From positions 1 to 64,000 of the forward strand of contig JAIMKV010000017.1 of the NCBI GenBank assembly GCA_020692205.1: DNA of 64,000 bases, in the 5' to 3' direction. Both the position numbers and the translations under genes were made by a program. The notes beneath the pieces are model-generated. The model was not told where the DNA came from. It saw nothing but the letters and a program-made list of their open reading frames with translations, and searched no databases. Shown in pieces: positions 1 to 64,000 of this stretch (positions are counted from its first letter, which is position 1; each line of letters opens with the position of its first letter). The DNA comes from Myxosarcina sp. GA_180221_E-2-1-MAG-40_15 (GTDB lineage Bacteria > Cyanobacteriota > Cyanobacteriia > Cyanobacteriales > Xenococcaceae).

Positions 1-239
1 ATCCCTCAATTTAGTACCTGAATTCTTACCAATTAACTAACGACGACCTGTATAGATTTTGTGACGACAGTAATATAAAACGCGAAGATTTTGATGATGA
101 TTTTCAGGGAGAACAAGCATATTTTGCAGCAGTAGCCGAATATTTTCGTGAATTATTTGCTGATACAAAATACGCGGACTTAGTTGAAAATGTCACAAGT
201 AATATCTTAATTACTGCCCCAAATAATCAAATTACCAAT

Positions 240-800
240 ATGCTAGCTGATTTTAGTTTAATCCAAAGTAAAATCAACAATAAAAAACTGTGCGGTCTTA
301 AAATTGATGATGTTGAATTTCCCGATGTGGTCAGTATTGTCGCTAGTGACAAAGTAATACCAAGAGCATCAGGTAAATTTTTAGTGCTGCATTTTGTTAC
401 GTTTGATAATTACCCCAAACGTCAACGTAACTCGACTTATTGGCAGGTACAAATACCCGCTGCTAAAGAAGGGTATGACTGGGTAGAAGATTTTGAACCG
501 TTGCGTTTTAATCGCGGAAATCGTTACGCTGAAATGCGCTTTGACGAGTTTAAAAACCCCGTATCAGGCTTTTTTAAGGATAAAAACGCTGCTGATAGTT
601 ATTTTAATGCAGTGCTTGATTTGACTACTGCTACCGAAAAAAATCGCGTTTACGCAGAACATAAAACCCCGCAAACAAATGTAGTTGAACAAATAACCCG
701 TCCGTATCGTGCCTTCATTGAAAGCGTAAATGATGCAGGACAGGCAATTTGTCACGTTAAATACGTTCCACCAACTGAAGCGGAAAACAATGGAAATTGA
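240..800 (+). CDS. hypothetical protein of virus-like operon, start uncertain
   Basis: I do not recognise this protein. The first ATG is at 240, but the same frame stays open back to 15, just after a TAG at 12-14. The extra stretch is acidic and looks coded, with a phrase rich in Asp near its start followed by a helical segment. There is no ATG, GTG or TTG in it, so the gene either starts at 240 or began upstream and carries a frameshift near the window edge. The 186 residues read from ATG are soluble, mixed alpha/beta, with no signal peptide or membrane segment. It overlaps the next gene by 11 bases, which suggests translational coupling in a compact operon. The product could be a DNA-binding or accessory protein of the element; that is only a guess. 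Confidence 0.6.
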   Translation: MLADFSLIQSKINNKKLCGLKIDDVEFPDVVSIVASDKVIPRASGKFLVLHFVTFDNYPKRQRNSTYWQVQIPAAKEGYDWVEDFEPLRFNRGNRYAEMRFDEFKNPVSGFFKDKNAADSYFNAVLDLTTATEKNRVYAEHKTPQTNVVEQITRPYRAFIESVNDAGQAICHVKYVPPTEAENNGN

Positions 801-1086
801 ACCAGTAATCAAGCTTGGAGGTAGTGCTTTTGTTGGTAACAGACGTATGGGTACTCGCCCTTTACCGAAAATAAACGAGCAAATTTATCTTAACGTTGTC
901 TCACTAAAACAGTGGTGCGATGGTAACTTTATCTCCCGCGATACTGGCTATAAACTTATCGAGCTGAAATATTTGATTGCTTTTCGTCGACACCATATAT
1001 GGTGGGTAGCAGAAAATCCCGACTGTGCTGAACAGTTATTAGAGTATTTGGGGATTGAAGAATTACTTTTTGATGCTGTTCAATAG
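790..1086 (+). CDS. small protein, possible excisionase-like DNA-binding protein
   Basis: A 98-residue protein from the ATG at 790. The frame is open from 730, but the earlier ATG lies deep in the preceding gene, while 790 gives a typical 11-base overlap with that gene's stop. The middle has the order beta strand, WC, then SRDTGYKLI and a basic FRRHHIWWV strand. This resembles the helix-turn-helix plus wing of excisionase/MerR-like small proteins, in which a Tyr-Lys-Leu-Ile helix is followed by a basic strand. The resemblance is visual and unproven. A role as directionality or copy-control factor of the element would fit, but it could equally be a structural or unknown protein. Confidence 0.5.
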   Translation: MEIEPVIKLGGSAFVGNRRMGTRPLPKINEQIYLNVVSLKQWCDGNFISRDTGYKLIELKYLIAFRRHHIWWVAENPDCAEQLLEYLGIEELLFDAVQ

Positions 1087-1093
1087 ACTTGAG

Positions 1094-1117
1094 TGGTTAA
1101 CCCTCGAAGGTTGACCA
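1094..1117. promoter_or_regulatory. hairpin between small regulator and structural-type genes
   Basis: TGGTTAACC and GGTTGACCA form a nine-pair stem with one wobble around a six-base loop, just after the stop at 1086. No U-tract follows, so it is more likely an mRNA processing or stability element than a strong terminator. It sits in the only sizeable gap (about 100 bases) of the operon, where a promoter for the downstream genes could also lie; an AT-rich TATAAAT follows at about 1122. Confidence 0.3.
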
Positions 1118-1185
1118 CCGATATAAATTCGACTAATAATTGCTCAAAGTTAGTTTGGGTATATCTTTTCAAACATTTAATTGAT

Positions 1186-2043
1186 ATGCCCAAAACAGTA
1201 ATACCCGTTCGTTTTGTACCTGATAGCGGTACGGGTTATGTAATGGATATTGGCACAGAAATTGCAGCTAACGGTCGCTTTGTACTACCGCCTGACGTAG
1301 ATGGCGCACAAGCTGCGACGATCTTAGCCAACATTGGCGCACAGCCTTTATCTCTTGCTACTAATCCTATTCCTTGCCCCGATACGGTCAACGCCGATCT
1401 AAGACGCTTGCAGTTTATCAGATCTAGTAGCGGATCGATGAGCGTTCCCGTTTCCTCTCGTGCTGATTTAATCGGTGCTGCTACCGTAATTACAGGAATT
1501 TTAAACGCAGCGGGTGATGATGTTGTCTGTATTAAGTTAATTGGTGAACGTTTTCCCGATCTTGCCGATGAGCTTGGTTTACAGTACGCCAACACTATTG
1601 CTGTTTCCCACGTTTCAGTTGGAGAAAGTAAACAGTTTTATTACAGTGGCAATATTGCCTACAACACCGATGCGGGTACAGGACTTGCTGCGACGGTATT
1701 TCAGCCAATCAAGTCAATTACTAACCTACTAGATGCTCCAGCAACTCAAATTGCTGCTGCTTGGACTGGCTGCGTTGGTGCTTTTGAAGACGCTCTTGCC
1801 TGTCGTGGTCGTGGTCGCACTAATCCCCGCAAACATAGACGTTTTGAACTAACTTTTGCTACTAAAGCCGATCCTGCTGCTACTGCTGAACCTTTGGCAA
1901 CAGAAACGATCGAACTACCCGTTAAAAGTGCAGTAGCTTCAGATATTCTCGCTTGTGGTCAAGCTGCTGCTGGTTTAACTGGTGTTTACTGTATTGGCTA
2001 CAGGGGCGAAGATTACTCCCGCTTCCACAAACTACTGTCTTAA
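1186..2043 (+). CDS. 285-residue Ala/Thr-rich protein, candidate virion structural protein
   Basis: The family is not recognised. The frame opens at a GTG at 1093, but the natural start is the ATG at 1186, which begins MPKTVIPVRF. The protein is rich in Ala, Thr, Val and Gly, is predicted to be mostly beta with short helices, and has no membrane segment. It is the largest product of the run. Its composition, size and place ahead of several 118-150 residue proteins and a lysin would suit a major coat or capsid protein of a small virus or prophage, but there is no motif to prove it. The final 60 bases overlap an open frame in the +2 register, but the real downstream gene probably starts at 2048. 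Confidence 0.55.
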   Translation: MPKTVIPVRFVPDSGTGYVMDIGTEIAANGRFVLPPDVDGAQAATILANIGAQPLSLATNPIPCPDTVNADLRRLQFIRSSSGSMSVPVSSRADLIGAATVITGILNAAGDDVVCIKLIGERFPDLADELGLQYANTIAVSHVSVGESKQFYYSGNIAYNTDAGTGLAATVFQPIKSITNLLDAPATQIAAAWTGCVGAFEDALACRGRGRTNPRKHRRFELTFATKADPAATAEPLATETIELPVKSAVASDILACGQAAAGLTGVYCIGYRGEDYSRFHKLLS

Positions 2044-2047
2044 AAAC

Positions 2048-2404
2048 ATGGTGCAAGTTTGGCGTAGTTATGTAAGCGATCTTGGTAGAGCTTATCCGAT
2101 GTTTGCTCTATCGGTGGAACAGCTCAATGATGTTGGTACAACTCAAAATGCGATCGCTCTTTTACCTCCATCAATTTTAACTAACTTGCTTGAGGTGAAT
2201 AATCCTTGTGGTGTAGATGGATTAACTCCAAGGTCGCTATTTATTTATGCCAGCGACGGCGCACTGTTTTCTATTTCTTATCCTTTGCCGTTTACTCAGG
2301 CATTGTTTGATTATTTAACCGTAAACAGTGCTGTAGCAGCTTTTGAATTTGTGGGCGAACGTTTGAAATATGGCAGATTGCGCCGACTTTTAGAAAATGT
2401 CTAG
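2048..2404 (+). CDS. hypothetical protein of virus-like operon (118 aa)
   Basis: The family is not recognised. An earlier GTG at 1982 is in frame but lies inside the preceding gene; the ATG at 2048, four bases after that gene's stop, is the sensible start. The product is a soluble 118-residue protein with a Trp/Tyr-rich start, a Pro-containing middle and a basic C-terminal helix (GERLKYGRLRRLL). It overlaps the next gene by eight bases. Its size and position match the other small proteins of the run, which may be minor structural or assembly proteins. Confidence 0.55.
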   Translation: MVQVWRSYVSDLGRAYPMFALSVEQLNDVGTTQNAIALLPPSILTNLLEVNNPCGVDGLTPRSLFIYASDGALFSISYPLPFTQALFDYLTVNSAVAAFEFVGERLKYGRLRRLLENV

Positions 2405-2762
2405 TCTTCAGTATATCTCTTACAAATTTCTCTATGACGACGATCGCGGTCGCCAAATTATTAAACGTCATCGCTCTTATTTAGAGCCAAATAGCAATAT
2501 AGAGCTTACGCCAACTACTCAATTGTTTCGCGATCGCGTCATTAATACGCCGTCAAAGGTAACGGGTACATCTGTTGGTTTACGGCACGTATTGAGCTAT
2601 ATAGGAGAACGTCAGTTAATAGCCAAAATCCCTTACGCGCCTGGCAACGGATTATTAGTGCAACATATTCGAGAAATATTGCAACAACCTCAAGTTATTT
2701 GCGGTGATTATCGTGGAGAAACATTAATTACAGGTGGCAGTACAAATAGTTTTCCAGAATAA
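2397..2762 (+). CDS. hypothetical basic protein of virus-like operon (121 aa)
   Basis: The family is not recognised. It starts at the ATG at 2397, overlapping the stop of the previous gene by eight bases. The 121-residue product is strongly basic in its first half, with many Arg and Lys around residues 17-60, and has no membrane helix. The charge would suit a nucleic-acid or membrane-surface contact. Overlapping starts on both sides indicate one coupled transcript. Confidence 0.55.
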   Translation: MSSLQYISYKFLYDDDRGRQIIKRHRSYLEPNSNIELTPTTQLFRDRVINTPSKVTGTSVGLRHVLSYIGERQLIAKIPYAPGNGLLVQHIREILQQPQVICGDYRGETLITGGSTNSFPE

Positions 2763-3186
2763 TCTTGTGGCTGCATCTGAGAATTTATCAACTAGGTTTG
2801 TAGATGCTACAGCCTTCTACATTGCTGCCCCATTTTTGAGCGTTGAGTATCAAATAGATGTATTTTTGCAGGTCTATTTCCCTGCAATTACGGGGGAACA
2901 AGTACGCAATATACCCCTTGGTCAAATCTCTAAACAGGCAATATTGCTCAATGTTATCGACACTGAACAAGTTCAGACGATACCAAGCGAGTATCTTAAT
3001 ACTGGCTTGGAGATGGCGTTACTGTTTTTATCAAGCGATAACACTTTTATCCAAGCAGCAATTATCAAGCCAGATTGCAGCTTACGCGAAATTTGTACCA
3101 GACTTACAGCGATTGAACAGGCGTTAAACGTAGTTTTGCCCAGATCAGCTACCGTCAATCAACAACAATTTTTCTATCTGCAATAA
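2734..3186 (+). CDS. hypothetical protein of virus-like operon (about 150 aa)
   Basis: The family is not recognised. The frame begins with GTG at 2734, inside the end of the preceding gene; another GTG at 2767, just after that gene's stop, is an equally possible start giving about 139 residues. The protein is hydrophobic to neutral with several Phe/Tyr-rich strands (for example VDVFLQVYFPAI) and ends in a helical segment (EICTRLTAIEQAL). It is directly followed, with no gap, by the ATG of the next gene. I infer a structural or assembly role from context only. Confidence 0.5.
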   Translation: MAVQIVFQNNLVAASENLSTRFVDATAFYIAAPFLSVEYQIDVFLQVYFPAITGEQVRNIPLGQISKQAILLNVIDTEQVQTIPSEYLNTGLEMALLFLSSDNTFIQAAIIKPDCSLREICTRLTAIEQALNVVLPRSATVNQQQFFYLQ

Positions 3187-3630
3187 ATGTATCAACTACA
3201 AACTAGTTTCCAGCAATTTGGCGATAGCAAATATTTAGACCACAACTTAACGGGTCAAACCGTGACAGATGATCGGCGGTTATTTGCTCAAAGAGTACCT
3301 AGTATTGGCATCTTTAATTTTGGTCAAATTAACGGCAATGCGTCTAAAACCATTTCTTTAGCTGATTATCAAATCACTTCACCAATTCAACTTGTTTCGA
3401 TCTATGCCCTTGGTAGCGAAAACCTCAATAGTGAAACGATTTATGAACTAGTCAGCGGTGAAACTGTCTTGTTTTCTTTAAAGCTACTCAAAGAAAGTAT
3501 GCCTTTTGCTTTTCCTAACGGGGCAGTAGTCGATCCAAGTCTATCGATTCGCGTCAAGCCAAAGTCAAACGTCTCACAAGTTTTAATTTATTGGCAACCT
3601 GTCCACGTCCTTAGTTATATCGAGATTTAA
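3187..3630 (+). CDS. hypothetical beta-rich protein of virus-like operon (147 aa)
   Basis: The family is not recognised. The ATG directly follows the TAA of the upstream gene. The 147-residue sequence alternates short polar and hydrophobic stretches typical of an all-beta fold. It contains IGIFNFGQING near residue 40, LVSIYALGSE near 70 and a final LIYWQPVHVLSYIEI strand. Such small beta proteins are common as spike, vertex or cement proteins of viruses, but no specific homology is claimed. The gene ends two bases before the M15 peptidase gene. Confidence 0.55.
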   Translation: MYQLQTSFQQFGDSKYLDHNLTGQTVTDDRRLFAQRVPSIGIFNFGQINGNASKTISLADYQITSPIQLVSIYALGSENLNSETIYELVSGETVLFSLKLLKESMPFAFPNGAVVDPSLSIRVKPKSNVSQVLIYWQPVHVLSYIEI

Positions 3631-3631
3631 C

Positions 3632-4069
3632 ATGATATTACCCAGCGGTAAAACTGTTGACAAACATACGCCAATTTATTTGGGGTCTAATTTTACTTGG
3701 GGGGAGGCGACTAAAAGCTGTACCCGCCATCTTCAAGAACTAGTAATTAACAACAAGTTAATCTTAATCGATAATCACGTCGAAGATAATATTATCCGCG
3801 CTGCTAAACAACTTGACCGCTTTAGACAGCTTTTGGATAATCGTCCGATTTTTGTTACGTCTTGGTATCGACCGCAGCATATCAACAAGCAAGTCGGCGG
3901 TTCTAGGCTATCACGTCATCAATACGGCGACGGGGTTGATATTCGCTCTGATTATTTTTCCCCTAGACAAATTTACGCCTTACTAGACCCACTCCATTCG
4001 ATTGGTGGGTTGTCTTGTTATCACAGTTTTGTTCATATCGATTGGCGGGGGGCGAAAGCAAGATGGTAA
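3632..4069 (+). CDS. M15-family peptidase, probable endolysin
   Basis: A 145-residue peptidase of the M15 family (D-Ala-D-Ala or L-Ala-D-Glu carboxypeptidase type, zinc-dependent), which cuts peptidoglycan peptide stems. The family pattern is clear: TSWYRPQHIN near residues 76-85, then SRHQYGDGVDI with zinc ligands H96 and D103, and a final SFVHID with H135. There is no signal peptide, and the protein is a single bare domain of minimal length, as in phage endolysins rather than exported housekeeping carboxypeptidases. It overlaps the next small membrane-anchored gene by seven bases, an arrangement typical of lysis cassettes. It is the best functional anchor for calling the 240-5191 run virus-like. 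Confidence 0.8.
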   Translation: MILPSGKTVDKHTPIYLGSNFTWGEATKSCTRHLQELVINNKLILIDNHVEDNIIRAAKQLDRFRQLLDNRPIFVTSWYRPQHINKQVGGSRLSRHQYGDGVDIRSDYFSPRQIYALLDPLHSIGGLSCYHSFVHIDWRGAKARW

Positions 4070-4395
4070 ATAGATCTTCTCCCACGGTAGTATTTTGGAA
4101 TTGTCTAGGAATTGCGATCGCTATTTTAGCGATTGGTACGTCTTACTCGTTGTCTCAAGCTAAAGTTTATCAGCTAGAGTTGGCGCAATATAAGCTTCAG
4201 GTTGGTACATCTTTAGTCAAGGTACAAGAGGCTTCTAACGCACTAGAACAAGCAGCTCAAAATTTGCCGATTGCCCCTCAACACTTGGCAGACATTGAGC
4301 GTTTAACCACCGAATCAAACGTAATTATCAATTCAGCCGAACAAAGAATCAACGAACAAATCAAACCTCTAGTTGAGGCAGAAATAGCAAAATGA
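4063..4395 (+). CDS. membrane-anchored coiled-coil protein, possible Rz-like spanin
   Basis: A 110-residue protein starting at the ATG at 4063, overlapping the lysin stop; an upstream TTG at 4015 is in frame but inside the lysin. Residues about 9-30 form one hydrophobic helix (VVFWNCLGIAIAILAIG), followed by an amphipathic, Gln/Glu-rich helical region to the C-terminus. This is the layout of phage inner-membrane spanins (Rz type) and some other lysis or stator proteins. The position right after the endolysin supports the spanin reading. There is no embedded second frame with a lipobox that I could see, so an Rz1 partner is not demonstrated. Confidence 0.5.
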   Translation: MVNRSSPTVVFWNCLGIAIAILAIGTSYSLSQAKVYQLELAQYKLQVGTSLVKVQEASNALEQAAQNLPIAPQHLADIERLTTESNVIINSAEQRINEQIKPLVEAEIAK

Positions 4396-4703
4396 AGCGC
4401 ATTGAAAAAATAGCTAAGGCTAAATTTAGCGTGACGACTGAGGGCGTATTAAATAGCAATTTGCTACTTGATTTTAATCCTTTGATTGACGAATTTAAAC
4501 TGTCAGGTGATTTTTATTTAATCCATTGGCAGGCTCGTCCTAAAGGTTACAGGCAATATGGCATCTATTCGAGCAAAGACGATAGCTATCGTTCACTCGA
4601 TCATTTACCGACTAGATATGGTGGTTTCAGTCTATTACAACTAGACGATTTGACTGCTACGACAATTCCCAGCGCGGCAATTGGTTTTAGAGGACATTTA
4701 TAA
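4392..4703 (+). CDS. hypothetical protein of virus-like operon (103 aa)
   Basis: The family is not recognised. The start overlaps the upstream stop in an ATGA junction, and its own stop overlaps the next start (TAATG), so translation is coupled on both sides. The 103-residue product is soluble, with a basic N-terminus and a mixed alpha/beta body containing YGIYSSKDDSYRSLDHLPTRYGG. Nothing identifies a function. Confidence 0.5.
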   Translation: MKRIEKIAKAKFSVTTEGVLNSNLLLDFNPLIDEFKLSGDFYLIHWQARPKGYRQYGIYSSKDDSYRSLDHLPTRYGGFSLLQLDDLTATTIPSAAIGFRGHL

Positions 4704-5191
4704 TGAATTTTTTTTTGGCAGTAGTAGCGTTTCATTTTTTAGAACATATAGTCCAACTATGGCAACTATATGTTTTGCAATGGTCGCGTCCTCAATGCTT
4801 GGGATTGTTGGGATTATGGCAACCGTGGTTAGTGCGATCAGAGCTGCTTCATTACTCGATTGCTTTTTATATGCTTGTTGGCTTGTATATTTATCGCCCG
4901 TTATTTAAAAATCATTGGTGGACAACTGCTTATTATCTTCAGGCGTTTCACCATCTCGAACACGCGATTCTTATGACTAGTGGCGTGTTTTGGGGTACGC
5001 CTATTAGTATTGGTGGTCTATGGTTTTCCAGAATTGAGCTGCATTTTTTTTATAATTTGATAGTAATTATTCCTATGGCGATCGCTTTTAGACAACGTAG
5101 TGGGGTTTCACACCACAAAATACCGCTTAAGAAGTATGATAGGGTTTATGGTCGCCAAATTAAATACATATTTTCAAACCAAAAATACTGA
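4703..5191 (+). CDS. four-helix membrane protein with duplicated His/Glu motifs
   Basis: A 162-residue integral membrane protein with about four hydrophobic helices. Two halves match each other: FHFLEH (residues 10-15) followed by SELLHY (46-51), and FHHLEH (82-87) followed by RIELHF (110-115). Each half thus places His, Glu-His, Glu and His within or at the ends of helices, the kind of arrangement that binds heme or a metal in membrane proteins. I cannot assign a named family; similar His-rich hypothetical membrane proteins exist in other bacteria as far as I recall. It is last in the virus-like run, and its stop lies one base before the petN start, so the petN promoter must lie inside this gene. 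Whether it belongs to the element or to the chromosome is open. Confidence 0.6.
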
Positions 5192-5192
5192 T

Positions 5193-5282
5193 ATGGACAT
5201 TTTAACGTTAGGTTGGGTTACTATATTAGCTCTATTTACCTGGTCAATTGCGATGGTTGTTTGGGGTCGTAACGGATTCTAA
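5193..5282 (+). CDS. petN: cytochrome b6f complex subunit PetN
   Basis: A 29-residue single-helix protein, MDILTLGWV then a hydrophobic stretch and [15 protein letters not shown], which is the conserved PetN (subunit VIII) sequence of cyanobacteria and plastids. PetN is an essential small subunit of the thylakoid cytochrome b6f complex, which carries electrons from plastoquinol to plastocyanin or cytochrome c6. The length is exactly that of the family. It starts one base after the stop of the upstream membrane protein gene; a TATGAT at 5135-5140 could be the -10 box of its promoter. A small conserved membrane protein gene follows 12 bases downstream. Confidence 0.95.
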
Positions 5283-5294
5283 GTTGGGGAAACT

Positions 5295-5438
5295 ATGGAA
5301 ACTAACGAATTACTAAACACCCTATTTCTAGTTGCCATAGGCATACTAGGATTACTTAGTTTAGGGATTTTATATCTCTCTATAGTTCAATGGCGCGATC
5401 GCCGTCGTCAAGGCCGTGATAAACGCGGTGGAGCTTAA
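5295..5438 (+). CDS. small single-helix membrane protein downstream of petN
   Basis: A 47-residue open frame starting at the ATG at 5295, behind a GGGGAAA purine stretch usable as a ribosome site. It has a short polar N-terminus, one hydrophobic helix (about residues 10-31, LFLVAIGILGLLSLGILYLS) and a strongly basic cytoplasmic or stromal tail (WRDRRRQGRDKRGG). The composition and the 12-base gap to petN suggest a cotranscribed small thylakoid or plasma-membrane protein. I do not recognise a named family. Confidence 0.7.
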   Translation: METNELLNTLFLVAIGILGLLSLGILYLSIVQWRDRRRQGRDKRGGA

Positions 5439-5489
5439 GAATACCCATCAATAGCAATAATATTTGCCTAAGTTAGAGATGATGAACTA

Positions 5490-5512
5490 CCCCGCCCTAT
5501 AGAGGGATGGGG
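5490..5512. terminator. GC-rich hairpin between petN unit and pabB-like gene
   Basis: CCCCGCCCT and AGGGATGGGG pair around a short loop between the converging petN-side and pabB-side genes. It is followed by only a short T-run (GGTTGCC), so it is an imperfect terminator. Such stems also occur at the ends of IS200/IS605-like elements in cyanobacteria, but no element is visible here. Confidence 0.45.
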
Positions 5513-5534
5513 TTGCCAACTTCAGCAATACGCT

Positions 5535-6986
5535 TCAAATTCCACTGCTTAGTGATTGTAAGGCGGCAATCTGCGCTTCGGCCTTGTTGAGAGATTCAGC
5601 CCATTCTCGCTCTGGATCGCTATCAGCCACAATACCTGCCCCTACCTGTCCATAAACCTGAGCTAGATCAGCATCAGCAGGTTTGACATAAAGCAAAGTG
5701 CGAATCAAAATATTTAGGTCTAAATTACCTCCTTGATCAAGATAGCCACAAGAACCATAAAATAGACTACGGCGGACAGGTTCTAATTCCTCAATAATCT
5801 CCATACAGCGTACTTTAGGGCATCCTGTAATCGTCCCGCCAGGAAAAACTCCCCGAATCAAATCGACGACATTTAAGTCCTGCTTCAGCCGACCTTTGAC
5901 GTTGCTTACCAAGTGCATCAGATGACTATAGCGTTCAATCGCCAACAGCTCGTCTACCTCTACCGAACCCCATTGACAAACTCGACCAAGATCGTTACGT
6001 TCCAAGTCAACTAGCATAATATGTTCGGCTCGTTCTTTAGTATTGGCGAGTAATTCGTCTGCTAGAAGGCGATCGCTAGCAGTCGTTTTACCTCTTCTTC
6101 TGGTTCCCGCAATGGGTCTGGTTTGCGCCAGATTGCCGTTTAATTGGACTAAGCGTTCGGGGGAACAGCTAATGACGTCTCCCCAAGGCGAGCGCCAGTA
6201 GCTAGCAAACGGAGAAGGATTTATTTGCTGTAGCTGACGGTAAATAAACCAGCTATCAGCAGTAGTAGTAGTTTGAAATCTTAAAGACAAATTGGTCTGA
6301 AAAATATCTCCTGCCTGAATATATTGTTTGGCTCGTTTAACGGAATTCTGGTACTGTTCTCGATTGGTCAGGAAAGCAATTGGGTCAAGCGTTCCCTGCA
6401 CAGATTCGGCAGGTCTTGCGTTCTTAGCAGTAGGAGGAAATGGTAATTTACGTTGAGTAGACTCAGAAAGGTTCATCTCTAGATAATCTAGTTGTTTAAC
6501 ATCAGTAGCAGCCAGCCACAAAGTTTGTTCCACATGATCTAGAACAGCAAAACATTCTGGTTCATACCAGTAGGCTACAGGAAAAGGTAAAGTATCTTGG
6601 TTGAGTTGAGGTAATTGCTCTATTTCCCAGGCAAGATCGTAACCCAACCAGCCTAGCCAGCCACCAGTAAAGGGTAAATGAGCTACTTGAGCATTATTAC
6701 TCCTTGATTGCTGTAATAAACAGCCCAAAAAAGGCAAAATTTCTCCGATGGCAGGAGTCCATAATCGAGACTGATCTTGAACAGTTCGCGGTGAACCTGC
6801 ACAGATTGAATACCGAGATAGTTGGGGTTCTACATCCGTTGTTCCAGGACTTTCTAACAGAGTAGCGATTGGTTGGTTTAAAAATAAAGCAGCAAACACC
6901 TGTGAACCAGTCAGATTATTTAAACGAAGCGATCGCCAATACCACGGTTCTAGAGGCTGAATTACTTTTTGAGGAAAGCATTGCAT
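5535..6986 (-). CDS. pabB: aminodeoxychorismate/anthranilate synthase component I family, PabB-like
   Basis: A 483-residue chorismate-utilising enzyme. The C-terminal domain shows the family signatures: AGDIFQTNLSLRF, SPERL, PIAGTRRRG near residue 290, ERAEHIMLVDLERNDLGRVC, and GTITGCPKVRCMEIIEELE. The product of such enzymes is aminodeoxychorismate (PabB, folate branch) or anthranilate (TrpE, tryptophan branch). The QTNLS wording, as opposed to QVVLS in TrpE, favours PabB. The N-terminal third is more divergent, as usual. It lies downstream of an ECF-type permease gene on the same strand with a 76-base gap containing short near-repeats of AGTCTC. Misassignment as a second TrpE is possible. 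Confidence 0.7.
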   Translation of the reverse strand: MQCFPQKVIQPLEPWYWRSLRLNNLTGSQVFAALFLNQPIATLLESPGTTDVEPQLSRYSICAGSPRTVQDQSRLWTPAIGEILPFLGCLLQQSRSNNAQVAHLPFTGGWLGWLGYDLAWEIEQLPQLNQDTLPFPVAYWYEPECFAVLDHVEQTLWLAATDVKQLDYLEMNLSESTQRKLPFPPTAKNARPAESVQGTLDPIAFLTNREQYQNSVKRAKQYIQAGDIFQTNLSLRFQTTTTADSWFIYRQLQQINPSPFASYWRSPWGDVISCSPERLVQLNGNLAQTRPIAGTRRRGKTTASDRLLADELLANTKERAEHIMLVDLERNDLGRVCQWGSVEVDELLAIERYSHLMHLVSNVKGRLKQDLNVVDLIRGVFPGGTITGCPKVRCMEIIEELEPVRRSLFYGSCGYLDQGGNLDLNILIRTLLYVKPADADLAQVYGQVGAGIVADSDPEREWAESLNKAEAQIAALQSLSSGI

Positions 6987-7062
6987 AGTTGCCAGACGAT
7001 TGAGTTAGTCTCTCAGTGTCCCAGTCTCCTAGTCTCTCAGTCAAGCTCTAACCGTTCCGTTT

Positions 7063-8019
7063 TTAATAAGTTCCCCCCATAAACCATCGCGCACACCAAA
7101 AAGGAATTAAAATTCCCAAAGCGATCCAGTCACGCCACCGTAGCTTTAACTGATGCCATTGAACCCTATGTTCATTAGGGGTGGTAAAACCACGAACGTC
7201 CATCGCAGTAGCAATTTGTTCGGCTCTTAACAATAAATTTTTCAAGAGTTTTTCCGAGACAATCAGCCATAGTTGTGCGCTACGGCGCAAACCTAATTTT
7301 TTCCAATCTATGGCTCTAGTACGAATTGAACGGACTAAATTTTGCACTTCCTCTAACACCAAAGGAATAAAACGCAGAGATAGGGTTAAAGTCAGCGTAA
7401 TCTCCGAAATAGGTAGATTTAAACGGCGTAAAGGACTCATGATATCTTCTAAACCTGCGGTAATTTCTTCGGGCGCAGTGGTCAAAAGATATAGGCTGGT
7501 ACTATAAATTAACGTAAAAATTAACGTAGAAATTCTGATTGCCACATCCAGAGAACGACGAGTAACCACTAAACGAGGTAAAAAAGCAAACTGAGGTCGA
7601 TCTAAATAGACATATCGATAGTCTGTTGGTTGGGGTAGCTCAACGTTACACGAAGTAGTTTGTTTCACTCCCTCGGGAGTTGAATCAGTAATTACTAGAT
7701 CGGGGCAAAACTGCGGTACTCTTGGCTGGTGTTTAACCGCCAGAGTGTCGGGAGCAACGCTGCTAAATAAGAAAAGAAAGAAACATAATAGTAATAGCCA
7801 TCCTATTTGCTTACGCCATACTCTAAAAGGAATACCCGCTGCCACAGTTAGCATGATTAAAGCTGCTGCTAAACCGATGCGCCACCAAGAATTACCCAAT
7901 ACAGGCGCAATCAAAAAAGTCATTAGCCAGGCAAGCTTGACTCGTGGATCGATCTGGTGTAGCCAGGTTACGGGTTGCTCTAAATATGAACCAATAGGAA
8001 GCGATCGCAATAAATCCAT
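7063..8019 (-). CDS. ECF-type/CbiQ-family transporter transmembrane protein
   Basis: A 318-residue polytopic membrane protein of the EcfT/CbiQ family, the shared transmembrane subunit of energy-coupling-factor importers for vitamins and metal ions. Features are an N-terminal LHQIDPRVKLAWLM signature, several hydrophobic helices, and two short basic couplings near the C-terminus (SIRTRAIDW and AMDVRGF) that correspond to the family's Ala-Arg-Gly type motifs contacting the ATPases. A soluble insertion of about 70 residues with Cys and Pro (residues about 110-165) splits the helices. No ATPase or substrate-binding gene is adjacent, so the partner and substrate cannot be named. Confidence 0.8.
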   Translation of the reverse strand: MDLLRSLPIGSYLEQPVTWLHQIDPRVKLAWLMTFLIAPVLGNSWWRIGLAAALIMLTVAAGIPFRVWRKQIGWLLLLCFFLFLFSSVAPDTLAVKHQPRVPQFCPDLVITDSTPEGVKQTTSCNVELPQPTDYRYVYLDRPQFAFLPRLVVTRRSLDVAIRISTLIFTLIYSTSLYLLTTAPEEITAGLEDIMSPLRRLNLPISEITLTLTLSLRFIPLVLEEVQNLVRSIRTRAIDWKKLGLRRSAQLWLIVSEKLLKNLLLRAEQIATAMDVRGFTTPNEHRVQWHQLKLRWRDWIALGILIPFWCARWFMGGTY

Positions 8020-8055
8020 TTTTTATTAAGGATGAAGATAGCTAATAGCTATAAA

Positions 8056-9135
8056 TTATTGATTTCTTTGACGGCGAATTTCTCTAGTAGCTGCCTCATG
8101 CTCACTCAGAGTTTCACTAAAGACGTGTGTGCCATCGTAACGAGCGACAAAGAACAGATAATCTGTGCTTTCGGGATTCAAAGTCGCCTTTAGGCTAGCG
8201 ATACCAGGGGAAGCTATCGGAGTTGGTGTCAAACCAGTATTCATATATGTATTATAAGGCGAGGGCGTTCTTACCTGAGCGAAGGTTAAAGGCTGGTCTG
8301 CTGTTTGTCTAATACCCAAACCATACTCTACCGTAGGATCTGACTCTAACCTCATGCCTTGATTGAGCCTAGCCGTAAATACGCCTGCGATCAAAGCGCG
8401 TTCATCTCCAATTACAGCCTCTTTTTCGACAATGCTGCTCAAAGTTACCCAATCCAACAGGCTCATGTCTGGTTTTGCTGCTTCGTAAACTGGTAAGGCA
8501 ACCTGTTCAAAACGATCTAACATTGTCTTGATTATTGCTTGGGGACTATTGGTTAGATCGCTAGATATTTTATAAGTGTCTGGATATAAAAAACCTTCTA
8601 ATATTGGTATGTCTTGGGGCAGCCAAGAGTATTGTTCCTGGGGAATTGCTGTAACGGCAGCCTCAAATTCTGCGGCACTAAAATAACCTTGAGACTCAAA
8701 ATATTTTCCCATCTGCATCGTAGACCAGCCTTCGGGAATAGTGAAGTTGGTTTGCATTATTTCCCCAGACCAGATTTTATCGGCAATTTCAGCTAAAGAT
8801 TCTTCAGGAGAAACCAAATATGTGCCAGCTTTGAATCCACCAGAGGAGTCCGTTGCCTGCTTGAATCTTGTCCAAATCTTCCAACCACTAGTCGATTTAA
8901 TTAAGCCAGCTTGAGCTAATTCTCTGCCGATTTGATTACCCGATACTCCTGGCTTGACTGTAAACTGGGCTTTCTGGGCTTCGCTATTTTGCGTTCCCAC
9001 AGGAGCAGTCAAACCTCTCCAGCCAGCCCAACCCAAAAGTAAAATAACTCCCACTGCTACTGGGACAACTTTGGCAGCACTAATCTGTTTAGGGTTAAAA
9101 GTTTGTTTGTCTTTAGGCTTTTTCTGAATAGTCAT
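8056..9135 (-). CDS. mltG: endolytic murein transglycosylase MltG
   Basis: A 359-residue YceG/MltG-family enzyme, which cleaves nascent peptidoglycan glycan strands at the cytoplasmic membrane and sets strand length. It has one N-terminal membrane helix (about residues 21-40), a LysM-like segment (FTVKPGVSGNQIGRELAQAG and so on) and the catalytic motif SSIVEKEA with the expected glutamate at 237. It also has LEGFLYPDTY and SDPTVEYGLG, which are hallmarks of the family. The length is normal. It is followed upstream on the same strand by the DUF3727 gene, a pairing common in cyanobacteria. Confidence 0.92.
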   Translation of the reverse strand: MTIQKKPKDKQTFNPKQISAAKVVPVAVGVILLLGWAGWRGLTAPVGTQNSEAQKAQFTVKPGVSGNQIGRELAQAGLIKSTSGWKIWTRFKQATDSSGGFKAGTYLVSPEESLAEIADKIWSGEIMQTNFTIPEGWSTMQMGKYFESQGYFSAAEFEAAVTAIPQEQYSWLPQDIPILEGFLYPDTYKISSDLTNSPQAIIKTMLDRFEQVALPVYEAAKPDMSLLDWVTLSSIVEKEAVIGDERALIAGVFTARLNQGMRLESDPTVEYGLGIRQTADQPLTFAQVRTPSPYNTYMNTGLTPTPIASPGIASLKATLNPESTDYLFFVARYDGTHVFSETLSEHEAATREIRRQRNQ

Positions 9136-9281
9136 CCTAGATTAAGTTTAGTCAGGTCCAATTATTAACAATCAGCTTTACTTTTAAGCTGGGTCTTATC
9201 TTATCTTGCTTTTTCAGCAACTGTCTGCTTTTAGCCAAGACTAGATCGAATTCTCAAAAATTGATTGTTTGGCTGGAAAAC

Positions 9282-9848
9282 TTATTCTTCTGACAATAAT
9301 TCTTCTAGAATAGGCAGCAGATTTTCTTGATCTGGTGAAACTAACTCCAAACGATTTTCGGCATCGTATCGAGCAAAAAATAACAAAGGAGTTAAGGGAG
9401 TATAGATGCCGTACTTCTGGTCAGCATGATAGAAATAACACAAAGACTGTAACTCTTCTTCGATCGCCTCATCATCATCGTCTTCTCCCCCATCCAAAGT
9501 TAAAACTCCATCTTCTTCGATCGGAGGAAGCTCACCTGTAGCGGTCAGGGTATAAGCAGTGTGCTGCAAATAAAGATTTTGTTCTGATAAAACTGCTTTG
9601 GCGTTATCAAAGATTTCCGCGATCGCCTCATCATCATCAAGCATCGCCGCTTCTAATTCTTCATCACTATCTCGGTCAATACTCATGATGATGACTGGAA
9701 TATCTACAGGCACTAGTAGCAAATAGGTCATGTGATCGATTTCAAGGGACTGCTCAATATAACAAGGGAGCGATCGCCCATCGTCATCCACAATCGTCAG
9801 AGTCTCCTCTTCGTATTGTTCGTTTTGGTCAAACCGAGATGATGGCAT
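9282..9848 (-). CDS. DUF3727 domain-containing acidic protein
   Basis: A 188-residue highly acidic protein that I recognise as the cyanobacterial/plastid DUF3727 type. The N-terminal half holds a DUF1292-like segment (ETLTIVDDDGRSLPCYIEQSLEIDHMTYLLL is the conserved order of features), and the C-terminal half has FYHADQKYGIYTPLTPLLFFAR. Several Asp/Glu runs are visible. The function is unknown. It lies just upstream of mltG on the same strand, with a 146-base gap. Confidence 0.8.
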   Translation of the reverse strand: MPSSRFDQNEQYEEETLTIVDDDGRSLPCYIEQSLEIDHMTYLLLVPVDIPVIIMSIDRDSDEELEAAMLDDDEAIAEIFDNAKAVLSEQNLYLQHTAYTLTATGELPPIEEDGVLTLDGGEDDDDEAIEEELQSLCYFYHADQKYGIYTPLTPLLFFARYDAENRLELVSPDQENLLPILEELLSEE

Positions 9849-9976
9849 AATTTCTAATCTAAAAAATTTTTAGCTAACTAATAACTTTATAAATATGATT
9901 TGAAACTTAATAATTTAGGTTGTTTAATAGGCTATATGTTAGATTCCAGGATACCATTTTCTGAAGGATGACAGCA

Positions 9977-10053
9977 GGGGATCGCGAATGAATAAATACG
10001 AACTTACTAATTGATCACGGTGCGTATTTTTCCCTCAGCAATTTGCGATCCCC
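9977..10053. repeat. long imperfect inverted repeat
   Basis: GGGGATCGCGAA at 9977 and AATACG at 9995 are matched in reverse order by CGTATTTT from 10023 and TTTGCGATCCCC ending at 10053. The ends pair almost perfectly around an AT-rich centre, giving a structure of about 77 bases between the DUF3727 and aspS genes. It may terminate aspS transcription or be a small non-coding mobile relic; there is no U-tract. Confidence 0.5.
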
Positions 10054-10066
10054 AATTGCTTGAATG

Positions 10067-11857
10067 CTAGTCTTTCTTAGGCTGATAAGTCGAGACTATT
10101 TCTAGCTCTTTAAGTTGCCGATTATCTACCGCAGCAGGAGCATCGGTCAACAGACAGCTAGCCTGTTGGGTTTTCGGAAAGGCAATAACGTCACGGATTG
10201 ATTCCTCTCCCGCCAACAGCATGATCAAGCGATCTAAACCAAAGGCAATTCCTCCGTGGGGAGGTGTACCGTATTCAAATGCTTCTAATAAAAAACCGAA
10301 CTTATTCTCAGCTTCTTCAGTAGATAAGCCGATCGCTTTAAAGACTGCTTCTTGAACCTCTTTTTGATAAATTCTCAAGCTGCCACCGCCAATTTCGATC
10401 CCGTTGTATACCAGATCATAAGCTTGGGCTCTGGCAGTAGTTAGATCTTCTCTGTCTTCGGGATAAGGTGCAGTAAATGGGTGGTGCAATGCCTCGTAAC
10501 GTTTTTCCTCAGCATTCCATTCAAACATCGGAAATTCAGTCACCCAGATTAAGTTAATTTGCTCGTTATCGATCGCTCCCATCTCTTGAGCAATAAATAA
10601 GCGCAAGCGGTCTAAAGATTTGTTGACTGTGGTCGTATCTCCCGCCCCAAAAAGCAATAAATGTCCTGGTTTTGCCCCAGTACGCTTCAATAGCTCTTGT
10701 TTTTGTGCTTCAGTCAGATTATCTTTAATTGCGCCGATGGTATCGATTTCATTGTTGGCTCTGACGCGAATGTAAGCAATTCCTTTTGCCCCGGCGGTAA
10801 CGGCTTCGTTAAAGATATCGCCCTTGGGTTTGATCCGAACGTTAGAAATTGCCTCATTACCGTTGGGAATAGGTAATACTTTGACCTGTCCACCACTCTG
10901 TACTGCCCCAGAGAAGACTTTAAACCCAGATTCTTTGACAATATCGGAAACGTCGACTAATTCCATGCCAAAGCGGGTATCTGGTCGATCTGTACCGTAG
11001 CGAGCCATGGCATCGGCGTAGGTAATGCGGGGAAAAGGACGAGAAAGCTCAAGATTTTTGACAGTTTTGAAGATATGGCAGATCAAAGCTTCGTTGAGTT
11101 CAATAATCTCATCTTGAGACATAAAGCTCATTTCCATGTCTAGTTGAGTAAACTCAGGCTGTCGATCGGCGCGCAAATCTTCATCACGGAAACAACGAGC
11201 AATTTGATAGTAGCGATCGCAACCCGACACCATCAACAGCTGTTTAAATAACTGCGGCGACTGAGGCAAAGCATACCAGTTACCTGGATTAACCCGTGAA
11301 GGTACCAGATAATCCCGCGCTCCTTCGGGAGTAGAGCGAGTCAGAATGGGCGTTTCGACTTCAATAAAGTCTTGTTTATCCTCCAAAAAACGACGCATGG
11401 CTTTGACTACCTGATGGCGTAGCTGGAGATTTTTTGCCATGCGATCGCGTCTTAAGTCTAGATAACGATGTTTGAGGCGTAGTTTTTCGCCGACGTTTTC
11501 GGTATCAGCCGTTGAAACCTGAAACGGTAGCTGTTTACTGACGGCATTTAAGATTTCAATCGATTCGGCATAAATTTCCACCTGTCCTGTGGGTAGCTTA
11601 TCGTTAAGCGACTCTGGAGGACGTTGACTAACTTGACCCACCGCCTTGACAACATATTCGCTGCGTAAAGATTCAGCATCAGCATAAGATTGTGGTGTGC
11701 GTTGTGGATCGCTGACGATTTGAACCGTACCTGTGCGATCGCGCAAGTCGATAAAAATGACCCCCCCATGATCGCGACGGCGATCAACCCAGCCATAAAT
11801 GGTAACGGTTTGGTCTATGTGTTCGGCTCGCAATTCGCCACAGTAATTTGTTCTCAT
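10067..11857 (-). CDS. aspS: aspartyl-tRNA synthetase
   Basis: A 596-residue bacterial-type class II aspartate-tRNA ligase. It has an N-terminal OB fold ([23 protein letters not shown]), motif 2 with [19 protein letters not shown], the bacterial GAD insertion in the middle, and motif 3 [14 protein letters not shown] near the C-terminus. It charges tRNA(Asp) in the cytoplasm. Full length is normal. Whether it is discriminating or also charges tRNA(Asn) cannot be decided by eye; many cyanobacteria rely on other routes for Asn-tRNA. No unusual features. Confidence 0.97.
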
Positions 11858-12111
11858 GCCTAGTAGCTAAAGTAATTAAGTAAAATACAGCGTATTCAAG
11901 AGTAACAAAATCTGTCCCCCTGTTAACTATTATTTGTCACCTTTGACTGGATTAATCGGAATTAGAGCTGAGAGCTAATTAACAGAAATAATGAAGCTCA
12001 AAATAGAGACATCTTATCTAAAGATATCTACAATGGGATGAGTTTTCTCAAAAAAGTTATGCCAACAGCGAGCGCTACTCCTGCAATAACTTGCTGACAT
12101 CCTGATCATTG

Positions 12112-12792
12112 ATGAGCATTGCTGGCTGCGGCAAATTAAAGCCTAACTTTCTACTTTTGCCTATGTTTTTACGCTTTCAACCAAGAGCAGAATCCGATTT
12201 GGTTAATGTTAATCCCGCTAGCAAATTCAGATATCTATTATTGTTATCAGTGGTAACAACATTTCTTTGTGCTGGATTTAAACCAGTCTCTAATGTTACC
12301 TCCACTCCCGAAGCTTTATTAGTATTGGGCGGACACGAAGAGCGAGAGCGTTTTGCTGCCCAATTAGCCCTAGCTAATCCTCAACTACCAATTTGGATCT
12401 CTTCTGGCAGTCCTCAAGAATATGCTCAAAAGATTTTTGCCCAGGCTGGTATCGCTAGCGATCGCCTTAATTTTGATTACCGCGCTAGCGACACGGTAAC
12501 TAACTTTACTACCCTAGTAGATGAACTTCAAGCTCAAGGTATTGATAGCGTTTATCTAATTACTTCAGAAAATCACATGCAGCGAGCCAAAATAATTGGT
12601 GATATCGTCTTTGGTAGTCGCGGGATTGACTTTAAACCGATCGCTGTTCCTTCTCATAATCCTCCTGAACCAGTTGAAAAATGTTTACGAGATGGTGCTA
12701 GATCGATTTTGTGGTTAGTTACAGGGCATACGGGAGAAGTTTTGGTACGGTATAGTCGCAAAAATAGCGGCAAAAGCCTTAAACTACTCTAA
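12112..12792 (+). CDS. DUF218/YdcF-family protein
   Basis: A 226-residue protein of the DUF218 (YdcF/SanA/ElyC-like) family. It has a basic N-terminus, one membrane helix (YLLLLSVVTTFLCAGF), then LLVLGGHEERERF, WISSGSPQEYA, DYRASDTVTNF and YLITSENHMQRA, the ordered motifs of the family. The active region faces the periplasm or lumen in related proteins. Start choice is uncertain between the ATG at 12112 and the ATG at 12163; neither has a clear ribosome site. The exact function in cyanobacteria is unknown, with cell-envelope roles known in enterobacteria. Confidence 0.75.
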   Translation: MSIAGCGKLKPNFLLLPMFLRFQPRAESDLVNVNPASKFRYLLLLSVVTTFLCAGFKPVSNVTSTPEALLVLGGHEERERFAAQLALANPQLPIWISSGSPQEYAQKIFAQAGIASDRLNFDYRASDTVTNFTTLVDELQAQGIDSVYLITSENHMQRAKIIGDIVFGSRGIDFKPIAVPSHNPPEPVEKCLRDGARSILWLVTGHTGEVLVRYSRKNSGKSLKLL

Positions 12793-12895
12793 ACGCCAAA
12801 ATAAGCGATGCAGAACCCCTGATCAAAGTTGGCCAAAAAGAAAAGCTGCTTAGTTGAAGCTCGCTGATCAGGCTAATCATCTAGAATGAAGGTAA

Positions 12896-13465
12896 ATGAA
12901 CACTCCTGGTCACTATATTCTTAATTTAGCATTACTAGGAAAAACCATCGCACCGAAAAGCAATACAGCGATCGCTGTTGGCGCAATTCTGCCCGACATA
13001 CCAATCTTTATCTTTTATTTTGTCGCCAAGTTTGTTTACCAAATGCCCGAAGGCAAAATTTGGTCGGAAGCTTATTATGAACCTTTTTGGCAGAATCTAG
13101 TCGCTCTGTTTCACTCTATTCCTTTGGCTTTAGTCGGTGCTATTATTTGCCATCGGCTTGATTGGCAACCAGGAATAATTCTGTTTATCAGTATGGTCTG
13201 TCATTCTTTATTAGATCTTCCAGTTCACCATGATGATGCCCATCGTCATTTCTTCCCTTTAAGTGATTATCGTTTGATTAGCCCTTTTTCCTATTGGGAT
13301 CCTAGCCACCACGGCAGGATTGTCGCCTTGATTGAGATGGCTTTAGTTATTGGGGTTAGTCCTATTATTCTGAGTTTGCTCAATTCACCCTGGACGAAAG
13401 CAATTGCGATCGCGATCGATTGCTTTTATTTATTTGGCTATTTTCGCTTTTATCTCTCCAGTTAA
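12896..13465 (+). CDS. integral membrane protein with His/Asp motif, metal-dependent hydrolase-like
   Basis: A 189-residue membrane protein with four to five helices. GAAGG lies four to eight bases before the ATG. It contains MNTPGHYILNLALLG at the start, GAILPDIPIF, and HSLLDLPVHHDDAHRHFFPLSDYR near residue 105-125, then DPSHHG. The early His, the PD and the clustered His/Asp resemble the DUF457/YdjM-like putative membrane metal hydrolases; cyanobacterial members are sometimes mislabelled as cobalamin proteins. The catalytic activity is not established. The 3' end overlaps the converging ABA4-like gene by four bases. Confidence 0.65.
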   Translation: MNTPGHYILNLALLGKTIAPKSNTAIAVGAILPDIPIFIFYFVAKFVYQMPEGKIWSEAYYEPFWQNLVALFHSIPLALVGAIICHRLDWQPGIILFISMVCHSLLDLPVHHDDAHRHFFPLSDYRLISPFSYWDPSHHGRIVALIEMALVIGVSPIILSLLNSPWTKAIAIAIDCFYLFGYFRFYLSS

Positions 13466-13911
13466 GCTGTGGCATCAGTTGGCGTTGGCGCAGCATCGTT
13501 TCGGCTGAAGATGGTATCGGTGATGATATGGGACAGCAAGCCTATCGGCCCAAAAAACAAACACAAGATTAAAGAATGAACTGTCCAAATCTGCTTTTCT
13601 TGTCCCTGCTGATAAATCCATCTGCCGATAAATAAATCCATCACTAAAAAGTGAACCCATCCAGCACCTGCTGCACCTTCTTCTGCAAAAAAGCGAGCAA
13701 TATCTGCTAACTGAGGATTAGCTAAGGCTGCTGCGGATTCTGAACTGATAGTAGTTGCGAGATAATAAATATATGTGCCAATTAAGGGCAAAAAAGGTAA
13801 ATAAGAACCCATGACTTTTTTGGTAACGTTCCATTTGGGAAACAAAATCATGATGGTCCAAAAAGGCAAGATGTAAAGGTTAGCTAGATCGAAGAGTTGA
13901 GCAGAAGTCAT
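13462..13911 (-). CDS. ABA4-like (DUF4281) membrane protein
   Basis: A 149-residue protein with four membrane helices that matches the DUF4281 family, to which the plant plastid protein ABA4 (needed for neoxanthin synthesis) belongs. Visible features are FDLANLYILPFWTIMILFP at the N-terminus, WVHFLVMDLFIGRWIY in the middle and LFFGPIGLLSHI near the end, in the conserved family order. In cyanobacteria its role is uncertain and may concern carotenoids or membrane function. It converges on and overlaps the preceding gene. Confidence 0.8.
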   Translation of the reverse strand: MTSAQLFDLANLYILPFWTIMILFPKWNVTKKVMGSYLPFLPLIGTYIYYLATTISSESAAALANPQLADIARFFAEEGAAGAGWVHFLVMDLFIGRWIYQQGQEKQIWTVHSLILCLFFGPIGLLSHIITDTIFSRNDAAPTPTDATA

Positions 13912-14295
13912 GGTTCGGAATGAAGTCTTAAATATCCTTTGTAATTATAGATAAATACCTCAGCAGAAATAATTATTTAGCGATCAAAACCTACAGCGAT
14001 CGCTTGGTCAATAAACAGGACAGTCTTTCCCTTAAATATTGTCTACTTGAATTAGATAAACAGCAATTGAAGCAACGGCGCTTACTTCTCATTCGGGGTG
14101 CTATTTCAGTTGTTGCTCAGACATTTTTTGCTAGATGTTGATTTTGCCAAAGCGATCGCATCTTGGGAACTAGCCTGCTAGTTAATTGCACTTAATCTCA
14201 AGGTCACTCAAAAGATTTACACAATTTTCTCGATCAACTGCTTAATAGAAAACTCATAAAATTACGCTCGGCTAAGATAACTAAATATCGGTTAT
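13912..14295. other. 384-base gap with a possible gene relic
   Basis: The gap contains two HIP1 octamers and a short plus-strand open stretch from about 14008 to 14142 (codons starting LVNKQDSLSLKYCLLELDKQ and ending in a TGA). It has no proper start and looks like a decayed fragment. The rest is AT-rich with nothing recognised. Confidence 0.3.
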
Positions 14296-14670
14296 TTATT
14301 CATATTTTTTGTGAATCCACAATGTTCCTTTTTGAGTAATAATTGAACTTTGTTCAAACCACTTTAACTCTTCTAAAACAATACTGGTGTCTATATTTAG
14401 CTTTTGAGCAATTTCTATAGCTGACAACCCTTCTACATGGGATTTAATTAAGTCCATAATCGAATTTACTTGGTTGATAAAATTTCTAATTGCTGAAATT
14501 CTAATGACGGTGTCATCAGATTCACAACTGTTAGCAGCTATTTCAACCACGCTCCAGCCACTACGATAATATTCAAGTATACTTACACCACTTTTAAGAA
14601 TATTTTCTCGATCTTTCTTAGCTAAAAGTGCTGCTTTTTTAGCCCGATTACTTTCCGAGGTTATTGCCAT
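14296..14670 (-). CDS. hypothetical protein with winged-helix-like C-terminus
   Basis: A 124-residue protein that I do not recognise. The N-terminal 25 residues are basic and helical. The C-terminal part has LSAIEIAQKLNIDTSIVLEELKWFEQSSIITQKG ending in a Trp strand, the layout of a helix-turn-helix followed by a wing. A transcription-regulator or DNA-binding role is plausible but not shown. It is a lone minus-strand gene upstream of and divergent from tex. Base composition is more AT-rich than the neighbours. Confidence 0.55.
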   Translation of the reverse strand: MAITSESNRAKKAALLAKKDRENILKSGVSILEYYRSGWSVVEIAANSCESDDTVIRISAIRNFINQVNSIMDLIKSHVEGLSAIEIAQKLNIDTSIVLEELKWFEQSSIITQKGTLWIHKKYE

Positions 14671-14985
14671 GACGAAACAACTAATCGTAATAATTAGTAT
14701 TAGACGATCTGGATATTTCAGTTATAACCTGGCAATAACTATTTTGGGAGCAGTTTTTAATTGGTAATAATTTATGAGCGAACAATTATCGCTTAATTCT
14801 AATTGCTATTGACAAGATATTTATCGATAAACCAAATTTTCTGGTGCCGATATTTTTGGAGCAAGTAAACCAAAGAACCAAGAACTTCCTAACTGAGGTT
14901 TTATGCCTTATTTCGGGAGAAATATATATAATCAGAATTGTCCTGTTAAAGCGGTTACGCTTTTGGCGTAGTTTCTCAATTTTCT
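14671..14985. other. 315-base divergent intergenic region
   Basis: AT-rich spacer between the divergent hypothetical gene and tex. It includes TTGACAAGATATTTATCGATAA near 14811, which could supply promoter elements, and an imperfect GCGGTTACGCTTTTGGCGTAG stem just before tex. No gene seen. Confidence 0.3.
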
Positions 14986-17139
14986 ATGACTGATATTCGG
15001 CAACTGATTGCTCAAGAGTTTTCCTTATCTTCAGGCAACGTAAACAATGCACTGGATCTATGGCTAGAAGGTGGAACAGTTCCTTTTATTGCCCGCTATC
15101 GTAAGGAACAAACAGGCTCATTGGATGAAGTGCAGCTAAGAGATATTTTTGAACGCTACACTTATTTAGATGAACTGGCAAAGCGTAAAACAAAGATCGT
15201 TGCCGAAATTGATTCTCAGGGAAAATTAACGGTTGAACTTAAGGCAAAGATAACCGCCTGTTTGAATAAAACTGAACTAGAAGATTTATATCTGCCCTAC
15301 AAACCAAAGCGACGTACTAGGGCTACTATTGCTAAAGAGAAGGGATTAGCACCTTTAGCCGAGTGGATTAAAGCGAATAATCAACCGCAGATAGCTAATT
15401 TATCTTTGGACTCAGAAGCCAATAAATATATCAATGCCGAAGGAGTGGATTCTTTAGAACAAGCTTTATCAGGCGCGGCAGATATTTTGGCAGAGCAGAT
15501 AGCAGAAAATGCGGAAATTAGAGCTGATTTACGAGAATACTTTTTCCAACGAGGTGTATTTGTCTCGCAAATTAAAGGCGAGCATCCCGAAGGTACTACT
15601 AAGTATGAAATGTATCGCAACTATAGCTATGGGGTAAGTAAGATTCCACCACATAACATTTTGGCTTTGTATCGTGGTGAAGCGGAAGGGGTATTGAACG
15701 TAGATATTGCTTATGAAGAGTCGGAAGTAATATCTTATCTAGAAAAGCGAGAAATTTGCACTAAATGCCCAAGTCTAAAACAATTTTATCAAACAATGCT
15801 CCAAGATGCGTTTAATCGTCTACTCAAGCCTTCGTTAATTCGCGAAGTGAGAAGCGATCGCCAAGAATACGCCGATATAGAGTCCATCCAAGCTTTTGGA
15901 GCTAACTTACGTAACCTTTTACTGGCTGCTCCTGCGGGGAGAAAACCCACTCTGGCAATTGATCCTGGCTTTCGGACAGGATGCAAGGTTGTTGTGCTGT
16001 CGGATACAGGTAAATATCTAAAATATCAGGCGATCTTTCCTCATTCGGGGGAAGCTCAAAAAAAGCAAGCAGCTCAAACAGTTAAAGATTTTATTAGCAA
16101 ATATCAGATTGAATTGATTGCTATTGGTAATGGTACAGCCTCTCGGGAAACGGATCGGTTTATCAGTGAAGTTTTAATTGAAATTAAACCACAACCAATT
16201 AAGGTAATTGTTAACGAAGCTGGAGCATCGATCTATTCGGCAAGCGATGTAGCACGAGAGGAGTTCCCCGATTTAGATCTTACTATACGTGGTGCAATTA
16301 GTATTGGTAGAAGACTACAAGATCCTTTAGCCGAGTTAGTAAAGATAGAGCCAAAATCCATTGGTGTTGGTCAATATCAGCATGATGTAAATCAAAAGTT
16401 ACTTAAACAAAAGCTCGCAGAAAGTGTAGAAAGTTGTGTAAACTATGTCGGTGTAGATTTAAATACTGCTTCTAAGGAATTGCTGATCTTTGTATCAGGA
16501 ATTTCCGAAACAATTGCCAATAACATTGTAGCTTATCGTAATGCTAAAGGAGCTTTTAATAACCGCAAAGAACTTTTAAAGGTGGCAAAATTAGGTAAAA
16601 AAACTTACGAACAAGCAGCAGGATTTCTGCGCATTCGTGATGGAGAAAATCCATTAGATAATACGGCAGTGCATCCAGAAAGCTACGGGGTAATTAAACA
16701 GATCGCTACCAGCTTAAATGTATCCTTAAATCAGATTCCTCAAGTAAGCGATCGCCTTAAAAGTCTCGATCTAACCCAGTTTGTCACCGAAGACATTGGT
16801 TTACCTACTCTACGGGATGTGATCGCCGAATTAGAAAAACCAGGACGAGATCCGCGAGAACAATTTCAATATGCCACTTTTACCGAAGATATTGCTGAAA
16901 TTGGGGATTTGACTGAAGGAATGATTTTAGAAGGAGTAGTAACCAACGTGGTTAACTTTGGCGCGTTTGTTGATGTTGGCGTACATCAAGATGGCTTAGT
17001 GCATATTTCTCAACTGTGCGATCGCTTTGTCTCAGATCCCAATGAAATAGTAAAAGTCGGACAAATAGTCAAAGTAAAAGTATTAGAGGTTAACGAAAAG
17101 CTAAAAAGAATTGGTTTATCTATAAAGGAAGCTAGCTAA
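14986..17139 (+). CDS. tex: transcription accessory protein Tex
   Basis: A 717-residue Tex/Spt6-like RNA-binding protein. It has the N-terminal helical Tex domain (EGGTVPFIARYRKEQTGSLDE and DLYLPYKPKRRTRATIAKEKGL), a YqgF-like RNase H fold (LAIDPGFRTGCKVVVL), helix-hairpin-helix motifs (GVDLNTASKELLIFVSGI) and a C-terminal S1 domain (GMILEGVVTNVVNFGAFVDVGV and LVHISQL). All family domains are present in order. It binds nucleic acid and affects transcription in other bacteria; the precise cyanobacterial role is unclear. It is followed after 52 bases by a TrkA-type gene on the same strand. Confidence 0.95.
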   Translation: MTDIRQLIAQEFSLSSGNVNNALDLWLEGGTVPFIARYRKEQTGSLDEVQLRDIFERYTYLDELAKRKTKIVAEIDSQGKLTVELKAKITACLNKTELEDLYLPYKPKRRTRATIAKEKGLAPLAEWIKANNQPQIANLSLDSEANKYINAEGVDSLEQALSGAADILAEQIAENAEIRADLREYFFQRGVFVSQIKGEHPEGTTKYEMYRNYSYGVSKIPPHNILALYRGEAEGVLNVDIAYEESEVISYLEKREICTKCPSLKQFYQTMLQDAFNRLLKPSLIREVRSDRQEYADIESIQAFGANLRNLLLAAPAGRKPTLAIDPGFRTGCKVVVLSDTGKYLKYQAIFPHSGEAQKKQAAQTVKDFISKYQIELIAIGNGTASRETDRFISEVLIEIKPQPIKVIVNEAGASIYSASDVAREEFPDLDLTIRGAISIGRRLQDPLAELVKIEPKSIGVGQYQHDVNQKLLKQKLAESVESCVNYVGVDLNTASKELLIFVSGISETIANNIVAYRNAKGAFNNRKELLKVAKLGKKTYEQAAGFLRIRDGENPLDNTAVHPESYGVIKQIATSLNVSLNQIPQVSDRLKSLDLTQFVTEDIGLPTLRDVIAELEKPGRDPREQFQYATFTEDIAEIGDLTEGMILEGVVTNVVNFGAFVDVGVHQDGLVHISQLCDRFVSDPNEIVKVGQIVKVKVLEVNEKLKRIGLSIKEAS

Positions 17140-17191
17140 TGCTTGATCTAGATCTAGTATAGTTAAAAAACTTAATATATCAGGAGCAGCT

Positions 17192-17869
17192 ATGTACGTG
17201 CTGATTGGTGGTGCAGGATTAATTGGACTGAGTTTAGCCCACAGACTGGTAGAATTGGGACACACTGTTGCCGTTATTGACGTTGATCCTACCGCTTGCC
17301 GTTATGCCCGTGAACAAGTAGGAGCGATCGCTTTTGAAGGAAGTGCAGTCAGTACAGAAATGTTGTTAGAAGCTGGGATTCGTAAAGCTGATGCTTTAGC
17401 AGCTGTCTTGAGAAGTGATGCTTTAAACTTAGCAATGGTAACTCTTGCTAAACACTACGGTGTTACCCATATTCTGTCTCGGATGCGTCATGCTGATTTT
17501 GCCCAGCCACTGCGTTTTTCAGGAGCAAATCATATCATTAGTACTGTAGATTTAGCAGTTTCAACGATGGTGAATGCGATTGAGTATCCACAAATAGAAT
17601 CAATGATGCATTTTGAGCAAGGACAGATTGAGGTATTGAAACTTTCCATCCCCCAAAATTGCTATGTGGTTAATCGTAGCGTTGCTGAAATTGCTCAGGA
17701 TTTCCGTTTTCCCAATGGTTCTCTAATTATTGGCTATCAACCCCATCCCCACGACAATTTAACGATTCCTAACGGTAGCACCGTACTCGAACCTGGCTCA
17801 ACTGTTCTAATTGTGACTAAACCTGGGTCATTGCATCAAGTAATTGATTTTATTGAAGGCTGTAAGTGA
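17192..17869 (+). CDS. TrkA-N/TrkA-C potassium channel regulatory protein
   Basis: A 225-residue cytoplasmic RCK protein. It has a Rossmann motif at the N-terminus (VLIGGAGLIG, residues 3-12), an acidic VIDVDPTACRYA strand-helix for NAD(H) binding, then a TrkA-C-type domain from about residue 140. Proteins of this family (KtrA/TrkA) gate K+ uptake systems at the membrane. CAGGAGCAGC before the ATG provides a good ribosome site. No K+ translocator gene is next to it, so the partner must be elsewhere. A Na+/H+ antiporter gene lies nearby but converging. Confidence 0.85.
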   Translation: MYVLIGGAGLIGLSLAHRLVELGHTVAVIDVDPTACRYAREQVGAIAFEGSAVSTEMLLEAGIRKADALAAVLRSDALNLAMVTLAKHYGVTHILSRMRHADFAQPLRFSGANHIISTVDLAVSTMVNAIEYPQIESMMHFEQGQIEVLKLSIPQNCYVVNRSVAEIAQDFRFPNGSLIIGYQPHPHDNLTIPNGSTVLEPGSTVLIVTKPGSLHQVIDFIEGCK

Positions 17870-17950
17870 CACACTCGTAGCTTAAAAACATACAAGTTTC
17901 TTACTTCAACGATACTTGACTAGATACTCGCGTTCGATAAATTTAATTTA

Positions 17951-18523
17951 ATGACTATATATCCGCATTTTTATTTAGCAATTGCTTTGATTGTTCTTGT
18001 GTCTTGCACATCATCGGAGAATTCGCCCAAGTCACAATCTAATAATAATCAGCTAAATTCAGCTCAAAAGGAGGTGACCCTGGAGCAAAATTTTCAGATA
18101 GCAATGGGTCAAACTATTTATGTACCTGTCTATTCCCATATCTATTATGAAGATCGACAAAAGATTTTAAATTTAGCAGCTACACTCAGTATTCGTAACA
18201 CAGATTTAACCAACTCGATTATCATTACTTCCGTACGTTACTATGACTCGAACGGTAAATTAGTTAAGCAGTACTTAGATCGTCCTATTCAACTTGATGC
18301 GCTAGCTTCTGATGATTTTTTTGTGAATAGAACTGATACCAGTGGAGGTTTTGGCGCAAATTTTGTTGTGGAGTGGATTGCCCAAACACAAGTGTCTGAG
18401 CCTATAGTGGAAGCGGTTATGATTGCTACCGAATCCCAGCAAGGAGTTTCTTTTGTTAGTCCTGGCAAAGTAATCAAAAATCAACCCAATAACCAAAGTT
18501 TATCTCCAAAGCAGGGGACTTAA
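17951..18523 (+). CDS. DUF3124 lipoprotein
   Basis: A 190-residue exported lipoprotein with signal peptide IALIVLVSC, lipobox Cys at about residue 19, a Ser/Asn-rich linker, and then a beta-rich domain of the DUF3124 type. The domain includes GQTIYVPVYSHIYYEDRQ, LAATLSIRNTD and EWIAQTQVSEPIVEAVMI, which are family phrases. The function is unknown. The gene ends eight bases before the converging antiporter gene. Confidence 0.8.
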   Translation: MTIYPHFYLAIALIVLVSCTSSENSPKSQSNNNQLNSAQKEVTLEQNFQIAMGQTIYVPVYSHIYYEDRQKILNLAATLSIRNTDLTNSIIITSVRYYDSNGKLVKQYLDRPIQLDALASDDFFVNRTDTSGGFGANFVVEWIAQTQVSEPIVEAVMIATESQQGVSFVSPGKVIKNQPNNQSLSPKQGT

Positions 18524-18530
18524 AAAATGA

Positions 18531-20084
18531 TCAATCATCTTCTAGTTTCAGCAATTGTTCATCAATTTTTTTTAGCCTGATACGCGCAATTTCTTCTGAG
18601 AGAATTCGCTTACGTATTGCCTCATTGAGTGCAGCTTTCTCCGCTAGTAGCAATCGACGGCGAACGGCATCAAGTTTACCACTGTTGCCACTTTGGTTAT
18701 TCAACTCACCAGGACGACGATTATAAAGCTCCCGCAGTGTCTTCTCTGCACTGGCAATTCGTACCTGATAAGCGGAACGCATCTCTTCATACACAGCTTT
18801 TGGTAACACTCCTGATTTCAAAAGGCTGTCTAATTCATCCTGCGCTGCCTTACTTGTGATCAACTGGGCCTGCAATTCTTCAACTTGCTGCTGAGTCGCT
18901 GAAAACCTAGACAATTTTAAGCGTTTTACTAGCCAAGGTAAGCTTAACCCCTGTCCCACCAATGACACTAGCACACTGCCAAAAACCAAAGCAATGAGGA
19001 CTTCTCTCCCGGGGAGTGTGGAGGGTAAGCTCAACGCCAGAGCCATTGAGAGTGAACCTTTGATGTTGCCTAAAAAGAGTAAATGTTGCCAGCGCAGCGG
19101 AATTGGACGGTCAAACCAACGCACTATAGCTAGCAGAGGATAGACTGTAACAACTCGTCCGACTTGATACGCCAAAACTGCAAGTAGAATTGCAGGTAAA
19201 GTCCTCCAGAGAATTACCAAATTCATTTCTACACCAATCAGCAAAAAAATAAAGGTGTTGACAGTAAAACCAGCATATTCCCAGAAACTCAACAAAGTGA
19301 TGCGACTAGAAGCGGAGGTATTGCGAGAAAGCCCTAAATTACCAAAAATTAATCCAGCTACAACTACAGCTACAGCACCTGATACACCTAGAAATTGACC
19401 AACTTGAAAAGTTCCCAAGGCAACTGCCACTGTCAATAAAAGACTGCTAAGAGGATCATCTAAACGGACAAATATAGGTATACTCAAGTAGCCCAAAACC
19501 AACCCGACGAGGCAGCCTCCTAGAGCGATGAATAGTAGTTGTTGAATTCCCTCTAGTAACGTGAGCGAACCCGTCGAATATACTTGTAAAATTAGGTTAA
19601 ACGAAACTAGGGCAGCAGCATCGTTGAATAGGGTTTCTCCTTCAACGATACTGGAAAGCCGAGAGGGTACTGGTATTTCCTTAAAGACGGCAATCATGGA
19701 AACTGTATCAGTGTTTGCCAGAATTACTCCTATAAATAGAGCGGGTATCCAAGCTAGTCCCAAAGCAAATTTCAAGACAATAGCAATAATAACACCAGAA
19801 AACACAGCCCCTGGCCCAGCTAAGAGGGCAATTGGTTTAAAAGTACTACGTAGACGGCTAATATCTGTATTGATACCAGCTTCAAAGATGAGAATCGGCA
19901 GGAAAAGATTCAAAACTAGAGAAGGCTCTAAACCAATGGGACGAGACAGTAGCTCAGTGATCGGCAAGCCAGCTAACACCAAACCTGTAACGTAGGGAAT
20001 ACGAAGTTGTCGCGTCAGCAAGGCAACGCCAGTGGCTACGAGCAGGAGAATAATTGAAACAGTGACTAAGGAAGCAACGTTCAC
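18531..20084 (-). CDS. CPA1-family Na+/H+ antiporter
   Basis: A 517-residue monovalent cation/proton antiporter of the CPA1 (NhaP-like) type with about 12 membrane helices in the first 400 residues and a soluble helical tail of about 110 residues. Landmarks are LPILIFEAGINTD, the ion-site pair in GETLFNDAAALV (Asn-Asp), and FGNVKG-type NIKGSLSMALALSLP. The start is a GTG at 20084. It exchanges Na+ or K+ for H+ across the plasma or thylakoid membrane. The C-terminal tail is rich in Leu, Arg and Glu and probably regulatory. Substrate preference cannot be read. Confidence 0.9.
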   Translation of the reverse strand: MNVASLVTVSIILLLVATGVALLTRQLRIPYVTGLVLAGLPITELLSRPIGLEPSLVLNLFLPILIFEAGINTDISRLRSTFKPIALLAGPGAVFSGVIIAIVLKFALGLAWIPALFIGVILANTDTVSMIAVFKEIPVPSRLSSIVEGETLFNDAAALVSFNLILQVYSTGSLTLLEGIQQLLFIALGGCLVGLVLGYLSIPIFVRLDDPLSSLLLTVAVALGTFQVGQFLGVSGAVAVVVAGLIFGNLGLSRNTSASSRITLLSFWEYAGFTVNTFIFLLIGVEMNLVILWRTLPAILLAVLAYQVGRVVTVYPLLAIVRWFDRPIPLRWQHLLFLGNIKGSLSMALALSLPSTLPGREVLIALVFGSVLVSLVGQGLSLPWLVKRLKLSRFSATQQQVEELQAQLITSKAAQDELDSLLKSGVLPKAVYEEMRSAYQVRIASAEKTLRELYNRRPGELNNQSGNSGKLDAVRRRLLLAEKAALNEAIRKRILSEEIARIRLKKIDEQLLKLEDD

Positions 20085-20218
20085 TTTGGCTGGGGAAATT
20101 TTTAACTTATTTGATAAACGTTACTAAAAATGAATAAATACTTACTAAAAGCTATTCAGTAAATACCGAAAAATATTAACATAATCTAAATAGATCAAAA
20201 TAACTAAATCTTGGTTTC

Positions 20219-21043
20219 ATGGATAATCAACTACTGTGGCACAGCTTCTACCAGGAAATTAACCAACCAGATGAGCAAATCGATTTAGCCAAAGCTGCTC
20301 TTTGCTATGCCCAAGCAGAATATCCCAATCTAAATATAGCCAAATACTTGAGTATTTTAGATGCGATCGCATCTAAAATAGAATCGCAACTCATCGCCGA
20401 ACGCTACCCTTTAAAAGTAATTAAATCAATTAATGATCACTTATTTGATCGCTTAGAATTTTGTGGTAATCAACATGATTATTACGATCCTGATAATAGC
20501 TTTTTAAATCAAGTAATTGACAGGAAGGTAGGAATTCCCATCTCTCTTGCCGTAATTTATTTAGCGATCGCTCAACGGCTTAATTTTCCCATGGTAGGCA
20601 TTGGCATGCCTGGACATTTCTTAATTCGTCCAGAATTTGAAGCTTCAGAAATTTTTATCGATGTGTTTAATCAAGGAGAAATTTTATTTAAACACGACTG
20701 TCAAATGAAACTAGATCAGATTTATCAACAACAGGTGAAGCTCGATCCTAGCTGGCTTATGCCCGTAACCAATAAGCAAATATTAGCCAGAATGCTGAAC
20801 AACCTCAAGTTTATCTATCTACATCGCCGAGAACTAGATAAAGCTTTATCAATTATGAGTGCCATTCTTAAAATATTGCCGCAAAACGTGGCAGAAATCC
20901 GCGATCGCGGTTTGCTATATTACCAAGTAAACCGTTGGGAGGAAGCAATCATTGATCTACAATATTTTCTTAAAATTGCTCCTGATAGTGATGATGCACC
21001 CATGATTGAAATGTTATTAAAAAAGATGAATCGCGTATCTTAA
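20219..21043 (+). CDS. SirB1-type transglutaminase-like protein with TPR tail
   Basis: A 274-residue protein of the SirB1/transglutaminase-like family. The core has IDRKVGIPISLAVIYLAIAQRL and GIGMPGHFLIRPE, the family signature with the usual Gly-His. The C-terminal third carries two TPR-like helix pairs (LDKALSIMSAILKILPQN and RWEEAIIDLQYFLKIAPDS). In other bacteria SirB1-type proteins are of uncertain function. It stands alone, followed by nested inverted repeats at 21047-21089 that may end its transcript. Confidence 0.8.
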   Translation: MDNQLLWHSFYQEINQPDEQIDLAKAALCYAQAEYPNLNIAKYLSILDAIASKIESQLIAERYPLKVIKSINDHLFDRLEFCGNQHDYYDPDNSFLNQVIDRKVGIPISLAVIYLAIAQRLNFPMVGIGMPGHFLIRPEFEASEIFIDVFNQGEILFKHDCQMKLDQIYQQQVKLDPSWLMPVTNKQILARMLNNLKFIYLHRRELDKALSIMSAILKILPQNVAEIRDRGLLYYQVNRWEEAIIDLQYFLKIAPDSDDAPMIEMLLKKMNRVS

Positions 21044-21046
21044 GAA

Positions 21047-21089
21047 GTCAGAGATTACTCCGCCGTAGAACGACGGAGCCTGCTCTGAC
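21047..21089. terminator. nested inverted repeats, possible terminator
   Basis: Outer arms GTCAGAG (21047-21053) and CTCTGAC (21083-21089) enclose inner arms CTCCGCCGT and ACGACGGAG around a four-base loop. They start four bases after the SirB1-like stop codon. No clear U-tract follows, and further short palindromes (TGACCGTTGGTCA) come next. Confidence 0.45.
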
Positions 21090-21166
21090 CGTTGGTCAAA
21101 AGTAGTCAATACTTGATCAAAAGTTCGGATGTTATACTTAGTTTTTTTAAACAAGAGCTTTTATAG

Positions 21167-22102
21167 ATGTATATCAGTGTCGTAATTCCTACCTACAATC
21201 GTTTGCCGATACTTCAAAAATGTCTTGTTGCTTTAGAAAAACAGGAATTAAACGATCACGATCATAAGATTGACGGATATGAAATAGTATTGGTTGATGA
21301 TGGTTCGACGGATAAAACTTTAGTTTGGTTAGCAGAAAATAAAGACGAGTTACCCCATGTAAAAGTATTAGAACAGGATCATCAAGGAGCAGCAGCAGCC
21401 AGAAATTTGGGCGTTAAAAATTCCCTAGGCGACACCATAGTTTTCATTGATAGCGATTTAGTTGTGACCGCAAAATTTTTGCAATCTCACGCCGATGCTT
21501 TGATCAAAGGTGAGCAAGATCTAGGAAGTGATCGCCTGTTTACTTATGGTGCAGTAATTAATACTAATAACTTTGATCATCCAACCTCTGAACCTTACAA
21601 AATAACCGACTTCTCCGCTGCTTATTTTGCAACTGGTAATGTAGCGATCGCCAAGAACTGGTTAGAAGAAGCGGGTTTATTTGACACGGGTTTTCAACTC
21701 TATGGTTGGGAGGATTTAGAGTTAGGAGTACGGTTAAAAAAGCTCAATTTAAAACTGATCAAATGTCCTAAAGCAGTCGGTTATCATTGGCATCCCGCAT
21801 TTAGCTTAGAACAAATTTCTCAAATGATTGAGCAAGAAATTCAAAGAGGAAAAATGGGAGCAATTTTCTATTATAAACATCCTACCTTTGAGGTTAGAAT
21901 GATGATTCAAATGACAATTATGCATCGCATTCTTTGGGGAATATTATCATTGAATGGTAGCTTAAATGAACGCAGTTTAAAACCGATTTTGCAGTGGTTA
22001 ATCGAGCGTAAAAAACCTCAACTAGCCGAACAAATAGCTCGTATCTTCCTCAATTGGTATAACGTTCAGGGAGTTTATGCTGCATCTGAAAAGAATCAAT
22101 AG
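21167..22102 (+). CDS. family 2 glycosyltransferase
   Basis: A 311-residue GT-A fold glycosyltransferase. It has VVIPTYNRLPILQKCL at the N-terminus, the nucleotide-sugar site LVDDGSTDKT, the second acidic motif FIDSDLV (DXD type), and a C-terminal GWEDLELGVRLKKLNLKLI typical of the galactosyltransferase-like end of family 2. It transfers a sugar from a nucleotide donor to an unknown acceptor, perhaps a cell-surface glycan or lipid. There are no membrane helices and no sugar-cluster neighbours. Confidence 0.85.
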   Translation: MYISVVIPTYNRLPILQKCLVALEKQELNDHDHKIDGYEIVLVDDGSTDKTLVWLAENKDELPHVKVLEQDHQGAAAARNLGVKNSLGDTIVFIDSDLVVTAKFLQSHADALIKGEQDLGSDRLFTYGAVINTNNFDHPTSEPYKITDFSAAYFATGNVAIAKNWLEEAGLFDTGFQLYGWEDLELGVRLKKLNLKLIKCPKAVGYHWHPAFSLEQISQMIEQEIQRGKMGAIFYYKHPTFEVRMMIQMTIMHRILWGILSLNGSLNERSLKPILQWLIERKKPQLAEQIARIFLNWYNVQGVYAASEKNQ

Positions 22103-22246
22103 CACTAGATGAGAATAGGTGTAAAAACTTGCTCAGAAATATTTAAACATATTAAAAAATAAGCAATTGGCAGCATTAAAATACTACTAAAAAGGCAAGT
22201 TATAGTTCTTACGATATACTGAAAGAGATAAATAACACTATATTTA

Positions 22247-23104
22247 ATGAATATTATTACTCAACTTCTCTTTCCCAAATCAAAAAAAACTTCAGGCGAC
22301 ACATCTAATGGATTACCCGCACTAGATCGTAATTCTCGTGGGATCTCAATTAAGTCTGCGCCAGAAATCGAAAAAATGCGTCATTCAGCTAAGATTGTGG
22401 CAACGGTGTTAAAGGAAATTGCAACCATAACCAAACCAGGAATGACAACCGCAGATCTAGATGAATATGCCGAACAGCGTATTCGTGAGATGGGTGCAAC
22501 TCCTAGTTTCAAAGGTTATTATGGTTTTCCTGCTTCGATCTGCGCTAGCGTCAACAACGAGGTAGTACACGGTATTCCTGATGCCAAAAAAGTACTGCGT
22601 CGCGGAGATGTTTTGAAAGTAGACACGGGTGCTTATTGCGAGGGATTTCATGGCGATTCTTGTATTACCATTGCCGTAGGTAACAAGGTAACTAAAGACG
22701 CTGCCAAATTAATTGAGGTTGCCGAAGAAGCGTTATACAAAGGTATAGAACAAGTAAAGGCGGGTAATCATTTATTAGACATTGCTGGGGCAGTAGAAGA
22801 CCATGTAAAGGCAAATGGCTATAGCGTAGTAGAACAATATACTGGACATGGTGTTGGCAAAAATCTGCACGAAGCACCGTCGGTATTCAATCATCGGACT
22901 AAATGGATGCCTGACGTTAAGCTTAAAGCAGGAATGACTTTGGCAATTGAACCCATAGTCAATGCAGGTTCTAAGCACACTAGAGTGTTGCGCGATCGCT
23001 GGACAGTAGTCACGGTAGATAATAATTTATCCGCCCAGTTTGAACATACCGTATTAGTGACAAAAGATGGCTATGAAATACTGAGCGATCGCGATCTGGT
23101 TTAA
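22247..23104 (+). CDS. map: methionine aminopeptidase, type I
   Basis: A 285-residue Met aminopeptidase that removes initiator Met from new proteins. It carries the type I signatures: [11 protein letters not shown]-like [14 protein letters not shown], metal ligands in [28 protein letters not shown] and EPIVN, and a final FEHTVLVT. The first 30 or so residues form an extension ahead of the conserved [14 protein letters not shown]. Cyanobacteria usually have more than one Map; this one has the plain catalytic domain without a zinc-finger start. Confidence 0.93.
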
Positions 23105-23164
23105 ACAGCAAGAAGGCAAAATTTCCCTGCCGAGGAAAATAATTTAACAAGAAGTGAAAGAACT

Positions 23165-23190
23165 CTTAGTCTTGCTTTGCGAAGACTGAG
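23165..23190. terminator. hairpin between map and CRISPR array
   Basis: CTTAGTCTT (23165-23173) and AAGACTGAG (23182-23190) can pair with one wobble around an eight-base loop. It lies downstream of map on the plus strand and downstream of the array on the minus strand, so it could end either transcript. There is no strong U-tract. Confidence 0.35.
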
Positions 23191-23233
23191 CTGAATCGAA
23201 CCGCCGATAGACGTTATTAAATATTGAATAATA

Positions 23234-23488
23234 AATTCCATCCTCGATCGTCCTTCGGGGCGATCGCAACAAAATGGATAACGAGCGAAAAGAGACCATC
23301 GAATTGTTTCAATCCTCGATCGCCCCGAAGGACGATCGCAACTTCGTGCCATAGTCGAGAGATTTGGTACAAAGAAGTTTCAATCCTCGATCGCCCCGAA
23401 GGACGATCGCAACTTTGAGTAACAATTGCCGCTGTGTGACGTGCTTGGATTGTTTCAATCCTCGATCGCCCCGAAGGACGATCGCAAC
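23234..23488 (-). CRISPR. type I-C CRISPR array, four repeats and three spacers
   Basis: Three identical 37-base repeats lie at 23306-23342, 23377-23413 and 23452-23488, plus a degenerate fourth at 23234-23270. On the minus strand the repeat starts GTTGCGATCG, has a palindromic centre (CGATCG arms) and ends GGATTGAAAC, so the array reads on the minus strand, away from cas2. The three spacers are 35, 34 and 38 bases (23271-23305, 23343-23376, 23414-23451). The repeat at 23452 is leader-proximal, and the one at 23234 is the last. In the last repeat the final bases are changed and the ten-base centre is exactly the reverse complement of that in the other three. The transcript should be processed by Cas5c. 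Confidence 0.95.
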
Positions 23489-23665
23489 TGTAGCTATTTT
23501 AACCCTAATCCATACAAGCGTTTCCAATCATTTTTCCGCGAACCCCTTATTCCAACCAACATACAAACCATATCTATAAAATCCAACTAGTGCTTAAAGC
23601 CATATCCCATGGGCAATCGCGAACCTCCCAGGAAATTGCCCCCTGCTATAGGTTCGCGACAAATA
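23489..23665 (-). promoter_or_regulatory. CRISPR leader region
   Basis: This is the 177-base gap between cas2 and the first repeat, the expected place of the leader and of Cas1-Cas2 integration. Read on the minus strand it holds GGTTCGCG three times: TCGCGAACC at 23651-23659 as an inverted copy, GGTTCGCGA at 23617-23625 and GGGGTTCGCG at 23537-23546. The first two form a perfect nine-base inverted repeat. The rest is AT-rich. No experimentally known motif is claimed. Confidence 0.65.
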
Positions 23666-23956
23666 TCACATAATCAAAGGCTTGTCAAAATCAGTATACT
23701 TATCAACCCCAAAAGACTCCACGTACTTTTCTCGCGGTGATGACAACCGATAAAACCGAATACTATCGGTCTGTTTATTAATTATCTTCACCAACCGCGC
23801 TTGAAATTGTTCGCATTGTACCTCACTAACTCGACACTCAAACACCGAATACTGTACGCGCTGTCCATAATTTTCACACATAGTCGCTACTTTACGCAGC
23901 CTACTTCGTCCTTCTTTGGTTTCCGTATTTACATCATAAGTAACTAAAATATCCAT
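23666..23956 (-). CDS. cas2: CRISPR-associated endonuclease Cas2
   Basis: A 96-residue Cas2, the scaffold subunit of the Cas1-Cas2 spacer integrase. It has the ferredoxin-fold start MDILVTYDVNTE with the conserved Asp8, then RLRKVATMCENYGQRVQYSVFEC, the wording typical of type I-C Cas2. It is three bases downstream of cas1 and so cotranscribed. The stop lies next to the leader. Length is normal. Confidence 0.95.
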   Translation of the reverse strand: MDILVTYDVNTETKEGRSRLRKVATMCENYGQRVQYSVFECRVSEVQCEQFQARLVKIINKQTDSIRFYRLSSPREKYVESFGVDKYTDFDKPLIM

Positions 23957-23959
23957 AAC

Positions 23960-24994
23960 TTACCCTCGCAAAATAAAAGGTTGATAACTTAGTACATCTC
24001 CTCGTAAATGACGCGCTAGCAATCGCGCTTGTACATGAGGAATCAGACCCACAGGAACTTTAGAACCGATAATCGAATGAGTTACTTCTTCTTGTTTCCT
24101 TTTTTGATATTCCGTGAGGATTATTTTTCTGCCATCTTCAGAGAGATAAATAGCCCCGCCTGGACGTTTAGTAAAATCCTCTGGTTTAACTTGTCCGCGA
24201 TTGATTAAAGTTAAAACCAAACGGTCTGCTAAAGGCGATCGCAATTCTTCCATCAAATCTAGGGCTAAGGATGGTTTACCTGGACGTAAGGCATGTAAAA
24301 AGCCCATTTGCGGATCGAGTCCAATACTTTCACAAGCGGAAACACACTCATTAGTCAGTAATGTATAAACAAAGGACAATAAGGCATTAATCGGATCGCG
24401 GGGTGGATGTTTGCTTCTTTCTGTCAAGGCAAATGCTTCTCGATTTTGGCGAATCATTGGGGTAAAACTGCCAAAATAAGCTTTAGCTGCATAACCTTCA
24501 ATTCCTCTTAGTTTGTCTAAATCTGAGGCTGTTTCTGTATTTTGAATTGATTCGGCATGAATTTGAACAGTTTTTGCGAGAAATTCCTGATCTTTTGAGC
24601 TTTTTGCTTCTCTTGCTGCCCGCATGACTACTGATCGCGCATTTTGTAACTTTCCTGCTACCATGTATCGGGCGATCGCTAAAGTTTGTTCGGGAGAATC
24701 AATTGCCTGATGTTGCACTCTTCGTAGCAAGACATTTCCTGTGGTCGAACCTGCCATTCGTGCTTTATAGCGTCCGTATTGAGTTAACCAAATCAAATTG
24801 CGTCCATCTTCAGCACATTTGTGAATTAAAAATGGACTCAGCAAGACATTTCCAAAAGCCACAATACTACCGAGATGATGTAGAGGAATTTGAAATTTTA
24901 GTTCTTTTTCCACTTCTAGTTTGAGAGTTTCATGGTCTAAACGTAAATAAGCACCTTGGGTTTGTACGTAGAGAGTGTTCAGAATTGTTTTCAT
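23960..24994 (-). CDS. cas1: CRISPR-associated integrase Cas1 (type I-C)
   Basis: A 344-residue Cas1. The metal-binding residues expected for the family are present: E166 in RGIEGYAAKAYF, H234 in GFLHALRPGKPSLALDLMEE and D246 in the same block. The N-terminal beta domain and C-terminal helical domain are both complete. With Cas2 it inserts new spacers at the leader end of the array. Its ATG overlaps the end of cas4 by four bases. It looks intact, so adaptation should be possible. Confidence 0.96.
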   Translation of the reverse strand: MKTILNTLYVQTQGAYLRLDHETLKLEVEKELKFQIPLHHLGSIVAFGNVLLSPFLIHKCAEDGRNLIWLTQYGRYKARMAGSTTGNVLLRRVQHQAIDSPEQTLAIARYMVAGKLQNARSVVMRAAREAKSSKDQEFLAKTVQIHAESIQNTETASDLDKLRGIEGYAAKAYFGSFTPMIRQNREAFALTERSKHPPRDPINALLSFVYTLLTNECVSACESIGLDPQMGFLHALRPGKPSLALDLMEELRSPLADRLVLTLINRGQVKPEDFTKRPGGAIYLSEDGRKIILTEYQKRKQEEVTHSIIGSKVPVGLIPHVQARLLARHLRGDVLSYQPFILRG

Positions 24995-25617
24995 GGTTCA
25001 TTTATGGCAAAAGGATTATTCTTTTTGGCTGATTCGGTAAAATTATTAACTGCATGAGGCATACAAGTTTCAATCAAAGAGCAATCATCACAGCGTTTAT
25101 CATTAACTGGTGATGGTAATTTAGCTTCAGCTAAAAGCAATCGCGTTTTTTCAATTGTTTGAAGAGTGAGCGATCGCAATTTCCGCTCAAATTCTACTTC
25201 CCGTCGTCGACGAGATTTATGATGAAAAATTGCACCCTTTAATACAGGGCGATTCAACATTTCTTCTAAACACAATGCTTGGGCGCAAAGCTGGATGTTA
25301 TCGGCAGGGCGGACTTTGCGCGAACCAGATTTATATTCAACAGGGTAAGCTGTACCATCGGGCAAAAATTCCACTACATCAGCAATACCTTTGAGTCCCA
25401 ATTCGTGAGAATACAAAGAAAGCGATCGCTCGACTCGAATTCCCGCTTCAATTAGTTCATCACTAGGTTCGTGTACTTTCTCATGTACCCGCATTCCTCG
25501 AAGCGTATAGATGTTCTCCGCCCAAGCTTGTTCAATGTGAATTAGAGCGCACTGTCTAGGACAAAAAGCAAAATGTTGCAATGCACTCAACATTACATAT
25601 TCATCATTGGTAAACAT
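24991..25617 (-). CDS. cas4: CRISPR-associated exonuclease Cas4
   Basis: A 208-residue Cas4, a RecB-like nuclease with an iron-sulfur cluster that trims prespacers and checks the PAM. The four cluster cysteines are visible: C19 (FCPRQC; C23 follows) and C176, C179, C185 (CDDCSLIETC). The nuclease motif includes VEYKSGSRK and a helix with LCAQALCLEEM. The start codon is the ATG at 25617. Overlap with cas1 indicates a tight adaptation module. Between cas4 and cas7c there is a 179-base gap with structured sequence. Confidence 0.94.
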   Translation of the reverse strand: MFTNDEYVMLSALQHFAFCPRQCALIHIEQAWAENIYTLRGMRVHEKVHEPSDELIEAGIRVERSLSLYSHELGLKGIADVVEFLPDGTAYPVEYKSGSRKVRPADNIQLCAQALCLEEMLNRPVLKGAIFHHKSRRRREVEFERKLRSLTLQTIEKTRLLLAEAKLPSPVNDKRCDDCSLIETCMPHAVNNFTESAKKNNPFAINEP

Positions 25618-25737
25618 ATTTTAAGTGCCAAAAATAGGGCGAATCGGCTAAGGATGACAAGCCTTGAGTTGTTAACAATTGGAAATATTTTAAGGATTAT
25701 TCACCAAACCAAGTAAGTCAGAAATATTGGTGTTTAA

Positions 25738-25776
25738 GGAAGCCTTACGAATTGGCGTTTGAGAGGCTTCCTTTTT
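25738..25776 (+). terminator. plus-strand terminator-like hairpin inside the cas operon
   Basis: GGAAGCC (25738-25744) and GGCTTCC (25765-25771) flank a 20-base loop and are followed by TTTTT on the plus strand. This is the sequence of a factor-independent terminator for transcription running against the cas genes. On the minus strand the hairpin is followed by a weaker T-run. A second short pair (CACCAA and TTGGTG) lies just before it. Confidence 0.55.
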
Positions 25777-25796
25777 AGTTTAAGTTAATTAAAAGA

Positions 25797-26933
25797 CTAG
25801 ATTAATTTTGTCAAATGTACCCCTGGTGGTAAATCTTCTTCGTTGACGATCGCCTCGTAATCACCAAATTGACGAGGTAGTGTTACCTCTTTTTTAAGCT
25901 GTACTTGGATTCGTTCAAATAGCTTATGGGCTGGTGCGTTACCGAGTTTGGATTCGTGACTAAATATGTATAATCCTCGTGGTGCCATCATACCCCTGCT
26001 GGCACTGCGGTCAAAATCCCACATTTTGATTAGGGCTTCCCAAAATAGTGATAAATCTTCTTGGGTAATGCCTGTTTTCGCTGCTAGACAGGGAGAATAA
26101 AAACCATGTCCTTGGTATAAACCATAAGGAATCATCGTTTTACGTCCGATCGTCTGTAGTTTTTCTCGATCTTTAGCATCAGTTACAGCAACCCTAGTAA
26201 TGGCTAAATCTTGAGGTTGGACTGGATCGAGCGATCGCGCAAAAGTAAGTTGCATTGCACCACGGACTTGTCCTGCATTCAACCCTGTGCTCATCACTGC
26301 ACCAAACATCCGCACGTCATAGAAATTGGCACACATCCATTTTTGGGCTTTTTCAGCGTTAGCACGATTTTTGTCTGGTTTTCCTGCTTTTTTGACTAAT
26401 TCTTTAATGAATTTACTCAGCTTGTTATTTTTAAACAATTCGGTAACTTCATCACGGGCATAAAATTCTTTGATTTCATCATCAGACATGTCACCGCTAT
26501 ATTCTAAAGTCGCATCTACTTCACCTGAATCTTCATCATTATCAGTAAAAGTAAAAGCATCTGGTAAATAGGGTTTTAGTTCTCGTAATGAAGTTAAAAT
26601 TTGCTCATCTTCAACAATTTTACTAGCAGATTTACCAACAGAATTACCAACAGCAACATGGGCGCGATGGATTTGATCGTTAAGTACGCCGTGATGTTCG
26701 ACAAAAATCTTGAGTCGTTCTTTTTCTGTTTCTGTGGCTTCGTATTCGGCATAGGTAGCAATATAGTTGCGAATTTTACGTTTTAAACAGACATCCGTTA
26801 CCAGTCCATGAGAGGTTTCGGCATCAGTACGGGGCATATTTCCGCCATCTGGATCGCCATTGGGATTGCCATCAATAACATCGAATAATAAAACAAAATC
26901 GTGACGATAGTTAGGATTGAGATGATGAGTCAT
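25797..26933 (-). CDS. cas7: type I-C Cascade backbone protein Cas7c (Csd2)
   Basis: A 378-residue Cas7 of subtype I-C, which polymerises along the crRNA spacer. Features are the start NYRHDFVLLFDVIDGNPNGDPDGGNMPR and TDVCLKRKIRNYI, then the thumb and RNA-binding regions (MFGAVMSTGLNAGQVRGAMQLTFARS) and GRKTMIPYGLYQGHGF. It is longer than the usual 280-300 residue Csd2, with an acidic extension around residues 115-190. The gap to cas8c (60 bases) contains a perfect palindrome. Confidence 0.94.
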   Translation of the reverse strand: MTHHLNPNYRHDFVLLFDVIDGNPNGDPDGGNMPRTDAETSHGLVTDVCLKRKIRNYIATYAEYEATETEKERLKIFVEHHGVLNDQIHRAHVAVGNSVGKSASKIVEDEQILTSLRELKPYLPDAFTFTDNDEDSGEVDATLEYSGDMSDDEIKEFYARDEVTELFKNNKLSKFIKELVKKAGKPDKNRANAEKAQKWMCANFYDVRMFGAVMSTGLNAGQVRGAMQLTFARSLDPVQPQDLAITRVAVTDAKDREKLQTIGRKTMIPYGLYQGHGFYSPCLAAKTGITQEDLSLFWEALIKMWDFDRSASRGMMAPRGLYIFSHESKLGNAPAHKLFERIQVQLKKEVTLPRQFGDYEAIVNEEDLPPGVHLTKLI

Positions 26934-26969
26934 AATTAATTCCTTGGGTTTAATTTGTAGGTATTTTCT

Positions 26970-26997
26970 GTAGGGGCGTTTCGTGAAACGCCCCTAC
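26970..26997. repeat. perfect 13-base palindrome overlapping the cas8c stop
   Basis: GTAGGGGCGTTTC (26970-26982) and GAAACGCCCCTAC (26985-26997) form a perfect stem around two bases. The cas8c stop codon (26994-26996) lies inside the right arm. Very similar stems are scattered through many cyanobacterial genomes as far as I recall. Here it may act as an RNA stabiliser or attenuator between cas8c and cas7c. Confidence 0.8.
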
Positions 26998-28676
26998 GTA
27001 AGTTGGTGTTTGTTCTGATTAGCTTTCGCAGCCGCGCGATCGCTTGCCCGTTGATGGTAGTAACCCAAAGCAAATAAACCTTGTTGCTGTAAATTCAGAG
27101 TTTTAGGAAAGGTAGAAAGATTGACGGTAATTTCTTCAACTCTGTCTTCTAAGGCTTTACAAGCACCTGGCATAGTCTTACGTAGCTTGGCTAAATGCGA
27201 TCGCGCACCACGCATTAAGGAAGGAAAGGCATTGGCAGGAGTGCTTGATGCTGCACCATAATAGCGATCAGTAAGAGAAGCATTAACTGAACCAATTGCA
27301 GTTCTTTGAGTTGCTTCTAATACGGCTAATAATCTCCCACAATAATAAGCAGCGCGATCGCCACCTGCTAAATTAGGATTGAGGTTTAACTGTTCCATAT
27401 CTCTCATCATTTGGTTTCGATTAGAATCGCTGGAGAAAATTAATTTAATTAGTACAGCACGAGGATAAGTAATCTCTCTTTCTACAAGGTTGCGTCGTAC
27501 CAGTTTGAGCAACAATTCATCAGGCAGGCGATCGCCATGTAACGCACTCCGAATTAAAGTAGTTGGTACTTTTGGCTGCATTTCTTTGGCTGCATCTCGA
27601 TATACACTAGCTGCTAGAGTGTAAGCACCAAGAGGTCGATGTTCTGCGCCATAGGAATCAACTATTCGTTGTTTCTGAAACCAAGCTGTTAAATTAGCTT
27701 CCACATTAGGAACAGTAGTTTCCAACCAATCTCTAACTACTGCACGGGCATTATTAGCAGTTAAAGACAATCCGTAAAACTGATTTTCATTCAGGCTTGA
27801 TGCTTGTTTGGCAGTGAATGGAGATTGTAATAAGTTGGCAACTGCTTGCGGATCTGGTTTATCTAGAAATGTGAGAGGATTAAAACCTGTCTCTTCCTTC
27901 GTCCAAAAAACATAAACAGTCGAACCAATATAGATGCGCGATCTATTGTCAGCAATCAGTGAATTCAACGCTTTAGCAAATTTCTCAGCAGCATCTCTAG
28001 AAATTGGTGAAGTCAGAGAGTTTTGTAATCCATAAGACATAAAAGCAGAGGAATTAGCAGAAACTAATGCCGTACCTGAAGGTTGTCCGCCGATTACACC
28101 TTTAACTAGAAAAGGCAATCGTTTTTCTACAGAGGTAACTTCGCCTGTAATTAGACAAGTCATAACTGGATTACTTTTATCTGAGTCTTCAGCAGTTTCT
28201 CCAGAAGTATATTTTGCCCAAAATTCTTCGATCTTATGCCAGCTTTCCCCAGCATTAGAGGGAATTACGCTACCAACGCGAAATGTTATTACTTCACTAG
28301 GATCGAAGTCTTGAGGTAATTCGGCTTTAGCCTTATCTATTTCCGATGAATTGAGAAATGCTGCAATTGTCTTGACTACAGATTCTTGTGTCTCGTTGGC
28401 GCATTTATGAATTAAATTTTTAAACTGTTTGTGACACTCTTTTACTCGTTCGGGTTTTGATGTTTTTTTGGGAATACCAAGAACATATTCTCCTGTATCT
28501 GCCAGTAATTTCGGGCTTATTGCTACAGTACGACCAATATGAGGCGTTGTCATAATTGTTCCCCATTTGGCTTCTTGGGATTTGAGACAAACAAATCCTT
28601 CAAATTCACCATCGGGAGATAAATCGATTAACCACGCGATTTTATTTACGCCGTACATCGCAGGTGGTAACTCCAT
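26994..28676 (-). CDS. cas8c: type I-C Cascade large subunit Cas8c (Csd1)
   Basis: A 560-residue Cas8c, which recognises the PAM and recruits Cas3. It opens with the Csd1-like phrase YGVNKIAWLIDLSPDGEFEGFV and has C-terminal helical repeats. Motifs include CLITGEV, LPFLVKGVIGGQPSGTALVSANSSAFMSYG and ALGYYHQRASDRAA near the end. It is intact and of normal length. Its final codons run into the 13-base palindrome, so the last few residues may come from that sequence. It is 26 bases downstream of cas5c. Confidence 0.93.
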   Translation of the reverse strand: MELPPAMYGVNKIAWLIDLSPDGEFEGFVCLKSQEAKWGTIMTTPHIGRTVAISPKLLADTGEYVLGIPKKTSKPERVKECHKQFKNLIHKCANETQESVVKTIAAFLNSSEIDKAKAELPQDFDPSEVITFRVGSVIPSNAGESWHKIEEFWAKYTSGETAEDSDKSNPVMTCLITGEVTSVEKRLPFLVKGVIGGQPSGTALVSANSSAFMSYGLQNSLTSPISRDAAEKFAKALNSLIADNRSRIYIGSTVYVFWTKEETGFNPLTFLDKPDPQAVANLLQSPFTAKQASSLNENQFYGLSLTANNARAVVRDWLETTVPNVEANLTAWFQKQRIVDSYGAEHRPLGAYTLAASVYRDAAKEMQPKVPTTLIRSALHGDRLPDELLLKLVRRNLVEREITYPRAVLIKLIFSSDSNRNQMMRDMEQLNLNPNLAGGDRAAYYCGRLLAVLEATQRTAIGSVNASLTDRYYGAASSTPANAFPSLMRGARSHLAKLRKTMPGACKALEDRVEEITVNLSTFPKTLNLQQQGLFALGYYHQRASDRAAAKANQNKHQLT

Positions 28677-28702
28677 GCGATTGTCGGCATATTCTTTATA
28701 AT

Positions 28703-29389
28703 CTAGTTAGAATCATCAGGAATCCTCAAAACGCCATTTTCCAAACGCGCCCGAAAAAACTTCGGTTGTGCTTTGCCTTTAGTAACTTTTCCACCTGTTT
28801 CATCATGGGTCAAATATTCTATGGTCGATCCTGTAGAATCAGCCATAAACTCAACATCCAAAAGCATTAAACCCAATTCGTCACTGCGATCTATCGGTTG
28901 ATCTTTCGACTCTGGCAAGCCAAAAAAAGCACTAAATTCACGAGTTCCTAAATAGGGTTGATGATGACATTGCCCTCTTTTGACTCGACGACGAAATTGG
29001 TCGCGATATTTAGCAGGATTAGCGTTAGCATGAGGTTTAAGCTGGATATCTGCTTTGATAATGTAAGCCACATCTCGCAATCCTAAAGTATGGCGTTGAG
29101 CGCGATCATCATCAGCAAAATAGCGATATTCTGGGTTTTTCGCCGAGCGATCGCTTTGCCAATTATTAATTTCATTACGAAAGATGGAAAAGTGCTGAAT
29201 TGGCTTAAGTACTAAAATTTCCTTTATTTTCCAAACAAACTCGGGTTTCCAAAAAATCGCTTCTAAAACACCACGGGCAGCACTTGGTGTTATTACTTCG
29301 TAACTCACTCTCTCGGCACAAAATTCTGGGCGCGTAAAGCAAGCTAAATCACTCCAAACTTTGATAGTTAAAGGTGAATCTGTTGTCAT
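28703..29389 (-). CDS. cas5: type I-C crRNA-processing subunit Cas5c (Cas5d)
   Basis: A 228-residue Cas5 of the I-C type, which in this subtype replaces Cas6, cuts the pre-crRNA and binds the 5' handle. It shows the expected opening IKVWSDLACFTRPEFCAERVSYEVITPSAARGVLEAIFW and the basic TLGLRDVAYIIKADI and FRRRVKRGQC regions. Length is typical. No separate cas6 gene is present, as expected. A relic of a cas3 end lies between this gene and cas3. Confidence 0.94.
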   Translation of the reverse strand: MTTDSPLTIKVWSDLACFTRPEFCAERVSYEVITPSAARGVLEAIFWKPEFVWKIKEILVLKPIQHFSIFRNEINNWQSDRSAKNPEYRYFADDDRAQRHTLGLRDVAYIIKADIQLKPHANANPAKYRDQFRRRVKRGQCHHQPYLGTREFSAFFGLPESKDQPIDRSDELGLMLLDVEFMADSTGSTIEYLTHDETGGKVTKGKAQPKFFRARLENGVLRIPDDSN

Positions 29390-29405
29390 TAATTGGTTTA
29401 CTCCT

Positions 29406-29503
29406 TTAGAGGATTAAATCTGTTGAATCGTAGACAAGATCTTTGTCAGTGATCGCAATTATCCTGATAAATTCATAGTTCCCAATCCAGATCCAAGAAT
29501 CCA
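29406..29503 (-). pseudogene. relic of a second cas3 3' end
   Basis: On the minus strand, 29503 to 29406 encodes LDSWIWIGNYEFIRIIAITD then KDLVYDSTDLIL and a stop. This aligns with the last 30 residues of the intact cas3 next door (GIWVWNGNYDSIKGIAIGD then QAIVYDPADLIF). It has no start and no upstream coding part. The similarity is clear but divergent, so it is a leftover of another cas3 allele or an old duplication rather than a recent copy. Confidence 0.8.
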
Positions 29504-29536
29504 AGATCGATAATTTTAGTTTTTCTTCGTTTAAAT

Positions 29537-31744
29537 TTAGAAGATTAAATCGGCTGGATCGTAGACAATAGCTTGATCACCGATCGCAATTCCTTTGATC
29601 GAGTCATAATTCCCATTCCACACCCAAATACCCGCAGCAATTTGTTCTCTTAGTTCTTCTGTTTGTTTAAATTCTCGACTGCGAAGGTTTACTAGGTAGG
29701 GTTGTAATGCTTTTAAATCTGCTGATTTTAATCCCCGTTGTTTAATGCGTTGGATAATTTTAATAGCGCGATCATCATAGGCGATCGCAACAGGGTTGGT
29801 ATCATCGGGTATTAATTTAAATCTTGCTGCTACTTCTGGATAATCTAGAGATATTCGATATTTTTGAATTTCTTTCCCATCTGTTTCTAAACCTTGATAG
29901 AGACTTTGGAAATATTCGGCAAATATACTCGGATCGTCCCAATCTAAATTCTTTCGTTTTAGTAATCGTATAGTCTCATCTACTGCTTTACGATATTCTC
30001 CTGGTGGAACTTTGCCTTCTTCTGGTTGAAATACAATTACATTTCCTTGATTTAGTTTTCCTTCTCGATTGCATCTTCCTGCTGCTTGGACGATTCGATC
30101 TAACGGTGCGATCGCTCGATATACTAAGGGAAAATCTAAATCTACTCCCGCTTCAACAACTTGGGTAGAAATGAGAATACAAGGTTGGTTATTTTTTAGG
30201 CGATCGCGTACTGTTTGTAAAACTTCTCTTCGATGTTGTCCACATAATAAAGTAGATAAATGAAATAAATTGTCTTCGTCTGTAGAATCGAGTGCATCTA
30301 AAACTTTTAGGGCATCTTTGCGAGTATTTAAAACAATTAAGGCTTGCGATGCTTCACGTCTTGCTAAATCTGCTACTAAATTCTGCCAACTCCAAGCTGT
30401 TTCAGGAATTTGATAAGCAACGCGACTCAAAGTTGAAAAATGTTGTTTAGCTAATTCACTCGGAATAATATCTTGCACGCTTCCAGCAGGAAAACCCTGT
30501 AAATAAGGACTATTGCCTTCAAAAGCTGGTTGAGTTGCCGTACAAAGAACAATACTGACACGATAGCGATCGCACAATTCTTTTAATACACTTAAAATTG
30601 GATCGAGTAAAAAGACTGGTAGAGTCTGGACTTCATCGAGAACAATAACGCTACTAACAATATTGTGTAATTTACGGCATTGACTAGTACGACGAGCAAA
30701 TAAACTTTCAAATAACTGTACTGTCGTAGTTACAATTAATGGCGCATCCCAGTTTTGAGTAGCTAGTCTTGCTATAGCTTGACGCGATCGCGCATCCGAT
30801 TCATTTGCTTCATCTGGTTTGACTGCACTATGATGTTCTAAAACTGCATCCTGCCCAAAGATATCCCGATATACTTCTACTGTTTGTTCGATAATACTGG
30901 TATAAGGTACTGCTACTATTACTCTGTCCAAATTGTGCTTGACTGCATGAGCTAAAGCAAATGCTAAACCGCTACGTGTTTTTCCGCCACCTGTAGGCAC
31001 TGCAAGACGGAATATTCCTGGTTTTAATGATGCTGAATTTAAACAAGCTTGATAGACTTGCGATCGCACTCGATTAACTTCTGTATCTGCTTCTTTTGCT
31101 ACTTTGACTAATAGCTTTTGTTGCTCTTTTTCTAGTGTCTGCCAAAGAATTTGAACCGTAATATTCGATCCTCTTTTTGTGGCATTTTCTGGATCGAAAT
31201 GAGTTTCTGTATCGAGATAATCGGCATCTACCAAGCAGGAAAATAAGATTCTCAGCAATAATTCATAACCGAGATTATCTTTAACCAGATTTTTTAATTG
31301 TTGGTTTATTTCTGGCGTAATATCTAAATCTAATGATTCTGAGCGCGCATTTGCTAAAATCTGCTGATATGTTTCAGTTTTAATTTCAGCTAGGCGATCT
31401 TTCATGTATGCTTGTTGAGGCAAACCGCCATGATGCCCGTAAATCAAAGGGGCGAGCAGCGAAAATTTTTCCGCAGCCAGTTTAGCACCATACTTAGCAT
31501 GAGGAACGCGACTTTTAGGTTCAGAACTATTTGTTTCAGAGGCAATTTTACACTGCTCTAAATACTTTTGAAAATCTGGATTATATTTGCCTAAATCGTG
31601 CCAAAGCCCAGCATAATAAGCAATTTTTCCAGCTTCAAATTTAGTGGCTAATTGTTCGGCGCGATCGGCAACTTTTTCTAAATGAGCTTGTAGTGGATGC
31701 CATTTATCAGAATCTTTTGCTGGAGTATGAGCGTAAAAAGCCAT
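29537..31744 (-). CDS. cas3: CRISPR-associated helicase/nuclease Cas3 (type I-C)
   Basis: A 735-residue Cas3 with an N-terminal HD nuclease and a DExD/H helicase. HD residues are visible as H21 and the pair H49-D50 (WHDLGKYNPDFQ), and further His at HHGG near 104. The helicase has GGGKT at 252-256, LDEVQ at 369-373 in place of the usual DECH, TATQPAF and the late motif STQVVEAGVDLDF. It unwinds and degrades target DNA after Cascade binding. It is the first gene of the operon; no promoter was resolved. It looks intact. Confidence 0.95.
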   Translation of the reverse strand: MAFYAHTPAKDSDKWHPLQAHLEKVADRAEQLATKFEAGKIAYYAGLWHDLGKYNPDFQKYLEQCKIASETNSSEPKSRVPHAKYGAKLAAEKFSLLAPLIYGHHGGLPQQAYMKDRLAEIKTETYQQILANARSESLDLDITPEINQQLKNLVKDNLGYELLLRILFSCLVDADYLDTETHFDPENATKRGSNITVQILWQTLEKEQQKLLVKVAKEADTEVNRVRSQVYQACLNSASLKPGIFRLAVPTGGGKTRSGLAFALAHAVKHNLDRVIVAVPYTSIIEQTVEVYRDIFGQDAVLEHHSAVKPDEANESDARSRQAIARLATQNWDAPLIVTTTVQLFESLFARRTSQCRKLHNIVSSVIVLDEVQTLPVFLLDPILSVLKELCDRYRVSIVLCTATQPAFEGNSPYLQGFPAGSVQDIIPSELAKQHFSTLSRVAYQIPETAWSWQNLVADLARREASQALIVLNTRKDALKVLDALDSTDEDNLFHLSTLLCGQHRREVLQTVRDRLKNNQPCILISTQVVEAGVDLDFPLVYRAIAPLDRIVQAAGRCNREGKLNQGNVIVFQPEEGKVPPGEYRKAVDETIRLLKRKNLDWDDPSIFAEYFQSLYQGLETDGKEIQKYRISLDYPEVAARFKLIPDDTNPVAIAYDDRAIKIIQRIKQRGLKSADLKALQPYLVNLRSREFKQTEELREQIAAGIWVWNGNYDSIKGIAIGDQAIVYDPADLIF

Positions 31745-31833
31745 AGGTTGATCAAGATCAAATAACTAGATCAAGATATTATTTTATCCTGGCGTAGCTA
31801 GATGGCGATCGCTCTTTTAGCTTGAATAAAACA

Positions 31834-31855
31834 AGTTCCTCAGAATTGAGGAACT
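31834..31855 (-). terminator. factor-independent terminator of aminotransferase gene
   Basis: AGTTCCTCA and TGAGGAACT form a perfect nine-pair stem around four bases. On the minus strand it is followed by TTGTTTTATTC. It lies just past the aminotransferase stop at 31878. Confidence 0.8.
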
Positions 31856-31877
31856 CAAGAAATTAACTTAAATAAAT

Positions 31878-33017
31878 TTAAACTAAGGCAGCCGCAGCAG
31901 CTTTAACTCCAGACTTGGACTCAAAATCATAGTTGAGTTCGGTTAAAGTAGCTTCTAAGCAAGAAATCGTCATCAGAATATCGCGATCGCTAACAAAGCC
32001 TAGATGACCAATACGGAAGATCTTACCTTTGAGATGATCTTGTCCCCCTGCTAAGGCAATATCATACTTTTGACGCATCGTGGCTCTAATTGCTTCAGCA
32101 TCATCGCTTTGAATCGCCGTTACCGCAGTACTGGCAGCGTTATCAGGTGCAAGTAAGCCTAGTCCAAGCGCTTTGGCAGCAGCGCGAGTAGCTTGAGTTA
32201 AACGCCCATGACGAGCAAAGATATTTTCCAAACCTTCTCGCTGCATCATTTGCAGGGCAGTTTGTAGACCAAACATTAAGTTGATCGGCGGAGTAAAGGG
32301 ACTACTGTCTTTGGCGTTAGCTTTTTTATATTTACCCAAATCCATATAGAAACGGGGAAACTTACTAGTTTCGTAAGCCTGCCATGCTTTCTCACTGACG
32401 GAGATAAAGCCCATCCCTGGAGGAATCATGTAGCCTTTTTGTGAACCAGATGCCACTACATCTAGTCCCCAGTCATCAATAGGTAGGTTGTACGCACCCA
32501 GGCTAGTTACAGCATCGACAATAATTAAAGCTTCACCATGTGCCTTAACGTGCCGATTAATAGTTTCTAGATCATTGAGTACCCCCGCCGAAGTTTCCGA
32601 ATGGGTAATGACCACCGCTTTGATTTCTTTGTTGGTATCGGCTTCTAACTTGGTGCGAATCTCTTCAGGATCTAGAGGTGTTCCCCAGTCTGAGGTAATA
32701 CGTTCGGTTTGCAGACCAAATACTTCGCAGATCTGCGCCCAGCGATCGCCAAATTTACCGTTGACACCAACTAAAACGCGATCGCCAGGACTAAGGAAGT
32801 TAATCATTCCCGCTTCCATTGCCCCAGTACCTGATACGTTGAGAGATAGTACTTCGTTCCTAGTTTGATGTAGCCACTTGAGATTTTGATTAATCTCAGC
32901 AATAATCTTGCTAAAATCACCGCTACGGTGTCCGATGGGATGTTTGCCTAAAGAAATCAATACTTTCTCTGGGACTGGAGTGGGCCCAGGAATCATTAAC
33001 ATATGCTTGTCTTCCAT
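31878..33017 (-). CDS. alanine-glyoxylate-type aminotransferase
   Basis: A 379-residue class V PLP aminotransferase of the serine/alanine-glyoxylate group; cyanobacterial members were long called the small subunit of a soluble hydrogenase, wrongly. The start IPGPTPVPEKVLISLGKHPIGHR is typical. VTHSETSAGVLND and VDAVTSLGAYNLP bind PLP, and the Schiff-base lysine is in SGSQKGYMIPPG. It probably serves photorespiratory glyoxylate conversion to glycine. AAGGACG before the ATG is a ribosome site, and a clean terminator follows. Confidence 0.9.
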   Translation of the reverse strand: MEDKHMLMIPGPTPVPEKVLISLGKHPIGHRSGDFSKIIAEINQNLKWLHQTRNEVLSLNVSGTGAMEAGMINFLSPGDRVLVGVNGKFGDRWAQICEVFGLQTERITSDWGTPLDPEEIRTKLEADTNKEIKAVVITHSETSAGVLNDLETINRHVKAHGEALIIVDAVTSLGAYNLPIDDWGLDVVASGSQKGYMIPPGMGFISVSEKAWQAYETSKFPRFYMDLGKYKKANAKDSSPFTPPINLMFGLQTALQMMQREGLENIFARHGRLTQATRAAAKALGLGLLAPDNAASTAVTAIQSDDAEAIRATMRQKYDIALAGGQDHLKGKIFRIGHLGFVSDRDILMTISCLEATLTELNYDFESKSGVKAAAAALV

Positions 33018-33227
33018 GAAGTCGTCCTTTGTATTCAGCTAGTCGAGTCGTTCATTTTATCTTATGGTAATCGGGTAATTAATTGTATTTCCTAAAAAAA
33101 TTAGTAGAAGTTTACTTTACTTAGTAATTAAAATTCTTATCAAGAAGGATTAAGAGCCAGATATATAATTAGCTTTTCATGGGAAGATAAAATACTGCTT
33201 TTCTAAAACTAAATTGAGGTTTAAACC

Positions 33228-33866
33228 ATGGCTCAACTCAGATTAGGCGATACTGTGCCTGATTTTACTCAAGCTTCCAACATGGGGGATATTTCCTTTT
33301 ACGAATGGGCTGGAGATAGCTGGGTAGTTCTTTTCTCTCACCCTGCTGACTATACTCCTGTCTGCACTACTGAATTAGGGGAAGTAGCCAAACTGAGAGG
33401 GGAATTTGACAAACGTAACGTTAAAACTATCGCTTTAAGCGTTGATGATGTAGATTCCCACAAAGGTTGGATTGGGGATATCGACGAAACTCAAGGGACA
33501 AAAGTTGATTACCCAATTTTGGCGGATGCAGACAAAAAGGTTTCTGATCTTTATGACATGATTCATCCCAATGCTAACGCTAAGGTTACAGTCCGTTCAG
33601 TATTTATTATTGACCCCAACAAAAAATTACGCTTAACTTTAACTTATCCTCCAAGTACAGGTCGTAATTTTCCCGAAATTCTCAGGGTAATTGATTCTCT
33701 ACAGTTAACTGACAACTATCAGGTGGCAACTCCCGTGAACTGGAAAGATGGTGAAGATGTAGTGGTTTCTCCAGCTATTTCTACTGAAGAAGCTAAACAA
33801 AAATTTCCGAAAGGCGTTGAAGAAATCAAGCCCTACTTGCGTATGACTCCTCAGCCTGATAAATAA
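33228..33866 (+). CDS. 1-Cys peroxiredoxin (Prx6 type)
   Basis: A 212-residue peroxiredoxin. The catalytic motif HPADYTPVCTTE is complete, with peroxidatic C46 and Thr43, and the long C-terminal domain (INWKDGEDVVV-like VNWKDGEDVVVSPAIS) marks the 1-Cys Prx6 class. It reduces peroxides in the cytoplasm. There is no resolving Cys apart from it. The gene stands alone, with an inverted repeat terminator at 33899-33931. Confidence 0.95.
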   Translation: MAQLRLGDTVPDFTQASNMGDISFYEWAGDSWVVLFSHPADYTPVCTTELGEVAKLRGEFDKRNVKTIALSVDDVDSHKGWIGDIDETQGTKVDYPILADADKKVSDLYDMIHPNANAKVTVRSVFIIDPNKKLRLTLTYPPSTGRNFPEILRVIDSLQLTDNYQVATPVNWKDGEDVVVSPAISTEEAKQKFPKGVEEIKPYLRMTPQPDK

Positions 33867-33898
33867 GACTAAACAACTACCAGTTTAGCTAATCAAAG

Positions 33899-33931
33899 AA
33901 ACTAAGGGGAGGGACAATCTTCCCTTAGTTT
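33899..33931 (+). terminator. terminator of peroxiredoxin gene
   Basis: AAACTAAGGG and CCCTTAGTTT pair around a 13-base loop, followed by TATTGATTTTT, 32 bases past the stop. The A-rich left side also allows use for the converging truB transcript. Confidence 0.75.
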
Positions 33932-33943
33932 ATTGATTTTTAA

Positions 33944-34879
33944 CTAGCTTTTAGTCAAATTTTCGGCAAACGAAACTACCTTTGGCTTGAGTTTAAGTAT
34001 CTCATTGCGTTTAAATAAAATACTGATGCCAAGAAAAGTTCCCCGTGCTGAATAAGTCACCAAATAACATTCTGGATAAAATGCGGTTATTTCTCTGCTG
34101 CTAGTTACTGCTTGATTTAAATCTACTAATTGACCCTGACACCATCGCTGAGCATCTTCATCTGTTAGGGTTACAGCATCTAAATGATTGAGAATTAAAG
34201 TAGGCTCAATTAAACTAAAAGTCTGCTGTTGTAATTGGCTGGCTATCTCTTCAAAAGTAAGACTGTCCTTAAGCTGCATTCCGCAGCTTTCGATCCGAAT
34301 GAGATTAGCTAGAGTACCACCTACTCCTAAATTATTACCTAAGTCCCGTGCGATCGCTCTAATATATGTACCAGGACTACAGTAAACATCGATTTCTAGT
34401 TCGTAGAAATCTGTTTTATATGTATTAAGTAGTTCGATTTTGCTAATAGTTACAGTTCTTGGTTCTACCGTTATTGCTTCACCTTTTCTGGCTAATTCAT
34501 ACAGTTTTCTGCCATTTTGCTTAATTGCGCTGTAGATTGGTGGCACTTGCTCAATTGTACCCACAAAATTATTTAGGCTATCTATAATTTGGCTTGGGGC
34601 AAGATTAAATTCTGTATTGCTGTTAATTATCTCTCCTGCCAAATCATCAGTAGCGGTAGTTACCCCTAAACGGATTCGGGCGCGATAAACTTTGGGTTCA
34701 GGCAAAAATTGTAGCAGCTTGGTAGCTTTTCCTACTGCTACAGGTAATACTCCCGTTGCTGTGGGGTCAAGAGTGCCTCCATGCCCAATTTTTTTAGTCT
34801 TGAGCAGTTTTCGTAACTTGGCAATGCAATCGTGGGAAGTAAATCCAACTGGTTTATTTAAATTGATCAAACCAAACAT
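33944..34879 (-). CDS. truB: tRNA pseudouridine-55 synthase TruB
   Basis: A 311-residue TruB, which makes pseudouridine 55 in the T loop of tRNAs. It has the start GLINLNKPVGFTSHDCI, the catalytic block GHGGTLDPTATGVLPVAVGKATK with Asp38, and the later YELARKGEAI and CSPGTYIRAIARDLG motifs. The C-terminal extension (from about residue 225) is a PUA-like or cyanobacteria-specific tail. It converges on the peroxiredoxin gene. Confidence 0.95.
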   Translation of the reverse strand: MFGLINLNKPVGFTSHDCIAKLRKLLKTKKIGHGGTLDPTATGVLPVAVGKATKLLQFLPEPKVYRARIRLGVTTATDDLAGEIINSNTEFNLAPSQIIDSLNNFVGTIEQVPPIYSAIKQNGRKLYELARKGEAITVEPRTVTISKIELLNTYKTDFYELEIDVYCSPGTYIRAIARDLGNNLGVGGTLANLIRIESCGMQLKDSLTFEEIASQLQQQTFSLIEPTLILNHLDAVTLTDEDAQRWCQGQLVDLNQAVTSSREITAFYPECYLVTYSARGTFLGISILFKRNEILKLKPKVVSFAENLTKS

Positions 34880-35274
34880 CTAAAAACTCAATTATTATAT
34901 ATTTAAACCAAGGCAATTTTAGCTGAATTTAAAGCAAATCTTGAGCAAAAATAACCTAAAAATAGCGAGATTTTAAGCAGAGTTATAGATTTAATATCAC
35001 TTAAATTGAGCGATATAGTTGAGGCTTAACCAACAAGAATAATCTTTACTGCCATTAATCATTTAACACTTCTTATTGTAATTAGCTGTGAAAATACATA
35101 CTATTGTTTATAATAGTTAATAGATATTTTATTGATATTTAGGTAAAGAATAACTAATAGCTAAAGCGTGGCTTAATATATATCAATTTTATCAGCTCAA
35201 ATTTCGCATTGAAATAAAGAATCTTACTAGCTAAAATTCTTTATACTTGGCAGACTCGTAGTCATGATCGTTCA
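34880..35274. other. 395-base AT-rich intergenic region
   Basis: Lies upstream of both truB (minus) and the ATPase gene (plus), so it must contain two divergent promoters. Several TATAAT-like hexamers (for example TTGTTTATAATAG near 35104) are seen, but none can be assigned. No gene was found. Confidence 0.35.
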
Positions 35275-35709
35275 ATGAAATCGAACCCAGAAACAAGACA
35301 ATATCACCTACAGGTTCAAACCGAGTTGGAAGCCTTAAAAGAGGTATTACAGTGGTTTGAAGGTTTAATATTTCCCTTAGTTCCTCAAAGAATGGGATGG
35401 CAATGCGAGGTAGCGCTAGTCGAAGCCTTCACTAATGCGGTTCGTCATGCTCATCATGGCTTACCTGAAACTACACCCATCGATCTAGAAGTTAAACTAC
35501 TCCCGAATTTTATCGAGATGCGGATTTGGGATCGAGGACAACCATTTGACATTCAGGCAAAGTTACGCAAGAGCGAGAAAGAAGCTAGCTTGATGGAAAA
35601 AGAAGGTGGCAGAGGATTACAATTTATTAAAAAGTTAACTGACGAATTACAATACCTCAACCTACCTAATCATCGCAACTGCCTGGTGATGCGGAAAAAC
35701 TATCTTTAG
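35275..35709 (+). CDS. anti-sigma factor-type serine kinase/ATPase
   Basis: A 144-residue single-domain HATPase_c protein of the RsbW/SpoIIAB type. Visible are the N-box (CEVALVEAFTNAVRHAHHG), the G1-like MRIWDRGQPF and the G2-like EGGRGLQFIKKLTDE. Proteins of this type bind and phosphorylate anti-anti-sigma or other partners. The sigma factor or antagonist is not adjacent. It could regulate a stress or photoprotection switch, but the target is unknown. Confidence 0.85.
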   Translation: MKSNPETRQYHLQVQTELEALKEVLQWFEGLIFPLVPQRMGWQCEVALVEAFTNAVRHAHHGLPETTPIDLEVKLLPNFIEMRIWDRGQPFDIQAKLRKSEKEASLMEKEGGRGLQFIKKLTDELQYLNLPNHRNCLVMRKNYL

Positions 35710-35724
35710 ATATGTGTTCTTGGC

Positions 35725-36615
35725 TCAAATTTCGTCAAACGCTCTTTCGATTAGCCTTCTAGCTAAGGTTTGAGTTCCAGTATGTTCATAGTAATTAGTT
35801 GATACATCGATAAAAGCCGCAACGTAATCTAGCTTACTATCTGAAAATTCTAAAAAGCTCTGTAAGTTATTCATGACTTTTTCAGGTGACAAATTCTTAC
35901 TTCTAACAAAGTTAGCCATCCAGCCTTTTACTGAGTCGAAACTTTCACCAATAAAATCTAGCTTACCTTTAGAGTTTCCTCCAGGGATTGATTCTGATAC
36001 ACCTTTAAAAGTTGAATTCGATTCCAAATCTTGGGGATTAATACCGCTCAAAGTTGACTGTACCTTGAGTAGAAAATCTGGACCTAGAGGAATTAAGCCA
36101 TCAACGCAAACTAAAGCCGTCATCCGCATTAACGATTCCCCGCTATAGTCGCTCAGTGCGCCCACAAAATCACCAATACTATCTCCTGGAATACCGTTGA
36201 TTTGGCAAAAAGCTAATAGTTCTACAACTAACTTAATTGACAAATCGAGTGCTTGAGCTTTATTGGGATTAGGAGTAACTCGACTCAGTAATCTTCCCAC
36301 TAAAGGAATTTTATTACCGACTTTGTTGGCTAATGCTGCCGAACCTAATGCTTGATCTGCACGATCTACGGTTTGATAGAGCCACATAGCACGACGATAC
36401 CCTTGAGACTTATCGTTATATAACCAGACTGCGCGATCGCCGATTTGTTGAATTAGTTCTGCATCGGTTTCACCTGTTACCTTACGAATTGTATCGACAA
36501 AGCCAACTGTGTTTTCCCACTCACCAGGAACTATTGAGTCCAATGATTTTAGCATCATGGTGGTAAGATTGTTTTTTGGTAGATTATCTACCAGTTCAAA
36601 TATAGATTCACTCAC
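35725..36615 (-). CDS. conserved hypothetical helical protein (296 aa)
   Basis: I do not recognise a named family. It starts at a GTG with AAGGAGCAAGCA just upstream, a good ribosome site. The 296-residue protein is mainly helical, with moderately hydrophobic segments (QALDLSIKLVVELLAFCQ and MTALVCVDGLIPLGPDFLLKV) that are probably buried helices rather than membrane spans. There is no signal peptide. It precedes a lipoprotein gene on the same strand, with a 45-base gap. Confidence 0.6.
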   Translation of the reverse strand: MSESIFELVDNLPKNNLTTMMLKSLDSIVPGEWENTVGFVDTIRKVTGETDAELIQQIGDRAVWLYNDKSQGYRRAMWLYQTVDRADQALGSAALANKVGNKIPLVGRLLSRVTPNPNKAQALDLSIKLVVELLAFCQINGIPGDSIGDFVGALSDYSGESLMRMTALVCVDGLIPLGPDFLLKVQSTLSGINPQDLESNSTFKGVSESIPGGNSKGKLDFIGESFDSVKGWMANFVRSKNLSPEKVMNNLQSFLEFSDSKLDYVAAFIDVSTNYYEHTGTQTLARRLIERAFDEI

Positions 36616-36660
36616 TGCTTGCTCCTTAATTGATCAATTTTCGGCGAGAATTTACGCCAA

Positions 36661-37164
36661 TTAGTTCAGCTTAGATAATCCTCTAAGATCAAATTTCCCC
36701 AGCCACTTTTCGCGATCGCCTTGGCTAAAAGAGGTATCTTTGGAGCGGATTTTGACCTGATAGCGATCGTTAATTAAGACTGCTGTACCTGTACTCCCCT
36801 GGCTTACGGCGGGGTATCCATTGATTCGCTCGGTGCTGCCTTGAAACTTCTCAACTGTACTAGGATTGTTTAACACATCAGAGATAGCTAAAATGGCAAT
36901 TTCTTTGCCATCTCGCTTTAATTTTGCCTGAGCAAAACCTGGTTTCTCCTGAGAATAAATTCGCTCGTATCCCTCTCCACTATCAGGGAAATAGCGGTTA
37001 AAAGAACTTCCTGATTGAGAACTATCTACGACTGCGGTTGCACCTTTACTAGTGCTTTCCTGTTGCGCTCGATCAAATTGGGAGGGAGCTTGCTGGGTAC
37101 AGGAGGTCAATAATAAGCAGCTAGCTAGAAAGCATGCGGTCAAGAATTTACGGAAACTAATCAT
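36661..37164 (-). CDS. cyanobacterial lipoprotein
   Basis: A 167-residue lipoprotein with signal peptide FLTACFLASCLLLTSC and a lipobox Cys at about residue 22, followed by a Gln/Ser-rich linker and a small beta domain (EGYERIYSQEKPGFAQAKLKRDGKEIAILAISD and GTAVLINDRYQVKIRS). The family has no known role that I can name. It lies upstream of the 296-residue gene on the same strand. Confidence 0.75.
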   Translation of the reverse strand: MISFRKFLTACFLASCLLLTSCTQQAPSQFDRAQQESTSKGATAVVDSSQSGSSFNRYFPDSGEGYERIYSQEKPGFAQAKLKRDGKEIAILAISDVLNNPSTVEKFQGSTERINGYPAVSQGSTGTAVLINDRYQVKIRSKDTSFSQGDREKWLGKFDLRGLSKLN

Positions 37165-37444
37165 GTTTAGCCTGTTTGCCTTAAATTACCTAGTTTTATT
37201 CTCTAACTTGATGATCGGTATTTTGAATTAATTTATTAAATCTTTAACAAGAGCAAGTTAAATTAATTTGCTTGGCTTTAATTGTTAATGAGTAAATATT
37301 ATTAATAAGTCTAAAAATTACGCTCATTATGTGTAGCCTTATGCTTAGCAATTAAGCAAAACTGGTAAAAAGTTTAATGATTACATTACAATAAATATCT
37401 AATCGAAAATGATGCAAGCTATTAAATTTAGTATTTAATTCTCC

Positions 37445-38044
37445 ATGCGCGATCGCATTATATCTTGGCTAAAAAAAAATGTTTCCGATCATCGTTTGCA
37501 GCATATTTTAGGAGTAGAAGAAACCTGCATTACCCTAGCTCGTTGTCATCAGCTAAATGAATCGCAGGCAGCTCAAGCAGGCTTAATGCACGATTTAGCA
37601 AAGTTTTTTCCGCCGCAAAAATTACTGAAAATAGCTAGTGAAGCTAAAATACCTATAGACGAGGTCTGTTTACAAAATCCGCACCTGCTTCATGCTGAAG
37701 TTAGCGCAGTCGTTGCCCAAGAAGAATTTAAGGTAGAAGACCCACAAATTTTAGCTGCTATTGGTAATCATACTTTGGGCGCGCCACAGATGAGTAAACT
37801 AAGCTGCGTGGTTTTTATTGCCGACGTGTTAGAACCCAATCGGGGAGACAATGCAGAATTGGCAGCGATGCGGATAGTAGCGACAAACAATCTTTACAAA
37901 TGTGTACAGCAGACCAGCGATTATTCATTAAAATATTTATTAAGCAAACAAAAAATTATTCATCCCCGTACTGTCTTAACCAGAAATTGGGCTTCAGTAA
38001 AAGCCAGCGCGAATTCAGTAGAGTTATCAATTGATCCTAAGTAG
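37445..38044 (+). CDS. yqeK: HD-domain phosphohydrolase YqeK
   Basis: A 199-residue HD-domain enzyme of the YqeK type, a diadenosine tetraphosphatase in Firmicutes studies. The metal motif is complete: H20 in LQHILGVEE, HD in GLMHDLAKF, H in LLHAEVSA, H in IGNHT, and D in FIADVLEPNR. It begins a run yqeK-rsfS-CGLD27-asparaginase on one strand, frequent in cyanobacteria. It lacks the NadD domain fused in some relatives. Confidence 0.9.
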   Translation: MRDRIISWLKKNVSDHRLQHILGVEETCITLARCHQLNESQAAQAGLMHDLAKFFPPQKLLKIASEAKIPIDEVCLQNPHLLHAEVSAVVAQEEFKVEDPQILAAIGNHTLGAPQMSKLSCVVFIADVLEPNRGDNAELAAMRIVATNNLYKCVQQTSDYSLKYLLSKQKIIHPRTVLTRNWASVKASANSVELSIDPK

Positions 38045-38099
38045 CTAAGCAAACCAATCATCCCTCAATCATCCAAAACAAACTTTAAATTATATTTGC

Positions 38100-38516
38100 A
38101 TGAGAAAATCATCAGAACCAGCAATTGCCACCCAAAATCAAACTGCTCAAACTAAATCGATAATTAATAGTCAAGAATTAGCTTGGCAGATAGCCATAGC
38201 TGCTGAAGATAAAAAAGCGCAGGATCTTGTCCTTTTGAAAGTTGGTGACGTTTCCTACTTGGCTGATTATTTTGTGATCGTTACTGGATTCTCACGAACT
38301 CAGCTAAATGCGATCGCCGAATCGATTGAAGAACAACTAGAAGAGAAGTTTAACCTCTACCCCACCAGAGTTTCAGGTAAAAGAGAAGGTAACTGGATCG
38401 TTCAAGATTACGCCGATGTCATCGTTCATATTTTTCTGCCTGAAGAGAGAGAATACTACAATCTAGAAGCTTTTTGGGGACATGCCGAACGCCTTGAATT
38501 TTCTCAGTCTAGTTAA
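38100..38516 (+). CDS. rsfS: ribosomal silencing factor RsfS
   Basis: A 138-residue RsfS/Iojap protein, which binds L14 and blocks subunit joining during starvation. It has [38 protein letters not shown] and [29 protein letters not shown], both family signatures. An N-terminal extension of about 25 residues precedes the domain. It sits 55 bases after yqeK. Confidence 0.95.
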
Positions 38517-38529
38517 GATCGTTCTGGAT

Positions 38530-39033
38530 ATGAATAAATCTACCGTCAATTTTTGCCCCGTCCCCAAAGAACAGCAGCCGATCTATGAATATGAACAACT
38601 AAAAGCATCTTGGTTGTTTGACTGGGGAACATTAGCTGTAAATCAATACACCAAGAAGATAGCTTGGGTAAGTTTTTGGAGTCTGGTTTTTGTCGTTCCA
38701 CTATCAATGTCTATTTTTACACCAGCCAAAGAACTGCTGGAATTTGTTTTATCGTGTCTAATTGGGGTTTCGTTGTTGACTGGACTATTTTTATCAAGAA
38801 TTTATTTGGGCTGGCAATATGTTAAAGATCGTCTGCACAGCGATCGCATATTTTACGAAGAGTCTGGCTGGTATGATGGTCAAACTTGGCTTAAACCAAC
38901 AGCAATGTTGGATCGCGATCGTTTGGTTGTAAGTTACGAAATTGAGCCGATTTTAGGCAGACTACACAAAACCTATGGACTGATCGCGGCAATGGTTACG
39001 CTCAGCAGCCTAATCTGGTTAATTTTTGCTTAA
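38530..39033 (+). CDS. CGLD27/Ycf36-like membrane protein
   Basis: A 167-residue protein with three membrane helices, recognised as the DUF1230 family (CGLD27 in algae and plants, Ycf36 in plastids). The start at 38530 gives the usual CPVPKEQQPIYEYEQLKASWLFDW; the frame is open further upstream but inside rsfS. FYEESGWYDGQTWLKP is a conserved phrase. The plant homologue is linked to thylakoid photoprotection or iron response; the cyanobacterial role is not known. It follows rsfS with 13 bases. Confidence 0.9.
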   Translation: MNKSTVNFCPVPKEQQPIYEYEQLKASWLFDWGTLAVNQYTKKIAWVSFWSLVFVVPLSMSIFTPAKELLEFVLSCLIGVSLLTGLFLSRIYLGWQYVKDRLHSDRIFYEESGWYDGQTWLKPTAMLDRDRLVVSYEIEPILGRLHKTYGLIAAMVTLSSLIWLIFA

Positions 39034-39068
39034 GTTTTCCATTACTATTTTTTATTATTTGATTTTGC

Positions 39069-40022
39069 ATGACCAGGGGAAAAAGAATTCATACACCGTC
39101 GCTAGAAGTACATCTCTTAAGAGAAGGCATATTAGAATCATCTCATCAGGTAGAGGCGACAGTTTGTGACAGTAGAGGACGTGCCTTATTGATGGCGGGA
39201 AATTGTCAAACATCAGTTTTTATTCGCTCGGCTTTAAAGCCTTTTCAAGCACTAGCAGTAACTACGACGGGAACGCTACAGAAATATGACTTAAGCGATC
39301 GCGATTTGGCAATCATCTGTAGTTCTCATCAGGGAAACATCGAACAGGCTAGACAGGCATTTAATATTTTATGGCGTGCTGATGTTGATCCTCTGGCTCT
39401 GCAATGCCCGATTCCCGAAGGAAAAGCCAATCGGCTGGAGCATAATTGCTCTGGTAAACATGCTGGAGTTTTAGCTGTTTGTAAAAACTGTGATTGGCCA
39501 CTACACAACTATTTAAAACCTTCTCATCCTGTACAGCAGCTAATTCTCAGCAAAATATCAGAACTACTAGAAATGCCTGGAGATGAACTGATTGGCGCAC
39601 AAGATGACTGCGGGATGCCCACCTATTCAATGCAGCTACAGCAAATGGCGCATCTTTATGCGCACTTGGCAGCAGGTAGCAACCTCGATTTAGAACGGAT
39701 TACCCGTGCTATGACCTATCATCCCAGGATGATTGCTGGAGATGGTGCGTTTGATACCGAGTTAATGCGCCTAAGCGAAGGAGAGCTAGTTAGTAAATCT
39801 GGGGCAGAAGGTGTCCAATGTATCGGACGCGTTGGTCAGGGAATGGGACTGGCAATCAAAGTCAAAGATGGAGCAAAACGAGCTAAGTATGCTATCGCTA
39901 TACATTTGTTAAAACAGATGGGTTGGATTAGTCCTGCTATTGCCGAGGTGTTGTCGGATAGTTTTGTACAACTAACTAGTTTTAAACGGTTAGAAGCGGT
40001 TGGAGAGTTGTCAATTTTATAA
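39069..40022 (+). CDS. asparaginase (Rhizobium-type, class 3)
   Basis: A 317-residue asparaginase of the DUF-style II/class 3 family, which hydrolyses Asn to Asp and ammonia. Family blocks are EATVCDSRGRAL, IRSALKPFQALA, CSSHQGNIEQARQ, HNCSGKHAGVLA and GAQDDCGMPTYSM, with Cys and Ser residues that carry the reaction. It is cytoplasmic, with no signal peptide. It ends the yqeK operon and converges on cbiC. Confidence 0.9.
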   Translation: MTRGKRIHTPSLEVHLLREGILESSHQVEATVCDSRGRALLMAGNCQTSVFIRSALKPFQALAVTTTGTLQKYDLSDRDLAIICSSHQGNIEQARQAFNILWRADVDPLALQCPIPEGKANRLEHNCSGKHAGVLAVCKNCDWPLHNYLKPSHPVQQLILSKISELLEMPGDELIGAQDDCGMPTYSMQLQQMAHLYAHLAAGSNLDLERITRAMTYHPRMIAGDGAFDTELMRLSEGELVSKSGAEGVQCIGRVGQGMGLAIKVKDGAKRAKYAIAIHLLKQMGWISPAIAEVLSDSFVQLTSFKRLEAVGELSIL

Positions 40023-40034
40023 CTTGACTCCTCT

Positions 40035-40733
40035 TTAATCCTGGAGAGTGACAGGAGAGGGGTATGTTTGTGTTGCCAGAATTATTAAGGCATTAAGAAT
40101 TGAGGCTGCTGCGGGAGAGCCACCTTTTCGACCTTCAATAGAAATTTGGGGAACGTCTAATTTAGCCAAAGCCTGTTTAGATTCGATCACAGAAACAAAG
40201 CCAACTGGAACACCAATCACTAATCCTGGTTTAACTGAGGAGTTTGACAACTGCTGACAAAGTGCCAAAAGTGCGGTGGGTGCATTACCTATGACATAAA
40301 TAGCTTGAGGATATTGCTGCCAACATCGCAGTAAGCCTGTTTCAGTACGAGTTTTTCCTGATTCAGCAACGTTAGCCTGTTCAATTGCCGCAATAATTGG
40401 ATTATTAAAAGTTTTAGCGACTAAATTACCGATTCCTTGCTTGACCATCGTTACATCAGTCACAATAGGCACTTGTTGCCGCAGAAGAGCGATCGCCGAA
40501 TTGATCGCCCCAGGACTAAACCTCAACAAGTTAAGATACTCAAAATCTGCCGTGGCATGGATTACCCGCCTGGCGATCGCATATTGCTGAGGGCTAAGAT
40601 GATGTTTTCCCACTTCGCGATCGATAATCGCAAAGCTTTGCTCAACGATAGGATGGTTTAACCTGTGATTTGAGGTATTTAATCCTAAATTATAATTATT
40701 GATCAAATTTAACCACTGCCCAATCGGATTCAC
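40035..40733 (-). CDS. cbiC: precorrin-8X methylmutase
   Basis: A 232-residue CobH/CbiC, which shifts the C-11 methyl to C-12 in cobalamin ring synthesis. Family motifs are IVEQSFAIIDREVG, the active-site His in RVIHATADFEY and VIGNAPTALL near the C-terminus, ending at GRKGGSPAAASILNAL. It is preceded by a 2H phosphoesterase gene on the same strand with a 38-base overlap, so the two are likely cotranscribed. No other cobalamin genes are nearby. Confidence 0.93.
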   Translation of the reverse strand: MNPIGQWLNLINNYNLGLNTSNHRLNHPIVEQSFAIIDREVGKHHLSPQQYAIARRVIHATADFEYLNLLRFSPGAINSAIALLRQQVPIVTDVTMVKQGIGNLVAKTFNNPIIAAIEQANVAESGKTRTETGLLRCWQQYPQAIYVIGNAPTALLALCQQLSNSSVKPGLVIGVPVGFVSVIESKQALAKLDVPQISIEGRKGGSPAAASILNALIILATQTYPSPVTLQD

Positions 40734-41472
40734 GATGATATTGAATCATATCCTCAAACTTACGTAACTGTGCTTCTGTAACGCTGAACTCTGGTAACTC
40801 GCTCTCTACAAGACGGTCATTAATCTGCGACAGGACAATACAAAGGCGATCGCGATTTAGACTATCTGGTATGTCGTCGAAATATCCCAAAGTAATATGA
40901 GCGGTAAAATCATATTGTTGTTCAATTCCTAAACCAATCAACCCCGCATTTTGATAAAGAGAACGACGCAGCTGTATAACTGATTGATAGCTGGTCTGAT
41001 CTTTTGGGACTAAACAAGCCATAATCGCTCTTGGTCTGGTCACAATGCCCCATAATTGCCAAGCCAGAGGCTCATGATTAGATTCAGCTTGATATTGTTG
41101 AAAACTAGCTGTGACTTGCTGCTCTAATTCTCGATCAAAATTAGGGTTGGCGGCAACGACTTGACGATAACTCTCATCCCAAATTAAATCTGCCAAGGTG
41201 AAATGAAAGCTATCGGGAGGTAAAGGAATAAAAAAATCTGCTCCCAACTGCTCAGATAATTGCTGCTGTAGAGTTTCTACCTGATGATAAAAATCGTGGT
41301 TAGCCTTATCTTCTCCTGCAAGAGGAGTAATTACGCTATAGCCCGGAAATGATGCTGCTTTACCATCGACAAATTTAGGCGACTGCTGAATGCTTTGTAG
41401 CTGCATAGCACAAGCACTCGGTAAGGTTAACCTAGCAACTCGATTAATATATTCTTGATATGATTCGTCCAA
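40696..41472 (-). CDS. DUF1868-type 2H phosphoesterase
   Basis: A 258-residue protein of the 2H phosphoesterase group, related to 2'-5' RNA ligase. The two His-x-Thr motifs are FHFTLADL and AHITLGYF, as the family requires. The likely start is a TTG at 41472; no ATG precedes the conserved part, and the next Met is at residue 23. The substrate is unknown. The gene overlaps cbiC and may have been joined to it for historical rather than metabolic reasons. Confidence 0.8.
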   Translation of the reverse strand: MDESYQEYINRVARLTLPSACAMQLQSIQQSPKFVDGKAASFPGYSVITPLAGEDKANHDFYHQVETLQQQLSEQLGADFFIPLPPDSFHFTLADLIWDESYRQVVAANPNFDRELEQQVTASFQQYQAESNHEPLAWQLWGIVTRPRAIMACLVPKDQTSYQSVIQLRRSLYQNAGLIGLGIEQQYDFTAHITLGYFDDIPDSLNRDRLCIVLSQINDRLVESELPEFSVTEAQLRKFEDMIQYHRESDWAVVKFDQ

Positions 41473-41719
41473 TTCTTTCTTACCTCTGATTCAATTGGAC
41501 TCAATCAATAACGATATCCCTGTAATTAATTGAGTCTCTTAATCTTTATTGTGCCGTTTATTTAAGATAAACCCAAATTTTATGATCATCGAGTTTTAGT
41601 TGTCGCTCGCTATTTCTTTTAATGTCTTCAACATTCTTGGTTAAACTCTAGCCGTTGCTAGATCCAAAGCACCGCAACTTCTGACGATGCTTTGTTAAAT
41701 CTTATTGATTAGTAACCAA

Positions 41720-41815
41720 TTAGATAATATTAAACTTACGCAGACCCAGGTATAGACCTGAAGCAATTCCAGTATACAAACCAATAATTAATAAGAAAGC
41801 GATCGCGCCACCCAT
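41720..41815 (-). CDS. petL: putative cytochrome b6f subunit PetL
   Basis: A 31-residue single-helix peptide, MGGAIAFLLIIGLYTGIASG then LYLGLRKFNII, preceded by AAGGAG seven bases before the ATG. The length and the ending GLYLGLRKFNII match the cyanobacterial PetL pattern (a short helix, then G-L-Y/G-L-R and a terminal I/L). PetL stabilises the cytochrome b6f dimer in the thylakoid. It is a lone gene in a 556-base gap. The assignment rests on resemblance only; another 30-residue thylakoid subunit remains possible. Confidence 0.7.
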   Translation of the reverse strand: MGGAIAFLLIIGLYTGIASGLYLGLRKFNII

Positions 41816-42028
41816 TGAAGATCTCCTTGAGACATTTTTTAAAATAAACTTTTGTTGACTATCTTACCGCGAAACCTGGCGGGATCAAAAATTTCAGCAA
41901 TTATATCTACTTCCAACTTTAATGAGCGTAATATGTCACGTATTTCATCTATATCATGATTGCGATCGCACTCATAATCAACATAACTGATTAAGCTCAG
42001 ACATGATCCTAAAACCACAGCATTAACA

Positions 42029-43504
42029 ATGGATGATATTTTTCAGTACTACGCAATTCTGGGAATAAAGCAGACTGCTACCCCCGAAGCGACGAAAAAA
42101 GCTTACCGTAACCTGGCTAAAGTTTGGCATCCTGACCGCTATGTCGATAATCCCACCCTCAAAGCCAAGGCTGAAGCGGAAATAAAAAAAATCAATCAAG
42201 CTTACGCAGCCATTAAAGCTTATACGGATCACCCGCATCAAATCGTTGAGCCAAATATTAGCAATAGCCCCAAATCCAGGATATCTAAACAACAAAATAC
42301 TTCTGAGTCTCATTATCAACTTGGTGTGGCTTATGCCGAGCAAGAAAACTATCAAGCTGCTTTAGACAGCTTTGCCCAGGCGATTAAAGTTAATGTGGAT
42401 TATCTAGAAGCCTATCAATACCGTGGTTTTATTTTATCTAAGTTAGGCTATAAGCTGAGAGCCGATGCCGAGTTTAAAAAAGCTCACCAACTTAAGCTGA
42501 AAAAGTCAAAAAAATCATCCGAGCAATATCAACCCCAAGCAGATATTCAGCCGCAGTCTACCCCTCAAGTGAACGTTAAAACTCATCCTAGTCATTCATT
42601 ACAGTGCTATCAAACTATTGTCGCCGATAATAAACTTATTGGTTGTGTTGCCATCAGTAACCATAGTCAAACTTTTGCCAGTGCTAGCAACAGCCCAAAA
42701 ATTGAACTTTGGCAGCTAAATTCAGGTCAAAGAATTGGGGCACTTGTTGGTCATACAGATCAAGTTAACTGCTTGATTATGAGTCCCAGCGGTCAAACTT
42801 TAATTAGCGGTAGCAAAGATCGAACCATTAGGTTTTGGGACTTGAAAAAGAAGCAAATCGTGCGTACCTTTGGGGGACAGTTTGACGATCATCTGAGCGA
42901 GATTACTCATTTAGCAATTAGTCCTGACAATCAAATTTTACTTAGCTGCGATCTGGATAATTCCCTGAAGATTTGGGACATAAACTATGCCAGAGTGCTT
43001 AAAAATGTTTTCTTCTCTGCTGATGTAACCTGTCTGACGATTCATCCTCATGGTCAACTATTTTGCAGTGGTGGATTAGAGTCACAAGTTAAAATTAGAC
43101 AGATCAAAGACGGACAAGTGATTCGCTCTCTTAACAATACCTCTGGCGTATCGTCTTTAGCCTTTAGTCCTGACGGCAAATTATTAGCTACAGGGGGATT
43201 TAATTGTCAGATCAACCTGTGGGATCTGGTTACAGGTAAAGTTATTTACACCTTAGAAGGACATCAAGAGCGGGTATCAACAATCCTATTTGATACTGAT
43301 GGTCAAAGCCTGATCAGCGGTAGTTGGGATCAAACCATCAAACTGTGGGATCTAGTTACAGGCAAACAGATAGTCAGTGTCCAAGCTCATGCTGAAAAGA
43401 TTAATACCATGGCGATCGCTGGTGATTATCGAACTTTAGTTAGTGGTAGTGCCGATCGCACCATCAAATTGTGGCAATGTGGTTATCTAAATAATCTGAG
43501 CTAA
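42029..43504 (+). CDS. DnaJ-TPR-WD40 fusion protein
   Basis: A 491-residue protein. Residues 3-65 form a J-domain with the HPD tripeptide at 34-36 (KVWHPDRYVD), which stimulates Hsp70. A TPR-like pair follows (HYQLGVAYAEQENYQAALDS and LEAYQYRGFIL), then a Gln/Pro linker and about seven WD40 blades from residue 190 (repeated phrases like SGSKDRTIRFWDL and SGSWDQTIKLWDL). The domain order suggests an Hsp70 co-chaperone that tethers a client or scaffold. Cyanobacteria have several such fusions; the partner is unknown. Confidence 0.9.
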   Translation: MDDIFQYYAILGIKQTATPEATKKAYRNLAKVWHPDRYVDNPTLKAKAEAEIKKINQAYAAIKAYTDHPHQIVEPNISNSPKSRISKQQNTSESHYQLGVAYAEQENYQAALDSFAQAIKVNVDYLEAYQYRGFILSKLGYKLRADAEFKKAHQLKLKKSKKSSEQYQPQADIQPQSTPQVNVKTHPSHSLQCYQTIVADNKLIGCVAISNHSQTFASASNSPKIELWQLNSGQRIGALVGHTDQVNCLIMSPSGQTLISGSKDRTIRFWDLKKKQIVRTFGGQFDDHLSEITHLAISPDNQILLSCDLDNSLKIWDINYARVLKNVFFSADVTCLTIHPHGQLFCSGGLESQVKIRQIKDGQVIRSLNNTSGVSSLAFSPDGKLLATGGFNCQINLWDLVTGKVIYTLEGHQERVSTILFDTDGQSLISGSWDQTIKLWDLVTGKQIVSVQAHAEKINTMAIAGDYRTLVSGSADRTIKLWQCGYLNNLS

Positions 43505-43648
43505 AAGTAGCTTGCTGGTTGCTAAGCTATCAGTTTTGAAGTTATACCTGGTATTGAGCTGCTGTAATTCAGCTTTTTGGAGTGATCAATTCTTTTAAAA
43601 TCAACTTTTGGGAAATCGCTATCTTTTAGTTAATCGAATCGATAAAAG

Positions 43649-44302
43649 ATGAAATATATAGATCTGCAACGAAGATTAAAGCAATATCAAGTCGCAGGGT
43701 TAGTCACAGTTAAATTAAATTCTTCTCTACCAGTTTTAGCAGCAGAGTACCAACGTTGCTTGGAGTTAGGACTGTCTCAAAGTGACTTGGAAAGACTGGC
43801 TTCTATTAAAAATTATGAACATCTCGATCTTGTCTCTTGTATAGAGATTCAAGCTAGTCCTAATAATTTTCCACTACGGATTATTAAAGCCAAAGCTTAT
43901 AATTTGGGGCAAGTTAACAATCTGGCAAAATTAAAATTAGCTTTTCCTATTTTTAAAAACCAGCAATACGATTTTCGGACTAAAGTTTCCTGGTCACAAT
44001 GCGCTTATTCTATCGACCATTTGACTAGAGATTCTCAGGAGTTTACCAAATTTAAGCAAGATATTAAGACATTTATTGTTGCCATTAAACAGCAGCAATA
44101 TCATCAGCTAACAGGAGAGATAGCCAGAGAAGAAGCCTATGATGATTTATCAAACTATATTAGCTGGTGGAAGGGGGCGCAGTGGGAATATACTTTGGCA
44201 ACTCAAGCCTCTACCTTAGATTTGTTAAAACGGGCTTGGCTAGAACAACATTTAGCCCAACATAACTTAAGCCAGTTGCTGAGATATAGCCCCATTGATT
44301 AA
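43649..44302 (+). CDS. hypothetical protein (217 aa)
   Basis: The family is not recognised. A 217-residue soluble protein with a Leu-rich amphipathic start (MKYIDLQRRLKQY), an alpha/beta middle and a helical C-terminus. It lies between the DnaJ fusion and a broken gene on the same strand. No signal peptide or membrane segment. No function can be inferred. Confidence 0.6.
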   Translation: MKYIDLQRRLKQYQVAGLVTVKLNSSLPVLAAEYQRCLELGLSQSDLERLASIKNYEHLDLVSCIEIQASPNNFPLRIIKAKAYNLGQVNNLAKLKLAFPIFKNQQYDFRTKVSWSQCAYSIDHLTRDSQEFTKFKQDIKTFIVAIKQQQYHQLTGEIAREEAYDDLSNYISWWKGAQWEYTLATQASTLDLLKRAWLEQHLAQHNLSQLLRYSPID

Positions 44303-44348
44303 GCCGATTAAACCCCGAAATAGTCTACAGTCAATAATCAAAACTGAA

Positions 44349-44562
44349 TGTCGCGATCGCTTAGCAGCAATTCAAGTCTAAAGCAGAAAGAAGCAGAAAT
44401 TGCCCAGAAAAATAGCCAGATCGCCAAATTAATAGCCTTAAGTCTGAATTGAATCATGGTCTTCAGGAATTAGAGCTTAAATATAAGCGATTAATTACTC
44501 AATTTATTCTTAGCCGTAGTGCAAAACAGCAGATTGATCGTCAAAACAAAAGCTTATTTTAA
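44349..44562 (+). pseudogene. decayed paralogue of the 48-kb coiled-coil gene
   Basis: Between 44349 and 44562 two plus-strand frames together resemble the coiled-coil protein at 48019-48681. One frame gives QKEAEIAQKNSQIAKLI; the other gives NSLKSELNHGLQELELKYKR and ends in QNKSLF with a TAA. The second part aligns with LKSECKGGLQELQTAYKKLQ of the intact gene. A frameshift and loss of both ends make it a pseudogene. A 26-base segment just after it recurs before the small gene at 47661. Confidence 0.65.
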
Positions 44563-44625
44563 ATATGCTATGAGTAAAACAAGGCGATCTCGCTGTATAT
44601 GCCAATTACGTATTGCCAAGTTGGA

Positions 44626-46239
44626 TTAATGAATTGCTTTTAGTTCCAATGACAAGGGATAGCGAAGTTTAATTGAGTCGGTTTCTATTGAATGTTGAGT
44701 AGAAAAATTATTTACTTCTGCTTCCATTTTTGGCTGAGAAATCGCTACAAACCTCTGCACCATTGAAGCAATAGAGCAAACTACAATTAAATGAATCAAT
44801 TCTTCGGGTTCGTAAAGCTCGACCGCAGACTGTACAAACCGATATGGTGTAGTGAGAGGAACTTGAGCCGATAGCCACGCCAATTGTAGTGCAGCTTGTT
44901 CTTGCTCATTGAATATATTGCTGGTATCTTCTCGATTAATCGCTGCGGTGAAGCAGTGTTTGATACGAGCGATTGCTAGTTCTTTATTACTAGCTGCATA
45001 ATAAGCCATATATCCTTCTACTGCTGCTAGGTAATCATGACTAAGCGCGATCGCACTGACTCTCGCCATTAAATGCTTGAGTTCGGAGTCAATTAGAGTA
45101 CCGTCGCGAGCGCCCATTAGTTCGCCATAAAGGTAGGCATGACGTTTTTGTAATGGTTGGGGCCAGTTCTCGATCCAGGCTGGTAATAAGCCAAATTTTT
45201 GCTTGGCATAGGTTTCAAGATCGCCTACAGCGCGATCGTATTTTGCCAGCATATCCTGAATGAATAAATTACCCTTTGGTATTTCATAATCTAGATTGGT
45301 TGGATTAGCATCTTCTGAACCATGCCTTCCCGCTTCAATGCCTACTTTCGCTTGTGCTTGACGCGCCCAATCACCTTCTATTTCTAGTCCAGTTAGATCG
45401 TTAAACACATTGAGAAAGCCAAAGGCAGAGGTAATCATCTTTGTGCCTTCAATACGCTTAAGATCGTCTTTAAAAAGGCTTTTAAGGCGATCAAGCAATG
45501 TGTCATCGACTTCGTTTTTACTCGCTGCTGCTGCCAAATCGGTAAGTGTAAGATCCGACCTATCGAACGGACTCTCTTTTCCCTGACGCGCCTGTTTTAG
45601 CTGTTCTACAATATTAAGAGATTGCTCTCCCCCCGTGGCTGCGCTATGTACCTGACAATAGGAACATCCATGAGCATTAGAGGTGGAATAGCCAATTGCA
45701 GACATTAGCTTCATACTGAGAAATTGCTTACCATAGGCAACGGCGGAGAAGTTATGACAGTAAACAAAAAGTTTGTAGGCTTCTTTCCAGTGATGTAAGT
45801 AAGCAAAGGTATTGGGCCAAAAACCAAAAAACTCTTTATAGAAGTGTAGAATCGGTAAGCTTTCTTCATTATCATCTCTGCTACCGTCACTTTTAGGAAT
45901 ATATTCCCGTAGGGCAAAATCTTTTGCACCTTGATGTAGTTCTTCGTTACTAAAAGTATCTAAGGCTAAATTTCCTTTACTTGTTTCCAAAAGCTTATTT
46001 AGTCTTCTAGATGTTTCTAATTTCTCTAAGTCTTCTGCACCATTGATGTGATAGTCACCAATAAAGATCTGCGGTACGGTGACGACACCACTAAAGTAAA
46101 CTGAAGCATCGGCATTACGTTGACTGGTAGTGACATTATATTCTTGATAATTCACCTTGGCGCGTTTTAGAACTGCTTTGGCACGAGCGCAGTATTGACA
46201 GTTGGATTTGCTGAATATGGTTACTGTAGGTTGAGTCAT
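44626..46239 (-). CDS. glutaredoxin-AhpD-like fusion protein
   Basis: A 537-residue protein with an N-terminal glutaredoxin domain (residues 1-85, CxxC at C14 and C17 in SNCQYC; VPQIFIGDYHING) and an AhpD/carboxymuconolactone-decarboxylase-like domain (about 125-260) with NAHGCSYCQVHS carrying C192, C195 and H198. The C-terminal half is helical and contains a second peroxidase-like region. Such a fusion could reduce peroxides or other oxidants at the expense of glutathione. A TetR-type regulator lies divergently upstream, with matching ACGTTTGA sites near each gene. Confidence 0.85.
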   Translation of the reverse strand: MTQPTVTIFSKSNCQYCARAKAVLKRAKVNYQEYNVTTSQRNADASVYFSGVVTVPQIFIGDYHINGAEDLEKLETSRRLNKLLETSKGNLALDTFSNEELHQGAKDFALREYIPKSDGSRDDNEESLPILHFYKEFFGFWPNTFAYLHHWKEAYKLFVYCHNFSAVAYGKQFLSMKLMSAIGYSTSNAHGCSYCQVHSAATGGEQSLNIVEQLKQARQGKESPFDRSDLTLTDLAAAASKNEVDDTLLDRLKSLFKDDLKRIEGTKMITSAFGFLNVFNDLTGLEIEGDWARQAQAKVGIEAGRHGSEDANPTNLDYEIPKGNLFIQDMLAKYDRAVGDLETYAKQKFGLLPAWIENWPQPLQKRHAYLYGELMGARDGTLIDSELKHLMARVSAIALSHDYLAAVEGYMAYYAASNKELAIARIKHCFTAAINREDTSNIFNEQEQAALQLAWLSAQVPLTTPYRFVQSAVELYEPEELIHLIVVCSIASMVQRFVAISQPKMEAEVNNFSTQHSIETDSIKLRYPLSLELKAIH

Positions 46240-46314
46240 AGTTGTATTTCCTTAATAAATAGTTTGCGGTTTTGAGTTGAGCTTTTACTTCTATGGTGGT
46301 GCAGGTTCATACGG

Positions 46315-46322
46315 ACGTTTGA
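46315..46322. promoter_or_regulatory. ACGTTTGA site near Grx-AhpD promoter
   Basis: An ACGTTTGA octamer lies 75 bases upstream of the Grx-AhpD start. The same octamer is part of a palindrome at 46814-46823 ahead of the TetR gene. It is a candidate operator half-site. Confidence 0.35.
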
Positions 46323-46413
46323 ATTTAGAAAAATAAAAAAAGAGATTGAAGTTCATAGTTGATTGTAAGAATGAGATTCAGTTGGGTTCGTTGCTCAAAA
46401 TTAATAATACTAA

Positions 46414-46677
46414 TTAGCCTTGAGGAGCTTCTTTATATACTGGCTGTTGTGGCTTTGACTTACGCTCTTTTTTTGACTTACATTTAATCATTAAATAAAC
46501 CGCAGGGACAAAGTATCAAGCGAGTATGGAAGAACCGCTAATTCCGCCGGCGCTCGCAATTGCCCTCCAATTCCCAACAGCCAGTAAAAGTATTTACCCA
46601 GTTTCTTGCGGGGGCGTTTTAAAAACCTTGATGAAGTTTGGGAATTGGAGTCTGTATCAGTGATCTGTTAGAAGTCA
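46414..46677 (-). pseudogene. decayed small membrane protein gene
   Basis: On the minus strand an ATG at 46677 opens a short frame (MTSNRSLIQTPIPKLHQGF, then TAA). Further pieces in the other frames read KRPRKKLGKYFYWLLGIGG, GISGSSILA, and VPAVYLMIKCKSKKERKSKP, then a stop. Together they look like a protein of about 85 residues with one or two membrane helices, broken by frameshifts and a TGA. The original function is unknown. It fills the middle of the long gap between the Grx-AhpD and TetR genes. Confidence 0.45.
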
Positions 46678-46813
46678 TGATATTTAGTTAAGTCAGTTAA
46701 ATTAAACGAACATTTTTTTAAGAGCAAAATATATTTGTTGAAATAGAATTCATGTTTATATCTAGCTTGGCGAATAAAGTAGTTATCTAAATTTGTACTT
46801 GGTTTTATTAAAA

Positions 46814-46823
46814 CAAACGTTTG
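46814..46823. promoter_or_regulatory. candidate TetR operator palindrome
   Basis: CAAACGTTTG is a perfect ten-base palindrome 119 bases upstream of the TetR start. A related ACGTTTGTTTGA lies at 46928-46939 just before the start codon. TetR family proteins commonly bind palindromes near their own gene and a divergent target. Confidence 0.4.
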
Positions 46824-46941
46824 ATAAAATATCAAGGTTATCAGAAAAAAATATTAGCAGCACAGGGTTTTTTGATACTGATATTTATCCATTTGATCTC
46901 ATATAATCTATAATCAATATAGTTCTTACGTTTGTTTGAAT

Positions 46942-47565
46942 ATGACTAATTCTGTTTCTGTTGACACTAAAGAGCAGATTCTTAATGTTGCCGAACGTTT
47001 ATTTGCCGAAAATGGTTTTGCTGGAACTTCTTTGCGAAGCGTGATTCGCGAAGCTGATGTTAATTTATCTGCGGTTCATTATCACTTTGGTTCTAAAGAA
47101 GAACTATTTCGTGCAGTTACAGCTCGAATTGCCAAACCAGTAGTTACTGGTCAATTAAAGCGTTTGGCACAATGTGAAGCCAAGAACAGTACTCCCAGTA
47201 TTGAAGCAGTTTTAGAAGCGTTTATTACTCCCCCTTTAGAAGTAATTCTCAATAGTGGCGAACGCAGCATCGACTGCGCCCGATTTATGGGGCGTTGCCG
47301 TGTTGAACCCGATCCGATTGGAAAAATTGCCGAACAGGAATTTCAGGGTAGTAAAAAAGCTTATTTAGATGCATTTGGGCGATCGCTTCCTAATTTCTCT
47401 CGTACTGAACTTACTTGGAAGTTAGATTTAGTAATTGCTACGTTACTTCGTGTGTTAACGGAGGCAAATAAACCCAACGCTTTAATTCAGAATAATTCAC
47501 CCCTAAGCATTCAAGCTACAGTATCTAAACTAGTTGCTTTTTTAGCTTCAGGATTGCGCTCTTGA
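46942..47565 (+). CDS. TetR-family transcriptional regulator
   Basis: A 207-residue regulator. The N-terminal DNA-binding domain is standard: QILNVAERLFAENGFAGTSLRSVIREADVNLSAVHYHFGSKEELF. The C-terminal ligand domain contains a Cys-Arg region (DCARFMGRCRVEP) and is all helical. ATG at 46942 is preferred over the in-frame TTG at 46936. It is divergent from the Grx-AhpD gene and likely represses or activates it. The presence of two Cys could allow redox sensing, but this is inference. Confidence 0.88.
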   Translation: MTNSVSVDTKEQILNVAERLFAENGFAGTSLRSVIREADVNLSAVHYHFGSKEELFRAVTARIAKPVVTGQLKRLAQCEAKNSTPSIEAVLEAFITPPLEVILNSGERSIDCARFMGRCRVEPDPIGKIAEQEFQGSKKAYLDAFGRSLPNFSRTELTWKLDLVIATLLRVLTEANKPNALIQNNSPLSIQATVSKLVAFLASGLRS

Positions 47566-47660
47566 TTAAAAGCAAAAATTCCTCGCTTTGACGGCTTTTG
47601 AGTAGCAACCGACACTGAGCCACGAACTTAACATTAGGGAGTAAGGCGATCGCGCTGTAT

Positions 47661-47834
47661 ATGCCAATTAAAGAAAGACAACCATTCGTGATAGGAAAAC
47701 TTAAAATAGAAATTGTTGAATCAGTTGAAACATTATCAAAGATTAATTTATTACAGTGCGAAAATCAACTCCTCCAGCAAGAAAATATTGAGCTTCAGGG
47801 TAAGGTAAAGCTGCTTCGAGTCAAGAATGATTAA
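47661..47834 (+). CDS. small coiled-coil protein (57 aa)
   Basis: An open frame from the ATG at 47661 encoding MPIKERQPFVIGKLKIEIVE and a Leu/Gln-rich helix (residues 20-52) ending KLLRVKND. It could be a short dimerising protein. A preceding 26-base stretch (GGCGATCGCGCTGTATATG and more) also occurs at 44585 after the broken coiled-coil gene, where the reading frame fails after about ten codons. No ribosome site is obvious. Confidence 0.45.
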   Translation: MPIKERQPFVIGKLKIEIVESVETLSKINLLQCENQLLQQENIELQGKVKLLRVKND

Positions 47835-48018
47835 TGTTGATTGTTGTAATCACGGTGGCGTTTTTTAGGTTTGCCTGCTAAAACTGACGTGACCTTAAAC
47901 ATAACAGACAATTTCACTAGCTGACACCAGTAAATGTGATTGCTATGGTCTGATCAACTAATATTTATTTTTTTATTCTCGATTTTATTGCTACCAACTA
48001 TTAGTAATTGAAAGCCAC

Positions 48019-48681
48019 ATGAGTATTAATACCCAGCAATTTACCTTACAAGAAGTTATTCAAAGTTGGAAAGATCGTATTGTCTGCCACCCTCCCCGCG
48101 GCGAAGGTGCAGAAGCTTATATGATCAACTCTAGTTCGGGCGATCGCGTTAAGTATATTGAAGCTAACTGTGATAGTTTGCGACACAACGCTACTAACTA
48201 CGACAGGCTGTTAATTGAAATTAAAGGCAAACATACAGGAATTTATAAAGAAGCGATTTTAAATACAATCAAGTACGAAACTACCAGAAGAGCCTTCAAA
48301 GCCCAACATGATTGGATTCATCATAGTTATCAGGAACTGATTAAACAAGTTAAAACTAATAACTTTGATCGACAAATGTTGATTAAAATTGAATGTTTGA
48401 ATAAAATGGTGGCTGGACGCGATCGCGAATTAAAACAGCTTAAGTCTGAATGTAAAGGTGGTTTACAAGAGCTACAGACGGCATATAAAAAGTTGCAGCG
48501 TGAGTATGCTAAAGAAGTAAAGCGTCGTCAGAAGCTAGGTGCAAGCAATCAAAGCTTGGGCGCTTATAAAGGACACTTCCGTAGGGCGCAAAAAAAACTT
48601 GCTGTCTTGAAAATTGAAAATAAGGACTTGCAAAAACAGGTTAACCTATTAGAATTTAAAGCTAGAAAAGCTAATTGTTAG
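48019..48681 (+). CDS. coiled-coil protein, function unknown
   Basis: A 220-residue protein that I do not recognise. The first 60 residues are globular (QFTLQEVIQSWKDRIVCHPP, then a Gly-containing turn), and the rest is a continuous charged helix with heptad character rich in Lys, Glu, Gln and Leu. A decayed paralogue lies at 44349-44562, so the family has expanded locally. The last 11 bases overlap the converging FTR1 gene. Confidence 0.65.
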   Translation: MSINTQQFTLQEVIQSWKDRIVCHPPRGEGAEAYMINSSSGDRVKYIEANCDSLRHNATNYDRLLIEIKGKHTGIYKEAILNTIKYETTRRAFKAQHDWIHHSYQELIKQVKTNNFDRQMLIKIECLNKMVAGRDRELKQLKSECKGGLQELQTAYKKLQREYAKEVKRRQKLGASNQSLGAYKGHFRRAQKKLAVLKIENKDLQKQVNLLEFKARKANC

Positions 48682-49591
48682 ATGTTGCTTGTTTCTTGTT
48701 TACAGGCAACTTAAAACCAAGACTCTGGAAATAGGCTGTGCCAACTGTTGCTAAGAAAGAGACATAAGCAACAACTTGTCCTAAATATAAAGTTTGTCGG
48801 TAGCCGAAAAGAGCCTTGAGGACAATACCAGGAAAATGCTTATCAGGTAATAAGTTTGAGCCATCCCAGACTTGAGTACCAAGGATGCAAGAGTCGCTAC
48901 TCCAGCACCAGTTATTAGCAGATAGTTGAGACAATAAAGCCAATGCAGCATCAAAGTGTTTCAGCGCGCCCATGACTAAACCACCGACAATTAACAATAA
49001 AAATACTCCCATTACCTGAAAGAAGAGACGAATATTAATTCGTACTCCCAAAGAAAACAAAGCTACGCCCATGATGGCAGCCAAAACTAAACCCGCTACT
49101 GCACCGATGGCAGGAAGCGTCCAATCCTGCTGAAATTTTGCCAGGATAAATAAGACAGTTTCAAAGCCTTCTCGCACTACAGCGATAAAAATCAACACAA
49201 ATACGGCTTTTCCCGCATTATCTTGGTTTAATGCCGAGGTAATTGCCCCTTCAACCTCTCCTTTAATTGATTTAGCCTGTTTAGTCATCCAGAGCAGCAT
49301 CCAACTCAGCATAGCGATCGCTAATAACCCAAAAATAGCTTCTAAAAATTGTTTGACTACAGGTGCATATATACCCCCAGCGGTTTCGACTCCTGCGAGC
49401 GCACCAGTCAACAGAAAGCCAACGGCGACACTAGCGATAATTCCCCCAAAAATCCCTAGATAAACCCAGCGATACAGTTGTGTTTGCCCTGCTTTTTTGA
49501 GGCAAGCCATAACGATACCGACAACTAAAGCAGCTTCAAATCCTTCTCTTAGGGTAACGATAAAAGTTGGTAATGCAGCAGTAAAATCCAT
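48671..49591 (-). CDS. FTR1/EfeU-family iron permease
   Basis: A 306-residue membrane protein with seven or so helices and the two iron-binding motifs of the family: REGFEAAL near residue 15 and REGFETVL near 140. Members import iron at the plasma membrane, usually with a ferroxidase or EfeO/EfeB partner, none of which is adjacent. A loop with Cys residues (NNWCWSSDSC) near residue 230 is unusual. ATG at 49591 is chosen over TTG at 49597. Confidence 0.92.
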   Translation of the reverse strand: MDFTAALPTFIVTLREGFEAALVVGIVMACLKKAGQTQLYRWVYLGIFGGIIASVAVGFLLTGALAGVETAGGIYAPVVKQFLEAIFGLLAIAMLSWMLLWMTKQAKSIKGEVEGAITSALNQDNAGKAVFVLIFIAVVREGFETVLFILAKFQQDWTLPAIGAVAGLVLAAIMGVALFSLGVRINIRLFFQVMGVFLLLIVGGLVMGALKHFDAALALLSQLSANNWCWSSDSCILGTQVWDGSNLLPDKHFPGIVLKALFGYRQTLYLGQVVAYVSFLATVGTAYFQSLGFKLPVNKKQATSNN

Positions 49592-49651
49592 TTTCAAGTA
49601 AGAGGTGAGTTGTTTAGAGGCAAGACATTGACATGCTTTGGGGATTAATTA

Positions 49652-50155
49652 CTAATTGATAATTAAATTCCAAAACCAGGTAACAGTAAAGAAAGCGATT
49701 GTAGCAAAACCTAAAATAATTAAGGCAAGTAATAAAATTAAGCCAACAATAAATAGACGATCCGCAAGAGTACGCGCAGCGCGATCGCTTTTTCTTAGTT
49801 CGGCAATATGAAGATGTTCTTCTAATAATTCCATATTTTTGATGTTAGCCTTCCAGCCAACATCAAACAAGTCTCCGACTACTGGAACAGTTCCTGCCAA
49901 GGAATCAATCACAATATTGCCGATCATTTTACCCACAGTTGCGCGGGGTATACCCATCCTGGCAGCTTCAACTACAATATATGCTGCTATCCCTCCAGTG
50001 AGAGTATCACCGCCTCCAGGAAGTAAACCTATAATTGGATCTAGACCAAAGCGAATTTTGGTTCCAGGTATGGGTATAGCATTGTCTAATAGCCGACTAA
50101 TGCGACGCAGGTTACTTATTTTACTAACTTGTTTAGCGGATATCGATGTTTTCAT
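49652..50155 (-). CDS. DUF4112 membrane protein
   Basis: A 167-residue protein of the DUF4112 family: LLDNAIPIPGTKIRFGLDPIIGLLPGGGDTLTGGIAAYIVVEAARMG is the usual opening, followed by GTVPVVGDLFDVGWKAN, then a C-terminal membrane helix (LFIVGLILLLALIILGF). The function is unknown. It lies downstream of the DUF1499 gene on the same strand. Confidence 0.88.
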   Translation of the reverse strand: MKTSISAKQVSKISNLRRISRLLDNAIPIPGTKIRFGLDPIIGLLPGGGDTLTGGIAAYIVVEAARMGIPRATVGKMIGNIVIDSLAGTVPVVGDLFDVGWKANIKNMELLEEHLHIAELRKSDRAARTLADRLFIVGLILLLALIILGFATIAFFTVTWFWNLIIN

Positions 50156-50263
50156 TAGGGTGCAGCAACTAATACTGTATTAGTTTAATCAACTCATAAA
50201 TACAATCCATCGATTAACAGATAGAAAAGTCTTTAAAAGAAAATTTGCATATTAGCGATCGCC

Positions 50264-50295
50264 ACTGTTGACTGTTGACTGTTGACTGTTGACTG
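50264..50295. repeat. heptanucleotide tandem repeat (CTGTTGA)4
   Basis: Four exact copies of CTGTTGA plus a partial unit lie just past the end of the DUF1499 gene (minus strand). Such seven-base tandem repeats are common between genes in filamentous cyanobacteria. Confidence 0.9.
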
Positions 50296-50297
50296 AT

Positions 50298-50753
50298 TTA
50301 AACTCCCAAATCCTGCATTGCTAATCGAATCTGTTCAATACGTCGGCGATTAACTCCTAGATCTGATTCTCCTACCCGGGAAGCAGATCTAACATGAATG
50401 ACGTTTTCAGCTTCGGGAAAATAAAATTCGACATCATCGACAAATTTAAAAATACGACTGGTAGATTCAGTGTGAATGTAATTATCAGTTTGCTCAATGA
50501 CTTCGGTACGGGGTACAACAGAAAGCACTTTTAATAAAGTTTCTTGGGCAGCAGCGCGATCGCCTTTATAAGTAATTGGTTCTATTGTATGTTCTTCATC
50601 GCCATCCTGACTGATTACACAGTTGGGAGAACTAGGACAAGACGACAAATGATCTCCACTCAATCCAACTACTGCTAAAGCAGGAGCAGAATAAATTAGG
50701 CTACTAGACAAGGTGATCATTAAACCAAGAATAATTGATAAAAAACGGGACAC
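50298..50753 (-). CDS. DUF1499 exported protein
   Basis: A 151-residue protein with a signal peptide (GTG start, hydrophobic segment to about residue 28, ALA cleavage site) and a DUF1499 domain. PSSPNCVISQ and FYFPEAENVIHVRSASRVGESDLGVNRRRIEQIR are the domain's conserved blocks. It should be exported to the periplasm or thylakoid lumen. The function is not known. Confidence 0.85.
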   Translation of the reverse strand: MSRFLSIILGLMITLSSSLIYSAPALAVVGLSGDHLSSCPSSPNCVISQDGDEEHTIEPITYKGDRAAAQETLLKVLSVVPRTEVIEQTDNYIHTESTSRIFKFVDDVEFYFPEAENVIHVRSASRVGESDLGVNRRRIEQIRLAMQDLGV

Positions 50754-50936
50754 GATAAGTCTGCTCTCTAAATAAATACTCTTTATACTATAAAGTGATT
50801 CTTAATTTTTATTGAGCTATATATCCTCAATGATGGTGTCAAACTTAAGTTGAAAAAGCTAATAGCCATGAGCTAAGCTAACATCGGAAAACAAAATGAG
50901 ATAACATTTGATGGAAATTTTTACTTTACAGAGTCT

Positions 50937-52331
50937 ATGCCCACTGGCGAAATAATTGGATTAGGAAGATCGGGAATTGCTGCTGCAAGATTACTCAACC
51001 AAGACGGTTGGCAAGTTAGTTTAGTAGACTCGGCAACAGAATTACAAATAGCGTTGCGATCTAATGGAAAACAACTACAAGCTTCACAACAACAGCTAAA
51101 CCAAGAAGGGGTTCTCGTTAAACTTGATAGCAGTATTTTAGAGGCTGAGACACCAAATCTAATTGTAGTTAGCCCCGGTGTGCCGTGGGATCTCAAGGCA
51201 CTAGAAACAGCTAGACAACAGGGTATTCAGACTATTGGTGAGATTGAATTAGCTTGGCGTTATCTAAATCGGATACCCTGGGTAGGTATTACAGGCACCA
51301 ACGGTAAAACTACGACTACAGCATTAATCGCGGCAATTTTTCAGGCTGCTGGTTTAAATGCTCCTGCCTGTGGCAATATTGGTAATGCTGCTTGTGAATT
51401 GGCTATTAAAAATTTCGCTGCCGTTGGCGATCGCAGTTTTGACTGGATTATTGCGGAATTAAGTAGTTATCAAATTGAATCTTCAGTGGAATTAGCCCCA
51501 AAAATTGGGATCTGGACTACTTTTACTCCAGATCATCTTAATCGGCATCAAACCTTAGAAAACTATTATCAAATCAAAGCTTCTCTTCTGCGACGTTGCC
51601 GGCAAAAAATTATTAATGGCGATGATCGCTACCTCCAACAAACAGGATTAGCATTGGGTACAGATGTTATTTGGACGAGTGTTAAAGGTAAAAATAGCTT
51701 TGGAGATGATCGCCTGGTCGAAGTTTATCTTGAAGATGGTTGGGTTGTCGCTTTTGGCGAACTTATTGCCCCTGTAAATCTCTTTAAAATGCCTGGGCAA
51801 CATAATCTCCAAAATCTTTTGGTAGCCGTAGCAGCAGCCAAATTAGCTGGAATTGAAAAAACAGCGATCGCTCAAGCCATAACCTCTTTCCCTGGAGTAG
51901 AACATCGTCTAGAATACGTCTGCACTCATCAGGGAATCAAATTTATTAATGATAGTAAAGCTACTAATTACGATGCAGCCGAAGTGGGGTTAAACTCCGT
52001 CGAAGCACCCGTAATTTTAATTGCAGGTGGACAAGCCAAAGTAGGGGAGGATCTAGCTTGGATCGATACTATCAAAGCTCAAGCTGCGGCTGTTTTATTA
52101 ATCGGTGAAGCTGCACCAATGTTTGCTCAAAGATTAAGCGATCGCGGGTTAGATAACTATCAAATTGTTGAAACTATGGATAAAGCAGTAGCTCAAAGTT
52201 TACAGTTAGCTCAAAAGTATCAGGCAAAAGTAGTCTTGCTTTCCCCCGCCTGTGCCAGTTTTGATCAATATCTCAGTTTTGAGGCGCGGGGCGATCATTT
52301 TAAACAGCTATGTTTGGCGATTAAGGATTAA
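50937..52331 (+). CDS. murD: UDP-N-acetylmuramoylalanine-D-glutamate ligase MurD
   Basis: A 464-residue MurD, which adds D-Glu to UDP-MurNAc-Ala in the cytoplasm. It has the N-terminal UDP-binding Rossmann part ([18 protein letters not shown]), the ATP loop [12 protein letters not shown] near residue 120, the metal and substrate blocks [14 protein letters not shown] and [17 protein letters not shown], and a normal C-terminus. The last 38 codons plus one base are repeated at 54459-54573 with three mismatches, so this 3' end appears to have served as an integration or recombination site. Confidence 0.97.
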
Positions 52332-52332
52332 C
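52218..52332 (+). repeat. left copy of 115-base murD-tail direct repeat
   Basis: This is the end of murD, from codon 428 to one base past the stop. The same 115 bases, with three differences, occur at 54459-54573. Outside these limits the two sites show no further likeness, so the boundaries are sharp on both sides. Confidence 0.95.
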
Positions 52333-52427
52333 AATTTATAGAACAAGTAGAGCAAAGAGATCGTTTTATGAATCTATCCAACTAATATTTTTTTATAGTT
52401 TTAAGCGGTTTAGAATTACCAAAAGTT

Positions 52428-52976
52428 TCAATGAACAATATGACCAATTTTAGGAACATCTGCATTGCTAGCTTCTTTCTCATTCAAGTGAGTAAATAAG
52501 CCTTTGCTAACTACTAAACGCGCACTATTAGGCAAAGATCCATAAATTAATGCACTTGGAATTGAATTATTAATAATTCCCAAACGTAGTTTTTTAATAT
52601 TTTTAGCTAAACAGATTTGTTTAATTAACTCTGCTGTTTCAGGACTCAAATTGGTTAATTCAGATAAGGAAATCCAGCGCGTTTGATAAAACCATTGCTG
52701 ACTTAAATCTATAAACCAAGGTGAAGTAGAAAAAACAGCTAAATTAAAAATTAGAGTAATACTAGCAAAAATAATCAGATTAATTTCTGGATTTTTGTGA
52801 TTAAAAATAAGTAATGCGGCTAAACCAAAAAGTAGTAGTGTTTTTTTTACCAAGCTTAAAGCAATACTATGAGTCAAAGCTAATTTATGCTTTATTTCCT
52901 CCATTTTTTTGATAATCATTTTGAAATTATCTTCTGGTAGTTTTTTAAAACTACAATTACAAATATTGTTATTCAT
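52428..52976 (-). pseudogene. truncated M48 peptidase (membrane anchor and start of catalytic domain)
   Basis: A 182-residue remnant of an M48/HtpX-type metalloprotease. From the ATG at 52976 it has two hydrophobic helices (about residues 45-85) and then the usual pre-catalytic run LRLGIINNSIPSALIYGSL and LVVSKGLFTHLNEKEASN. Where HELGHIVHWDF should follow, it reads PKIGHIVH and stops, so His-Glu is lost and the remaining 100 or more residues are missing. A TTG at 53030 could extend the start. It is not expected to be an active protease. It sits between the two murD-tail repeats. Confidence 0.75.
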
Positions 52977-53222
52977 AATTTTTTGAAATATTTTGTGTTT
53001 TTCTTGAGATATATAAATTAAGCTATTCAAGTTCTAATACAGTTATATCAACTTATTTTAAATAATAGTGTGATCGTCAGTTTTTATACTTAAATTTTTC
53101 TAAATAATCAAAATTTATAAGACTTTATAGAAGTGGACAAAATTATAAACAGGTGATTTAAATCATACTTTTGCAATACAGAGGTATTTACTATGAACAC
53201 ATAAACTTATCTGAATCAATCA

Positions 53223-54386
53223 ATGAACACACTAATATTAAATCCTTCCACTATTTTAGGATTTGCTGCTACTGTAATAACTTGTACTGGTATGGGTTTA
53301 AAAAATCCCTACGTAGCTTTCACTGGTTTTAACTTAGGAATGTCTGCTGGTATAGTTAATACATCTAATAAAAAATCAAAGGATAAACAAACACAACAAT
53401 TCAATTCTCAAATAAGTTTTTTAACTAATCAAATTAAAGATATTGAAAACCAAACTCAAGAACAACATCAAATCTCTAGCCAATATCAGCAAACTTTACA
53501 AGAACTTAAATCACAACAAAAACAAGCTCTTGAACAAGTAAATAATAATACAACACAGCTAAACTCTCTTGACCCATGTAAACTTAATTTTAAACTTAAT
53601 AATAGAGAACGCCAACTTGACGAACATAACAAAAAATTGAAACGATATCAACACGAATTAAATAGTCAAAAAGCTAATCAAAATAAAATTTTTTCTCAAA
53701 TTCAAAAATTAAACAATGAGATTCAAAGATTAAACAATGAACAGAAAGAGAGTTCTACTATTAAAGCTCAACAGCTAAATGAAATTGAAAAGCAAGTAGA
53801 TAAATTAATTGATAACATTCAACAAAATCTTATTGAATCTAATATACAGTTTCCTGAAGAGTTCTCAAATGCTATCACTGAACCAATATATAATGATCCA
53901 AATACTATAGTTTATATAGATGGTAACAACCTTTATAATTGTTTGGCAAAAATAGATATACAAGTAGACTATCAATCATTGTTAATTGAGTTATTTGAGA
54001 CAATAAATGCTACTCAAATTAAAATATACGACGGTGCTTTTCCTAACCAAATAAATAAATATTCAGAGCTAAGAAGCTTGGGTTATCAAGTATTTACTTT
54101 TCCTATTGTACAGCGTGAAGAAAATGTATATAAGACTGTTGGGGATGATGTTCAAATGGCGATTGATATGGTTAAAGAAGTTAAAACGGGCGATCGCATA
54201 GTTCTTATTACTGGTGATGGAGATTTTTATCCAGCATTAAAAGAGATTAAGCAACGTAATGTTCATATTACTGTAATAGCAGAAAATCAATCTATTAGCC
54301 ATTATTTAAAAGAATTAGCGGATGAATTTATTAGCGTAAATTCTTTTGAATATAAAATTGCTAGACATACTAGAGTTTATACATAA
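53223..54386 (+). CDS. membrane-anchored coiled-coil NYN-domain ribonuclease-like protein
   Basis: A 387-residue protein in three parts. Residues 9-45 hold one or two hydrophobic segments that probably anchor it in the membrane. Residues 52-205 form a Gln/Asn/Lys-rich coiled coil. Residues 225-380 form a NYN domain of the PIN-like fold, with the acidic residues expected for RNA cleavage: D233 in VYIDGNNLYN, D308/D309 and D315 in GDDVQMAID, and D332/D334 in LITGDGDF. Base composition is more AT-rich than the housekeeping genes around it. The gene stands alone between the murD-tail repeats. The NYN part is close in wording to LabA/YacP-type domains. Its role is unknown; RNA turnover or antiviral defence is possible. 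Confidence 0.85.
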   Translation: MNTLILNPSTILGFAATVITCTGMGLKNPYVAFTGFNLGMSAGIVNTSNKKSKDKQTQQFNSQISFLTNQIKDIENQTQEQHQISSQYQQTLQELKSQQKQALEQVNNNTTQLNSLDPCKLNFKLNNRERQLDEHNKKLKRYQHELNSQKANQNKIFSQIQKLNNEIQRLNNEQKESSTIKAQQLNEIEKQVDKLIDNIQQNLIESNIQFPEEFSNAITEPIYNDPNTIVYIDGNNLYNCLAKIDIQVDYQSLLIELFETINATQIKIYDGAFPNQINKYSELRSLGYQVFTFPIVQREENVYKTVGDDVQMAIDMVKEVKTGDRIVLITGDGDFYPALKEIKQRNVHITVIAENQSISHYLKELADEFISVNSFEYKIARHTRVYT

Positions 54387-54458
54387 TTGTTATCTCTTTT
54401 TTGTCACTCTCGGAGAATTTAACGAATTTGCCTTGTTTCAGCTAATGAGAAATTAAAA

Positions 54459-54573
54459 TATCAGGCAAAAGTAGTCTTGCTTTCTCCCGCCTGTGCCAGT
54501 TTTGATCAATATCTCAGTTTTGAGGCGCGAAGCGATCATTTTAAACAGCTATGTTTGGCGATTAAGGATTAAC
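54459..54573 (+). repeat. right copy of 115-base murD-tail direct repeat
   Basis: This copy matches 52218-52332 in 112 of 115 positions: one C-to-T change and one GG-to-AA pair. It preserves the murD stop codon and the base after it. It is not part of any long frame, so it is a displaced gene tail that marks the right edge of the inserted stretch. Confidence 0.95.
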
Positions 54574-54649
54574 TAGCAAGATGTGACATCAGTCATCAGC
54601 ATTAGCGATGCTATAGAATAACCTGCAATATTTACTTACTTTAATTTAA

Positions 54650-55135
54650 TTAATTTGTTGTAGTTATTTGAAAGCTATTTTTAATTAGAGCAAATATCTG
54701 TAAAGGGTCTGATTTATATGTTTCATTTAGAAGCTTAAAAGTTTTATCTCTAAGCATTTGTTGATCGATTAAGCTGATTAACTCATCTAAGTCTATCCCT
54801 CCAAAAACTTCCTGAGAGGCTTTAATTAAGGCTATAGGCAAAGATTGTTGAAAACTATCCTCCCAATCATTTTGCTTAATATAGTGAGATTTTTTGCCTA
54901 AATGATTGCGTTTTTGAATTTCTAAAAGACTATTAATAATAGAGTTACGCCAACTTGTAGTAACTCTTTTTTCTACTTGAACTTTGATTAGATGAATCAG
55001 AAGAATGACTAGAAAACTTTGTAAATTGTTAATCTTGTCTTGTCTTCCCATTTCTTCTAATTCTTCAATTATTGCCAAGGATTTTTCCCAGTCATGGCTA
55101 ATAATTGATTGTTTGAGTTCGATTATTTCTTCCAT
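54650..55135 (-). CDS. DUF29-like protein
   Basis: A 161-residue helical protein of the type found in many cyanobacterial DUF29 genes. It has the recurring features IEELEEMGRQDKINNLQSFLVILLIHLIKVQVE, then a Trp-Arg-Asn-Ser block (TTSWRNSIINSLLEIQKR) and ALIKASQE. The function is unknown; DUF29 genes tend to lie in variable regions. It is 76 bases past the right murD-tail repeat. Confidence 0.75.
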   Translation of the reverse strand: MEEIIELKQSIISHDWEKSLAIIEELEEMGRQDKINNLQSFLVILLIHLIKVQVEKRVTTSWRNSIINSLLEIQKRNHLGKKSHYIKQNDWEDSFQQSLPIALIKASQEVFGGIDLDELISLIDQQMLRDKTFKLLNETYKSDPLQIFALIKNSFQITTTN

Positions 55136-55381
55136 TAAACTTCTTGGAATAAAGCTTCCTGAAATAATTTGAATAGCTTAATTTTATTTTACTGCGATTC
55201 GTTGGCTAGGCTTGAGCATAAATATCTTTCTAGAAAAGTGCGTGTAGCGATCACTTTTACAATCATACTCGATTGTAGACATTGGAATCATTTTCGTCAT
55301 GGCGATCGCTCTAAAGTTTGCTATTCCTTAAAACTCAGAAACTGTCAAAAGTAGATCGAATTGTTCACTCAATGGATTGAC

Positions 55382-55735
55382 TTAGAAATCAATCGAATTA
55401 TCGGCAAAAACTTCAACTTCTTCAGTAGAAACTCCGATTACATATTCACTTCCCTTCAAATATTCATAGAGTGTTTCCTGACGGTAATCGATCGTGCCAT
55501 CTGCGTCGTAATCATTTTCAACAACGCCAGTTAGCTGATTACCCTTTTGATTATAGGTATTCGTCTGTGAAGAACGAAAATCAATGATGCCATCCCCATC
55601 GTTATCATTTTCAAAAACACCAGTTAGTAGATTATCCCTTTGATCGTAGGTGTATGTGTCTGAAGAACGAGAATCGATGCTGCCATCTCCATCGTCATCA
55701 GTGTTTGTTGTAATGATTTGAGTGGGAGTTTTCAT
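55382..55735 (-). CDS. aspartate-rich repeat protein
   Basis: A 117-residue acidic protein with three near-copies of a unit of about 28-34 residues: NTDDDGDGSIDSRSSDTYTY, NDNDGDGIIDFRSSQTNTY and NDYDADGTIDYRQETLYEY. The DxDGDG loops look like EF-hand or thrombospondin type 3 calcium sites, and the Tyr-rich second half resembles YD-repeats. It may be a small surface or secreted Ca-binding protein or a piece of a larger one; there is no signal peptide. Confidence 0.65.
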   Translation of the reverse strand: MKTPTQIITTNTDDDGDGSIDSRSSDTYTYDQRDNLLTGVFENDNDGDGIIDFRSSQTNTYNQKGNQLTGVVENDYDADGTIDYRQETLYEYLKGSEYVIGVSTEEVEVFADNSIDF

Positions 55736-56454
55736 ATTTCTTCTTTTTTATAAGCATTGCGCCGAGGTGAATGTAAAATTCTGTGAGTATGGTTTAGAAA
55801 GTATTTCTGGGAAAAGACCGATTATGATTGAGCTAAGAATTGTCGCTTTTAAGAAAATGCTACCATCTTAGCTGGTTATTTTAAACTAATTTTTGATTAT
55901 TTTTGACTTTTATTCTTCTTAATTTTTTAAGTTGGCTGAGATCTACATTAGGGACAACTTAAAAGTTTTTTCGTGCTATTGATTCAAACTTGAGCAAGAA
56001 AATCAGCATGGTAAGCAGCTTAGATTATGGACAATAATTTGATTTATTGAAGTCTTGTCCGCATTTCTTGTAGCAAAACCACTGCGTTTTTTAGCTGCTG
56101 AGTATCCAATCCGTTACTCACAGCCACTTAACTTTGCTTAAAAATGTAGATCTTTGCCCTGCTTAATTATTATTAATTATAAGGCGGGGCGCGGTCGCAT
56201 CTTAAATACCCGATGCACAATTAATTTAACATTTTGATTAAGTAAAAAATAGGAAGTAGGAAACTAAGGCAATCAAGAATAAATTATCGATAGCAAATAT
56301 ACAAATAAATTTGCCTACCTATTTAATGGAGTAGTGGAGTTATTGGAGTGGTGGGGTAATTACTCATGACTTATTACTTCCCCATCTCCACAATCTCTCT
56401 ACTTTTCCCACTTTACCTCAACCCATTAATGTTCTTAACCCAAACTCAGGTTAG
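55736..56454. other. 719-base gap without a convincing gene
   Basis: AT-rich with short repeats such as GGAGTAGTGGAGTTATTGG near 56329. A short minus-strand open piece around 56030-56130 reads GLDTQQLKNAVVLLQEMRTR but lacks a start and context, so it is probably a relic. No RNA gene or terminator stands out. Confidence 0.4.
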
Positions 56455-56817
56455 TTATTTTTCTGCAACAAATCTATGAACTGAAACTACTTCATAGGGA
56501 TGATATTCTGGATTACCAATGCTGAAAACTTCCATCATGCTTGGTGCATTCCCTGCTTCAATTAGTTTTACTGCATTTTGAAGAGATTCGGCATCTGCCC
56601 ATTGAGCATATACAAGTACATGACTGCTATCTAAGCTTTTATGAATGTTGGCTGAAATAAAACCTGGTTGATATCGCATAGTTTCGGTCATACCTGTTTG
56701 CAATAGACTTATGACCTTTTCTTGTTCTTCTGGCTTCGGAATTAATACATTAACAACAGTTAATATTTCTGTTTGAGCTTCAATTATGCTCTGTTTAGAT
56801 TGCTTTAGATTAGACAT
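56455..56817 (-). CDS. antibiotic biosynthesis monooxygenase-like protein
   Basis: A 120-residue dimeric alpha/beta-barrel protein of the ABM superfamily. It has TVVNVLIPKPEEQEKVISLLQ, PGFISANIHKSLDSSHVLVYAQWADAES and YEVVSVHRFV. Members include monooxygenases and heme-degrading enzymes that act without metal or cofactor; the substrate here is unknown. It is next to an SDR gene on the same strand. Confidence 0.8.
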   Translation of the reverse strand: MSNLKQSKQSIIEAQTEILTVVNVLIPKPEEQEKVISLLQTGMTETMRYQPGFISANIHKSLDSSHVLVYAQWADAESLQNAVKLIEAGNAPSMMEVFSIGNPEYHPYEVVSVHRFVAEK

Positions 56818-56869
56818 AATGACGTTAACTTTATTTATGAAGATAATCTAGAATCTATAAATTATCTAA

Positions 56870-56904
56870 CTTTTGACTTTTGACTTTTGACTTCTGACTT
56901 CTGA
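56870..56904. repeat. heptanucleotide tandem repeat
   Basis: Five units, three of CTTTTGA and two of CTTCTGA, lie between the ABM-like and SDR genes. It is the same type of repeat as at 50264. Confidence 0.9.
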
Positions 56905-56911
56905 CTTCCAT

Positions 56912-57652
56912 TTAAACTGTTATTCCACCATCAATATTAATTACCGAGCCTGTAATATTAGATGCTTCAGGGCTGGCCAAAAAAGCAGCTAGTTCGGCAA
57001 TTTCTTCAGGTTTGCCATAGCGTTTAATAGCCGTCATTGCTGTTAGTGATTCTGCAAAAGCACCACTAGCTGGATTGAGATCCGTATCAATTGGGCCTGG
57101 TTGAATTACATTTGCCGTAATTTTGCGATCGCCTAAATCCCGCGCCCAACTTTTGGTCATCATTTGTACAGCAGCCTTACTCATGGCATAAAGCGAACCA
57201 CCAGCAAAAGGTATAAAATCTGCGTTGACACTGCCAATAGTAATAATTCGCCCTCCTGCTGGCATGGATTTCACCGCTTCCATAGTGGCAGCAAAAACTG
57301 ATTTAATATTAACTTTTTCGGTACGTTCGTAATCTTCTAAAGTACTTTCAGTAATTGATTTAAGCTCAAAAATCCCTGCGTTGTTAACTAAAATATTGAT
57401 CGCTCCCAACGTCGATACTGCTTTTTGAATTGCTAAAATTACTTGTTCGGCTTCCATGGCATCGGCTTGAATTGCTAAAGCTTTAACACCTGTAGCTTCA
57501 ATCTCTTTAACCATAGCCTGAGCTTGTTCTTGAGATTTAGAGTAAGTAAATGCTACGTTTGCTCCAACTTCTGCCATTTTTTTAGCAATTGCTGCCCCAA
57601 TTCCGCGACTACCACCGCTGATAAATACATTTTTTCTCTGTAGTTCAGTCAT
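56912..57652 (-). CDS. short-chain dehydrogenase/reductase
   Basis: A 246-residue SDR enzyme of the 3-oxoacyl-ACP-reductase-like type. It has the NAD(P) motif SGGSRGIGAAIAKKMA near the N-terminus, NNAG, and the catalytic Ser (GSVNAD), Tyr and Lys (YAMSKAA). GGAGAG lies seven bases before the ATG at 57652; the TTG two codons upstream is not preferred. A LysR gene lies divergently upstream, which likely controls this gene and perhaps the ABM-like gene behind it. The substrate is unknown. Confidence 0.9.
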   Translation of the reverse strand: MTELQRKNVFISGGSRGIGAAIAKKMAEVGANVAFTYSKSQEQAQAMVKEIEATGVKALAIQADAMEAEQVILAIQKAVSTLGAINILVNNAGIFELKSITESTLEDYERTEKVNIKSVFAATMEAVKSMPAGGRIITIGSVNADFIPFAGGSLYAMSKAAVQMMTKSWARDLGDRKITANVIQPGPIDTDLNPASGAFAESLTAMTAIKRYGKPEEIAELAAFLASPEASNITGSVINIDGGITV

Positions 57653-57733
57653 GTTCAACTCTCCTATTTACAGTCGAATTCATTTTAACTTGCAAAATTA
57701 CGAGTAAAATAAGCATTAATGCGAGATAAAATT

Positions 57734-57743
57734 GCAAATTTGC
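57734..57743. promoter_or_regulatory. candidate LysR-type binding palindrome
   Basis: GCAAATTTGC is a perfect palindrome within a TTGCAAATTTGCGAA context between the divergent SDR and LysR genes, and a related TTGCAAAATTACGAG lies about 40 bases toward the SDR side. This is the usual place for LysR operator sites. Confidence 0.4.
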
Positions 57744-57746
57744 GAA

Positions 57747-58658
57747 ATGGACTGGAATGACCTGAGATACGTAAAAGCGATCGCCGATACGGGTAATGTG
57801 GCTGATGCAGCCAATCAACTTGACGTGCATCAATCAACCGTATTTCGACGATTAAATACTTTGGAAAAAGATTTGGGTGTAAGACTGTTTGAAAGATTGC
57901 CTAGTGGTTACGTAATGACGGCTGCGGGAGAGGACTTTTATCAAGCAGCAGAGCGAATTGAAGCAGATATTTTGGCGTTAGATCGGCGTATTAGCGGACA
58001 GGATTTGCGTCCTAGTGGCACAATTAGGGTAACGATGGCTGACGCTTTACTGGTTAAACTTTTAGCTCCCTGTCTAGCTAAATTTCGTTTAGCATATCCT
58101 GAAATAGAGCTAGAAGTATTGATCTCTAAAGATATGTTGAATTTAACTAAGCGTGATGCCGATATAGCGATTCGCACGACGAAGCAGCCTTTAGAAACAT
58201 TGGTAGGACGAAGAATTTCTAAGGTTGCTATTGCGGTCTACGGCTCAAAGGAATATCTTAAAACTCACCCCAATTTGAGTAATTTAAATCGTCATGACTG
58301 GATTGGTTTTGATGAGACAGTAATTGACTCTGCCACTGGCAATTGGCTAAAACAGACTGTTCCAGACGTTAAATTCCCGTATCGCTTTAATAGCTGTATG
58401 GGCATACTAGCAGCAGTTAGAGAAAATGCAGGATTAGCTTTATTATCTTGCTATCTAGGAGATAGCGATCGCGCTCTTACTCGTGTTTCTCTGCCAATTC
58501 CTGAATTAGAGAAAGAGCTATGGATTTTAACTCACGCAGATTTAAGATACGTGACTCGCATTCGTACTTTTATCGATTTTGTAGCGTCTTTTCTAACTCA
58601 GAAAATTGAGTTAGTCGAAGGAAGAGCAAATAGCAATTTTCTAACGCCAATTAAATAG
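57747..58658 (+). CDS. LysR-family transcriptional regulator
   Basis: A 303-residue LysR regulator starting at the ATG at 57747. The N-terminal helix-turn-helix is clear (LRYVKAIADTGNVADAANQLDVHQSTVFRRLNTLEKDLGVRLFER), followed by the two-lobed effector domain (IRVTMADALLVKLLAPCLAKFRLAYPEIELEVL onward). It is of the group that includes regulators of quinone, short-chain or oxidative functions. Divergent from the SDR gene. The last eight bases overlap the converging MBL gene. Confidence 0.9.
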   Translation: MDWNDLRYVKAIADTGNVADAANQLDVHQSTVFRRLNTLEKDLGVRLFERLPSGYVMTAAGEDFYQAAERIEADILALDRRISGQDLRPSGTIRVTMADALLVKLLAPCLAKFRLAYPEIELEVLISKDMLNLTKRDADIAIRTTKQPLETLVGRRISKVAIAVYGSKEYLKTHPNLSNLNRHDWIGFDETVIDSATGNWLKQTVPDVKFPYRFNSCMGILAAVRENAGLALLSCYLGDSDRALTRVSLPIPELEKELWILTHADLRYVTRIRTFIDFVASFLTQKIELVEGRANSNFLTPIK

Positions 58659-59346
58659 CTTCCATCGAACGTAATGTCGTTAAATTTAAGGCTTGTAATT
58701 GCTCATAAGCGTTGTCAATATAGCCTATACCCCTTAAATAACCGGTGTTTGCCCCAGGAAGAATATATTTAAGATGATCCGCGTTAAAACGAGCCTGTAA
58801 TTTAGCAACGCTATTTAACTGTCGCCACCAATGAAAGGTTTTGGCAGTACGTAGAGGAACGATTTCAGTGGGAGATTTGGGCAATAAATGTCTTCCCGTA
58901 AACAATACTCCCCCCTGCTGTTGCCAATAAAGACAACTAGAACCAGGAGAGTAACCAGGAGTCCAGATTATCTCTAGTTCATGATTAACGACTAGATTAT
59001 CTGAGAATGATTTAATCTCAACTTCTGGCAAAAGATAAGCTTCCTGTTCTTGTACTATAACTGAACAATTTAAAGCCTGTTGTAGTTGCATCACGTTTTT
59101 GCCAATTCCGCCTCGATGGCTAATAATCAGGGAACTAATTTTGCCTTGAGATTGTAAAAATTCTTGATTTACTTCATTCCAAGCAGGACAATCTACGAGA
59201 ATATTGCCAATTTTATCTACAATTAAATAAGAGGTAGCACCTAAAGTATCTCGATTAGGAGCGAACGCAAATATTCTTGGCATAATAAGACGGGGAGGTT
59301 TAGTAGTGCCAAGGCTTGCAGTAATTTTAGTCGAGTTTTGGGGCAT
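58651..59346 (-). CDS. MBL-fold protein lacking the HxHxDH motif
   Basis: A 231-residue protein with the metallo-beta-lactamase fold order: LIVDKIGNILVDCP, then LIISHRGGIGKNV, then an alternate IIWTPGYSPGSSCLY and VLFTGRHLLP. Where active members have THxHxDH, this reads SHRGGIG (residues 76-82), so the main zinc ligands are absent and it may be non-catalytic or use different chemistry. An ATG at 59283 (MPRIFAFAPNRDTLG) may be the real start. Confidence 0.8.
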   Translation of the reverse strand: MPQNSTKITASLGTTKPPRLIMPRIFAFAPNRDTLGATSYLIVDKIGNILVDCPAWNEVNQEFLQSQGKISSLIISHRGGIGKNVMQLQQALNCSVIVQEQEAYLLPEVEIKSFSDNLVVNHELEIIWTPGYSPGSSCLYWQQQGGVLFTGRHLLPKSPTEIVPLRTAKTFHWWRQLNSVAKLQARFNADHLKYILPGANTGYLRGIGYIDNAYEQLQALNLTTLRSMEAI

Positions 59347-59487
59347 GCTATAAATTGAGCTAGTTTAAATTATTGTCTAATTGCATTTTTATTCTATATT
59401 CATATATTTATTTAATAATCTAGTTAATCCACTGTCCCAAACAATTATCAAAAAAAGAATTTTCAAAACAGATTCGGAACGCTTTTT

Positions 59488-60984
59488 ATGAAACTCTGGT
59501 TAATTCTAATTATCTTAAGCCCTATTGCTTACTTTATCGTCAATCGAAGTGTAAAAGATAAAACCACGACCCCAGTTTGGTTATGTTGGTTAGTGATTAT
59601 GTTACCTTCGTTTATTTGGACTACGTGGACGTATTTTGTTGGCGAAGAACAGCCTTTACCTCTACTAGTATTTTTAATTCCTCTAATTTCCTGTACCTTT
59701 TTGTATGGTTGGTTGGTACAAAGAGGTAAACCGACAAAAGCGAATCAAAAAGCTGAACCTGCTTTAGAAAAAATTCAACAGCCTGCCATAGCGCCAATGG
59801 TAACCAACAATCCTCCACCTCGCCCGATTGATAGTCAGGAAGAAACAACTCTGCGTAACTGTTTTCCCTGGAATATTTATTATTTACAAAATATTGATTA
59901 TCGTCCTCAAGCAATTTTCTGCCGCGGCAAGCTGAAAACAATTCCCGAAAAAGCTTATGACGAAATTAAAGAAAATGTGGAACAGGCTTTTGGCGATCGC
60001 TTTTTTCTCATTTTCCAAGAAAGTCTTAAAGGTAAACCGTTTTTTGCCCTAGTACCTAATCCTGAAGCCAAAGCGGCTGAGGAGGGTAAACTTCACCATG
60101 ATTTGCGGCGTGGATTTGCCATAACCATGTTTTTGATTACTCTATTAACTACGACAGTGGCAGGGGCTAGTATTGATGGTACATCTTTCGAAGAATTACT
60201 GTCCAATCCAGGCACATTAATTCAAGGGTTTACCTATAGTCTGCCCTTATTACTGATTATTGCTCTTCAGAAATTCAGTCACTATTTTGTGGCGGCGTAC
60301 TATGAGATTCGTACTACCCTGCCTTATTTTATTCCCTTCCCATTTTTACTTGATAGTTTTTCTGTGGGAACATTAGGCGCAATTGTTCAAAGGAAATCGC
60401 CTATTCCCCATCGTAAAGCCTTATTTGATACTGCAATTGTTGGTTCTTTATCTGGCTTAATAATCATTGTTCCTGCCTTAATTTGGGGGTTGTCTCTTTC
60501 AGAGGTTGTTCCCCTCGAAGAATCATCGATGTTTAACATTCAAGCTCAAGATCCTCGTTTGTCTTTTTTGCTGAGCCTATTGGCCAAACTAGCTTTGGGT
60601 TCAGCTTTAACAGCAGAAATGGGCATTCAATTACATCCTTTGGCAACAGCAGGTTGTGTCGGTTTGTTTATCACTGCTATCAACCTCATGCCCATCGGGC
60701 AGCTAGATGGAGGGCATATCATTCATGCTGTGTTTGGTCAAAAAACGGCGATCGCTGTAGGACAAGTCACCCGGATCTTGGCTTTGCTATTTGCTTTAAT
60801 TCATCCTTATTTTTGGATTTGGACCATCATCATGTGGTTAATTCCTTTAATCGATCAGCCTGCTCTTAATGATGTTACTGAACTAGATAATCAACGAGAC
60901 TTATGCGGTTTAATCGCCCTGGCGTTGTTGATTGTCATCATCTTACCTCTTCCAGATGCTGTGGGGAATTTGCTGAATATTTAA
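59488..60984 (+). CDS. M50 (site-2 protease-like) protein lacking HExxH
   Basis: A 498-residue membrane protein homologous to the plant EGY and cyanobacterial site-2 proteases. It has an N-terminal domain of about 190 residues, then several helices with RTTLPYFIPFPFLL and GTLGAIVQRKSPIPHRKALFD, as in the family. At the HExxH position it reads QKFSH (Q261 to H265), so His and Glu are lost. The second motif with LDGGH (Asp at 407) is kept. It resembles the non-proteolytic EGY3 group; a chaperone or regulatory role is likely, but that is inferred. Confidence 0.88.
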   Translation: MKLWLILIILSPIAYFIVNRSVKDKTTTPVWLCWLVIMLPSFIWTTWTYFVGEEQPLPLLVFLIPLISCTFLYGWLVQRGKPTKANQKAEPALEKIQQPAIAPMVTNNPPPRPIDSQEETTLRNCFPWNIYYLQNIDYRPQAIFCRGKLKTIPEKAYDEIKENVEQAFGDRFFLIFQESLKGKPFFALVPNPEAKAAEEGKLHHDLRRGFAITMFLITLLTTTVAGASIDGTSFEELLSNPGTLIQGFTYSLPLLLIIALQKFSHYFVAAYYEIRTTLPYFIPFPFLLDSFSVGTLGAIVQRKSPIPHRKALFDTAIVGSLSGLIIIVPALIWGLSLSEVVPLEESSMFNIQAQDPRLSFLLSLLAKLALGSALTAEMGIQLHPLATAGCVGLFITAINLMPIGQLDGGHIIHAVFGQKTAIAVGQVTRILALLFALIHPYFWIWTIIMWLIPLIDQPALNDVTELDNQRDLCGLIALALLIVIILPLPDAVGNLLNI

Positions 60985-61117
60985 GGTTACAGAAGCTGAA
61001 AACCCGCGGACGCAGAGTGCTTTAGCCTGAAGCGTTCCCAGACGTAACCTCTCAATCTTCCACCAAAAATCAAAAGATGATGTAGCATTACTGGTGAGAT
61101 TTTGGGGATAAAAATTA

Positions 61118-62239
61118 ATGGAAAAGCACAAAGTTGGCTTATTATTCGGTGGTTGTTCAGGGGAACATGAGGTATCGATTTCTTCAGCCATAGCGATCGC
61201 TTCTGCCTTAGAACAAGCTGAAAACAAGGCTAAATATGATATTCTGCCCATATACATTGACAAAAGCGGTACCTGGCAATCTAGCAACCTAGCTCAACAG
61301 GTATTGACTTCCGGTGAACCTCTACAGTTAACCGAGACAGGAACTACGGCAGCCAGCGCCAATCCCAACCAGCTGGCAATCACGGGTTTTGCTGATTTAT
61401 CTCCCACAGGACAAAACTTTAGCTATTCTGAGATTGATGTTTGGTTTCCGATTCTGCACGGGCCTAACGGGGAAGACGGCACAGTACAGGGATTACTTAG
61501 CCTGATGAATGCTCCTTTTGTTGGTTCAGGGGTACTAGGTTCAGCTTTAGGCATGGATAAGATAGCCATGAAAATGGCGTTTGCTCAAGCAGGATTACCC
61601 CAGGTAGATTACGTAGCGGTAAACCGATCGCAAATATATTCAAATCCTTGTATTTACCCCAAACTCTGTGATGATATTGAGACGAAGTTAGGCTATCCTT
61701 GCTTTGTCAAACCCGCTAACCTAGGTTCTTCGGTAGGAATTGCTAAAGTGCGATCGCGCGCCGAATTGGAATCAGCTTTAGATAATGCGGCAAGCTATGA
61801 CCGTCGTATAGTAGTGGAAGCGGGAATTAATGCCAGAGAGATTGAATGTGCCGTATTAGGTAATGACCATCCCAAAGCTTCCGTCGTCGGCGAAATCACC
61901 TTTGACAGCGACTTTTATGATTACGAAACCAAGTACACTGAAGGTGCAGCTCAACTACATATTCCCGCAAATGTTCCCCAGGCGATCGCTTCTCGCATTC
62001 AAGAAATGGCAATTGAAGCCTTTATGGCGGTAGATGCAGCAGGATTAGCTAGAGTTGACTTCTTTTATGTCGAAGACACAGCAGAAATTTTTATCAATGA
62101 AATCAATACCTTACCTGGCTTTACTGCTACCAGTATGTATCCCCGACTTTGGGCGCATAGCGGAGTTTCCTTTCCCGAATTAGTTGATCGCTTAGTAAGT
62201 TTAGCTATAGAACGCTATCGCGAATCAAAGAGTAACTAA
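61118..62239 (+). CDS. ddl: D-alanine-D-alanine ligase
   Basis: A 373-residue ATP-grasp enzyme that makes D-Ala-D-Ala for peptidoglycan. It has [17 protein letters not shown] at the N-terminus, [42 protein letters not shown] and [20 protein letters not shown], all Ddl signatures. The length is normal. An M50-like gene precedes it and ndk follows 86 bases later on the same strand. Confidence 0.97.
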
Positions 62240-62325
62240 TCACCAACCAAACTAAAAGTCAAAACCACAGCAATCTGAGTTAATCTGAAGTTTGTGCCTT
62301 TTTGTAACCAAATACGCAGGAGATT

Positions 62326-62775
62326 ATGGAACGCACTTTTATTATGATCAAGCCTGATGGCGTACAGCGTCATCTAACAGGAGAAATTATTCATCGCTTT
62401 GAATCTAAAGGTTTTACTTTAGTGGGACTAAAAATGATGCAAGTTTCCCGTGAACTAGCCGAAAAACACTACGATGTTCACAAAGAAAGACCCTTTTTTC
62501 AAGGCTTGGTTGAATTTATTATTTCCGCTCCCGTAATTGCGATGGTTTGGGAAGGTGAAGAGATAATTGCTGCTGCCAGAAACATTATTGGCGCAACAAA
62601 TCCTGTCTCCGCTGCTCCTGGTTCAATTCGGGGCGATCTGGGAGTTAGTATTGGGCGTAATCTAATTCATGGCTCGGATGCGATTGAAACTGCTCAAACA
62701 GAAGTTTCTCTTTGGTTCAATGAATCAGAATTAGTTAACTGGGAACCTGTAAGAAAATCTTGGCTATATGAATAA
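62326..62775 (+). CDS. ndk: nucleoside diphosphate kinase
   Basis: A 149-residue NDK. It shows [21 protein letters not shown], the active His in [20 protein letters not shown] and [18 protein letters not shown]. It exchanges phosphate between nucleoside triphosphates and diphosphates in the cytoplasm. AGGAG lies seven bases before the ATG. No oddities. Confidence 0.98.
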
Positions 62776-62860
62776 AATAATTGTTTTGCCAGCAATTAAA
62801 CTCAGTTAAGTTTGTTGATAAATGGGGATTAGGGAATAAAACAATTAAAATTCTTGCTCC

Positions 62861-63259
62861 TTAATCCTCGTCTTCATCATCGTCATAATCTTGATTAGCC
62901 AAAGCAAATAAGCTACAGATAGCGCAGGTCATAATTCCTAAAGCGATCGCCCAACTGCTACCCCCAAAGCTAACATCGGTTAACCAATTAGTTAATATTC
63001 CCGCAACTAGAAAAGGCACAATGCTAAACACCGAAGCATAAAAAGCATTCTGTGATTCTCTGGCACGACGAGTTGACTCAAATTCTTCAGTAGACGTATA
63101 CAGCCATCCCTCGGCAAAATTAAACCATCGCTCCAATTGATTACTAACCCATTTTTTGGTTGAATCCAGACCGATATAAAGAGCTAAGGCCCAAATACAG
63201 CTGCCTGCTAAGCTTACCGTGTCTAGTTCAAAAGAAAAGGGGATAATATTTATTCGCAT
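62861..63259 (-). CDS. conserved membrane protein (132 aa)
   Basis: A 132-residue protein with about three membrane helices (LAGSCIWALALYIGL, VFSIVPFLVAGIL and WAIALGIMTCAICSLFAL) and an Asp/Glu-rich C-terminus (NQDYDDDEDED). The family is not recognised. It converges on ndk. Confidence 0.6.
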   Translation of the reverse strand: MRINIIPFSFELDTVSLAGSCIWALALYIGLDSTKKWVSNQLERWFNFAEGWLYTSTEEFESTRRARESQNAFYASVFSIVPFLVAGILTNWLTDVSFGGSSWAIALGIMTCAICSLFALANQDYDDDEDED

Positions 63260-63614
63260 AATATTTATAGCTACTTAATCTAAATGTATCTTAATTAGTC
63301 TGAAGAATTTTGAATCATTTCAACAAAACTTTAATTGATCAAGTCATCTAAAAAGCTCTGACACTTTTTCAGTATAAATACTTAGTTTAATCTTGCTAGT
63401 CAAAAAATTTAACAGTATATTTGGTAGAGGCAATTAAATTTAACTAAAAAACCATCATCTTGAGTCATTTATTTACCAGTTATTACTCAAAAATTATCTA
63501 TTTTTTGCTAACTAATAGATAGAAACATTTTATATTTCAATTCCATCAATAGGACTAGTAAGCACAAATCAAGGCTAATAAGCGTAAATTGGTATATTAA
63601 TTGAGCCAGAAGAT
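63260..63614. other. 355-base AT-rich intergenic region
   Basis: Lies upstream of both the membrane protein (minus) and the M23 peptidase (plus). A TATAAATAC near 63374 could be a -10 box. No gene or stable hairpin seen. Confidence 0.3.
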
Positions 63615-64000
63615 ATGATCTACAGATTTAAAGTTCGCTGGAGTCGCTGGTTAGCTTTTATTGCTACGACTTTTTTAATTTCTCTTGTAATTAACCATTG
63701 GGGTAATTTTCAATTACAGGCATCAAATTTGCCAGAAGACAATCTAATCGCCCAAGATGTTTCAACTATTTGGGACAAAGGCTCTTTTCCCGTAGAAAAT
63801 TTTCAATCGTACACCTCTGGTTTTGGCTATCGTACTTCTCCCGTCACGGGAGAACGTCAGTTTCATAATGGCTTGGATATGGCCGCCCCTCGCGGTAGCT
63901 ATATTCGTAGCTGGTGGGGAGGAACAGTTGCAGAACTATCAGACAACACGGCTTGTGGGACTTTGATCGCAATTAAGTCTGGGGAATGGCAGCACGTTTA
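63615..64000 (+). CDS. M23-family peptidase, partial at window end
   Basis: The first 128 residues of an exported LytM-like peptidase. A membrane or signal helix (WLAFIATTFLISLVI) is followed by the start of the M23 domain: SGFGYRTSPVTGERQFHNGLDMAAPRGSYI, including the zinc residues of HNGLD. It cuts or binds peptidoglycan. The gene runs off the window, so domain number and end are unknown. Confidence 0.85.
   Translation, partial: MIYRFKVRWSRWLAFIATTFLISLVINHWGNFQLQASNLPEDNLIAQDVSTIWDKGSFPVENFQSYTSGFGYRTSPVTGERQFHNGLDMAAPRGSYIRSWWGGTVAELSDNTACGTLIAIKSGEWQHV

Follow-up and report, generated by a model that had tools for sequence, protein, structure and literature searches.

Phage 21 and e14 integrate in the 3′ end of the icd gene. 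The minimal mobile elements of Neisseria place cargo without mobility genes between conserved genes and are moved by homologous recombination, and are not known to have a duplicated gene tail, and the tycheposons of cyanobacteria are islands with gene-derived ends that use tRNA genes as sites and carry their own recombinase. Restriction-modification genes are described in PMC3874152 and PMC3031569 (citing Nobusato 2000 and Furuta 2010) as being inserted with long, variable target duplications of ~100 bp. The island we describe here, behind the murD gene of a Myxosarcina genome (G000), has an anatomy resembling this "insertion with long target duplication". It was analyzed in a window, meaning the whole 64,000-nucleotide stretch of DNA examined, and bears on the open question of how defence and toxin-antitoxin genes move with no transposase or integrase nearby.

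The island behind murD

The murD gene of the window is intact and encodes 464 aa (positions 50937–52331, + strand), as shown by its open reading frame and Mur ligase Pfam matches. According to the original prediction, the tail of this gene is duplicated together with its stop codon around ~2.1 kb of AT-rich DNA, and this was confirmed. The left direct repeat (D1) is the gene-linked tail copy (52214–52332, + strand, 119 nt), its last base lying one past the murD stop codon, and 115 of its 119 nt are identical to the right, orphan copy (54455–54573, + strand), which was located by repeat search and is contiguous with the native flank. The repeat itself had been given as 112 of 115 bases from 52218; its true start is four bases earlier, at 52214. 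The four differences between the copies are at positions 52217, 52244, 52289 and 52290. Aligned ungapped anywhere else in the window, the right copy reaches 52/119 at best, so the repeat is not a product of chance. The sequences outside both ends of the two copies are unrelated to each other, and an old tandem duplication of murD, named in the original prediction as a reading that would count against an insertion, does not fit because what follows the two copies is unrelated. Between the copies is an inserted body of 2,122 bp (52333–54454), delimited by its absence behind murD in a relative and by its GC content of 27.4%, compared to 41.9% for murD and 39.4% for the window. The native right neighbour is a DUF29 protein gene (54650–55135, − strand; PF01724).

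The relative in question, G009, is the nearest by murD (85.6% aa identity), and the check for an empty site that had been proposed gave a positive answer there. The right flank of the window aligns directly after the G009 murD stop from the first base of the flank (77% over 209 bp), and the left end of the island has no match behind murD in this genome. The alignable flank (~209 bp) stops within the 3′ part of the DUF29 gene, and no DUF29 open reading frame was grouped at that place in G009. In G004, the flank aligns from its base 68 at 87% over 554 bp, beginning 11 bases after the end of murD, and a DUF29 gene is directly behind murD. These alignments show that the island is an insertion that left murD intact.

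As had been predicted, no integrase was matched among the open reading frames of the island body, using the ORF list and Pfam. A DNA transposon was also considered and rejected, since none of the 23 inverted-repeat pairs (≥16 nt) connects the two island ends and the direct repeat is 119 bp long, not a short target duplication. No tRNA genes were found in the 64-kb window.

The only intact open reading frame of the island with a family match is, as foreseen, a gene for an NYN-domain nuclease-like protein of 387 aa (53223–54386, + strand; PF01936, E 2.8e-20), with a coiled-coil-like middle and the NYN domain at residues 228–372. The protein matches PADLOC model PDLC01154, "LabA-like protein, NYN family nuclease" (E 4.5e-50), and one solved relative was found by sequence, 2qip (E 3.2e-10). 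Residues D233, D308, D309, D332 and D334, which we take to be catalytic, are invariant across the three sequences aligned. Its closest relative is 44% identical and belongs to another genus (G014), and one relative was confirmed when the genome collection was scanned with the NYN alignment. Phage records gave no match at E 1e-5 and plasmids gave five records, the best of which, in a Nostoc plasmid, is 33% identical over 69% of the query. In G014 the relative has cas1, cas2 and a repeat array in its neighbourhood, and another relative, in G022, is near cas1. No direct-repeat pair spans the gene around the relatives in G014, G022 (two places) or G026.

The second gene of the island is a truncated and decayed M48/HtpX-type protease fragment of 200 aa (52428–53030, − strand), which matches NCBIfam HtpX-type models only weakly (E 5.9e-6 and weaker, under the model cut-offs) and has no Pfam match. 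It corresponds to the N-terminal third of relatives with which it is 44–45% identical (the longest being 575–597 aa), ending after residue ~197, and its decay can be seen in PKIGH where relatives have HELGH and in a stop codon where they have W. Relatives were found in four of the 27 family genomes searched (G016, G017, G018 and G026), all of other genera, and in none of the other 12 genomes of the genus. With the NYN gene and the M48 fragment as its only cargo, the island lacks restriction-modification genes and is therefore not classed as a restriction-modification unit.

Second murD tails in other genomes

A search with the 37-aa murD tail covered 388 genomes from the order, of which 371 matched (E 0.001), and 388 from the class, of which 370 matched (E 0.01), giving a total of 714 distinct genomes; decayed tails are missed at these thresholds. 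A second match was present in eight of the 714 (G000, G012, G450, G032, G038, G342, G485 and G673), and in three of the eight there is cargo between the tails: G000, which is the genome of the window, G012 and G450. Both the cargo and the boundaries differ among these three. In G012, the tails enclose a gene for superoxide dismutase (NCBIfam E 1.4e-73, under the cut-off of the model), and the orphan tail, only 67.9% identical, carries a stop and starts near the same murD position as that of the window. A fixed left boundary common to the two genomes was nonetheless weakened as a candidate, since the G012 orphan may extend further upstream of its apparent left edge. The score of this extension was reached by 0 of 2000 shuffles against G003 and G008, 2 of 2000 against G001 and 164 of 2000 against its own murD, and the match depends on the word GCGATCGC, which is presumably common in such genomes. 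The two G012 tails have a C-terminal end in common, unlike the other aligned members of the genus, and for this reason they are probably one lineage. In G450, from another family, a 438-bp repeat (90%) runs far past the murD stop and the cargo is a 332-aa open reading frame with no Pfam or PADLOC match. The left edge of the second tail is thus similar to that of the window in G012, where it is possibly longer, and different in G450. Among the remaining genomes, G032 has a tandem 274-bp copy of the murD tail plus a palindromic repeat, G038 has a broken, murD-like second copy close to a contig end, and G342, G485 and G673 each have their two matches on separate contigs, with 333 bp in common at 82% between those of G485.

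Outside chromosomes, the tail gave 26 matches in phage records, none above 80% identity and with no cyanobacterial phage named among the 20 matches listed, and 43 matches in plasmid records, with no cyanobacterium among the 20 listed. Nine pattern matches in viral contigs yielded none that was confirmed. The one open-licence paper on integration in cyanobacteria whose main text was searched makes no mention of murD.

With a second tail in only 8 of 714 genomes, and with different cargo and boundaries in the three cargo cases, we do not regard murD as an attachment site dedicated to such elements. The original prediction was that an element integrated into the 3′ end of the gene and restored it; the insertion, the intact murD and the empty site in G009 bear this out, and a murD-specific integrase or satellite family is not supported, given the rarity of second tails, the differences among the three that bear cargo, phage records with no match above 80% and unconfirmed viral contigs. 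A rival reading is that integration in the murD 3′ end was site-specific, through a tyrosine-type integrase encoded elsewhere (the island then being a satellite) or since lost, and that the tail of the element restored murD. The arrangement has the form of an attachment site at the 3′ end of a gene, an empty site is present in G009, and the second tail of G012, starting near the same place in murD, flanks other cargo. Integrase-type islands also probably exist in the genus, because a 78-bp repeat with 100% identity and a tRNA-like sequence (read by eye) flanks 11 kb in G012. On the other hand, no integrase was found among the scanned open reading frames of the cassettes at murD, in G450, or at the slt, uvrB and pip genes discussed below, and each of these different target genes would need a different integrase. 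The few second tails, the G450 repeat that runs past the stop and the possible upstream extension in G012 also speak against this explanation, and we regard it as rather unlikely.

The same anatomy behind other genes

Direct repeats of 50–700 bp with a spacing of 0.25–16 kb were scanned for in 1,615,823 bases drawn from the window, 20 pieces of G000, and G012, G003 and G004 (400 kb from each). This gave 20 two-copy pairs, and 24 pairs with more than two copies were set aside. Besides the window, three pairs join a gene 3′ end to a downstream orphan copy, at slt, pip and uvrB; the last two names are presumptive and were assigned from the sequences. The script had labelled the slt and pip pairs as internal, their repeats ending 19 and 1 bases before the gene end, and they were reclassified by eye. 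A fourth 3′-end pair besides the window is the G012 Zorya locus, and a 636-bp G012 pair at an ORF 3′ end, mobile-element-like by eye, was left out of the count. The other 14 pairs are coding-sequence repeats, intergenic ones, two pairs at 5′ ends and the tRNA-like 78-bp pair.

At slt in G000, the repeat is 61 bp (90%) and the cargo consists of ZorA1, ZorB1 and ZorC1 (PADLOC E 9.5e-269, 2.6e-79 and 1e-197, respectively). At pip in G003, a 157-bp repeat (92%) ending at the stop flanks a beta-lactamase-fold gene, and at uvrB in G012 a repeat of 68 bp (91%; 80 bp and 86% in a second measurement) flanks DUF433 and DUF5615 genes. In three of the cases (murD, pip and uvrB) the stop codon of the host gene is where the repeat ends, and the length of the repeat varies from 61 to 438 bp in the other cases, compared to 119 bp at murD in the window. 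In G002, inspection by eye showed two uvrB tails, 329 bases apart.

A second scan covered 838,623 bases, including 400 kb (G009 and G002) picked for no feature, and its 14 pairs, which include the known G012 and G450 murD pairs, hold no new clean housekeeping 3′-end case. Repeats were seen in G009 around genes that we take to be toxin-antitoxin-like, one of them at a 5′ end, and three more pairs at the 3′ ends of small ORFs (one in G009 and two in G006) were left uncounted. The rate is then three clean cases outside the window in ~1.95 Mb, or one per 0.65 Mb. Extrapolated to 714 genomes with an assumed ~5,000 genes each, this predicts about one murD case where three are seen, which is compatible with a mild preference for murD or with none. 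Since slt, uvrB and pip show this anatomy too within the genus, a general insertion route fits better than one murD-specific element.

The slt case carries a footprint of how such a structure may form. G009 is an empty site at slt as well, and the two slt copies in G000 share a 20-base core, GAAGTAGGAAAATTATTTAA, with no exact stretch in common longer than 20 bases. Before the core, the gene-linked copy is equal to G009 at 41 of 41 bases, and after it the copy has a new C-terminus with no match to G009. Over those 41 bases the orphan copy has 6 differences from G009 and carries the ATATGCTGG allele of G012, G003 and others in place of the native CTATCTATTGG, and after the core it aligns to G009 at 90.8% over 425 bp. 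The tails are opposite mosaics, which is what a single reciprocal crossover between the chromosome and a circle bearing a gene tail leaves behind; neither a strict target duplication nor a one-sided event would give both mosaics. An old insertion at slt that was lost precisely in G009 would be a less simple account.

The mosaics bear on two further explanations of the murD island. Under the first, a linear donor with a murD end and cargo recombined within murD on one side and was joined by chance inside the recipient tail. This one-sided recombination with illegitimate joining needs neither circle nor integrase, and it explains both a left boundary that varies from case to case and repeats that end at the stop of murD, pip and uvrB, as the flanks of donor and recipient differ. 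It predicts, however, a gene-linked tail that is all donor and an orphan that is all native, and the opposite mosaics at slt are contrary to this; we give it little credence. Under the second, unrelated DNA was inserted and 119 bases belonging to the recipient were copied in the process. In its favour, the two murD tails, 97% identical, both look native, and long, variable duplications of ~100 bp are described for restriction-modification genes, as noted above. The first half of the slt orphan, with its ATATGCTGG allele in place of the native CTATCTATTGG, is not a copy of the present recipient sequence, and we consider strict target duplication unlikely. We know of no enzyme that makes target duplications of such length.

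Additional evidence for the crossover reading of slt comes from the Zorya unit of G012, which is found at 114.8–120.1 kb, whereas slt is at 4.47 Mb. At the left repeat, the right arm of the unit (74.7% over 241 bp to G000) is joined to the left arm (72.2% over 299 bp), and the right repeat leads on to the native neighbour of slt (83.4% over 332 bp to G009). The left repeat is an element-element junction, as expected of a circle or a tandem copy. No slt-tail repeat was found near the Zorya genes of G006, G007 and G004 in the stretches examined.

Proposed origin and comparison with known systems

For the murD island itself, we give about an even chance to a non-autonomous cassette that integrated through its murD tail by one crossover with a probably circular molecule. 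The incoming molecule would carry the cargo and a murD tail, and a single crossover would take place between this tail and the chromosomal murD 3′ tail. murD would stay complete, its upstream part native and its last bases from the newcomer, with the cargo landing behind it and the displaced native tail left as an orphan before the old neighbour. No gene of the cassette would be required, as host homologous recombination or a recombinase acting in trans could suffice. By analogy with slt, we infer that the murD island formed in the same way, along with the circular form and the enzyme responsible. It is placed in one class with slt, uvrB and pip by anatomy and not by footprint: in the window we see the direct repeat with an empty site in a relative, cargo of low GC that has no close relatives within the genus, and no integrase ORF, and the opposite mosaics and the G012 element-element junction are seen only in the slt sister case. 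All four differences between the murD tails are G-to-A or C-to-T transitions towards the orphan, so a crossover is indistinguishable from decay at murD. The tails are 82.6% and 80.0% identical to G009, and the murD body 83.6%. Both tails therefore look native to the species, which would mean that the newcomer's tail came from a very close relative. A counterpoint to the crossover is that exact stretches of at most 20 bases, as at slt, are short for RecA.

More broadly, and only tentatively, it is possible that the genus carries integrase-free circular cassettes whose sole recombination site is the 3′ tail of a housekeeping gene such as murD, slt, uvrB or pip. Every cassette would bring a working replacement tail and enter by one harmless crossover, spreading defence-type genes (Zorya, toxin-antitoxin-like pairs and NYN nucleases) without encoding any mobility gene. 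Should the footprint seen at slt hold generally, so-called long "target duplications" would actually be the pair of products left by a crossover in a gene tail that the newcomer carried, and mosaic gene tails behind housekeeping genes would, as a rule, mark recently moved cargo and its donor.

Like phage 21 and e14 in icd, the island has a replacement gene tail, a restored host gene and a direct repeat at the far end, but it has no integrase ORF, the boundaries vary and several unrelated genes serve as targets. The minimal mobile elements of Neisseria similarly lack mobility genes, and cassettes of the murD and slt type differ from them by the duplicated gene tail, which they are not known to have. 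Tycheposons are likewise cargo islands with gene-derived ends in cyanobacteria; they differ in their tRNA sites, no tRNA gene having been found in the window, and in having their own recombinase. Insertion with long target duplication, as described in the papers cited above, is similar in placing cargo between long, variable repeats on the order of 100 bp. Compared to it, the genes carried here are NYN, Zorya, DUF433/DUF5615 or others and not restriction-modification genes, at murD, pip and uvrB the stop codon of the host gene marks the end of the repeat, and the repeats at slt are mosaic and so are not simple target copies. The difference from the known long target duplication thus lies in the tail of a host gene, in the cargo and in the mosaic at slt.

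Insertion of Zorya genes behind slt

In the window's own genome (contig C2, stretch L137:6950-14075), the Zorya genes at slt are an insertion behind the gene, bounded by mosaic 61-bp tails, with the gene-linked copy running from native to foreign sequence and the detached downstream copy from foreign to native. The Zorya unit of this locus is also present in G012, a member of the same genus, at a different location.

Gene-end duplications in other genomes

Within the genus, the uvrB tail is duplicated around DUF433/DUF5615 in G012 (L093:3222-4082) and, in G002, with its second copy 329 bases from the first (L210:3471-3845). A 157-bp pip tail is duplicated around a beta-lactamase-fold gene in G003 (L156:5769-8223), where the orphan copy has decayed. 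In G009, a 910-aa ORF has its 5′ end within a 114-bp repeat (L219:5928-7051) whose copies enclose a gene pair that is probably PrlF/YhaV-like.

At murD, a 438-bp repeat of the gene end and downstream DNA surrounds a 332-aa ORF of unknown family in G450, from another family (L111:8179-10483), and a 274-bp tandem duplication in genome G032 comprises the murD tail and a palindromic TGTAGGGTGCGTTA repeat (L020:1495-2062).

Repeats and a CRISPR-like locus in the window

The window also holds a 28-nt direct repeat (44581-44608 and 47643-47670; 96% identical, copies 3.06 kb apart) and two tandem 93-nt repeats (55481-55666; 76% identical) within a small minus-strand ORF (55382-55735). A CRISPR-like array of ~4 repeats lies with cas-like ORFs at 23180-26933; the minus-strand ORFs beside it are, judged from their sequences, presumably cas1-like (23960-24994), cas4-like and cas7-like. 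Relatives of the island's NYN gene lie close to cas1 in G014, a genome of another genus, and in genome G022.
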